42,328 bases of DNA from Flavobacteriaceae bacterium (GTDB lineage: Bacteria > Bacteroidota > Bacteroidia > Flavobacteriales > Flavobacteriaceae): NCBI GenBank assembly GCA_030829155.1, contig JAURBD010000002.1, forward strand, positions 1 to 42,328, given 5' to 3'. Positions 1 to 42,328 of the stretch are shown here, in pieces (position 1 is the stretch's first letter; every line of letters starts with the position of its first letter). The translations under genes and the position numbers were made by a program. The notes beneath the pieces are model-generated. The model was given only the letters and a program-made list of their open reading frames with translations. It was not told the DNA's origin and did no database searches.

Positions 1-147
1 ATGTGTGTTTTAGTGGATTACGCTCATCATGATTTATATTCTAATCCCCATGCGCCAAACGAGGCAACAGCAATTCAAACTTATTATGAGAGTTTATACT
101 TGGAACAGAAAAAACCAATTACATATTTAAAATTCAAATTTTCCTAA
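1..147 (+). CDS. trmB: tRNA (guanine-N7-)-methyltransferase TrmB, C-terminal fragment (5' truncated by window)
   Basis: Frame-1 reading MCVLVDYAHHDLYSNPHAPNEATAIQTYYESLYLEQKKPITYLKFKFS* resembles the flavobacterial TrmB C-terminus (AIQTxYE..YL..KPITYLKF); stop at 145-147. Confidence 0.75.
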   Translation: MCVLVDYAHHDLYSNPHAPNEATAIQTYYESLYLEQKKPITYLKFKFS

Positions 148-149
148 TA

Positions 150-488
150 ATGTTGCCCAAAGATCTTAATTTTTTTGAACACGTCTATGAAGTAGTCAGA
201 AAAATCCCCTATGGTCGTGTTTGTTCATATGGTTTGATAGCACGTTATTTGGGATCACCCCAAAGCGCAAGAATGGTAGGCTGGGCTATGAACGCCTCAC
301 ATCTGAAAGATGACATTCCAGCACATAGAGTAGTAAATAGATTGGGTCTACTGACTGGGAAACAGCATTTTGAAGGAACAAACCTTATGCAGCAATTGCT
401 AGAAAATGAGGGGATCGAAATTAAAGAGAATCAAATTGTCAATTTTGATAAATTTTTGTGGGATCCATCCGATCATTTACCAGTTTGA
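150..488 (+). CDS. MGMT/Ada-family alkyltransferase-like protein (ATL type, lacks catalytic Cys)
   Basis: Small DNA-binding domain of methylated-DNA methyltransferases; PAHRVVNRLGLLTG replaces the canonical PCHRV active-site motif. Confidence 0.88.
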   Translation: MLPKDLNFFEHVYEVVRKIPYGRVCSYGLIARYLGSPQSARMVGWAMNASHLKDDIPAHRVVNRLGLLTGKQHFEGTNLMQQLLENEGIEIKENQIVNFDKFLWDPSDHLPV

Positions 489-573
489 TGCTTATAAAAC
501 TGGGAAACGTTCTTCATCTCGATTGAGAATCATATATTTGCAATTTAGAATTAATATAAAAAGGGAAACCTAA

Positions 574-1707
574 ATGATTATAACAAAACAGGCAGTACAA
601 GAAGTTCTTGAGGGACTTACCGTTCCTGGGGAAGGACAAAATTTAGTTTCAAGTGGTGCACTAAAAAATATTAATGTTTTTGGTGATGAAGTTGTAATTG
701 ATTTGGTTCTCAAAAATCCGAGCCTTCAAGCCCGTAAAAAAGTTGAGGTTGAAATTCTAAAAAGTATCCATGCTCAAATTCACCAAAAAGCAAAAATAAC
801 AACAAACGTTAAGGTTGAATCTCCACCAAAAAAAGAGGCACCAATAAAAGGACAACCCATCGAGGGAATTTCTTCTATTATTGCCATTTCATCCGGTAAA
901 GGTGGTGTCGGTAAATCTACAGTAACAACAAATATTGCTGTAACCTTAGCTCAAATGGGATTTCAAGTAGGAATATTAGATGCAGATATTTATGGTCCTT
1001 CAATTCCAACAATGATGGATATGGAAGGGGAACGACCACTTTCAGTAACGGTCGATGGGAAATCCAAAATGGAACCGATCGAAAACTATGGAGTAAAAGT
1101 ACTTTCTATTGGATTTTTTACCAAGCCTAATCAAGCGGTAATTTGGCGAGGACCTATGGCTTCTAAAGCATTGAATCAATTGATCTTTGATGCAGCTTGG
1201 GGAGAACTAGATTTTTTGTTAATTGATTTACCCCCTGGAACTGGAGACATTCATTTAAGCATCGTTCAGTCACTCCCCATAAACGGAGCTGTGGTTGTCA
1301 GTACTCCCCAAAATGTAGCTTTAGCAGACGCTAAAAAGGGAATTGCAATGTTCCAACAAGAAAGTATTCAAGTGCCTGTTTTGGGAGTAGTTGAAAATAT
1401 GTCTTATTTTACACCGAAAGAACTTCCTGAAAACAAATATTATTTATTTGGAAAAGAAGGCGCAAAAAATTTGGCACTCGATACAGGAGTTCCTTTTCTT
1501 GGTGAAATACCTTTGATACAGAGTGTACGTGAAGCCGGAGATTTTGGTCGACCCGCTGCCCTACAGTTTCAAACACACATATCAAAAGCAATTGAATTAA
1601 TTACTCAGAATATGGCTGCTCAATTGGTAGAACGTAATAAAACATTACCTCCAACACAGGCAGTAAAAATAACAACAATGGCAGGCTGTTCAGCCGTAAA
1701 AAAATAA
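574..1707 (+). CDS. mrp: Mrp/NBP35-family P-loop Fe-S cluster carrier ATPase
   Basis: Deviant Walker A SSGKGGVGKSTVTTNIA, N-terminal MIP18-like domain, DLPPGTGDIHLS. Confidence 0.93.
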   Translation: MIITKQAVQEVLEGLTVPGEGQNLVSSGALKNINVFGDEVVIDLVLKNPSLQARKKVEVEILKSIHAQIHQKAKITTNVKVESPPKKEAPIKGQPIEGISSIIAISSGKGGVGKSTVTTNIAVTLAQMGFQVGILDADIYGPSIPTMMDMEGERPLSVTVDGKSKMEPIENYGVKVLSIGFFTKPNQAVIWRGPMASKALNQLIFDAAWGELDFLLIDLPPGTGDIHLSIVQSLPINGAVVVSTPQNVALADAKKGIAMFQQESIQVPVLGVVENMSYFTPKELPENKYYLFGKEGAKNLALDTGVPFLGEIPLIQSVREAGDFGRPAALQFQTHISKAIELITQNMAAQLVERNKTLPPTQAVKITTMAGCSAVKK

Positions 1708-1709
1708 TT

Positions 1710-1952
1710 ATGAAATTATCTGAAACGAAACAGAAAGTCCTCCTTGCCCTTACAGAAATACGTCCCTTTCTTGCTGCTGATGGCGGCGACATCTCTTTGG
1801 TTTCAATCGAAGACGATAAGATTGTCAACGTACAGCTTCACGGAGCTTGTGTAGGATGTTCAGTAAATCAAATGACCCTGAAGACGGGTGTTGAAATGAC
1901 AATTAAAAAACATGCTCCTCACATTGAAAAAGTAATTAATATTGAGACTTAA
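1710..1952 (+). CDS. NifU C-terminal domain Fe-S scaffold protein
   Basis: IRPFLAADGGDISLV...GACVGCSVNQMTLKTGVE motif with CxxC. Confidence 0.9.
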   Translation: MKLSETKQKVLLALTEIRPFLAADGGDISLVSIEDDKIVNVQLHGACVGCSVNQMTLKTGVEMTIKKHAPHIEKVINIET

Positions 1953-2292
1953 CCCTAGAACAAACCTATTGAACCAAGACATTAAAATCAAAATAATCGA
2001 TCGAGATGGGGAAACCCATCATGTTAGTACACCCTGTGATATGGCAATGAATATAATGGAGGTGTGTAAGGCTTATGATTTACCCGTAGAGGGTACTTGT
2101 GGTGGCATGGCAATGTGTGCATCTTGCCAATGTTATGTTCTTTCTGACGTAAAACTTCCAGAAAGATCCGATGATGAAGAAGCGATGTTGTCAGAAGCTT
2201 ACAATGTTAAAGAAATTAGTCGTTTGGGATGTCAAATTCCAATAACTAAAGATTTAGACGGTCTAGTAATAGAATTAGCTCCAGAAGAATAA
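1942..2292 (+). CDS. 2Fe-2S ferredoxin
   Basis: CGGMAMCASCQCYV plus distal LGCQIPI cysteine; start codon uncertain (overlaps previous gene). Confidence 0.9.
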   Translation: MRLNPRTNLLNQDIKIKIIDRDGETHHVSTPCDMAMNIMEVCKAYDLPVEGTCGGMAMCASCQCYVLSDVKLPERSDDEEAMLSEAYNVKEISRLGCQIPITKDLDGLVIELAPEE

Positions 2293-2341
2293 ATAATTTT
2301 CAAAGCTCTTCAACCCTATGAATTATAATTAAATAACTTTT

Positions 2342-3127
2342 ATGCGATCTCTAATATCCATTTTAGTAATAATAACTATAATGATCTTGAATACTTCCTC
2401 ATGTAAAAAAAAAAACTCTAAAATTATAACTATTGGTCATAGAGGTGCAAGAGGGCATGTCGCAGAAAACACAATTGCATCAATTCAAAAAGCATTGGAT
2501 TTGAATGTTGACGCTATTGAAATTGATATCTTTAGATGTGCTACAGGTGAATTGGTGGTTTTTCACGATCAAACTATAGATGAACTTACAGATGGCAAAG
2601 GTTTTATTGAACAAATGTCTTTAGATTCCATTAAGCAATTTCGTGTTTTGGAAAAAGAGCCCATTCCGACCCTTAAAGAAGTTATGGATCACATTGATGG
2701 GCGTGTTCAGTTAAATATTGAATTGAAAGGAACTCAAACAGCTGAATTAACTTCCGAATTAATTAACACTTATTTTGAGCAAACAAATTGGGATCCAAAA
2801 GATGTATTTATTTCTAGTTTTAATTGGGAAGAACTAGAGTTGTTTTACAAAATAAATAAAGAGGTTGCGATAGCAGTACTTACCGAAGATGATCCAGCAG
2901 ATGCTATTCTTGTGGCAAAGAAACTAGATGCCTTTGCCATAAACCCAAATCATGAAAACTTGAATGCTCAAAACATCATCAAAATTAAAAATGCTGGTTT
3001 AAAAATATTTCCTTGGACAGTTAATGATCCCAATGCTATAGCTCAGATGATTAATTTTGGAGTTGACGGGATTATTACAGATTTTCCTGAAAGAGTCCAT
3101 AAGGAAATTAATATTAGTTTAGAATAA
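2342..3127 (+). CDS. glycerophosphodiester phosphodiesterase family lipoprotein
   Basis: GHRGARGHVAENTIAS, EIDIFRC, VFHDQTIDELTDG; N-terminal lipobox-like SSC. Confidence 0.92.
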   Translation: MRSLISILVIITIMILNTSSCKKKNSKIITIGHRGARGHVAENTIASIQKALDLNVDAIEIDIFRCATGELVVFHDQTIDELTDGKGFIEQMSLDSIKQFRVLEKEPIPTLKEVMDHIDGRVQLNIELKGTQTAELTSELINTYFEQTNWDPKDVFISSFNWEELELFYKINKEVAIAVLTEDDPADAILVAKKLDAFAINPNHENLNAQNIIKIKNAGLKIFPWTVNDPNAIAQMINFGVDGIITDFPERVHKEINISLE

Positions 3128-3596
3128 AAATACCTAAGTTCAATGCAGTTGCATAGAATAGCCAGATTAAATATGGGTACAATAAATACCCAGCGTTTTT
3201 GTTTACAACCCGAAACCATTTAATGGTAATTATTACTAAAATTAATAGTGCAACTATAATTATCAATCCGCCCAGAATGTTTTTTAAACCAAAAAAGACC
3301 AAAGACCACATTCCATTTAAAATCAACTGAGCTCCAAAATGATACAAGGCAGTTTTAACCCATTTATGATGGCTTCCAAAGGACCATATCCACCCAGCAG
3401 CCCATCCCATCATGATATATAAAAGAGTCCAAACAGGCCCAAAGAGCCAATTCGGTGGAGTAAAAAAAGGTTTATTAAGATTAGCATACCAAATTGATAT
3501 AGAGGATTGTGTTACACTTCCAGCAATACCACCAACACAAAGACAGATTATAATCCCTGTGAGGATTGCTAGTCTTTTTTTAATTTTTATTTTCAT
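3114..3596 (-). CDS. tspO: TspO/MBR family protein
   Basis: WYANLNKPFFTPPNWLFGPVWTLLYIMMGWAAG..., LNGMWSLVFF; start moved to internal Met (MKIKIKKRL) relative to ORF track. Confidence 0.9.
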   Translation of the reverse strand: MKIKIKKRLAILTGIIICLCVGGIAGSVTQSSISIWYANLNKPFFTPPNWLFGPVWTLLYIMMGWAAGWIWSFGSHHKWVKTALYHFGAQLILNGMWSLVFFGLKNILGGLIIIVALLILVIITIKWFRVVNKNAGYLLYPYLIWLFYATALNLGIFILN

Positions 3597-3681
3597 AAAC
3601 CAATGAATCAAACAACAAGATACAAAATTCCGAATGTTCAATTGCTTTTTATTGAACAATGAATCCATTATATTTACAATC

Positions 3682-4761
3682 ATGAAAAGTGAAGAAGATT
3701 TTGTTGAAACTCATCTCAAAGAAGTTGAAGGGGCTTCAGTTTGGGAATCCCCTAGTAATATTGCATTGGTTAAGTATTGGGGTAAATATGGGACACAGTA
3801 TCCACAAAATCCCTCATTAAGTTTTACTTTGTCAAAATGCATAACGAAGACATCAATTTCATTTGTCCCAAAAGAGATTAAAAATCGAGATTTTTCTTTT
3901 GACTTTAAATTTGAAGGGAATAACTCACCAGCTTTTCATCCTAAAATTCAAACTTTTTTAGAGCGAATAGATTGCTATGTACCTTTTGTAAGACAACATC
4001 ACTTAAAGATTGAAAGTGTTAATTCATTCCCTCACAGCAGTGGAATTGCATCTTCAGCATCAGCGATGAGTGCTTTAGCCTTGGGTATAATGTCAATGGA
4101 AAAGAAAATTAACCCTACAATTTCTGACGCATATTTTTTTTTAAAGGCTTCTTTTTTAGCCCGATTAGGTTCGGGTAGTGCCGCCAGAAGTTTAAAAGGT
4201 CCTATTGTATCTTGGGGAAAAACAGATGTTATTGAAGGAAGTTCAGATTTATATGGAACAGCTTTAGACTCGAAAATCCACCCTATTTTTGAAGAATATC
4301 AGGATACCATATTATTGATTGACAAAGGTCAAAAGAAGGTTAGTAGTTCAGTTGGTCACAATCTGATGAATAATCACCCCTATGCGGCTACCCGATTTAA
4401 TCAAGCTTACATCAATTTTAAAAAACTAATTACAATCCTTTCCCAAGGAAATCTTACAGAATTTATTTCTTTAGTTGAATCCGAAGCACTAACCCTTCAC
4501 GCCTTGATGATGGCATCTCAGCCCTATTTTATTCTTATGCAGCCCAATACTCTCAAAGTACTTAATAGGGTTTGGGAATACCGTCAGGATAACAATTCCT
4601 CATTATGTTTTACACTTGATGCAGGAGCGAATGTTCATTTGCTTTATCCTAAGTCAGAAAAAGATGAAGTTCTCAAGTTTATAAAGGAAGAGCTATCTTG
4701 TTATTGTCAAAACGGTAAATTCATTGAAGATCAAATTGGTAATGGTGCTAAAAAAGTTTAA
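3682..4761 (+). CDS. mvaD: diphosphomevalonate decarboxylase
   Basis: PSNIALVKYWGKYG, SLSFTL, FPHSSGIASSASAMSALA, RLGSGSAARS; start at MKSEEDF. Confidence 0.93.
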   Translation: MKSEEDFVETHLKEVEGASVWESPSNIALVKYWGKYGTQYPQNPSLSFTLSKCITKTSISFVPKEIKNRDFSFDFKFEGNNSPAFHPKIQTFLERIDCYVPFVRQHHLKIESVNSFPHSSGIASSASAMSALALGIMSMEKKINPTISDAYFFLKASFLARLGSGSAARSLKGPIVSWGKTDVIEGSSDLYGTALDSKIHPIFEEYQDTILLIDKGQKKVSSSVGHNLMNNHPYAATRFNQAYINFKKLITILSQGNLTEFISLVESEALTLHALMMASQPYFILMQPNTLKVLNRVWEYRQDNNSSLCFTLDAGANVHLLYPKSEKDEVLKFIKEELSCYCQNGKFIEDQIGNGAKKV

Positions 4762-4763
4762 CT

Positions 4764-5696
4764 TTGATAGGTATGAAAGGACCCTTATTTTATGCTAAAA
4801 TTTTACTCTTTGGAGAATATGGCATCATCAAAGACTCAAAGGGTCTTTCTATACCGTATAACTTTTATCGAGGAGCCCTCAAGATTTCTGAAGACCCATC
4901 AACTTTAGATTCTCATTTCAAATTAGTTAGTTTTTGTAAATATCTCAAAAAACTTCCAGAATCAACTGTATCTTTTGATTGGCATCGATTAGAAGCAGAT
5001 TTAGACAAAAAAATGTATTTTGATAGTAGTATTCCTCAAGGATATGGAGTTGGAAGTAGTGGAGCTTTAGTAGCATCTGTATACGATCAATATGCTTTAA
5101 ATAAAATTACAGTTTTAGAGAACCTAACCAAAGAAAAGTTGCAGCACCTTAAAGCTGTTTTTGTGGCAATGGAATCTTTTTTTCATGGAAAATCATCCGG
5201 TTTAGATCCGCTTAATAGCTATCTAAGCTTACCCATTCTAATTAATTCTAGTGATCATATTGAACCTACCGGTATTCCCTCTCAAAACCCCAAGGGTAAA
5301 GGAGCTGTTTTTCTTTTGGATAGTGGTGCATCTGGTAAAACGGCACCTATGGTTTCTATTTTTATGGAAAATATGAAAAGAGAGTCTTTTCGTGTAATGA
5401 TGAAAGATCAATTCATCAATTACACCGATGCTTGCGTAGACGATTTTTTGAGCGGAAATTTGAAGTCGCTTTTTTCTAATATGAAACAACTTTCCCATTT
5501 GGTTCTCAATAATTTCAAACCCATGATTCCCAAAGAATTTCATACCCTTTGGAAGCAAGGTATTGATTCCAACGATTATTATCTTAAACTATGTGGTTCA
5601 GGAGGCGGAGGTTTTATTTTAGGATTTGCTAAAGACTTTAAAAAAGCAAAAGAAGTCCTTAAGGATTATCGATTAGAGGTTGTCTATAATTTATAG
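4764..5696 (+). CDS. GHMP kinase, mevalonate kinase-like
   Basis: KILLFGEYGIIKDSKGLSIP, PQGYGVGSSGALVA, LCGSGGGGFILGF; directly follows mvaD. Confidence 0.88.
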   Translation: MIGMKGPLFYAKILLFGEYGIIKDSKGLSIPYNFYRGALKISEDPSTLDSHFKLVSFCKYLKKLPESTVSFDWHRLEADLDKKMYFDSSIPQGYGVGSSGALVASVYDQYALNKITVLENLTKEKLQHLKAVFVAMESFFHGKSSGLDPLNSYLSLPILINSSDHIEPTGIPSQNPKGKGAVFLLDSGASGKTAPMVSIFMENMKRESFRVMMKDQFINYTDACVDDFLSGNLKSLFSNMKQLSHLVLNNFKPMIPKEFHTLWKQGIDSNDYYLKLCGSGGGGFILGFAKDFKKAKEVLKDYRLEVVYNL

Positions 5697-5705
5697 AAAA
5701 GACCA

Positions 5706-6602
5706 ATGCTTTTTAAAAATAAACGTATTAAAAAGTATTGGCTCCAAATGTTAGCCCTTTTTGCTTCTGTTCGAGGGTATACACTTTTAACAATAATTAT
5801 TGCTCAGTATCTAAGTGCTCGATATATTTTTGCACCCCAACATAAATGGAATGATATAATTTTCGATCAAAAGTTGTTTATGTTAGTTTTGGCAACATCA
5901 TTTGCGATTGCTGGCGGATATTTGATAAATAATTTTTATGATGCAGAAAAAGATCAAATTAATCGGCCACAAAAGTATCTTTTAGAGAATCGTGTTTCAG
6001 CTCCTTTTCAATTACTTTGTTATGGGGTATTGAATTTTTGCGCTTTGTTATTGTCCGTAATAGTTTCGCATCGAACGCTACCTTTTTTTGGAGTTTATAT
6101 TTTTGGATTATGGCTTTATAGTCACTTGTTAAAAAAACAGTTTTGGGCAAGTAATGTTTTTGCAGTCTTATTAGCCGTAACTCCTTTTTTTGTAATTACA
6201 CTATATTTTAAAAATTTTTCAAGCATTGTTTTCTACCACGGCGCCTTCTTGTTTTTGGTGGTTCTGATACGAGATTTGATTAAGGATTTAGAAAATTTTA
6301 GAGGAGATTGGGTCAGAGAATATAAAACAATAGCAGTTGTTTTCGGAGAAACTACAACAAAAAAAGTTATTACTTTTTTAGTGCTTTTAACTTTTATTCC
6401 TATCCGATTTCTCTTGACTCAAAAAGAAATTTTAGGAACGATGTGGTATTATTTCCTAGTAGCTATTCCCTTTCTTTTATTGATCGTTTTGATCTTATGG
6501 AAATCTCCGGTTCAAAAGACGTATCTTTGGCTTCATAATTTATTAAAATTTCTTATTGTAACCGGAATATTAAGTATTATGCTTATTCGGTTTCCTCTCT
6601 AG
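5706..6602 (+). CDS. UbiA-family prenyltransferase (geranylgeranylglycerol-phosphate geranylgeranyltransferase-like)
   Basis: NNFYDAEKDQINRP and IRDLIKDLENFRGD motifs, multi-TM. Confidence 0.88.
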   Translation: MLFKNKRIKKYWLQMLALFASVRGYTLLTIIIAQYLSARYIFAPQHKWNDIIFDQKLFMLVLATSFAIAGGYLINNFYDAEKDQINRPQKYLLENRVSAPFQLLCYGVLNFCALLLSVIVSHRTLPFFGVYIFGLWLYSHLLKKQFWASNVFAVLLAVTPFFVITLYFKNFSSIVFYHGAFLFLVVLIRDLIKDLENFRGDWVREYKTIAVVFGETTTKKVITFLVLLTFIPIRFLLTQKEILGTMWYYFLVAIPFLLLIVLILWKSPVQKTYLWLHNLLKFLIVTGILSIMLIRFPL

Positions 6603-6623
6603 ATTAAAACTGTTTTCATTACT

Positions 6624-7379
6624 ATGGGCTCAAAGTCAAACAATTCCTCACTCAAAAAATCAGCAAACACAACGCGATTAAATAAGTTTATTGCCAATTC
6701 AGGGATTTGTTCACGACGTGAAGCAGATATGTTTATTGCAATGGGAATGGTAAAAATAAACGGAAAAATTATTGTTGAAATGGGGTATCAAGTTCAACCT
6801 GGAGATGACGTTCGTTACGACGGGAGAAGGATAATTTCAGATAAACCAGCTTATGTTTTGTTAAATAAGCCAAAGGGTTTTTTGGCATCCATAAAGAAAG
6901 GAACCTATAAAAAGGATGTTTTGGAGCTTATCGAAAATGCAACACCTTACAGAATAGACCCTGTTAATGCAATGGATCGTACTACTACAGGATTACTTCT
7001 ATTCACAAATGACACTGAACTTAAAATCAAATTAAGAAAGTCATCTCGTGGCCTTTTAAAGATTTTTCAAGTTATTCTTGATAAAAACCTTGTTCCAGCT
7101 GATCTTGATAAAATCAGAGCAGGTGTTTTAATTGATAAATTTGACAAAATTGAAGTAGACTCAATTAGTTTTATAAAAGGCGAAACTAAACGAAAGGTCG
7201 GCGTAGAGCTGACTTCAGAACGCCATCGTGCTATATTTTATCTATTTGAAAAATTAGGATATAAAGTAGAGCAAGTTGATCGTGTGGTATACGCACATTT
7301 GACAAAAAAAGACTTACCTCGCGGAAAATGGAGACATTTAAATGAGCGTGAAATCAATCTATTTAAAATGATGAAATAA
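6624..7379 (+). CDS. RsuA/RluB/RluF-family rRNA pseudouridine synthase with S4 domain
   Basis: RLNKFIANSGICSRREAD (S4), YVLLNKPKGF, PVNAMDRTTTGLLLFTND. Confidence 0.92.
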   Translation: MGSKSNNSSLKKSANTTRLNKFIANSGICSRREADMFIAMGMVKINGKIIVEMGYQVQPGDDVRYDGRRIISDKPAYVLLNKPKGFLASIKKGTYKKDVLELIENATPYRIDPVNAMDRTTTGLLLFTNDTELKIKLRKSSRGLLKIFQVILDKNLVPADLDKIRAGVLIDKFDKIEVDSISFIKGETKRKVGVELTSERHRAIFYLFEKLGYKVEQVDRVVYAHLTKKDLPRGKWRHLNEREINLFKMMK

Positions 7380-8703
7380 TTTTTTTTGTAGTCCTTAGTT
7401 CGTACAAAAAAACGCCATAAACAATCCCGTATTGAAGCCCAATTAAGTAGAAATTTTCCTCAAAATTTGGATTTCCATAAGCTGCATAACTTAGAACTAT
7501 TAGACAGCTCCAAAACAGAGGATAGGTATAGTTTGTGAATAGCGAAAGGCTTACTAATGTCACAATATACCAGGGATGAACCGTAGTTGAAATAAAAAAA
7601 TAACAACTCAAAGTAAGTAACATTCCATTGATTACAGAAACAGCTGTTTTGTTCGAACGAAAAAAACTAAACACAGCAACAATTGCTAAAACAACATAAG
7701 GTGTAATTTTAGCTAATTGTCTTATGATATTATATCCTTTTATTTCATAACCAATTTCACGAATAATATAATAAAGACTACCATTAAACTCAAAGCGATT
7801 GAACCACAACTTAAGGGTTTTAAGATAATTAGTAATGTTGTTTTCTACAAAAAAGAATGGAATAAAAACTACCCCTAAAAAAACTAAACTGTAAAGTCCA
7901 AAAAGTATGCTTTTTTTTGGTTTTAAATAATTCCACAGCACTGGCAAAATTAGTAAGGGAATCAATTTAGTAGCAATGGAGACAGCCATTGAAACTGCTC
8001 CAAGCATCAGTTTGTGATGAGAAAAAATCAAATACAATCCCATAAAAAAAAAGAATACCATAACACCTTCCCAATGTAGGTTTCCAGTCAATTCAATAAT
8101 AATCAGAGGATTTAGAAAGTAATAAGCAATTCTTTTTTTATCAAGCTTTAAAAAATCTAATAACTTAATTCCGATCCAGAAGACCCCGAGATCTGCTAAA
8201 ATCAGAAGAATACGGATACAAATAATATTGACAAGTATTGAGTTTCCACCAATGGTATTGGCCAAAAAAAATCCAAATTGATTTACTGGAGGATAGTTTG
8301 AATAATGCTTAGCACTCAAACTACCCATTCCTTCATGTAATTTTTGACTGAATTCCGATATTATTATTGGAGATTGGATTAATATATTAGGTGTGAATTC
8401 ATAGGGGCTCATCCCATTAGAAAGTAACATCCCATCCCAAATAAATCGAAAGAAATCATCTGAAAGAAGAGGAGTTGAAACAAAAAAGATGAGTCTGAAT
8501 AGAATACCTAGCTCAAGAATTTTTTTCAATCTGAGGCTTTTATGAATTATAAAAAAACTACTTAGAAACAGAAAAATATAAATTAGAATTAAAATCAAAC
8601 TTTGGTTTCTATCAATCTCATAACCCATGAAATAATAACCAAAGAAGCATCCAATTAGAAGTGTTGCATTAAGTACTTTTAAAATATTTTTTTTATTGTT
8701 CAT
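7363..8703 (-). CDS. integral membrane GT-C-like glycosyl/mannosyltransferase
   Basis: Multi-TM protein with SDDFFRFIWDG...NGMSPYEFTPN motif typical of GT-C-type lipid-linked sugar transferases. Confidence 0.72.
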   Translation of the reverse strand: MNNKKNILKVLNATLLIGCFFGYYFMGYEIDRNQSLILILIYIFLFLSSFFIIHKSLRLKKILELGILFRLIFFVSTPLLSDDFFRFIWDGMLLSNGMSPYEFTPNILIQSPIIISEFSQKLHEGMGSLSAKHYSNYPPVNQFGFFLANTIGGNSILVNIICIRILLILADLGVFWIGIKLLDFLKLDKKRIAYYFLNPLIIIELTGNLHWEGVMVFFFFMGLYLIFSHHKLMLGAVSMAVSIATKLIPLLILPVLWNYLKPKKSILFGLYSLVFLGVVFIPFFFVENNITNYLKTLKLWFNRFEFNGSLYYIIREIGYEIKGYNIIRQLAKITPYVVLAIVAVFSFFRSNKTAVSVINGMLLTLSCYFFISTTVHPWYIVTLVSLSLFTNYTYPLFWSCLIVLSYAAYGNPNFEENFYLIGLQYGIVYGVFLYELRTTKKIISSF

Positions 8704-10205
8704 TACCCTTGAGTTCGATATGAATTAATAAATACAAATCCAAAACCAATAAAAAGCATTAAATGAAAGGGGAATAATCCCAAATCACCCGATTCACCAA
8801 CCACAAAACCACTGTATATTCCAAATAAAAAATACAGTGTTAGTAGCCCTTCGAAGATTGTGTTTTTAGAAACTTTTTTTCGCGTGTACTTGTTGTATTT
8901 CAGGGATTTTTTTATGGTTAAAACATTAAATTTTGGAGTACGAATAAAATCACTTTTTTTACCTATATGCCCCTCTAAAACTGCTAATGTATTGTGAAAA
9001 GAAAATCCCATAGCTACAGTGTAAAAAGTAAAAAATATTTTGGTAAATTCTAAAAAGTTAAGAAATCCACCACCTTTTGAATATCTGTAAAGAACCCAAT
9101 AACAACCAAAAAAAATCAAAGTACTGACAATAAAAAGGCTAGACAAATCATAATATAAGCTGAGATGTCCCCATTCATTTTTGATATAAAGCATCGGAAT
9201 ACTCAATACACCAACAAAAAAAACATTCAAGAACATGGTGCTGTTGAGTAGATGAAGAATAGAATGTACTTTAGTAATTAAAGGTAAGTTTTTAGCATGA
9301 ATTACATTTTTAGACATTTTTTGAAAATTTTCTGCTCCACCCTTATTCCATCTAAATTGTTGAGATCGAATGGCACTAATAACTATTGGTAGTTCTGATG
9401 GGGTTTCTACGTCTTCTAAATATTTAAATTTCCATTTTTTTAATTGAGCTCTGTAACTCAAATCTAAATCTTCGGTCAAGGTATCACCTTGCCAATTCCC
9501 AGAGTCAATTATGCAAGTTTTTCTCCAAATACCTGCAGTGCCATTAAAATTCATAAAATGGTTTTTACTGTTTCTTCCGACTTGCTCTAAAGTAAAATGA
9601 GCATCTAGAGCAAAGGCTTGAATTTGAGTAAGAATAGAATAATCTCTGTTGATATGAGACCAACGAGTTTGAACAACACCTATATTTTTGTCATCAAAAT
9701 ATGGAATAGTTTGCAAAAGCCAATTAGATTTTGGTAGAAAGTCAGCATCAAAAATTGCAATAAATTCTCCTTTAGCAATTTCTAAACCCTCTTTTAGTGC
9801 ACCAGCTTTAAAACCAATTCGTTTTTTCCTTCTTATTTGAACAATATCCAATCCTTGTTTTCTAAGTTTTTGAACAAGATTTTGGATTAAGCCAACAGAT
9901 TCATCTGTAGAGTCGTCGAGTACCTGAATTTCCAGTTTCTTTCTAGGGTATTCAATTAAATTAATACATTCTAACAGGCGTTCAATAACATAAATCTCAT
10001 TATAAACCGGAAGTTGAATAGTAACTAGGGGCATAGCATCTAAATCATTCAAATCAAGTTCTACAAGATTTTCTTTTTTCTTTTTGTATTGAATATAATT
10101 CCATAATAGATTAAGCTGAGAGAGGCTGTAAAATAAAACTAATATCAGTGAGATTGAGTATAAAAACATCAAAAAAACAGATAGATAGAACCAGATATTT
10201 TCCAT
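8703..10205 (-). CDS. membrane GT2 glycosyltransferase, CesA-like
   Basis: VTIQLPVYNE, IFDADFLPK, TEDLDLSYR, QQFRW (D,D,D,QxxRW) plus multiple TM segments. Confidence 0.9.
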   Translation of the reverse strand: MENIWFYLSVFLMFLYSISLILVLFYSLSQLNLLWNYIQYKKKKENLVELDLNDLDAMPLVTIQLPVYNEIYVIERLLECINLIEYPRKKLEIQVLDDSTDESVGLIQNLVQKLRKQGLDIVQIRRKKRIGFKAGALKEGLEIAKGEFIAIFDADFLPKSNWLLQTIPYFDDKNIGVVQTRWSHINRDYSILTQIQAFALDAHFTLEQVGRNSKNHFMNFNGTAGIWRKTCIIDSGNWQGDTLTEDLDLSYRAQLKKWKFKYLEDVETPSELPIVISAIRSQQFRWNKGGAENFQKMSKNVIHAKNLPLITKVHSILHLLNSTMFLNVFFVGVLSIPMLYIKNEWGHLSLYYDLSSLFIVSTLIFFGCYWVLYRYSKGGGFLNFLEFTKIFFTFYTVAMGFSFHNTLAVLEGHIGKKSDFIRTPKFNVLTIKKSLKYNKYTRKKVSKNTIFEGLLTLYFLFGIYSGFVVGESGDLGLFPFHLMLFIGFGFVFINSYRTQG

Positions 10206-10210
10206 TTTGG

Positions 10211-10903
10211 CTATTTAGAAAAGTAATGTTTGAAAATCCACCAAATTATTTTTATGCCTGCAAAGATAGTTCCTTTTAAAGTTCCTGAAACTTTTGAAAC
10301 TCCGATTCGTTGACGATAATTTACTTTGATTTCTTGGTATGAAACTTTTTTACGTAAGATTTTCAATTGCATCTCAATAGTCCATCCGTATGTTTTATCA
10401 CTCATGGTTAGATCCATTAATGTATTCCAGCGAATTGCTCTAAATGGTCCAAGATCAGTAAAGTTTGAACTGTATATAATTTTCATCAACAAACAGGCCA
10501 ACCAATTCCCAAATACTTGTTGTGGTGTCATGGATCCAAATTCTCTTTTTTCGGCTACTCGTGCTCCTAAAACGAAATCAAATTCACCTTTTTGTATTGG
10601 TGTAACTAGCGAGGTAAGTTCTTCGGGAAAGTCAGAATAATCCCCATCTAAAAAAACAACAATGTCAGGCACTTCATTTTGGTTCTTAAGATAATCGATG
10701 CCTTTTAGGCAAGCGTATCCATATCCTTTTCTTTTTTCTGTAAGAACAGTAGCGCCAGCTAGCTGGGCTACTTCTAAAGTATTGTCCGTCGAATTATTAT
10801 TGATAACTATAACTTCATCAATAATTTTTGGTAGATCATTTATTACATGGCTTATGGATTCTTGTTCATTAAAAGCAGGAATGATGACTTTGATTTGTTG
10901 CAT
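10211..10903 (-). CDS. GT2 glycosyltransferase, DPM1-like
   Basis: KVIIPAFNEQESI, INNNSTDNT, FLDGDYSD, LGPFRAIRW. Confidence 0.92.
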   Translation of the reverse strand: MQQIKVIIPAFNEQESISHVINDLPKIIDEVIVINNNSTDNTLEVAQLAGATVLTEKRKGYGYACLKGIDYLKNQNEVPDIVVFLDGDYSDFPEELTSLVTPIQKGEFDFVLGARVAEKREFGSMTPQQVFGNWLACLLMKIIYSSNFTDLGPFRAIRWNTLMDLTMSDKTYGWTIEMQLKILRKKVSYQEIKVNYRQRIGVSKVSGTLKGTIFAGIKIIWWIFKHYFSK

Positions 10904-10987
10904 GAATTTTTCGAGAGTTTTGATTTAACTTTAGTTAATCGAAGTTATAAACAGAATCTTATGAATAAGAATGTAATTTTATTTAAA

Positions 10988-12535
10988 TTAGTTTCCTGAA
11001 GGAAATTCTGGAGAAAAGAACCTATTCTCTAAAGGACCGTTTTCTAATTTTAGAACTCCCCTCGGACAAACAGCAGAACACACACCACAGCCAACACAGG
11101 AGGACCGAACTATATTTTGCCCTTTTTGAGCATATGCACGAACATCAATTCCCATTTCACAGTAGGTTGAACAATTTCCACAAGAAATACATTGACCTCC
11201 GTTTGTAGTTATTCTAAATCTAGATTTGAAACGCTGAATTAAACCCAAATAGGCAGCTAAAGGACATCCAAAACGACACCAAACCCTATTTCCAAAAATT
11301 GGATAAAATCCAGTGCCTATAACTCCAGCAAAAACAGATCCAATAAGAAAACCATAAATATTTTGAATGGTTTGTGTTTTGATTCCGATAACATTTTGTG
11401 ATCCTGTAAAATAAGAATACAAAGTCAAACCAGTCATCACTAGAGAAAAGAGTAAAACACTGTGAACCATCCAACGTTCCAATTTCCATGCGCCGATTGA
11501 TTTATTTGATAGGTGTCTAAAGGGATCGCCTAAAGTTTCTGCTAGTCCACCACAACCACAAATCCAAGAACAATACCATCTTTTACCAAAAAAATAAACC
11601 ATTACAGGGACAATTACAAGGGTAAGTACAATTCCCCATACAAGAATGAATATACCAAACCCTCCACTTGAAATTAAACTATTTAAATTCCAACTAAAGA
11701 AAAAGTCATAATCCAAAGGGAATGCATTTTTGAAGTCATACCATGGCTTATCAAATCGAACCAAAATTTCAGGAATCAAAAAGGCAAAAACAATTTGAAA
11801 AAATAATACAGAAGTTGTTCTTAATATTTGATGCATATTGTTTCTGTATTTGATGTACATCCGAATTGCCATGACGATCATTACAACGCAATAAAGAAAT
11901 CCATACAGAAACCATTGACTGGCAAGATTTCCACTAATGCTTCGACTGATTGGATCTACAATATATGTCCAGTTTACTATGTAGTCTGGGAAGAAGTATA
12001 ATACAATATAAAAAGTAACTAAAAACAAAAAAACAAACCATCCCAAAAAGCCTCTATTGGTTGATGAATTAAAGTAGATACCATTATTTTTTATTCCAGG
12101 GGGCCCCAGAAGAATTAGGTTTGGTAGAATGTAAAGCAAAGATCCTAAAATTCCAAGTCCAAAAGTTAAAAGCCAAAACAAAGACTTATTTTCTTTAATA
12201 ATCCCTTTACCTGCTATTTTGGCAATATCATAAGACAAACTGTGGGGTTTATCCCAGATTACTTTCCCCCATTCTCTATTTTTTTTGTGAATTTTATTAA
12301 CTTCTTTTACAGCAGTTACTATTTGCGAAGAAAATGAAAAAGGTTCTGAAAACTCTTTTCCCACAAGATTTGTGTTCAAGGAGTTAATAAACAATTCACT
12401 CTTTATTCCTTTGACATTTATTATCCTTTGAAATTCCTTGGGATTCAATTTGTATTTTCCAAGCAAAACCAATGAACAAAATGAACTAAGACCAATTAAA
12501 AAAATACCTAAACCAATTTTCTGTAGTAACTTCAT
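10988..12535 (-). CDS. membrane-bound NapH/NosR-like 4Fe-4S polyferredoxin
   Basis: Multi-TM; WYCSWICGCGGLAETLGDPFR; two ferredoxin motifs CISCGNCSTYCEMG and CVGCGVCSAVCPRG. Confidence 0.9.
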   Translation of the reverse strand: MKLLQKIGLGIFLIGLSSFCSLVLLGKYKLNPKEFQRIINVKGIKSELFINSLNTNLVGKEFSEPFSFSSQIVTAVKEVNKIHKKNREWGKVIWDKPHSLSYDIAKIAGKGIIKENKSLFWLLTFGLGILGSLLYILPNLILLGPPGIKNNGIYFNSSTNRGFLGWFVFLFLVTFYIVLYFFPDYIVNWTYIVDPISRSISGNLASQWFLYGFLYCVVMIVMAIRMYIKYRNNMHQILRTTSVLFFQIVFAFLIPEILVRFDKPWYDFKNAFPLDYDFFFSWNLNSLISSGGFGIFILVWGIVLTLVIVPVMVYFFGKRWYCSWICGCGGLAETLGDPFRHLSNKSIGAWKLERWMVHSVLLFSLVMTGLTLYSYFTGSQNVIGIKTQTIQNIYGFLIGSVFAGVIGTGFYPIFGNRVWCRFGCPLAAYLGLIQRFKSRFRITTNGGQCISCGNCSTYCEMGIDVRAYAQKGQNIVRSSCVGCGVCSAVCPRGVLKLENGPLENRFFSPEFPSGN

Positions 12536-12537
12536 AA

Positions 12538-13881
12538 TTATGATATTATGTTATTAAATATTACTTTCCAGCTTTTCTTTTTGAGTTTGATATTAGTATT
12601 AAAATCTTGATTGAATTTTAAAAGAATTTTTTTTTCATACGTTTTAAAAAATTCAGGATCAAAATTACAATTAGCCAATTGTTCAATCATGCAGAAAACT
12701 GACTTTTTTTCACAAAGTATTTTGTCTAATAGCTCATGTCGCATTCGAATTCCAAAGGTGTTAATCCCCAAAAATTTCTTAGTGTTTTCATCATATGCAA
12801 GGGTTATTGCAACATTTTCATTGGGGTGTTTCCAATGAAAATGTTTTTCAGGTTTCGTGGGTTGAGCAGCTACAAGCCCATAGGTTTGATACTCAATGTC
12901 AAAGAATTTTGCGCTATTAAACCAATGTCCAGGATTATAAGCTTTTTTGTTCCCTGTTAGAGTTTGTGCAAGTGTTTCACCCATCATTCTACCTGTGTAC
13001 CAAACTGCTTCTATTGATCTTCTTCCCGTTTGTGGTTCTTGCTGTTCTGAGCAGTCACCAATTGCGTATATTGAATTTTGATTTGTTTCCAAATATTTGT
13101 TTACAAGAATTCCTCGATTGGTGGCAATGTCTGTATTTTTTATAAAATCAATATTGGGTCTCACACCTGTTGTAAGTCCAACAAATTGACAGTTAATAAT
13201 TTCTCCGGAATCTGTTCGAATGGCTTTTACACGTCCAATTTTATCTTCTATAATTTCACTGAGATTTGTATTGAGTCTTAGGTCGATAACGTGTTCTAGT
13301 AGGTGTTGATTTATTAACTTAGACTCTTCTTTTGGTAATACGTTGTTCCAAAAACTGTTTTCTCTAACCAAGAAGGTTACTTTTTTTCCTCTTGAATGTA
13401 GCATTTCTGCCAACTCTACCCCAATAAGGCCCCCACCAACAATAACAGCCTCATTTGTAGAAGGACTATAATCTTCAAGACTATCCAAATCCTGCTTAGA
13501 GTATAGACCTTGTACGCCTTTTAAGTTTTCACCTGGCCAACCAAATTTGTTAGGTATCGAACCTGTGGCTATAATAAGACTATCATAGTAGAGAATGGAT
13601 TTATCAGAAAGTCTAATATTCTTTTCTTTAGGATTTATTTGGGTTACAGTTCCTTGAAGTAAATCCAGTTTATTTTTTTTCCAAAAAGTGTTTTCATAGG
13701 GTTGGGTATCTTCCCATCTTAGATGCCCCATATAAACATACATTATAGCTGTCCGAGAGAAAAAATATGGTGTCTCTTTAGAAATTATTAATATGGGTTT
13801 GCTTGATTTTTTTCGGAAATTTCGGGCAAAAGAAACACCAGCAATTCCATTTCCAATAACAATAACTGGAGGGGCATTCAT
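12538..13881 (-). CDS. NAD(P)/FAD-dependent pyridine nucleotide-disulfide oxidoreductase family protein
   Basis: VIGNGIAGVSFARNFR, VIVGGGLIGVELAEML, IYAIGDCSEQ. Confidence 0.92.
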   Translation of the reverse strand: MNAPPVIVIGNGIAGVSFARNFRKKSSKPILIISKETPYFFSRTAIMYVYMGHLRWEDTQPYENTFWKKNKLDLLQGTVTQINPKEKNIRLSDKSILYYDSLIIATGSIPNKFGWPGENLKGVQGLYSKQDLDSLEDYSPSTNEAVIVGGGLIGVELAEMLHSRGKKVTFLVRENSFWNNVLPKEESKLINQHLLEHVIDLRLNTNLSEIIEDKIGRVKAIRTDSGEIINCQFVGLTTGVRPNIDFIKNTDIATNRGILVNKYLETNQNSIYAIGDCSEQQEPQTGRRSIEAVWYTGRMMGETLAQTLTGNKKAYNPGHWFNSAKFFDIEYQTYGLVAAQPTKPEKHFHWKHPNENVAITLAYDENTKKFLGINTFGIRMRHELLDKILCEKKSVFCMIEQLANCNFDPEFFKTYEKKILLKFNQDFNTNIKLKKKSWKVIFNNIIS

Positions 13882-14041
13882 CTTGATTATTTTTATACAA
13901 GGTAATTGATTTTAAACATTAATAAAAATCATTAGATTTATAGTACTCAATCTTATTAAACTTTAAACCTATTGAAATCAATTTTCATCCATTAAATATA
14001 GAAACTCCAGATTATTATCTATTGAAAATAAAAACAAATAT

Positions 14042-14475
14042 GTCTATATAAAAATACTTTTGGATGCAAATAAAGAATAGATTTTGAGAGCTCTTACAAA
14101 TCCTAATCTAAAGGAAAAAAACATGTATAATTGCCATTTCATTCCTCTTGGGAAATAAGTAGAGATGAGGTTTGGAAAGAGAAAAATGAAGATGGGACAT
14201 TTACAACTCATATAGTGGGAAAAGTTTTGGACTACAACCCATACAAGAAGCTCCGCTCTTCGATTTTTTATAAATTAAATCAACATAATCTAAAAGAATT
14301 TGAACTTAGTTTAACTCTTGATGATCAATCTGTAGGAATTATATTAAAGATTGAACAGGGAGATTTTCCTAATAATCCAGAGGGGAATAAACTCTATGAA
14401 GAATGCTTTGCAGGTTGGAATTTTGTTAAGGATAATTTAATTATTGCTGTAAATGAGTTAATCTCTATTAAGTAA
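14042..14475 (+). pseudogene. decayed SRPBCC/AHSA1-domain gene (in-frame TAG plus frameshift)
   Basis: Upstream frame reads ...KILLDANKE*ILRALTNPNLKEKNMYNCHF; the 14131-14475 ORF continues in another frame as HSSWEISRDEVWKEKNEDG...GKVLDYNPYKKL...GWNFVKDNL. Together they approximate an AHSA1 domain. Confidence 0.72.
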
Positions 14476-14570
14476 ATTAAAAGCTATACTTTCTTATTTT
14501 GAGTTGATAATCATATAATTTGATTTTACAATTATTAAACCTAATATTTTTATTTTGGGAACATAAGGTA

Positions 14571-15263
14571 TTATTTCACAAAACGTAAATAGTATTGATG
14601 GAGTGTGGATGGGGATTTCCCAATATATCTCAAAAGATGAATGATCAAGAAGTGAAATTGTAAACGAAGGACACCGTTGCTTTCAAAACGACGGGCAGAA
14701 GTTTTTACTTCTTTTGATAATACACAAAATAAAGTTTCTTTATATATTCTGTCAATTAATTCGCCATCTTCACAAACCAGGTATTCTTCATTAAAACCTT
14801 TGAGTGATTCGAAAAATTTCTTTTTAATGAATAAAGATTGATCTCCACCCCTACAAAATCGATTGTTAAAACGACTTGCAAAAGAAGCCAATTGAAGACT
14901 CAAATGTGAACTTAAAAATTTTAATCTAAATGAACCGGCTTTGTATCCTTGGTCAAATACTTGGTGAATGGTTCTATCAAAAGCATAAGGAGGAATGGTG
15001 TCTACATGAATGAAGTACAAAAAGTCAGCTTTAGCAATTTTTACTCCGTGATTTTGCTGTATGGCCCTGCCTTTTTCGGTTTGTATTACAGAACAGTCAT
15101 TTTTTTGTTTTAAATAAGCAAAGCTTCCATCAGAACTTCCTCCATCAACAAAAATGATCTCATTTTCGAAAACCATATTCTTTTTTAGTGAAATCAAAAA
15201 CGCTTCTAGCTGATTAATTTCATTGAGGATGGGTATAATTATAGAAAGGTACGGTTTACTCAT
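14571..15263 (-). CDS. TIGR04283-type rSAM/selenodomain-associated (arsenosugar-associated) GT2 transferase
   Basis: LSIIIPILNEINQLEAFL, FVDGGSSDGS, KGRAIQQNHG, FIHVDT, FCRGGDQSLF. Confidence 0.88.
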   Translation of the reverse strand: MSKPYLSIIIPILNEINQLEAFLISLKKNMVFENEIIFVDGGSSDGSFAYLKQKNDCSVIQTEKGRAIQQNHGVKIAKADFLYFIHVDTIPPYAFDRTIHQVFDQGYKAGSFRLKFLSSHLSLQLASFASRFNNRFCRGGDQSLFIKKKFFESLKGFNEEYLVCEDGELIDRIYKETLFCVLSKEVKTSARRFESNGVLRLQFHFLIIHLLRYIGKSPSTLHQYYLRFVK

Positions 15264-15984
15264 TTAGACTCCAGTCGTATTTTTTATATTCAATTTTGGC
15301 TTGGTCGTTAAAATCTTTATCTGAATATTTTTGAATAAAAGTGATTCTTTCTTTTTTTGAACCAAAGTCTTTGCTAAACCATAAGAAAATTCTTGATAGC
15401 GTTATTTTGTGGTATTCAATCTGGTTTTTAGTTGTGTCGTTTATGAAAAGTTTTGCAGCGGCGTCCAGTTGTTTTGGAATTTTAGAAGCTCTGTAGGCCT
15501 CGTTCAATAATTGAGGACAAGAAGCAGAGGCACAATTAATTGCAAAATGAATTCTAGGTTCATTCATTTTCCGCAATACTTTATGTTCAATATCGTTGAG
15601 AGTTAGACTCTCATCATTAGGGAGTTCAAGAAAAATAGTGTCCCAAGGGTCTTTGATGTCTCTGATATTTTGGATAGGATAATTATCAAGAATTAATTTT
15701 ACTGTAATAGCATTATAAGCATTAATAAAATAAGCTAAAGAATCATTTTTGTCAAAATATGGGGCAGGTGGCTTTTGTTCAAGTAGTTTGATGTACTTGT
15801 TCAAATCTGATGAATTTTTTTTCCAGTTTTTATAATCTACATTTCCCTTATCATCTACATATTTTTGTAAAAGCATATCCAAGCTCGAGTGAATTCCTTT
15901 GTCTTGAGAAATTATTTTTTGGGTTTCAAATTTTGAGAATGTAAATCCTGAAAAAATCAATACGACAAGAATAAGATTTTTCAT
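15256..15984 (-). CDS. DUF547 domain-containing exported protein
   Basis: LAYFINAYNAITVKLILDNYP, HFAINCASASCPQLLNEAY; start moved to MKNLILVV (signal peptide). Confidence 0.88.
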   Translation of the reverse strand: MKNLILVVLIFSGFTFSKFETQKIISQDKGIHSSLDMLLQKYVDDKGNVDYKNWKKNSSDLNKYIKLLEQKPPAPYFDKNDSLAYFINAYNAITVKLILDNYPIQNIRDIKDPWDTIFLELPNDESLTLNDIEHKVLRKMNEPRIHFAINCASASCPQLLNEAYRASKIPKQLDAAAKLFINDTTKNQIEYHKITLSRIFLWFSKDFGSKKERITFIQKYSDKDFNDQAKIEYKKYDWSLNE

Positions 15985-16001
15985 TTCAATTTGATTAGGG
16001 G

Positions 16002-16970
16002 TTAACAGCAACCTCCACCATCATAATGATAGGTAGATTCGCTTATAAAAATATTGTTATGATTTGTGTTTTTTAATGCCTGAGCAGTTTTATCACAAAT
16101 TGCCAAAGGTTGATTTTGAAGCAAAATGTGACCATTTTTGTCATCAAAATAGGGCTCATCTCCATAATAAATTGCAGATTTTCCGGTGAAAACACATGGT
16201 CCATCTTCGGGAATTGGGTCTTTGATCGCACAAATCTCTACACTTTCAATAAAAATTCTCTGTTTGGTAGGGTAGTGCTTTGGGTCTAAGATTCTATATG
16301 GTCTTTTCGCCCTAATTTCGATAGTACCAAAACCAACATCAGTTAACATTTTAACATAATCAGCTAAGGGAATTGATCCCGAAAGGCAGAGTGCTCTCAA
16401 GCGTTTGTTGTTCCTCAAGGTTTTGTTCATCGGTTGTTCGCAAATAGGATCACTCATTACCAGTCTTCCTCTGGGTTTTATCACGCGATACATTTCTGTA
16501 AGAGCCTTTTTTAGCTCTTCCATTTTGAAGATATTAAATAAGCAATTTTGTGCTGCAATATCTATACTATTTTCTTCAACTGGAAGGTTCAAAGCATCTC
16601 CTTTTTTGAGTTTCACAAAATCAGATTCGAACCATTCATTCTGTTTTTCAGCGAGTAGAAAATTTTTTCTTGAGGCTTCAAGCATTTCATCAACCACATC
16701 AATTCCGATTACCCCCTCTTTTTGTCTCGAGAAGTATGAAAATTGAAGTAATTCCATTCCACCACCTACTCCTACATACAATATTTTGGGGTTGTTAACT
16801 AAATCTCTGGGATGAACAGTTGATCCACAACCGTAATTCATTTCCTGCATTATTGTAGGGATTTTGAGACCCGGGAATTCCCATATTGGGGTTGTAGTGC
16901 AACATAAACCAACATCTGGAGTAAGTGCTGCTTCTTTATAAATATTTTTGGTTAATTTTAAATAGTCCAT
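16002..16970 (-). CDS. arsM: ArsM-like SAM-dependent methyltransferase (arsenosugar-cluster arsenite methyltransferase)
   Basis: VGVGGGMELLQFSYF SAM-binding region, conserved cysteines DVGLCCTTTP / NYGCGST, C-terminal YHYDGGGCC, located next to ArsS. Confidence 0.85.
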   Translation of the reverse strand: MDYLKLTKNIYKEAALTPDVGLCCTTTPIWEFPGLKIPTIMQEMNYGCGSTVHPRDLVNNPKILYVGVGGGMELLQFSYFSRQKEGVIGIDVVDEMLEASRKNFLLAEKQNEWFESDFVKLKKGDALNLPVEENSIDIAAQNCLFNIFKMEELKKALTEMYRVIKPRGRLVMSDPICEQPMNKTLRNNKRLRALCLSGSIPLADYVKMLTDVGFGTIEIRAKRPYRILDPKHYPTKQRIFIESVEICAIKDPIPEDGPCVFTGKSAIYYGDEPYFDDKNGHILLQNQPLAICDKTAQALKNTNHNNIFISESTYHYDGGGCC

Positions 16971-16971
16971 T

Positions 16972-17802
16972 TTATATTAATTTGAGAAATGATATTAATT
17001 GTTTTACTAATATTATCAAAGATTGTTCCCCTTTTTTAGCCATCTCCATAATGTTGTTAATATCTATAGGTTCCAGGTTTTCCGGATCACATACATCTGT
17101 TAAAACAGAAAAAGCAATACAATCAATTCCAAGCTGGTTTGCAACAATCACCTCTGGAACAGTTGACATTCCAACTGCATCGGCACCAATTATTTTCAAA
17201 TAACGATATTCTGCTTTAGTTTCTAATTGGGGTCCAACAACAGCTGCGTATATTCCCTTATGTAATGTTATTTTTTTTGTTTCTGCAATTTTTATTGCTT
17301 TATCTTTTAAGGAAGTGTCATAAGGTTCACTCATATCAACAAAACGATTACCGAGACAATCAACACCTTTCTCTGCTAGGGGAGACCCACCTTGCAGATT
17401 AATATGATCTTCAATCAACATAATCTCTCCTTTATTATAATCTAAGTTTATTGCACCAGCAGCATTACTGATTATTAATTTTTTTACTCCAAGCTCATTC
17501 ATAACCCTAACCGGGTATGTTATCTCAAAAAAATTATAACCCTCATAGAGGTGAAAGCGTCCCTGAAAAACAAGAACTTTTTTTGAACTTAAAGAGCCGT
17601 AAATTAGTTTTCCAGTTTGATGTTCAACGGTTGACGACCTAAAATTAGGAATATCCTCAAAAGGAATCTCTTTTTCAATTACTAGGTAATTGACCAAATC
17701 GCTCAATCCAGTGCCTAAAATAATTCCAATTGCTCCATTTTCTATACCTTGCTTTTTGAGATATTTCGAGCTTTCTTCAATTTTTTGAATCATTGTTTTC
17801 AT
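16972..17802 (-). CDS. purine-nucleoside phosphorylase
   Basis: GIILGTGLSDLV, NAAGAINLDY, GPQLETKAEYR, GADAVGMSTVPE. Confidence 0.93.
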   Translation of the reverse strand: MKTMIQKIEESSKYLKKQGIENGAIGIILGTGLSDLVNYLVIEKEIPFEDIPNFRSSTVEHQTGKLIYGSLSSKKVLVFQGRFHLYEGYNFFEITYPVRVMNELGVKKLIISNAAGAINLDYNKGEIMLIEDHINLQGGSPLAEKGVDCLGNRFVDMSEPYDTSLKDKAIKIAETKKITLHKGIYAAVVGPQLETKAEYRYLKIIGADAVGMSTVPEVIVANQLGIDCIAFSVLTDVCDPENLEPIDINNIMEMAKKGEQSLIILVKQLISFLKLI

Positions 17803-18404
17803 TGGTCTAAGAATTTTAAAAGTTCAGGAATTGTTTCGAGGTCTTCAAAATAATCTATGTCGTTTTTGGTTTCTAAATATGCTAATGTATTGTTTTTAAA
17901 GTCTGCAACCGTATCCTTGAAAACCCTTGAAGTTCCCCACCTTTTTTCGTGAAAAACAGATGGAATCCATCTTGAAAGACCTAATAAGTAATATCCCCCA
18001 TCCGTTGCTGGTCCAATTACACCATCTACATTTCTTAATGTAAAAAAGGCCTTGTTGATGATTTGAGCATCTAAATTCCATAAGTCGGTGCCAATGACAA
18101 CTATTTGATTATAACCACAATTAAAACCTATTTTAAAAGCATTAGCCATCCGTTCTCCCAAAGAATTCCCTTCTTGAATTTTTTTATTGCGAACACGACC
18201 CTCCCAAATATCCTGATCATCAATAAAATCAGAATAATATAAACTCTTATGTGCGTCAACTCCATCTACAACTAAAGCTGTTTTATCAATCAGTTTATGG
18301 AATATTAAAAGCGCTTTTTCATCACCAATTGTTTTTGCTAACCGGGTCTTTACCTTTCCAAGTTGTGGGTTTTTTGTGAAGATTAGTAGTAGTTTTTTCC
18401 CCAT
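17799..18404 (-). CDS. TIGR04282-type rSAM/selenodomain-associated transferase (DUF2064, GT-A fold)
   Basis: LLIFTKNPQLGKVKTRLAKTIGDEKAL, IGTDLWNL, GPATDGGYYLLGL. Confidence 0.9.
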   Translation of the reverse strand: MGKKLLLIFTKNPQLGKVKTRLAKTIGDEKALLIFHKLIDKTALVVDGVDAHKSLYYSDFIDDQDIWEGRVRNKKIQEGNSLGERMANAFKIGFNCGYNQIVVIGTDLWNLDAQIINKAFFTLRNVDGVIGPATDGGYYLLGLSRWIPSVFHEKRWGTSRVFKDTVADFKNNTLAYLETKNDIDYFEDLETIPELLKFLDQ

Positions 18405-18409
18405 AAAAG

Positions 18410-19465
18410 TTAAGTTATACTTCCTTGACAGCTGCTACCAGCTCCAGCTGTGCATCCGTAACAATGTTGGGAAAGTAGTATGTAACGATTGTTGAGTTTA
18501 CCTTCATTAAATTCACTTATGTGTTTAGTTGTAACATCAACTTTGAGATTCAACATTTGATTAAAATCACAATCAAACAAAAAGCCTTCCCAGTTGACCG
18601 AAAGAGTATTGGTGCACATCAGATTTTTTACAGCTGAGGGATTAAAAGCATCCACTAGCGTATACATATATTCTTCATAGTTTTCTGAAGCAATAAGATA
18701 ATCTAGAAAACGACTGATTGGAAGATTGGTAATTGTAAATAAGTTATTGAATTTAATATTAAAATCTTCTAGTAAAGCTTTTTTGAAATCTACCTCCAAT
18801 ACTGATTGATCTCCTGGTAAAAAAGCTCCAGAAGGATTGTAAACAAGATCCAGCTGAAGATTTTTGTCTAATATTCCATATCCAACTTTGTTTAACATCT
18901 GAAGCGCTTTAATGGAAGTTTCAAAAACTCCATCACCTCTTTGACGATCCGTTTTTTCTCTCTTGTAAAATGGGAGTGAGGAAATAACATGAATTTTGTG
19001 CTTTCCAAAAAAAGTTGGGAGATCATTATATTTTTTATTAGCTAGTATAATCGTGAGATTGGATCGAACTATAATTTCCTCCACATTGGTTTTTCGTAGC
19101 TCTTCAACAAACCATCTAAATCTAGGATGCATTTCGGGTGCCCCACCAGTAAGATCAACGGTTTTGATTTTTATATTTTTTATGACTTTTAAAATTTGTT
19201 CCATGGTTCTGTGAGTCATAATTTCTTTACGATCTGGGCCAGCATCAACATGGCAATGAGCACAAACTTGATTACACATGTACCCAACATTAATTTGTAA
19301 AATTTCTAGTTTTTTAGGCCTTATTGGAGGAAGCTTGTTGGAAGCAACTTTTTTTTTAAAAGTAGGTAAACTTCCGTCTTTGAAAATCCCACTAGCTAGT
19401 ATTTCGAGCTGTTTTTCGGTTTGAGAGAGTGAATTATTTCTCGCTTTAAGTGATTTTATCTTCAT
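18410..19465 (-). CDS. arsS: arsenosugar biosynthesis radical SAM protein ArsS
   Basis: Radical SAM CNQVCAHC (CxxxCxxC), DLTGGAPEMHPRFRWFV, C-terminal HCYGCTAGAGSSCQG. Confidence 0.92.
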   Translation of the reverse strand: MKIKSLKARNNSLSQTEKQLEILASGIFKDGSLPTFKKKVASNKLPPIRPKKLEILQINVGYMCNQVCAHCHVDAGPDRKEIMTHRTMEQILKVIKNIKIKTVDLTGGAPEMHPRFRWFVEELRKTNVEEIIVRSNLTIILANKKYNDLPTFFGKHKIHVISSLPFYKREKTDRQRGDGVFETSIKALQMLNKVGYGILDKNLQLDLVYNPSGAFLPGDQSVLEVDFKKALLEDFNIKFNNLFTITNLPISRFLDYLIASENYEEYMYTLVDAFNPSAVKNLMCTNTLSVNWEGFLFDCDFNQMLNLKVDVTTKHISEFNEGKLNNRYILLSQHCYGCTAGAGSSCQGSIT

Positions 19466-19466
19466 G

Positions 19467-19802
19467 CTACATGCTCAATTGATCATGACGATTCATCATT
19501 TGAACTCCATGGACTAAAGCAGCTCCAGCTTTTATTGCTGCACCAACATGAACTGCTTCCATCATATCTTCTTTTGGAATACCTATTTGTAAATTATCTT
19601 TAGTATACGCATCAATACAGTACGGACATTGAACGACATGAGATACGGCTAATGCTATTAATAATTTTTCTCGTTTTGATAATGAACCTTCATCGAAAAC
19701 AGTATTGTAATAATCAAAAAATTTTGAGCCAAGAATTTCATTCCATTCGGCTATTGAACTAAATTTTTTCAGGTCTTCGGGTTGGTAATAGCTTTTTTTC
19801 AT
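19467..19802 (-). CDS. arsenosugar biosynthesis-associated peroxidase-like protein (AhpD/CMD fold)
   Basis: LAVSHVVQCPYCIDAYTKD with CxxC, EAVHVGAAIKAGAALVHG. Confidence 0.88.
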   Translation of the reverse strand: MKKSYYQPEDLKKFSSIAEWNEILGSKFFDYYNTVFDEGSLSKREKLLIALAVSHVVQCPYCIDAYTKDNLQIGIPKEDMMEAVHVGAAIKAGAALVHGVQMMNRHDQLSM

Positions 19803-19923
19803 TTTTTTGTTTGGAGTTAATTAAGTTTAAAGATATGTATAAAATGGAAACAAATGGTTTTAACAAAACAGCGGTATCAAAGTCTCAATTATGTTATTAG
19901 AATTTTTTAAAAAAAGAATAAAG

Positions 19924-20643
19924 CTATTTGAGTTTTGGGGATATATCCAAAACATAATCCTTTACATAATTTTCAATAAATTCTTGAGTAAAATATTCTT
20001 TTCCTAATATTTTCTTACGGCTTAACAAAGAATCTAAATTAATTTTCAAATATTCTTTAAGAAAAGGTTTTGAAAGGGCAGCAAAGCTGTAGTGCCAGGG
20101 TTCATATTCGAAACCTTTGCGTTCAATGTCATTTGTGTATACGAGGTAAAATCCAAATGATTTAGAATTTATATCCATCCATTTTTTAAATGAAACATAA
20201 GGCCCTTGTTCTTCAAATAAATGTGCTAGTAAAACATCACCTTCTACCAAAGGTTTTGCGTCGATTAAATCTAACTCTGTCCCCCAATGATGTCTTGAAG
20301 TTCCAGGTATAGTTGAGTATTCGAGTATTTTCCGAATGTTTTCAATAGGATCTAAACCGTTTTCTTCATTTTGAATATATTTGGCATTCCAAATTGCTAA
20401 TTGTCTCTCAAAACTTCTAGAGCTCGAAACGATTTTAATTTGAATTCCATCTTGAGCAGCAGCCTGTTTCATTTTTTCAAAAGCTAGGGCAACTTCTTCA
20501 ATTATACCGTAGTTTTTTTCATTCAAATGATCAGTGCTCAGCCCAGTTAATTGGAGTTCACTAGTTAGTGGAAAGGATTTTTTTTGAGCTGATAACTGTG
20601 CTATTATGAAGAATATGAATATGAATGGTTTGAAAAATCTCAT
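19924..20643 (-). CDS. M15-family D-alanyl-D-alanine carboxypeptidase (VanY-like)
   Basis: SSSRSFERQLAIWN, PGTSRHHWGTELDLID, YEPWHYSF. Confidence 0.9.
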   Translation of the reverse strand: MRFFKPFIFIFFIIAQLSAQKKSFPLTSELQLTGLSTDHLNEKNYGIIEEVALAFEKMKQAAAQDGIQIKIVSSSRSFERQLAIWNAKYIQNEENGLDPIENIRKILEYSTIPGTSRHHWGTELDLIDAKPLVEGDVLLAHLFEEQGPYVSFKKWMDINSKSFGFYLVYTNDIERKGFEYEPWHYSFAALSKPFLKEYLKINLDSLLSRKKILGKEYFTQEFIENYVKDYVLDISPKLK

Positions 20644-21080
20644 TAGTTTAATTTTTTATAAAAGCATTGGTGATTTCCGATCTCAGCAACATTAAAAATT
20701 GGACCTATGGGATCATATTTGAGTTTAGTGTAAAATTCATTTGCATTCAATCGAGCATTTAGCCAAATAAAGTCACAGTCTGAAGTTCTTAAGTTTTTTT
20801 CGGCTTCAATCATAAGAGCTCTACCAATTCCTTTTTTTTGGAATTTTTCTAAAACGGCAACACCTCTAATTTGATAGTTAATTCCACTTGTGAAAAAAGT
20901 TCCATTTTCAAGATAGCAAGAAATTACACCAATAATTTGATCCTTTTTGTAGGCTCCTAAATGAAAGGTTTTTTCATGGTTATCTCTCCTAAATTGACAA
21001 CTTTCAATCGGGAGACCTTTTCGTAAAATAGGATGACGAACACTAAATGTTTGTTGAGTTGATATGGTTTTTATTTTCAA
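20643..21080 (-). CDS. GNAT-family N-acetyltransferase
   Basis: IRGVAVLEKFQKKGIGRALMIEAEK acetyl-CoA binding motif. Confidence 0.9.
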   Translation of the reverse strand: MKIKTISTQQTFSVRHPILRKGLPIESCQFRRDNHEKTFHLGAYKKDQIIGVISCYLENGTFFTSGINYQIRGVAVLEKFQKKGIGRALMIEAEKNLRTSDCDFIWLNARLNANEFYTKLKYDPIGPIFNVAEIGNHQCFYKKLN

Positions 21081-21185
21081 AGAAAAACTTGTTTTATGTA
21101 AAAATATAAAATAGATGTTAAAGGGCTTTATTTTTTTTCACTTCAAAATATGTTTTTTATTGTAATTTGATTTCAACATTTATCT

Positions 21186-21626
21186 ATGGATTTTGAATTC
21201 AAAATACTTGAAAAGCAAGCTATTTCCAAAATAGTGCCTTTGATTCAGTAATTTACAGATAATAAATTTCCCTCTGAACCTCTTGTTCCTCGAACTGAAG
21301 AAATGTTTTCACAAAATTGTGAGTGTTTAGGGAGTTTTTAAGGTAAAGAACTTATAGGTGTTTGTGGGTTATGGTTTCAAACAAGACATTATTCTGTTAA
21401 GAGTTGTGAACCCGATCATGTTCTTATTAAAGCAAAGTATCAAGGTCTAGGACTTGGGAATAAAATGTTTAAATTCATAGAACAATAGTGTAAAGAAAAA
21501 GGTTGTGAATTTTTAGAACTCAATATTTATTTTAATAATACAGCTTCACATAAATTTTATTATAACAAAGGATTAAAAATCTTAGACTACCATTTTTTAA
21601 AGATATATAAAGAAATGTTATATTAG
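21186..21626 (+). pseudogene. GNAT-family acetyltransferase pseudogene with three in-frame stop codons
   Basis: One continuous frame: MDFEFKILEKQAISKIVPLIQ*FTDNKFPSEPLV...SF*GKELIGVCGLWFQTRHY...IKAKYQGLGLGNKMFKFIEQ*CKEKGCEFLELNIYFNNTASHKFYYNKGLKILDYHFLKIYKEMLY*. Stops at 21249-21251 (TAA), 21339-21341 (TAA), 21486-21488 (TAG); GNAT motif YQGLGLGNKMF. Confidence 0.85.
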
Positions 21627-21636
21627 CTGCTGAAAA

Positions 21637-21709
21637 GCGAGAGTAGCTCAGTTGGTAGAGCGTCAGCCTTCCAAGCTGAATGTCGCCGGTTCGAACCCGG
21701 TCTCTCGCT
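21637..21709 (+). tRNA. tRNA-Gly (anticodon TCC)
   Basis: 73-nt cloverleaf: GCGAGAG/CTCTCGC acceptor, AGTAGCTCAGTTGGTAGAGC D-arm, anticodon loop CTTCCAA, TTCGAAC T-loop; followed by T-run. Confidence 0.97.
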
Positions 21710-21828
21710 CTTTTTTTATGTCTTTTTTTCGAATTTCATTTGGGTGTAATATTTCTAGGGAGCATTTTTTAACACTAATATTAACATCAATAACCAAGAC
21801 TTACCGGATTATTTTTTAATTTTAAATA

Positions 21829-22557
21829 ATGAAAATATGGCTTCTTTTAGTAATGCTTATTTATTCTTTTGTAAATTATTCTCAAGAGAGCAGAACGATT
21901 TTGAAAGGTCGTTTGTTGTACAGAAATAGTAATGTAATTGCAGCTAATGTTGTTAACAATACAGCCCAGACAAATACAATCACAGACGGAGAAGGCGGTT
22001 TCGAGATAGAAGCTCGTGTTGGAGATGAGATTGTTTTTTCTTCAGTTCAATACAGGATAAGATCGGTTAAAATCACTCCAGAAATCATCAAAAATAGACG
22101 TCTTGTAGTTTCTATAGATGAACGTATAAACGTATTAGATGAGGTAGTCATAGGTCCTGAAAACCAAGAAAAATTTTTGGACATGAAAAAAGAAGAATTT
22201 AAACGCGTTGATTACACCCAAGATAAATCAACAAAACTAATCAACAGAGCAGCTGATGATCGTCAGTTAGTCAATGGGTTAAATATAGTTAATGTTGCTA
22301 AATTACTCCATGGACTATTGACTAATAAATCGGATCAATCCGACAAACAACTTATTCCGAGTGAGGTCCTACCTTATCTTTTTGAAGCCAATTTTTTCAA
22401 GCAAGATTTAGCATTAAATGCTGAAGAAACAGAAGGATTTTTAAAGAAAATGGATATCAAATTACCAACTCAGATGCTTTTTAAAAAAGATATGGAGTTT
22501 GAATTAATTGATTACTTAGTCAAAGAGAGCAAGCTTTATAAGGAAGAAGTTAGGTAG
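21829..22557 (+). CDS. exported carboxypeptidase-like regulatory-domain protein
   Basis: Signal peptide; LKGRLLYRNSNVIAANVVNNTAQTNTITDGEGGFEIEARVGDEIVFSSVQY; paralogous to next ORF. Confidence 0.8.
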   Translation: MKIWLLLVMLIYSFVNYSQESRTILKGRLLYRNSNVIAANVVNNTAQTNTITDGEGGFEIEARVGDEIVFSSVQYRIRSVKITPEIIKNRRLVVSIDERINVLDEVVIGPENQEKFLDMKKEEFKRVDYTQDKSTKLINRAADDRQLVNGLNIVNVAKLLHGLLTNKSDQSDKQLIPSEVLPYLFEANFFKQDLALNAEETEGFLKKMDIKLPTQMLFKKDMEFELIDYLVKESKLYKEEVR

Positions 22558-22559
22558 TT

Positions 22560-23333
22560 ATGAAATTTTTTTTCCTAGTTTTCAGTATTCTTACAACGGG
22601 TTTGCTCTATGGACAAAACTTTAAGTTGCTTAGTGGAAAAGTAGACCATTCAAATCTTTCTCTCTCAGGAATTCATGTGATCAACTTATCCCGGGCAAAT
22701 GCAGTGATAACCGATGCATCAGGTTTTTTTGAAATATCCGTTCAAGTAGGGGAGCGAATTCTTTTTTCTGGTATACAATTTAAATCAAAAGAATTGATTG
22801 TTTCTCAATCAGTTTTTGATTCAGAATATGTAACAGTTTATCTCGAAACTTTTGTTAATGAACTTGACGAGGTTATCCTAAAACCCCATAATTTATCAGG
22901 AAATTTATCATCTGACTTGTCTAATGCAAAAATAAAAAAAACAATTAATTTTGACGATGTTGGAATACCCGGATACAAAGGAGTTCGCAAAGAGCGTATT
23001 CCTTCTCTTCAAGAAATGGCACTTAACTTGGCCTTTGTTCAGGTAGATATTGAAGCAGTTTATAAGCACATATCAGGATATTATAAAAATCTTAAGTTGA
23101 AAAGAAAACAAGATCAAGAATTCCAAGTCATGCTTAAAATAATTCAATTTTATGGACTTTATTTCTTTAAAGAAAACTATGGTTTGGACCAAGAAGAAGT
23201 TTATGATTTTATTTTAAGTTGTAAAGAGAATAAACCTTTACTAAGATTGTTTAGCCAAAATAGACATGAAGAAGTTATGCAAGCTTTTTCTTCATACTTA
23301 AAAACTTATCAGAATCCTAATGTTGAAAATTAA
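22560..23333 (+). CDS. exported carboxypeptidase-like regulatory-domain protein (paralogue)
   Basis: Signal peptide; LSGKVDHSNLSLSGIHVINLSRANAVITDASGFFEISVQVGERILFSGIQF. Confidence 0.8.
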   Translation: MKFFFLVFSILTTGLLYGQNFKLLSGKVDHSNLSLSGIHVINLSRANAVITDASGFFEISVQVGERILFSGIQFKSKELIVSQSVFDSEYVTVYLETFVNELDEVILKPHNLSGNLSSDLSNAKIKKTINFDDVGIPGYKGVRKERIPSLQEMALNLAFVQVDIEAVYKHISGYYKNLKLKRKQDQEFQVMLKIIQFYGLYFFKENYGLDQEEVYDFILSCKENKPLLRLFSQNRHEEVMQAFSSYLKTYQNPNVEN

Positions 23334-23835
23334 AATCTGCACCCTCTTTTTTTTTATGATTATATTGTTTACTCTTAGCAGCTTTACACATGATTTTTAT
23401 TTGTCAATCACTGAAGTTGTTTATGTCGAAGAAAAACAACTGCTCAAATTAACCACAAGGATCTTCACTGACGATATGGAAGCGTATTTAAATTCTCAAA
23501 CCGATCAAGCAATTCAACTCTCACCAGACCATAATTCACTTTTAATTGATGGCTTGATAAAAGATTTTTTTAAACAGAATTTGAAAATATTTTTTGATAA
23601 TAGTCAATTAGAAATCAATTATCTTGGAAGGCAATATCAAGAAGATCAAATTTTGATTTTTGCAGAAGTTATGGGATTAACTTCTCCTACAAATTATAAA
23701 ATACAAAACACTATTTTAATACCTTTTAGGCCTAAACAGCAAAATATTGTTCGGATTAAAAATGGCTTAATCAAGAAAAGTTTTCTGATGGATAAATCCA
23801 AAACTATTTTAAATCAACTTTGGATTAATTTGTAA
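23320..23835 (+). CDS. DUF6702-like exported protein
   Basis: SFTHDFYLSITEVVYVEEKQLLKLTTRIFTDDMEAYL; located immediately upstream of M1 peptidase. Confidence 0.7.
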   Translation: MLKIKICTLFFFMIILFTLSSFTHDFYLSITEVVYVEEKQLLKLTTRIFTDDMEAYLNSQTDQAIQLSPDHNSLLIDGLIKDFFKQNLKIFFDNSQLEINYLGRQYQEDQILIFAEVMGLTSPTNYKIQNTILIPFRPKQQNIVRIKNGLIKKSFLMDKSKTILNQLWINL

Positions 23836-23874
23836 AAAAAAAGATTAATTTTAGTTCCTAAATCTTTTAAAACT

Positions 23875-26136
23875 ATGAAGAGCAACTTTTTATTTTTTTC
23901 GTTTACTTTATTTTTTTCTAGCTTTCTTTTTTCACAGGAGGATTCTTCAGGAGTAGTCCAACCTGGCCACAAAAACAACAATAATTTTAAACAACTTTAC
24001 GAAGAATTTTCAACTCCAAATCGCTTTAGAACAGCATCAGGAGCCCCAGGTATTGATTATTATCAGCAACAGGTAGATTATGTAATGAACATCGAGTTAG
24101 ATGACAAAAACAAAAAGTTGTATGGAGAAGAAACGATAACATACACCAATAATTCTCCCGATGATTTATCATATTTCTGGGTGCAATTGGATCAGAATAT
24201 TAGAAGGAAAGATGCACCAGCCTTGGAGAAAAACACTTCTTCTATTTCCTCTATGGAGGATGTTGAAAGCTTTGTAGATGAGACTCTCAAAGAGCCTTTT
24301 GAAGGGGGGTTTAATGTCGAATTTGTAAAAGATTCAAATGGAAAGCCTCTCCGTCACATTGTAAATCAAACTATGATGCGTGTAGATTTACCGTCTCCCT
24401 TAAAGAGTGGGCAACAATATGTATTTTCAATTAAGTGGTGGTATCACATCAACGACCATGTAATTAATCGAGATCGTTCGGGTTATGAATATTTTCCAGA
24501 AGACGATAATCGTCTTTATGTCATTGCTCAGTTTTTTCCAAGAATGGCTGTTTACAATGATGTAGAAGGGTGGCAAAATTATCAATTTTGGGGCAATGGT
24601 GAATTCGCTTTAAATTTTGGTAATTACGATGTCAGTATCACAGTTCCAGAAGATCACATTATGGAAGCAACGGGTGAATTGCAAAATCCGAAGGAAGTAC
24701 TTTCTAAAGCTGAATTACAACGTTACAGAAAGGCCTTAAATACTTTTGACAAGCCTGTACTAATCGTAAACCAAGAAGAGGTTGAGATAAAAGAAGCAAC
24801 TAAAGCTACCAAAAAAAGTACTTGGAAATTTAAGGCACAAAATGTTAGAGATTTTGGTTTTGCAACTTCAAGGAGATTCATTTGGGATATGATGGCTGTC
24901 AAAGTAGGTAATAAAAATGTTATTGCTTCATCATTGTATCCAAAAGAGGGAAATCCTTTGTGGGAAGAATATTCTACAAAAGTTGTTGCCCATACATTAG
25001 AAGTTTATTCAAAGTATACTTTTGATTATCCTTATCCAAAAGCGGTTTCTGTTCATTCCAAGAATCAAGGAATGGAGTATCCCATGATTTGTTGGAATCA
25101 TGGAAGACCCAATACAGATGGAACATACTCTGATAAAGTTAAATACGGTATGATTAGTGTTATCATTCATGAAGTAGGTCATAATTACTTCCCAATGATT
25201 GTAAATTCAGATGAGCGACAATGGGGTTGGATGGATGAAGGTCTAGATACTTTCGTACAGTATTTAACGGAACAAGAATTTGAACCAAATTATCCCTCAA
25301 GAAGAGGAGACCCATCAAAAATCATTCGATATATGTCCGGAGATCAAGACTTTATAACTCCAATCATGTCAAATCCAGAAAATGTATTTCAGCTTGGTCC
25401 TAATGCCTATGGTAAACCTGCCACTGCTCTTAATATTTTGAGAGAAACCATAATGGGTGAAGAACTTTTTGATTATGCTTTCAAAACGTATTCTCAACGA
25501 TGGATGTTCAAGCACCCTACACCAGAGGATTTTTTTAGAACAATGGAAGATGCATCAGCAGTTGATTTAGATTGGTTTTGGAGAGGATGGTTTTACTCTA
25601 CAGACGTCGTTGATATAGGAGTGAAATCTTTTAAACGATTTTATATTTCTCCGAAATCTAGTAAGGAAGTAGAGGATGTTGTTTCAGATTACGGAATGAC
25701 TTCCGACGAACTACCAAATATGGTTTTTATGATTGATGAAAATTCTGAAAAATTTTCTGAGGAACTTAAGAACAACGAGATGAATTCAGAAGTTCTTAAA
25801 AACTATCTAGAGGAGAATAAAGCTACACTTTCAGGAAAAACATTGCCTAAGTATTTCTATGAAATTGAATTTGAAAAACCTGGAGGTATTGTGATGCCAA
25901 TTATTGTCGAATATTCTTATGCAGATGGTTCAAAAGAACAGGTAACTTATCCTGTTCAAGTTTGGCGTAAAAACCCTCAATTTGTTACCAAAAGGATTGT
26001 TTCAAATAAAGAAATCGTCAAAGTAGTAATTGATCCTAAAGCCAAGACAGCTGATGTTAATCTTTCAAATAATTCATGGCCTAATGAAGAGTTGAAATCA
26101 GATTTCGATAAATTTAAGGATTCTCTAAAAGGATAG
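23875..26136 (+). CDS. M1-family metallopeptidase, exported
   Basis: HEVGHNYFPMIVNSDERQWGWMDEGLDTF (HExxH-x18-E), GxMEN-like QGMEYP, signal peptide. Confidence 0.93.
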   Translation: MKSNFLFFSFTLFFSSFLFSQEDSSGVVQPGHKNNNNFKQLYEEFSTPNRFRTASGAPGIDYYQQQVDYVMNIELDDKNKKLYGEETITYTNNSPDDLSYFWVQLDQNIRRKDAPALEKNTSSISSMEDVESFVDETLKEPFEGGFNVEFVKDSNGKPLRHIVNQTMMRVDLPSPLKSGQQYVFSIKWWYHINDHVINRDRSGYEYFPEDDNRLYVIAQFFPRMAVYNDVEGWQNYQFWGNGEFALNFGNYDVSITVPEDHIMEATGELQNPKEVLSKAELQRYRKALNTFDKPVLIVNQEEVEIKEATKATKKSTWKFKAQNVRDFGFATSRRFIWDMMAVKVGNKNVIASSLYPKEGNPLWEEYSTKVVAHTLEVYSKYTFDYPYPKAVSVHSKNQGMEYPMICWNHGRPNTDGTYSDKVKYGMISVIIHEVGHNYFPMIVNSDERQWGWMDEGLDTFVQYLTEQEFEPNYPSRRGDPSKIIRYMSGDQDFITPIMSNPENVFQLGPNAYGKPATALNILRETIMGEELFDYAFKTYSQRWMFKHPTPEDFFRTMEDASAVDLDWFWRGWFYSTDVVDIGVKSFKRFYISPKSSKEVEDVVSDYGMTSDELPNMVFMIDENSEKFSEELKNNEMNSEVLKNYLEENKATLSGKTLPKYFYEIEFEKPGGIVMPIIVEYSYADGSKEQVTYPVQVWRKNPQFVTKRIVSNKEIVKVVIDPKAKTADVNLSNNSWPNEELKSDFDKFKDSLKG

Positions 26137-26185
26137 GTATTACATAAAAGAATGAAATAAATTTAGCTGTATTTTATTTGAAATG

Positions 26186-26193
26186 TATATTTG
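26186..26193 (+). promoter_or_regulatory. candidate Bacteroidetes -7 element (TAnnTTTG) upstream of tatA
   Basis: TATATTTG 12 nt before the proposed ATG at 26205; -33 element not clear. Confidence 0.35.
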
Positions 26194-26204
26194 TAAAAAA
26201 AAAC

Positions 26205-26474
26205 ATGTTCACATTCATTAGCGGAGCGGAGATCGTTTTTATATTTTTTATCATACTGTTGATATTTGGAGCAGATAAAATCCCTTCGATTGCAAGAGGA
26301 TTAGCTAAAGGTATGACACAAGTTCGTAATGCTACTAACGAGATAAAGACTGAGATTCAAAAATCTACAGACATTGATCCATCAAAATCCATAACTTCGG
26401 AGTTTACCAAAGAAATAGATCAAGTTAAAGAAGATTTCGACAAAATTTCAGGTTCAATAAAAAGAAAACTTTAA
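26205..26474 (+). CDS. tatA: Sec-independent protein translocase TatA/E-like
   Basis: ISGAEIVFIFFIILLIFGADKIPSIARGLAKGM...; start moved to internal Met (MFTFISG). Confidence 0.9.
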   Translation: MFTFISGAEIVFIFFIILLIFGADKIPSIARGLAKGMTQVRNATNEIKTEIQKSTDIDPSKSITSEFTKEIDQVKEDFDKISGSIKRKL

Positions 26475-27112
26475 CAAACCCTAGTTAGTGTTAAACCGTC
26501 TCGAAGAGGGAGTAATACACTTTCTACTCGAGGATCATTAGCAAGTAATTTATTGAATTTTTGAAGCACTTGTGTGTCTTTGTCTTTGGGATCAACTTGT
26601 TGAGTAACTTTTCCACTCCAGAGAACATTATCCGATAAAATTAATCCTCCAGGACGTGTTTTTGGTAGAACCAATTCAAAATAATTTAGATAATTAGATT
26701 TATCAGCATCCAAAAAAACAAGGTCGTATTCATTTTTTAAATCAGGAATAAGATCTATTGCATTACCAAGGTGCTGATGAATTTGTTTTCCAAAACCAGA
26801 ACGATCAAAATATTTTCGTTGAAAATCCACCAATTCCTCATTTTTATCAATGGTGTCAATTTCTCCTTTATCTGCTAAACCTTCTGCCAAGCATAGTGTT
26901 GCGTATCCTGTGTAGGTTCCAATTTCTAGAATTCTTTCAGGAGAAATAAGTTTTGATAACATACTTAAAAATCGTCCTTGTAATGTTCCACTAAGCATTC
27001 TTGGCAATAATACTTTTTGATGAGTTTCGCGAGCTAAATCAGTTAAAATTTCAGGCTCTTTTTGTGAATTATTAGTAACATAATCAGCTAATTTTTCGCT
27101 TATAAATTCCAT
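26471..27112 (-). CDS. class I SAM-dependent O-methyltransferase
   Basis: RILEIGTYTGYATLCLAEGL, DLVFLDADKSNYLNYFE, LSDNVLWSGKV. Confidence 0.93.
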   Translation of the reverse strand: MEFISEKLADYVTNNSQKEPEILTDLARETHQKVLLPRMLSGTLQGRFLSMLSKLISPERILEIGTYTGYATLCLAEGLADKGEIDTIDKNEELVDFQRKYFDRSGFGKQIHQHLGNAIDLIPDLKNEYDLVFLDADKSNYLNYFELVLPKTRPGGLILSDNVLWSGKVTQQVDPKDKDTQVLQKFNKLLANDPRVESVLLPLRDGLTLTRVC

Positions 27113-27739
27113 TTATTTTGCTTTAATTTTTGGACGGGCATACGTAAATCGTTCAATTAATTTTGGGATTGCATAACCATCAAGACCATTTATTGCAACC
27201 ACACCACCTTTATCTAATTGTACCCAACCATCTTCAAGGAGCATCTCTTCTTCGATAAATATATGTTCTATTTGACCAATAATTATCGAAGTATCATTCT
27301 CTTTGATTTGGTATTCATTAAGGTATCGACAACCTAATTGTAATGGGGCATTCTTCACAAAAGGAGCTTTTATTTCTTCTTTGTACTCTTCCATCAAAGA
27401 AGTTTGATCAAACTCTGAAATTTCTTCTGGGTATTTGGCTGATGTATGATGTGCATCTTCTATTTGGCTTTGATGGATGTGATTGATTGTAAAGAAACCA
27501 TTTTTTTTCATGTTCTGATGCGAATGTCTCGGGACTGTTGTTGGGCGAAGAATAAAACCAATTAATGGAGGATTACTTCCCAGGTGAACAACTGAATTGA
27601 AGACCGCAAGATTTGTCTTTCCATTTTCAGACTGTGTACCGATTAAATTTGCCGATTTATATCCCGTACAACTGTTAATCATGTTCAATCTATAAATTGA
27701 TGACATTTGATCTATATCCTCTCTTGAGAAATGCTTCAT
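27113..27739 (-). CDS. flavin reductase-like FMN-binding protein
   Basis: NLAVFNSVVHLGSNPPLIGFILRPTTVPRHSHQNMKKNGFFTINHI. Confidence 0.88.
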   Translation of the reverse strand: MKHFSREDIDQMSSIYRLNMINSCTGYKSANLIGTQSENGKTNLAVFNSVVHLGSNPPLIGFILRPTTVPRHSHQNMKKNGFFTINHIHQSQIEDAHHTSAKYPEEISEFDQTSLMEEYKEEIKAPFVKNAPLQLGCRYLNEYQIKENDTSIIIGQIEHIFIEEEMLLEDGWVQLDKGGVVAINGLDGYAIPKLIERFTYARPKIKAK

Positions 27740-27790
27740 TTTTTTGAATTAAATATAAGGGTTGCAAAGTGTTTTTTAAAAAGAAAAATT

Positions 27791-28006
27791 TTAACTATTA
27801 TTTTTGTCTTCCTCTTTCATGATTTGAAATAATAAAAAACCAACTCCTAGAAGAAGACAGATTAAGTATATTAAGTGCTTGTGTATTTCAATTCCTTTAA
27901 AAGAACCGTTCAACACATATTTATCAATGACGCTAATAAAGCTAAAAAGGAAAGCTAGAATAAAAATAGGTCTGTGCTTATTGAAGAAGCTTTTCATAGA
28001 AAACAA
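27791..28006 (-). CDS. small two-TM hypothetical membrane protein
   Basis: ORF with two hydrophobic segments; no recognised family. Confidence 0.55.
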   Translation of the reverse strand: MFSMKSFFNKHRPIFILAFLFSFISVIDKYVLNGSFKGIEIHKHLIYLICLLLGVGFLLFQIMKEEDKNNS

Positions 28007-28101
28007 TTTGATTATTATGATGTAAAATACAAAAGATTAACTAAAAATTTTATTTATAAATAATTAATAATTATAGTGAATAATTGTTTTATTTTTACAA
28101 T

Positions 28102-29106
28102 ATGTATTTTGTAAGAGTAAAAGCTATTATTTGTTTTTTCATGTGTGTTCTTCAGTTTACTGTAAGTTGCACAGCACCTGTATTTGAAATTCCAAAAAAA
28201 TCAGATCAATTTGCGGATTGGGAAAATGAGGGGAAGATAAACGCATCCTTCATTGCTTCAGGTCGATCAGTTGCTTCTACAAGTAATACTGGATCTCCAT
28301 CACTATCAGTAAGTTACATTGCAACTGCACCTAATGTTGATTCTGTTTTATGGCAATTTCCTGGAGGAAACCCAGCTTCTTCAACTTTGGTTCAACAAGA
28401 CGTAACTTATTCAAATTTTGGAACTTATGATGTTGGCCTCAGGGTTTCGAACTTAGATGACACCGATTACAGATTTTTGGAAAATTATGTTAGCTTATAT
28501 TACAAAGACGACTGGTCCTTTGGTGCAGACAGTTGGTCAGTTACGGGAACAACCGCTATCACAGATTTTGTTCCCTTTGTAGATGCAAGTGGATCATCAT
28601 GGATTTACGTACCGCATACAATCGAAAATGAAGCGAAATGCGTAAAGTCATTTACGGGTTTCCCATCCAATAATCTCAATTTAGAATTTGAATATAAGCT
28701 TGAACGTATTCCAAACTTATATTTAGCGACTAATTACCAGGTTAGTTCTACATCAATTACCGTTTCTGGAACAACAGAAACAACAACCTTTACCTTGTCT
28801 AATTTAGTTAGTCCAACGCAATATGTAGAAGCAGATTCCTCACCCACTCCTACCAAATTTTCCTCTCCAACAACTTATCCTGGTCAAAGACGCTTGACTT
28901 TAAACTATAATAACATTCCTATTTGGACAACCTCTAAAATGACAGAGGGAATTTTTAGAAGGGTGAAATTATCGTTACCCTCACTTGAAAACTTTAATTT
29001 AAGTTATCAGATTTCGGCAAACACCAAAAACGCATCTGGTGTTATTGAATATCCATTCCAAACAGATATAAGAAACATTACCATTAAATTGGATAACTCT
29101 AAATAA
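28102..29106 (+). CDS. PKD-domain lipoprotein
   Basis: Lipobox FTVSC; PKD-like VDSVLWQFPGGNPASSTLVQQDVTYSNFGTYDVGLRVSN; start moved to MYFVRVK. Confidence 0.8.
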   Translation: MYFVRVKAIICFFMCVLQFTVSCTAPVFEIPKKSDQFADWENEGKINASFIASGRSVASTSNTGSPSLSVSYIATAPNVDSVLWQFPGGNPASSTLVQQDVTYSNFGTYDVGLRVSNLDDTDYRFLENYVSLYYKDDWSFGADSWSVTGTTAITDFVPFVDASGSSWIYVPHTIENEAKCVKSFTGFPSNNLNLEFEYKLERIPNLYLATNYQVSSTSITVSGTTETTTFTLSNLVSPTQYVEADSSPTPTKFSSPTTYPGQRRLTLNYNNIPIWTTSKMTEGIFRRVKLSLPSLENFNLSYQISANTKNASGVIEYPFQTDIRNITIKLDNSK

Positions 29107-29115
29107 TTTGTTTTT

Positions 29116-30501
29116 TTAAATTATCCGCCTGGGATTAAGAATATTTTGAGGGTCAAATGTTTTTTTAAGAGTTTTCATCATTTCTATTTCTTCATCAGAT
29201 CTGCTTGTAAATAGGTACTCTTTTTTGTGTAAACCGATTCCGTGCTCTGCAGATACAGATCCCCCAATTTCTTTCAGGGGTTTATAAATAATAAAATTAA
29301 TTGCATCAATTATTTCAGGATTATTTTCTTTTTTTCCAATAATAAAATGAATGTTGCCGTCTGCAACATGGCCGAATGGAAAAATACATTCAACAAAAGG
29401 AAGTTTTTCAAGTTCAAAAATCATCTGGTCTACGAGTTCCCCAATAAGTGGAATAGGAATACTGATATCAAAATGTTGATCATAATTTGCCTGCGCTGCC
29501 AAAATAGAAACATCTTCCCTGATTTGCCAAATTGAATTCAATTCTCGCTCAGATTGGGCCATAACACCATCTTCAATCAATTCTGCTTCAAGTGCTTGTC
29601 CAATAAGGTTTTCGAGGCGTTTATAATCGTACTCTGCTTGGCTTCCTAAACTTTCAATAAATACATAATAATTGTATTCTTGGGCTATGGGAGCTATTAG
29701 ATGGGAGGGTTCGGAAGTCATCGCTTTAAAGGTTCTTTTCCACATCAATTCAAAACCACTTAATGTTCCCGCAAGATTTTGTTCTAAAAATTTCAACAGA
29801 TTAACTACATTTTCATATTTTTCGATTCCAACAATAGCAGAGGAACGACTGGTCGGAGCCTCACAAAGTCTCAAAATAACTTTAGTTACAACCCCAAGGG
29901 TTCCCTCTGATCCAATAAATAATTGTTTTAAGTCATAACCCGAATTATCTTTTATAATTTTTTTAAGGGAAGAAATTATCGTTCCGTCTGAAAGCACTGC
30001 TTCAACACCGAGAACCATTTGGCGTGTCATACCATATTTAAAAACTCTAAGGCCACCAGCATTAGTGGATATAACACCTCCAATTTGAGCAGAACCTTTT
30101 GCCCCAAAACTCATTGGGAGTAAAAGATTTTCTGCTTTTGTTGCATCAATAAGATTTTCCAAAATTGCACCAGCTTGAGCCGTTATAGTTCTACTTTGAC
30201 TATCAATTTCTTCAATTGAATTCATTTTATCTAAAGCTATGACCAACTGATGTTTTTGTGTTTCGGTTCCTCCAACAAGATTAGTAACTCCTCCATGAAT
30301 AATCACTTCTTGTTTGTTACGATGACAAAGCATCATAATTTCCGAAACTTCTTCAGTGGTTTTTGGATAAACAACAGCTAATGCCTCAAGAGGAATGTCC
30401 GTTTTCCAAATGTGAGTAAAACGATTTTTTTCTGCACCTGAATGAAGAATATTATTTACACCAACAATGTTGATTAAGCTTTCGATTAAATTTTGATTCA
30501 T
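29116..30501 (-). CDS. FAD-binding oxidase, GlcD/D-2-hydroxyacid dehydrogenase type
   Basis: VIIHGGVTNLVGGTE, GGVISTNAGGLRVFKYG, GSEGTLGVVTKV, FGHVADGNIHFI, SAEHGIG. Confidence 0.9.
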   Translation of the reverse strand: MNQNLIESLINIVGVNNILHSGAEKNRFTHIWKTDIPLEALAVVYPKTTEEVSEIMMLCHRNKQEVIIHGGVTNLVGGTETQKHQLVIALDKMNSIEEIDSQSRTITAQAGAILENLIDATKAENLLLPMSFGAKGSAQIGGVISTNAGGLRVFKYGMTRQMVLGVEAVLSDGTIISSLKKIIKDNSGYDLKQLFIGSEGTLGVVTKVILRLCEAPTSRSSAIVGIEKYENVVNLLKFLEQNLAGTLSGFELMWKRTFKAMTSEPSHLIAPIAQEYNYYVFIESLGSQAEYDYKRLENLIGQALEAELIEDGVMAQSERELNSIWQIREDVSILAAQANYDQHFDISIPIPLIGELVDQMIFELEKLPFVECIFPFGHVADGNIHFIIGKKENNPEIIDAINFIIYKPLKEIGGSVSAEHGIGLHKKEYLFTSRSDEEIEMMKTLKKTFDPQNILNPRRII

Positions 30502-30510
30502 TAGTTATAA

Positions 30511-31167
30511 TTAAAAAGACATTTCACGAATCTCTTCTCCAAGAGTAAGATCTCCTTCTGTTGCTTGGATTATTTCTTCAATACTTACTCCAGGAGCGGT
30601 TTCACGCAAAATAAATCCATTTGGCCCAATATCTAAAACCGCTAGTTCAGTAACAATTTTTTTAACACAATTCACTCCAGTTAATGGAAGTGTACACTTT
30701 TTTAACAATTTGGATATTCCTTTTCTGTTGGTGTGCATCATTGCAACAATTATATTTTCAGCTGAGGCAACCAAGTCCATCGCACCTCCCATTCCTTTAA
30801 CCATTTTACCTGGAATTTTCCAATTTGCGATGTCACCAGTTTGAGACACTTCCATTGCACCGAGAACAGTAAGGTCAATGTGCTTACCTCGAATCATTGC
30901 AAAACTGATTGACGAATCGAAAAATGAAGCACCTAAAAGCGTCGTTATTGTCTGTTTTCCAGCATTGATCAAATCAGCATCTTCCTCTCCTTCAAGAGGG
31001 AAAGGTCCCATGCCTAAAACCCCATTTTCACTCTGGAATTCAACATTAATATCTTTTGGAATATAATTGGCTACAAGGGTTGGGATTCCGATTCCCAAAT
31101 TCACAAAATATCCATTTTTTAATTCTTGAGCTATCCGTTGAGCAATTCTGTTTTTATCTAGGGGCAT
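30511..31167 (-). CDS. scoB: 3-oxoacid CoA-transferase subunit B
   Basis: FVNLGIGIPTLVANYIP, SENGVLGMGPFP, WKIPGKMVKGMGGAMDLV. Confidence 0.93.
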   Translation of the reverse strand: MPLDKNRIAQRIAQELKNGYFVNLGIGIPTLVANYIPKDINVEFQSENGVLGMGPFPLEGEEDADLINAGKQTITTLLGASFFDSSISFAMIRGKHIDLTVLGAMEVSQTGDIANWKIPGKMVKGMGGAMDLVASAENIIVAMMHTNRKGISKLLKKCTLPLTGVNCVKKIVTELAVLDIGPNGFILRETAPGVSIEEIIQATEGDLTLGEEIREMSF

Positions 31168-31171
31168 AATT

Positions 31172-31873
31172 TTATGTTTTGTGTCGAACTGTGGGTTGTT
31201 CTATTCTTTTTTCATAATTAGTTCCTTCAAATATTCGTTGAACAAAAATACCCGGAACTTGAACTTCATTGGGATCTATATTTCCTACAGCAACCAATTC
31301 TTCTACTTCAGCAACGGTAATTTTAGCTGCACCACACATTATGGGGTTAAAATTACGAGCACTACCCTTAAAAATTAAATTTCCAGCTTCGTCCCCTTTC
31401 CATGCTTTAATAAATCCAAAATCAGCTTTAAATGCATTTTCTAACACATGCATTTTCCCATTAAATTCACGTACTTCTTTTCCTTGAGCAATTTCTGTCC
31501 CAAAACCTGCTGGAGTGAAGAAAGCAGGGATGCCTGCTTGAGCTGCTCTAGCACGTTCTGCTAAAGTACCCTGAGGTATGAGCTCTACATCTAATTCGCC
31601 ACTGAGCATTTGACGTTCAAATTCTTCATTTTCTCCTACATAAGAAGCAATCATTTTTTTAATCTGTTTTTGCTGAAGCAATAGACCTAAACCAAAATCA
31701 TCTACACCTGCATTGTTTGAAATACAACATAAATTTGTTATTTTAAGTCGAACCAGTTCAGCAATAGCATTTTCTGGAATTCCACATAAACCAAAGCCTC
31801 CTAACAAAAGGGTCATATTGTTCTGTATTCCCTCTAGAGCCTCCGATACATTAGGTACACTTTTATTAATCAT
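31172..31873 (-). CDS. scoA: 3-oxoacid CoA-transferase subunit A
   Basis: MTLLLGGFGLCGIPENAI, SNNAGVDDFGLG, PAFFTPAGFGTEIA. Confidence 0.93.
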   Translation of the reverse strand: MINKSVPNVSEALEGIQNNMTLLLGGFGLCGIPENAIAELVRLKITNLCCISNNAGVDDFGLGLLLQQKQIKKMIASYVGENEEFERQMLSGELDVELIPQGTLAERARAAQAGIPAFFTPAGFGTEIAQGKEVREFNGKMHVLENAFKADFGFIKAWKGDEAGNLIFKGSARNFNPIMCGAAKITVAEVEELVAVGNIDPNEVQVPGIFVQRIFEGTNYEKRIEQPTVRHKT

Positions 31874-31885
31874 CCAGTAATTTAA

Positions 31886-33001
31886 TTAAACTAAAACAGT
31901 TTCTAACATCTGATGCGGAAGGTTGAACGCATTTGCAATTGGTTCATATACAATTTGACCATTAATTATGTTAAGCCCTTTTGCTAACCCTTCATTAGCT
32001 TTGCATGCTTTTTTCCATCCCTTGGCTGCAATAACTCTGGCATATGGAAGAGTTACATTGTTTAGAGCCTGTGTTGAGGTAATAGGGACAGCCCCTGGAA
32101 TATTTGCTACACAATAGTGTAAAATACCATCTTCTATAAAGGTAGGATTTTCATGAGTAGTTGGAACACAAGTTTCAAAACATCCCCCTTGATCAACAGC
32201 TACGTCGACAAGAACAGTACCTTTGGTCATTTCTCCAAGCATCTCTTTGGTAATTAATTTTGGAGCTTTAGCCCCTGGGATTAAGATTGCTCCAATAATT
32301 AAGTCAGCTGTTTTGATAAGTCCTCGGATTGTGTCTTCAGATGAATAAAGAGGAGTTACATTTGGGGGAAGAATTTCAGATAAATATCTAAGTCGATCCA
32401 TGTCGATGTCCAAAATTGTTACTTCTGCTCCTAGTCAAGCAGCCATTTTAGCTGCTTCAGTTCCAACTACCCCCCCTCCAAGGATAACAACCTTTGCTGG
32501 CGGAACTCCGGGCACCCCTCCCAATAAAACACCTTTTCCATGTTGAGGTTTTTCTAGATACTTAGCACCTTGTTGAACAGACATTCGACCAGCTACTTCA
32601 GACATTGGTATTAATAAAGGAAGTCTTTTTAGTTGGTCTTCTACCGTTTCATAGGAAATACAAATTGCTTTGCGTGCTTGCATGCCTACTGTTAATTCCT
32701 CGGAAGAAGCAAAGTGAAAATAAGTAAATATAATTTGTTCTTCACGGATCAGATTATATTCACTAGATAAAGGTTCTTTTACTTTTACGATCATTTCACT
32801 TTTTGCGTAAACAGCTGCTGAATCAGTTAGTATTTTAGCTCCTACATTAAGGTATTCTTGATCTGTAAAACCACTGCCTAGACCTGCTGAGCGTTCAACA
32901 TAAACTGTATTAAGATCTTTTATCAATTCTGACACACTAGAAGGAGTTAGACCAACTCTATTTTCATTGTTTTTAATTTCTTTGACTACACCTATTATCA
33001 T
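31886..33001 (-). pseudogene. ald: alanine dehydrogenase interrupted by one in-frame TGA (32435-32437)
   Basis: Two ORFs (33001..32435 and 32413..31886) lie in the same frame; the join reads ...VVGTEAAKMAA*LGAEVTILDIDMDRLRYL, matching canonical AAKMAAGLGAxVTILD. Confidence 0.88.
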
Positions 33002-33179
33002 AATTGTGATATGTAAATTTTTAATAAATGTACTTATTTTTTTGAATCTAAAATACTTTTAAACTACTGATTTTAAGGGTCTAATTGTAGGTTTAAACTT
33101 TGGGTTTATTTTCCCAAAATCTTGGATGGAAAACCTTTGTTTTTATTGGTCTAAGCTTTTAAAAAAAGTATCTTTGAGC

Positions 33180-33407
33180 ATGGCATTAACAAATAACGAC
33201 ATCTTTAAAAAACTTCGTGTAGCTCATAAGCTGAAAGACGTTGATATTATAGAAATATGTAAATTGGTTGACTTTAAAGTATCAAAGGGAGAGTTAGGCG
33301 CATTCTTTAGAAATGAAAATCACCCAAAGTATATGGAATGCGGCGATCAAATACTTAGAAATTTTTTAAATGGATTAGTAATTCATTTAAGAGGCCCTAA
33401 AAAGTGA
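33180..33407 (+). CDS. DUF1456 (YehS-like) family protein
   Basis: TNNDIFKKLRVAHKLKDVDIIEICKLVDFKVSKGELGAFFRNENHPKYMECGDQILRNFLNGL; start at MALTNND. Confidence 0.88.
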   Translation: MALTNNDIFKKLRVAHKLKDVDIIEICKLVDFKVSKGELGAFFRNENHPKYMECGDQILRNFLNGLVIHLRGPKK

Positions 33408-33645
33408 TTATTCTTTTAATAAAACTAAAATATATATTAAAGCAATGTTAAGTATACTTTATTAACAAGGCAAAATTTATTGATTTTTACATTTACCCTC
33501 TCCAATATTTATTATTGAATAGTTTTTTTTATTCGAAATTATCACATTGACAATTCTTTCTCGAAAATTAAATAGGGACTTATGTATAATCTTACTCGAT
33601 TGTATTTTTGTTGTGAAATAATATTTAATCCATAATCCCAAGACA

Positions 33646-33996
33646 ATGAAAACAATCTTATTTTTAGCACTAACAACAATATTTTCTACAAACAATTTTA
33701 CTGAAAAGACTAATAAAGTTAGCATTCAACAATTTATTGAAGCAATTGAATCCGAAGATTTTGAATTGGTTGAGAATGCTTTGAAAAGTAGAATGATTTC
33801 TGCAAATCAGAAATTCAATGGTAAAACCCTACTGATTTACGCAGTGATTAGTGACAAAGCTGAAATGATTAACTTGTTGGTTAGATATGGAGCAAATCTA
33901 AATACTCCTGCTGATGATGGTCTGACTCCTATGGAATATGCTGAAAAATTAAATAAAATATACGCTAAGGCTGAAATCATAGTCATAACTGCGTAA
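33646..33996 (+). CDS. exported ankyrin-repeat protein
   Basis: GKTLLIYAVISDKAEMINLLVRYGANLNTPADDGLTPMEYAEK. Confidence 0.8.
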   Translation: MKTILFLALTTIFSTNNFTEKTNKVSIQQFIEAIESEDFELVENALKSRMISANQKFNGKTLLIYAVISDKAEMINLLVRYGANLNTPADDGLTPMEYAEKLNKIYAKAEIIVITA

Positions 33997-34029
33997 TATA
34001 GCTGTTGTTGAATTTATTTTATTCTGTCG

Positions 34030-34115
34030 CTAGGAAATTCTAATCAGGCCTAATAACCCTATTTTTTAAAAAAGAAATACTCACTTATTGAGTTCTCAAA
34101 ATTAGTATTTCCTAG
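34030..34115. repeat. imperfect inverted repeat, 15-nt arms, 56-nt spacer
   Basis: Arm 34030-34044 CTAGGAAATTCTAAT; arm 34101-34115 ATTAGTATTTCCTAG (reverse complement CTAGGAAATACTAAT), one mismatch; nested ACTCA-CTTAT-TGAGT hairpin at 34079-34093. Confidence 0.6.
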
Positions 34116-34415
34116 TGAAGATTAAATGAATTTTTTTTTGAATTCAATACATTTTTTAATCACTTTTAATTACGGCTTTATAAATATAAACTCGATTAAA
34201 AAATTTTCTGTAACATTGATTTTTTTGGATGAAAAAACTAACTTAACAAACTCCAAGTATATGATTATCATGTATTTTTTTACTTTATTGTAATTGATAA
34301 GAGAATTAAACAAAAATTGTTAAGTTATTATAATTCAACTCTTTTCCTTTTCATGATGTTCTATATCCACCATTTTTTATACCTTTAAAATGAAGTAAAC
34401 AACAAAAATTTATTC

Positions 34416-37400
34416 ATGAAAACTACCTTTTCCTTTCTGTCTTTGTTCTTAACATTATTTTTAAATGCCCAAGATTTTTCTACAACTTGGCTCAAAGAAG
34501 TCGCACCTCGAAACATTGGTCCTGGAGGAATGAGTGGACGAATTACATCAATCGATGTAGTAGTTTCAAATCCAAATATTATATATGTAGGTACTGCGTC
34601 TGGCGGTTTATGGAAATCTACTAGTGGAGGAGTGACCTGGAACCCTATTTTTAATGATCAAGTTACCGCATCTGTGGGCTCTGTTGCCATTCAACAATCG
34701 AATCCTGACGTCATATGGGTTGGTACTGGAGAAGGAAACCCAAGAAATAGCCTCAATGGTGGCTATGGGATTTTTAAATCTATAAATGGAGGAAAAACAT
34801 GGAAGTCAATGGGCCTGAAGAATACACGTAATATTCATAGAGTGATTATTGATCCTTCAAACCCGAATACCGTCTATGTTGCAGCAATAGGTTCTCCCTG
34901 GGGTGATCATCCAGAACGTGGAATTTATAAAACTGTAAATGGAGGTAAGTCATGGAAAAAAATATTATATGTAAATCCTAAAACAGGGGCAGCTGATTTG
35001 GTTATGGATCCCAAAAACTCGAATAAATTGTTAGCTGCAATGTGGGAACATAAAAGAGATCCATGGTTTTTTAAATCAGGAGGAAAGGGGAGTGGGCTTT
35101 ATGTGAGTTTTGATGGGGGTGATAATTGGTCAAAAAAAACAAAAGAAGATGGTTTACCTGAAGGAGATTTAGGAAGAATAGGTCTGGCGATTGCCACCAA
35201 TAAAACAAATATTATCTATGCCCTAGTAGAGTCAAAAAAAAATGCACTCTATAAATCTGAGGATGGTGGGTTCAAATGGGAAATGGTAAACAATAAAAGT
35301 GATATTGGGAATAGACCTTTTTATTATTCAGATATAGCTGTAGATCCTCAAAATGAAAATCGTGTATATTCTGTATTTACATATGTCAATGTTTCACAAG
35401 ATGGGGGAAAAAATTTCAGCCAATTGATGCCTGCTTATGGGGTTGAAAATGGTGTTCATCCAGATCATCATGCTTGGTGGATTCATCCTAATGACGGATC
35501 TTTTATGATTGATGGAAATGATGGTGGATTAAACATAACAAAAGATGGAGGTAAAACATGGCGCTTTATTGGTAATATTCCAGTAGCTCAATTCTATCAT
35601 ATTAGCGTAGATAATGAGTACCCATATAATGTTTATGGAGGGATGCAAGATAATGGCTCTTGGAGGGGACCAGCTTATGTATGGAAAGTTCAAGGAATTA
35701 GAAATTCTTATTGGCAAGAAATTGCATTTGGAGATGGTTTTGATGTTGTACCAGATTTAGATGATTCTCGATATGGATATGCTATGAGCCAACAGGGATA
35801 CGTTTCTCGTTATGACTGGAAAACTGGAAACAATTATATTGTTCGTCCAACCCACCCTGAGGCGGAAACAAAACTCAGATTCAATTGGAATGCAGCAATA
35901 GGTCAAGACCCTTTTGATAATAGCACGGTTTATTTTGGGAGTCAATTCGTACATAAAAGCAAAGATAAAGGTTTGACTTGGTCGATAATTTCTCCAGATT
36001 TGACAACTAATGACCCCGAAAAACAAAAACAAAGCGAAAGTGGGGGACTAACATTAGATGCTACTGGTGCTGAAAATTATTGCACCCTTTTAGTGATAGA
36101 ACCTTCATCCTTAGAAAAAAAAATGTTATGGGTAGCTTCTGATGATGGAAGAGTTCATTTTACTCAAGATGGTGGAGATTCTTGGAATGAGGTAACTAAA
36201 AATATTAAAGGTCTTCCAAAAGGAAGTTGGATTACCCAGATAAAAGCATCTAAAAATAATAAAGGAGAAGCATTGTTGGTTGCTAATGACTACAGAAGAT
36301 TTAATTTTAAACCCTATGCCTATAGAACAGTTAATTACGGTAAAACTTGGAAGCAGATTGTTGATCAATCAGACACAAAGAGTTATGGATTAAGTATTAT
36401 TGAAGATCCTGTAAATCCAAGTTTAATGTTTTTAGGAACCGATGACGGACTTTATATTTCTTTAAACGCTGGAGAAAAATGGGACAAGTTTGATTCAGAG
36501 GTTTTTCCAACTGTATCCGTTAAGGACCTAGTAATTCAATCTCGAGAACAAGATTTAATTATCGGGACCTTTGGAAGAGCTGCATGGGTCTTAGACGACA
36601 TTAGACCTTTAAGAGCTTTAGCTTCAAAACCAGATTTAGTTTCAAAAACGATACACCTCTTTGAGCCGCCCACAGCATATTTGGCAGCATACCAACAACC
36701 CACCGGGAGTCGTTTTGGAGCTGATGCAATGTATCATGGGACAAACCGAAAATACGGCGCAATGATAACCTATTATGTAGATCCATCTTCTGAAGAAAAT
36801 TTAGGTCAAGAAAATAATAAATTAGAAGAAGAGAAAGAAGAAGATAGTGAAAACAGTGTAAAAAAGGATTCTCTTATTCTTACAATTTATGATGGAGAAC
36901 GTTTAATTCGGACTCTAAAGAAAGAATTACCTGAGAAAAAAGGATTTTATCGTTGGTATTGGTATTTAGATGAAAAAGGGATTCCAAGACCCAGAAGAGA
37001 ACCTAGAAAATCAAAAATAGAGCCTTCAGGTGTTTCCGTTAAACCAGGTAGTTACCGAATCGTGTTGGCTTATGGGACAGATAAAAACGAACAACAAATT
37101 GTTGTAAAATCAGACCCTAGAATTCTAGATAACCCTGAAAATATAGAATCTGTCTATAATGCTTCAAAAAAGCTTGAAAGCTTTATGGCTAAGACATCTG
37201 AATCTGTGAAGCAGCTCACCCAAAGTAAAAATATCCTTCTTGATTACCAAAAACTTTTTAAAGAAAACAAAACAGAGTCTGTAAAGGAGTTAACTAAAGA
37301 AATAAAAACCCAAACCAAAGCATTAGATTCTTTGATATCTCTTTATATTGGTAAAGTGGATAAGCGTCAAGGAATTGTTAGAAACTCAGAGAGTAATGTT

Positions 37401-37619
37401 ATGACCAGAATAGGAACTGCATCTCGTTACATTAGAACTCGTAAGAAAGGGATTACCACAACCGAGGATAAATTACTTCAGCATGCAAAGGATGAACTAG
37501 AGGCAGCACTTGAAAAAACAAATAAGTATTACAAAGAAGTTTGGCCCTATTTAAGAACTCAAATTGAAGGTATAGATTCTTCTCGCTTCAAAGAAATAAA
37601 ACAGATTGATTTAGAATAG
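34416..37619 (+). CDS. exported VPS10/sortilin-like BNR beta-propeller protein
   Basis: Signal peptide; repeated SxDGGxxW-type motifs (STSGGVTWNP, SINGGKTWKS, TVNGGKSWKK, SFDGGDNWSK, SEDGGFKWEM, TKDGGKTWRF, TQDGGDSWNE). Confidence 0.9.
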   Translation: MKTTFSFLSLFLTLFLNAQDFSTTWLKEVAPRNIGPGGMSGRITSIDVVVSNPNIIYVGTASGGLWKSTSGGVTWNPIFNDQVTASVGSVAIQQSNPDVIWVGTGEGNPRNSLNGGYGIFKSINGGKTWKSMGLKNTRNIHRVIIDPSNPNTVYVAAIGSPWGDHPERGIYKTVNGGKSWKKILYVNPKTGAADLVMDPKNSNKLLAAMWEHKRDPWFFKSGGKGSGLYVSFDGGDNWSKKTKEDGLPEGDLGRIGLAIATNKTNIIYALVESKKNALYKSEDGGFKWEMVNNKSDIGNRPFYYSDIAVDPQNENRVYSVFTYVNVSQDGGKNFSQLMPAYGVENGVHPDHHAWWIHPNDGSFMIDGNDGGLNITKDGGKTWRFIGNIPVAQFYHISVDNEYPYNVYGGMQDNGSWRGPAYVWKVQGIRNSYWQEIAFGDGFDVVPDLDDSRYGYAMSQQGYVSRYDWKTGNNYIVRPTHPEAETKLRFNWNAAIGQDPFDNSTVYFGSQFVHKSKDKGLTWSIISPDLTTNDPEKQKQSESGGLTLDATGAENYCTLLVIEPSSLEKKMLWVASDDGRVHFTQDGGDSWNEVTKNIKGLPKGSWITQIKASKNNKGEALLVANDYRRFNFKPYAYRTVNYGKTWKQIVDQSDTKSYGLSIIEDPVNPSLMFLGTDDGLYISLNAGEKWDKFDSEVFPTVSVKDLVIQSREQDLIIGTFGRAAWVLDDIRPLRALASKPDLVSKTIHLFEPPTAYLAAYQQPTGSRFGADAMYHGTNRKYGAMITYYVDPSSEENLGQENNKLEEEKEEDSENSVKKDSLILTIYDGERLIRTLKKELPEKKGFYRWYWYLDEKGIPRPRREPRKSKIEPSGVSVKPGSYRIVLAYGTDKNEQQIVVKSDPRILDNPENIESVYNASKKLESFMAKTSESVKQLTQSKNILLDYQKLFKENKTESVKELTKEIKTQTKALDSLISLYIGKVDKRQGIVRNSESNVMTRIGTASRYIRTRKKGITTTEDKLLQHAKDELEAALEKTNKYYKEVWPYLRTQIEGIDSSRFKEIKQIDLE

Positions 37620-37620
37620 A

Positions 37621-38910
37621 TTATAAGTGCTGACTGAGGACTTCCAATGCAATTCCACGAGATCCTTTGATTAAGATCGTTTTGTTTTGGTAATTTATTT
37701 TTTGGAGATAAGCTATTACTTCATCAGTGGTCTGAAACTTTTTGAAGTTTAAAGCTGTAGATTTTGTTTTTTTAAACTCAGGTCCTACCAAAAGGATCTG
37801 ATCAATTTCTTTTGATTCAATAAAATCAACAATTTCTTGATGCTCTTGTTGAGCATAATTTCCCAACTCTAGCATATCTCCTAAAATTAATACACGATCT
37901 TTTTTTTCAATTGCTAAAAAAGATTCAAGAGCAGCTCTCATACTACTGGGATTTGCATTATATGCATCAAGAACCAAAGTATTGGAATTTGTCTCATGCC
38001 ATTGTGATCGATTGTTACTGGGTATATAATTTTCGATTCCCTTTTTTATTTTTTCTAAAGAAATTTTAAAATAAGAACCAAGGGCAGCAGCAGCAGCTAT
38101 GTTACTAAAGTTGTAATTTCCTTTTAAACCGCTTTTTATTTTTATTCCATCAATCTCAACGCATACACTTTGATTGTTTCCTAGAGTTTTATTTTTGATT
38201 TGTATGTCAACATTATTTGATTCTCCAAATGAAAATCTTCTCTGTTCTTCTGTAAGTTTCAATTGTTTGGGATCTTCCTGATTAATTAGAGCAATACCTT
38301 TATTTTTTTTAAGAAATTGATAAAGTTCTGATTTACCTTTGATGACTCCATCAACATTGCCAAATCCTTCTAAATGAGCTTTTCCAAAGTTAGTAATGTA
38401 GCCCAACGAGGGTTGTGACAATTCACACAAAAAAGCTATTTCTTTTATGTGATTGGCTCCCATTTCAACCAGTGTAATTTGCGTCTTAGAGTTGATGTTT
38501 AATAAAGTTAGGGGTACACCAATATGATTATTTAAATTACCTTCTGTTGCAGTTGTTATAAATTGTTGAGATAAAACCGAACATATAAGCTCTTTGGTTG
38601 TGGTTTTTCCATTAGATCCAGTAAGGCCTATTACGGGTATTGAAAACTGGTTTCGATGGTGATGAGCCAATTCTTGAAGGCTTCTAAGACTTTCTTTAAC
38701 CAATAAATACGAATGGTTGTTTTTTTGATGTTTTGGATTATCAACTACTACAAACTTGGCACCTTTTGCAAGAGCTTCTTCCGCAAATGTATTTCCATCA
38801 AATTTTTCTCCTTTTAAGCAAAAGAAAAGACACCCTTTTTTGATTTTACGGGTATCCGTAGCTACACCGGTAGAGCGAAGGAAATAAGCATAAAGTTCTT
38901 TTACTTGCAT
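37621..38910 (-). CDS. murF: UDP-N-acetylmuramoyl-tripeptide--D-alanyl-D-alanine ligase
   Basis: VIGLTGSNGKTTTKELI, TEGNLNNHIGVPLTLL, VEMGANHIKEI, LDAYNANPSSMRAAL. Confidence 0.95.
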   Translation of the reverse strand: MQVKELYAYFLRSTGVATDTRKIKKGCLFFCLKGEKFDGNTFAEEALAKGAKFVVVDNPKHQKNNHSYLLVKESLRSLQELAHHHRNQFSIPVIGLTGSNGKTTTKELICSVLSQQFITTATEGNLNNHIGVPLTLLNINSKTQITLVEMGANHIKEIAFLCELSQPSLGYITNFGKAHLEGFGNVDGVIKGKSELYQFLKKNKGIALINQEDPKQLKLTEEQRRFSFGESNNVDIQIKNKTLGNNQSVCVEIDGIKIKSGLKGNYNFSNIAAAAALGSYFKISLEKIKKGIENYIPSNNRSQWHETNSNTLVLDAYNANPSSMRAALESFLAIEKKDRVLILGDMLELGNYAQQEHQEIVDFIESKEIDQILLVGPEFKKTKSTALNFKKFQTTDEVIAYLQKINYQNKTILIKGSRGIALEVLSQHL

Positions 38911-38917
38911 AAATAAA

Positions 38918-38943
38918 AAAAGGCATTTGTAAAAATGCCTTTT
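38918..38943 (-). terminator. candidate Rho-independent terminator/attenuator between gldJ and murF
   Basis: 11-bp stem 38918-38928 / 38933-38943 (AAAAGGCATTT / AAATGCCTTTT), 4-nt loop, followed on the minus strand by a T-tract. Confidence 0.75.
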
Positions 38944-38950
38944 AAATGAA

Positions 38951-40630
38951 TTAACCTTTTCGTTTGTGTCGAGCTGTTTTTTTGACTTTGCTTTTTGAAC
39001 CTAATCTGGTCATGGCGCATCGAAAGCCAATGTAATCCGTTGCAATATACTGTGGCAAATATCTTCTTTGGGCAGGATCAAGCCAGTATGCTCTATCTTT
39101 CCAAGAACCTCCTTTATACACTCTTACTTCGTCAGTAATCAGTGAAGTTCTTTTGGAAGATTTATCTTTTGTTCTAACCAAGGCGCCCTCTTCATCAATT
39201 CTAATTTGGGGGTGGGTAGGTGCATCGTACATTGCGCTGGACTCTGGGCGAGAATCTGAATCTTCTTCATCGTCACCTCCAAAGCGTGCGAACAATCTTG
39301 TAGATTCAATATCACCATCTCTAAAGTTTCTGTTATCACTCTCAGTAAAGTTTTGTCTAAGAAAAGTTTCTTCTTCGTCAACACCAATTTTTTCTAATTG
39401 ACCTGGAAGCCTTTTCAGTAGTACTTTACCATTGGGTAGCGTGTCATATACGAGTTGATCTGGAGAAATAACTTGCGCTTTTCCGTCCTCATCAATAACA
39501 TCTTTGAGATATACATTACCTCTGTAGTAGTTAAAATCACTTGCTTCATCATCAACTATTGGTCGATATACATCTCCAACCCACTCAGCAACATTTCCTG
39601 CCATGTCATAAATTCCAAAGTCATTTGGAGGATATGCTTTTACTTGTATTGTAATATCTGCTCCATCATCTGACCACCCTGCAATACCACCGTAATCTCC
39701 TTTACCGAGTTTAAAATTAGCTAATTGATCGCCTTCAGATCTTCGTTCTTCTGAACGAGTGTATTCCCCTGACCAAGGATATTTTTTCTTTCCTCTGTAA
39801 GCATTGTATTCACGATCTCCAACCAACGCTAGGGCAGCATATTCCCATTCGGCTTCAGTCGGAAGCCTGTATGAAGGGAGGAGTATTCCTTTGTCTACTC
39901 CGGCATATACATTGACTTCTGTTGTATCTTTTTGTACTCTTCCATTTTTCCCTGTTAAACTATCAATTTTACCTCCATAGGTTGTTTCAGGTCTTTTTAA
40001 ATAAGCTCCTGTGCTGAATGTACTGTTTGCATCAACTTCTGTGTAACGAACATCATCTTGGATGTAAGCTTCACGTTCTAAAATAAATTCGTTAACCCGG
40101 TCGGTTCTCCACTCTGCAAATTGTACAGCCTGAAGCCAATTAACTCCTACTACTGGATATTCAGCATAAGCTGGATGGCGTAAATAGTTTGAAGTTAATT
40201 CTTCAACATAACCCAACTGGTTTCTCCAAACTAAAGTATCTGGAAGAGCACCATTATATAACTGTTTGAATTGTCTTTGATCTTGGGGGAAAACAAGAGT
40301 AATCCAATCTAAGTATTCCAAATACATTAAGTTGGTAACTTCTGTTTCGTCTATGTAAAAAGACATAACATGCTGTTTGTTTGGGGTATTGTTCCAATCG
40401 TGCATTACGTCGTCCTGAACTTGTCCTTTAGTAAAGGTACCTCCTTCAATAAAAACAAGGCCTGGACCAGTTTCTTGATCTTCAAATTCTACGTTGTATT
40501 GAAAACCTCCTTTTTTGGAATTGATACTCCAACCCGTCGCTCTGGATTGGTTATTCTTGCCACACGCAGTGAGAATCAAAGCCGTGAAAGCTAGAAGGAT
40601 AAATTTTTTGGTTAATAAGTTAATTCTCAT
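38951..40630 (-). CDS. gldJ: gliding motility lipoprotein GldJ (SUMF1/FGE-like)
   Basis: Lipobox LILTAC; SUMF1-fold motifs FIEGGTFTKGQ, ETEVTNLMYLEYL, YPVVGVNWLQAVQFAEWRT, YRLPTEAEWEYAA, VYKGGSWKDRAYWLDPAQRRYL, IGFRCAM; adjacent to murF. Confidence 0.93.
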   Translation of the reverse strand: MRINLLTKKFILLAFTALILTACGKNNQSRATGWSINSKKGGFQYNVEFEDQETGPGLVFIEGGTFTKGQVQDDVMHDWNNTPNKQHVMSFYIDETEVTNLMYLEYLDWITLVFPQDQRQFKQLYNGALPDTLVWRNQLGYVEELTSNYLRHPAYAEYPVVGVNWLQAVQFAEWRTDRVNEFILEREAYIQDDVRYTEVDANSTFSTGAYLKRPETTYGGKIDSLTGKNGRVQKDTTEVNVYAGVDKGILLPSYRLPTEAEWEYAALALVGDREYNAYRGKKKYPWSGEYTRSEERRSEGDQLANFKLGKGDYGGIAGWSDDGADITIQVKAYPPNDFGIYDMAGNVAEWVGDVYRPIVDDEASDFNYYRGNVYLKDVIDEDGKAQVISPDQLVYDTLPNGKVLLKRLPGQLEKIGVDEEETFLRQNFTESDNRNFRDGDIESTRLFARFGGDDEEDSDSRPESSAMYDAPTHPQIRIDEEGALVRTKDKSSKRTSLITDEVRVYKGGSWKDRAYWLDPAQRRYLPQYIATDYIGFRCAMTRLGSKSKVKKTARHKRKG

Positions 40631-40773
40631 AATATTTTTAAAGTAATGTTTTACTTATCAGTTGCAATATACAAAATCTAATGCTTTACTTCGTTTTAGG
40701 CTATAAATAGAGTTAGATTCTAAGTTATTAACGTACATTTTTTTAGATTATTATTCACAACCCATTTCTAGTT

Positions 40774-40781
40774 TAAATTTG
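40774..40781 (+). promoter_or_regulatory. candidate Bacteroidetes -7 element (TAnnTTTG) upstream of porV
   Basis: TAAATTTG about 50 nt before the porV ATG; -33 element not clear. Confidence 0.35.
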
Positions 40782-40831
40782 TAGTAAACAAGCACATAAG
40801 ATTTTTTAATTTAATACGTTATATAAATACC

Positions 40832-42004
40832 ATGTACAACTTCAAACATAGTATCGGCGTATTTGTTGCAGTGTTTTTTTTATTCTTTTCAGGGAAATTA
40901 GTTGCTCAAGAAAGAATCATCACAACAGGTGTACCTTTTTTGTTGATAACACCTGACGCTAGAGCTGCAGGAATGGGAGAACAGGGAGTAGCAACCTCTG
41001 TAGATGCCTTTTCTCAGCAATGGAATCCTTCGAAATATGTTTTTTCAGAACATAAATCAGGATTTGGTATCAGTTACACCCCATATTTAAGCAAATTGGT
41101 TGATGATATTTTTTTAGCAAACATTACCTATTTTAACAAAAACTCAAACAGAAGCGCATGGGCAATGAGTTTGAAGTATTTTAGTTTGGGTGATATTGTT
41201 TTAAATGATTTAGTGGCAGGAACAATTATTGAACAAGGAATAGAGCGTCCTAACGAACTTACTCTAGACTTTTCGTATTCTCTTTTACTGAATTCAAAAT
41301 TTTCAATGGCCGTAGCAGCTCGATTTATTCGATCAGATTTAAAAATTTCCTCAGATTTAGATGCATCTTCTGCAAACACCATGGGTGTTGACATTGCTGG
41401 TTTTTACAAAAGTGATTTATTTGATTGTGCAAAAAAGAAAGCACGTTTAAGACTAGGATTTAACATTTCAAATATTGGTCCACGATTAAAGTATGATGAA
41501 GGAGGACAAAAAAATTTCATCCCAACAAACCTAAAAGTCGGCTCGGGTTTGAGCCTAAATTTGGATTCAAATAACAAAATATCACTCAACATAGAATTCA
41601 ATAAGTTGTTGGTCCCCACACCAGTTCCTGTCATAAATAAAAATACAGGAAAATTTGATCGATATGAGCAGCCGGATATTAGCTTTTTATCGGGGATATT
41701 TGAGTCGTTTAGTGATGCACCCGACGGTTACAGTGAAGAATTGAAAGAAATAACATGGGGTATTGGGTCTGAATATAATTTTCAGGATGCTTTCGCTCTA
41801 AGAGCAGGATATTTCAATGAAAGTTTAGAAAAAGGATCTCGACGATATTTTACTTTAGGTACAGGCTTTTCCTTAAATTTTGCTGATATAGATATATCTT
41901 ACCTTTTCTCAACCTCTAGAGTTAGGAATCCATTAGAAAACACACTTCGTTTCTCTATAACCTTCAATTTGGATAATCCACAACTAACCGATGAGGGTGG
42001 CTAA
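40832..42004 (+). CDS. porV: type IX secretion system outer membrane protein PorV (LptO)
   Basis: ITTGVPFLLITPDARAAGMGEQGVATSVDAFSQQWNPSKYVF, beta-barrel-like C-terminal, flanked by gldJ and pdhA. Confidence 0.93.
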   Translation: MYNFKHSIGVFVAVFFLFFSGKLVAQERIITTGVPFLLITPDARAAGMGEQGVATSVDAFSQQWNPSKYVFSEHKSGFGISYTPYLSKLVDDIFLANITYFNKNSNRSAWAMSLKYFSLGDIVLNDLVAGTIIEQGIERPNELTLDFSYSLLLNSKFSMAVAARFIRSDLKISSDLDASSANTMGVDIAGFYKSDLFDCAKKKARLRLGFNISNIGPRLKYDEGGQKNFIPTNLKVGSGLSLNLDSNNKISLNIEFNKLLVPTPVPVINKNTGKFDRYEQPDISFLSGIFESFSDAPDGYSEELKEITWGIGSEYNFQDAFALRAGYFNESLEKGSRRYFTLGTGFSLNFADIDISYLFSTSRVRNPLENTLRFSITFNLDNPQLTDEGG

Positions 42005-42160
42005 GGTTTTATTACTTTTTTGATTATCCCATTGTTTTCATTTGTTTATTGAGATTTCATCAAAAATTTAAATTAATAAGCGTGTTTTTCTTAAAAAGAA
42101 AAATCAATTAAATATTGTAATTTTACATCCAAATTTAAATATCCAGTAAAACCAGTACTA

Positions 42161-42328
42161 ATGAAGAAAATAACGAAACAGACTTATATAGATTGGTATT
42201 CAAACATGCTCTTTTGGAGAAAGTTTGAAGATAAATTAGCTGCAGTTTATATTCAACAAAAGGTTAGAGGTTTCCTACATTTATATAATGGGCAAGAGGC
42301 AATTTTGGCGGGTTCACTTCATGCGATG
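42161..42328 (+). CDS. pdhA: pyruvate dehydrogenase E1 component subunit alpha, N-terminal part (truncated by window)
   Basis: MKKITKQTYIDWYSNMLFWRKFEDKLAAVYIQQKVRGFLHLYNGQEAILAGSLHAM. Confidence 0.92.
   Translation, partial: MKKITKQTYIDWYSNMLFWRKFEDKLAAVYIQQKVRGFLHLYNGQEAILAGSLHAM

Follow-up and report, generated by a model that had tools for sequence, protein, structure and literature searches.

A candidate arsenosugar biosynthesis operon in a Flavobacteriaceae genome joins ArsM and ArsS to a purine nucleoside phosphorylase and a nucleotidyltransferase-like protein

The cyanobacterial arsenosugar pathway is described as arsM plus arsS (Xue 2017, 2019; ArsS mechanism, Cheng 2021), and the activity of ArsS has been published (Cheng 2021, cited in PMC12159101). 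The steps after ArsS apparently have no assignment in the accessible literature. The arsinothricin cluster arsQML (PMC8552651) likewise combines an ArsM with a radical SAM enzyme that forms a C-As bond. Five of the families at the locus described here are labelled "arsenosugar biosynthesis" in NCBIfam, and its kind is in that sense already known.

We analyzed a 42,328-nucleotide stretch of contig JAURBD010000002.1 (assembly GCA_030829155.1; "the window") from the 1.6-Mb MAG of a marine member of the Flavobacteriaceae that is close to Candidatus Arcticimaribacter. A first-pass annotation had proposed a flavobacterial host, in agreement with the nearest named relatives (Flavobacteriaceae AH_MB4, Cand. 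Arcticimaribacter, and ocean MAGs), and seven contiguous minus-strand genes at 14571–19802, all of which are present as tightly packed ORFs:

19467–19802, minus strand: AhpD-like protein (TIGR04169; NCBIfam score 177, cut-off 120), first gene of the operon
18410–19465, minus strand: ArsS radical SAM protein (TIGR04167 with DUF3641; NCBIfam 441, cut-off 300)
17799–18404, minus strand: TIGR04282/DUF2064 protein, probable sugar-1-phosphate nucleotidyltransferase (NCBIfam 186, cut-off 134)
16972–17802, minus strand: purine nucleoside phosphorylase (PNP), PNP-I type (PRK08202; NCBIfam 316, cut-off 218), overlapping the TIGR04282 gene by ATGA
16002–16970, minus strand: ArsM of the arsenosugar type (NF038099, AsSugarArsM; NCBIfam 564, cut-off 400)
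15256–15984, minus strand: DUF547 protein (ORF called to TTG 16011; Pfam 82, cut-off 27)
14571–15263, minus strand: TIGR04283 protein, GT2-type glycosyltransferase (NCBIfam 213, cut-off 182)

The spacing in gene order is +1, +5, −4 (the ATGA overlap), +1, about +17, and −8 nt. Six of the seven products pass curated NCBIfam cut-offs, including the four (ArsS, TIGR04282, TIGR04283, and ArsM) whose family assignments had been put forward for an HMM check, and the DUF547 protein passes its Pfam cut-off. Conservation of the neighborhood is also borne out, with gene content and order identical to the window's seven in 24 of 80 related loci. Together, the score margins and the retained order lead us to rule out a chance origin of the seven-gene set.

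By sequence comparison, the operon very probably serves to convert inorganic arsenic, which is toxic, to a sugar that contains arsenic, and we favor a route in which ArsM, ArsS, PNP, TIGR04282, and TIGR04283 would act in turn. The initial two steps, which follow from characterized families, can be proposed with high confidence: ArsM would methylate arsenite to dimethylarsenite, and ArsS would transfer the 5′-deoxyadenosyl group of SAM onto dimethylarsenite, giving 5′-deoxy-5′-dimethylarsinoyl-adenosine. The ArsM residues Cys48, Cys143, and Cys195 align with Cys72, Cys174, and Cys224 of CmArsM (4kw7), and these three arsenic-binding cysteines are invariant among 57 sequences; further CC pairs occur at positions 23–24 and at the C terminus. 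ArsS has a CX3CX2C motif (Cys64/Cys68/Cys71) and five C-terminal cysteines (Cys284, Cys299, Cys335, Cys338, and Cys346), all eight invariant among 141 sequences; a PDB search at the chosen threshold returned no sequence relative of ArsS. Neither a methyltransferase outside the arsenic family nor an ArsS lacking cluster-binding residues, the two findings named beforehand as damaging to the proposal, is thus what the window contains. The AhpD-like (peroxidase-like) protein has a CPYC motif and may handle thiol/arsenic redox; its gene precedes arsS in every one of the 80 named loci.

PNP would convert the dimethylarsinoyl-adenosine by phosphorolysis to adenine and arseno-ribose α-1-phosphate, a step that we consider reasonably likely. 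The pairing of PNP with TIGR04282 is frequent in Flavobacteriaceae (adjacent in 23 of 30 PNP loci), and a linked PNP is missing at many ArsS-positive loci outside this family. No other PNP_UDP_1 match turned up in the MAG, so the operon PNP may be a housekeeping enzyme. We considered an adenine-specific PNP dedicated to arseno-adenosine, as an Asp at the position of human Asn243 and a non-His residue at 257 looked like an adaptation to 5′-modified adenosine; the human E201Q:N243D double mutant accepts adenosine prodrugs (PMC2799393). This proposal was rejected: the active site is compatible with an arsenic role but not diagnostic of it, because the Asp is present in all Bacteroidota PNPs examined, operon-encoded or not, most of which also lack His257. 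In Flavobacteriaceae the His is kept only by a separate, never-linked PNP clade (L173–L176 and L227). G329 carries both the His-keeping and the His-less type.

TIGR04282, predicted to convert arseno-ribose-1-phosphate to an NDP-sugar, had been listed as a transferase, but its fold and motifs look nucleotidyltransferase-like rather than those of a glycosyl transferase. Its predicted model (pLDDT 93.5) matches 3cgx, FbiD Rv2983, MM2497, and 3-phosphoglycerate guanylyltransferase in Foldseek, with TM scores of 0.72–0.75 against CofC-type nucleotidyltransferases, and the motifs KTRL (Lys19-Thr-Arg-Leu), GxD, DGGYY, and NDxD (Asn181-Asp-x-Asp184), as well as Asp107, are invariant. By fold and motifs it is a probable CofC/FbiD-like enzyme, probably acting on a sugar-1-phosphate, and we lean towards assigning it the nucleotidyl step. 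The gene is genetically coupled to that of PNP, and the pair stays joined where it is located 8–9 kb from arsS.

TIGR04283, an inverting GT2 with conserved DGGSxDGS, HxD, and ED motifs and, like ArsS, without a sequence relative in the PDB at that threshold, would then transfer the sugar to glycerol, glycerol phosphate, or a glycerolipid as a β-riboside, a step that we hold to be somewhat probable. The stereochemistry fits the proposed route, because PNP works with α-ribose-1-phosphate (PMC11201700) and an inverting GT2 would give a β-ribofuranoside, the form named for natural arsenosugars (PMC6656958). The DUF547 protein probably is exported, as suggested by its hydrophobic N terminus. Aligned sequences show its Met10 to be nearly invariant, for which reason ATG 15984 is the more likely start over the called TTG 16011; His143, His155, and Cys160 (numbered from the TTG) are conserved. 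Its confident model gave no PDB match at E ≤ 0.001 from which a mechanism might be read.

The operon had been called complete-looking, but its end was probably set too early. On the 3′ side of the TIGR04283 gene an opposite-strand ORF (14131–14475) is followed by a minus-strand pair, and further candidate members lie beyond:

12538–13881, minus strand: FAD/NAD(P)-dependent oxidoreductase (FADox), probable extension, linked in several genera
10988–12535, minus strand: NapH-like membrane 4Fe-4S protein, probable extension by NCBIfam/Pfam matches and genus co-occurrence
10211–10903, minus strand: GT2 resembling polyprenyl-phosphate glycosyltransferases, possible extension, a conserved neighbor in 12 of 80 loci
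8703–10205, minus strand: large membrane GT2, possible extension by genus co-occurrence with TIGR04282
7363–8703, minus strand: multi-spanning membrane protein of glycosyltransferase-C appearance without a Pfam match, weakly supported extension

Across 41 genera, NapH-like proteins occur in 28 of 29 with TIGR04282 versus 0 of 12 without it, and the large membrane GT2 in 29 of 29 versus 1 of 12, counts that include shared ancestry. The Flavobacteriaceae cluster is thus probably larger than seven genes, as FADox, NapH-like, and further glycosyltransferase genes track TIGR04282. We had considered NapH-like and FADox as arsenic-specific components and rejected this, since outside Flavobacteriaceae ArsS is present in only 12 of 22 NapH-positive genomes. 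We tentatively suggest that DUF547, the FADox/NapH-like pair, and the downstream glycosyltransferases might act at the membrane on the product, extending or exporting it.

The NF038099 ArsM is confined to ArsS-positive genera (21 of 21). Three genera nested among arsenic-positive ones (G183, G315, and G333) keep TIGR04282-PNP-TIGR04283 without ArsS or NF038099, two of them also with DUF547, so that module genes are present where ArsS is absent. Because of this retention the module is probably not purely arsenic-specific, and while biosynthesis is the likely direction, as had been claimed, the operon is no proof of arsenosugar production. A less likely alternative is that TIGR04282-PNP-DUF547-TIGR04283, the redox genes (a membrane ferredoxin system), and the additional glycosyltransferases make up a general Flavobacteriaceae route, not described before, from nucleosides to (deoxy)ribosyl glycoconjugates via ribose-1-phosphate and NDP-ribose, onto which ArsM and ArsS were joined as an optional input feeding an arsenic analogue. 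The ADP-ribosylglycohydrolase gene upstream of the module in all three ArsS-less genera is in keeping with this, as are the closer tracking of module parts with each other than with ArsS (28/29 and 29/29) and the absence of ArsS from 10 of the 22 genomes outside Flavobacteriaceae that have the NapH-like protein. However, TIGR04282 and TIGR04283 accompany ArsS in further families of the phylum, and in Synechococcus elongatus all three exceed their cut-offs; these occurrences argue for an arsenic-linked core. The ArsS-less loci may reflect one recent loss.

Recycling of 5′-deoxyadenosine/adenosine from SAM chemistry by PNP, with only ArsM and ArsS acting on arsenic and both transferases on unrelated substrates, would suit a sole PNP with a phylum-wide active-site type, but is improbable given TIGR04282 in 26 of 26 ArsS-positive genera tested and the direct ArsS-TIGR04282-TIGR04283 order that recurs in other families. 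Degradation or salvage of external arsenosugars is more improbable still: four other genera have SusC/SusD and a solute transporter within the cluster, some with a metallophosphoesterase, but the window's cluster has no such genes, ArsM and ArsS catalyze synthetic reactions, and the direction of the transferases is anabolic, consistent with the earlier view that the organism makes rather than only degrades arsenosugars. Against the arsenosugar route that we prefer stand the ArsS-less genera with the module, the PNP active-site features common to non-operon Bacteroidota PNPs, and the many ArsS-positive loci outside Flavobacteriaceae that have no PNP linked to them.

What the locus adds, by inference, is a more precise assignment of the last steps, from nucleoside to sugar phosphate, activated sugar, and glycoside. 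A PNP gene overlapping a nucleotidyltransferase-like gene suggests a concrete, testable reaction order that would also explain the β-riboside stereochemistry, and relatives without ArsS can serve as a natural control for module function in the absence of arsenic. Since ArsS is common in the phylum (above cut-off in 122 of 299 genomes), the arsenosugars and arsenolipids of marine food webs may come from heterotrophic marine bacteria too, and not from algae and cyanobacteria alone.

The window's locus resembles the cyanobacterial pathway in ArsM-type methylation followed by ArsS radical-SAM adenosylation, and shares TIGR04282 and TIGR04283 with S. elongatus. In contrast, its ArsM belongs to NF038099, a separate subfamily without a match in S. 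elongatus, and PNP and DUF547 are packed into the operon. All five members of the NCBIfam arsenosugar set (TIGR04167, TIGR04169, TIGR04282, TIGR04283, and NF038099) are above cut-off in this single operon, whereas PNP, DUF547, FADox, and NapH-like proteins are outside the set, and TIGR04282, named there as a glycosyltransferase, has a fold and motifs that indicate a nucleotidyltransferase. The CofC/FbiD phospholactate, PEP, or 3-phosphoglycerate guanylyltransferases have this fold in common with TIGR04282, but at about 15% identity and with an organic acid phosphate as substrate instead of the predicted sugar-1-phosphate. Finally, arsQML differs in its ArsM family and in transferring a 3-amino-3-carboxypropyl group, and comprises three genes without sugar transferases.

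The seven contiguous minus-strand genes at 14571-19802 that the first-pass annotation had proposed as an arsenosugar operon were all found there, six passing NCBIfam curated cut-offs and DUF547 its Pfam cut-off. Their intergenic spacings are 1, 5, −4, 1, about 17, and −8 nt, the −4 nt spacing being the ATGA overlap of the purine nucleoside phosphorylase (PNP) gene with TIGR04282. Because Met10 is nearly invariant in the alignment, ATG 15984 is more likely to be the DUF547 start than TTG 16011. The window corresponds to contig C99 in a metagenome-assembled genome (MAG) of 1.62 Mb that is 89% complete. The guess of a flavobacterial host was right: among named sources, the ArsS sequences closest to this one come from Flavobacteriaceae AH_MB4 (97%), an ocean Flavobacteriales MAG (89%), and Cand. 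Arcticimaribacter (86%). This is a real, conserved arsenosugar operon of a heterotrophic marine flavobacterium, of a kind already named in NCBIfam.

Both arsenic enzymes retain the residues expected of them. ArsS has its cluster-binding residues: the radical-SAM CX3CX2C motif and, within the DUF3641 region, five further cysteines. None of these cysteines varies (n = 141 sequences). ArsM, likewise as the first-pass annotation had it, lies within the arsenic methyltransferases; the arsenosugar-specific model scores it at 564 bits and the general ArsM model at 112. Its C48, C143, and C195, invariant among homologues (n = 57), align (with 4kw7) to the known arsenic-binding residues of the Cyanidioschyzon enzyme, C72, C174, and C224.

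AhpD-like is linked to ArsS in every one of the best 80 named loci; TIGR04282 is linked in 65 (a count including weaker paralogues), PNP in 54, ArsM in 45, DUF547 in 34, TIGR04283 in 24, the FAD/NAD(P)-dependent oxidoreductase (FADox) in 19, and the NapH-like membrane 4Fe-4S protein in 14. All 24 loci with TIGR04283 have the seven genes in the window's order. ArsS exceeds its cut-off in 122/299 genomes of a phylum-wide sample; AhpD-ArsS-TIGR04282-TIGR04283, with neither PNP nor ArsM linked, is frequent outside Flavobacteriaceae, and one such family has ArsS-TIGR04282-FADox-NapH.

Across 41 genera of Flavobacteriaceae, ArsS occurs in 26, arsenosugar ArsM in 21 (all ArsS-positive), TIGR04282 in 29 (including all 26 with ArsS), TIGR04283 in 23, NapH-like in 28 (all TIGR04282-positive), and the GT2 of 8703-10205 in 30 (including all 29 with TIGR04282). 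The five ArsS-positive genera lacking arsenosugar-type ArsM are G304, G310, G311, G324, and G334. NapH-like and GT2 lie within 25 kb of PNP in 23/28 and 24/29 genomes, respectively; Fisher tests of co-occurrence gave p-values as low as 1.6e-9, which are descriptive only, since they take no account of shared ancestry. NapH-like is thus tied to the cluster within Flavobacteriaceae, but 10/22 NapH-like-positive genomes beyond the family lack ArsS, and it is therefore not arsenic-specific in general. In the window, FADox and TIGR04283 have an opposite-strand ORF between them, and the FADox-side extension may therefore be transcribed separately, as a second unit.

Seven loci (L237, L238, L239, L240, L242, L250, and L251) have a membrane fatty-acid-hydroxylase family protein inserted in the cluster, hinting at a lipid product; its electrons could come from the NapH-like/FADox pair. 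In four other Flavobacteriaceae genera (G309, G332, G307, and G335; loci L241, L242, L243, and L251, respectively), the stretch between arsS and TIGR04282-PNP, or the flank of arsS, holds a SusC/SusD pair together with a solute transporter, which may form an uptake system associated with the cluster. These loci also have a second, divergent DUF2064 paralogue close to arsS and, in L241, L242, and L251, a metallophosphoesterase.

NCBIfam names TIGR04282 a glycosyltransferase. The closest structure match of its AlphaFold model (pLDDT 93.5) is the uncharacterised 3cgx, followed by FbiD Rv2983, the probable nucleotidyltransferase MM2497, and 3-phospho-D-glycerate guanylyltransferase (TM 0.72-0.75), with IspD and other nucleotidyltransferases further down; the KTRL, GxD, DGGYY, and NDxD motifs are invariant. 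GT-A glycosyltransferases rank lower but share the general fold, so the modeled evidence that TIGR04282 is likely a misnamed nucleotidyltransferase is strong, not proof. PNP and TIGR04282 form the tightest coupled pair, adjacent in 23/30 Flavobacteriaceae PNP loci and in 0/30 of a phylum-wide draw, and intact even where 8-9 kb from arsS.

At human PNP positions, the operon PNP has Asp at N243, Leu at F200, and Ile at H257, and keeps Glu201. These residues were first considered the mark of a specialised adenine/5′-deoxy site, but non-operon PNPs across the phylum share them, and they therefore do not count as arsenic evidence. Operon-linked PNPs all fall in a clade without the 5′-OH-binding His; a second Flavobacteriaceae clade (L173-L176, L227) keeps it and is never cluster-linked, including in G329, a genome with both. 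For DUF547 (15256-15984; conserved H143, H155, and C160), the confident AlphaFold model matched none of the folds in the PDB at E ≤ 0.001.

These assignments would fit a coherent path to a beta-arsenoriboside. ArsM and then ArsS would yield dimethylarsinoyl-adenosine, steps based on published families (Xue 2017/2019; Cheng 2021). For the three post-ArsS steps we infer that PNP would act as a phosphorylase on this product, TIGR04282 as a nucleotidyltransferase, and TIGR04283, whose ED motif is invariant, as the final inverting GT2.

Three genomes (G183, G315, and G333; 99-100% complete) have neither ArsS nor arsenosugar ArsM yet keep rhodanese-TIGR04282-PNP-TIGR04283, NapH-like, and GT2; DUF547 joins the module in G183 and G315, and is not on the 5.9-kb contig of G333. 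Upstream of rhodanese-TIGR04282-PNP, all three have a gene of one cluster, the two full-length members of which match the ADP-ribosylglycohydrolase family:

L233, 10525-11829, ADP-ribosylglycohydrolase-like cluster gene
L234, 12147-13448, ADP-ribosylglycohydrolase-like cluster gene
L235, 1-800, ADP-ribosylglycohydrolase-like cluster gene

In the TIGR04282+PNP tree, the three group (support 0.997) with G135, whose ArsM is in the cluster but whose ArsS lies at another site in the genome, and this group is nested among arsenic-positive loci. That these genomes lost their arsenic genes but kept the module is the simplest reading, though suggestive only, because a single clade lies behind it.

The specific reaction order, the probable misnaming of TIGR04282, and the larger conserved cluster are newly offered here, and the arsenic-free relatives make the transferase role testable. 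As in the window, ArsS, TIGR04282, and TIGR04283 are present in Synechococcus elongatus, which differs in lacking the window's ArsM type.
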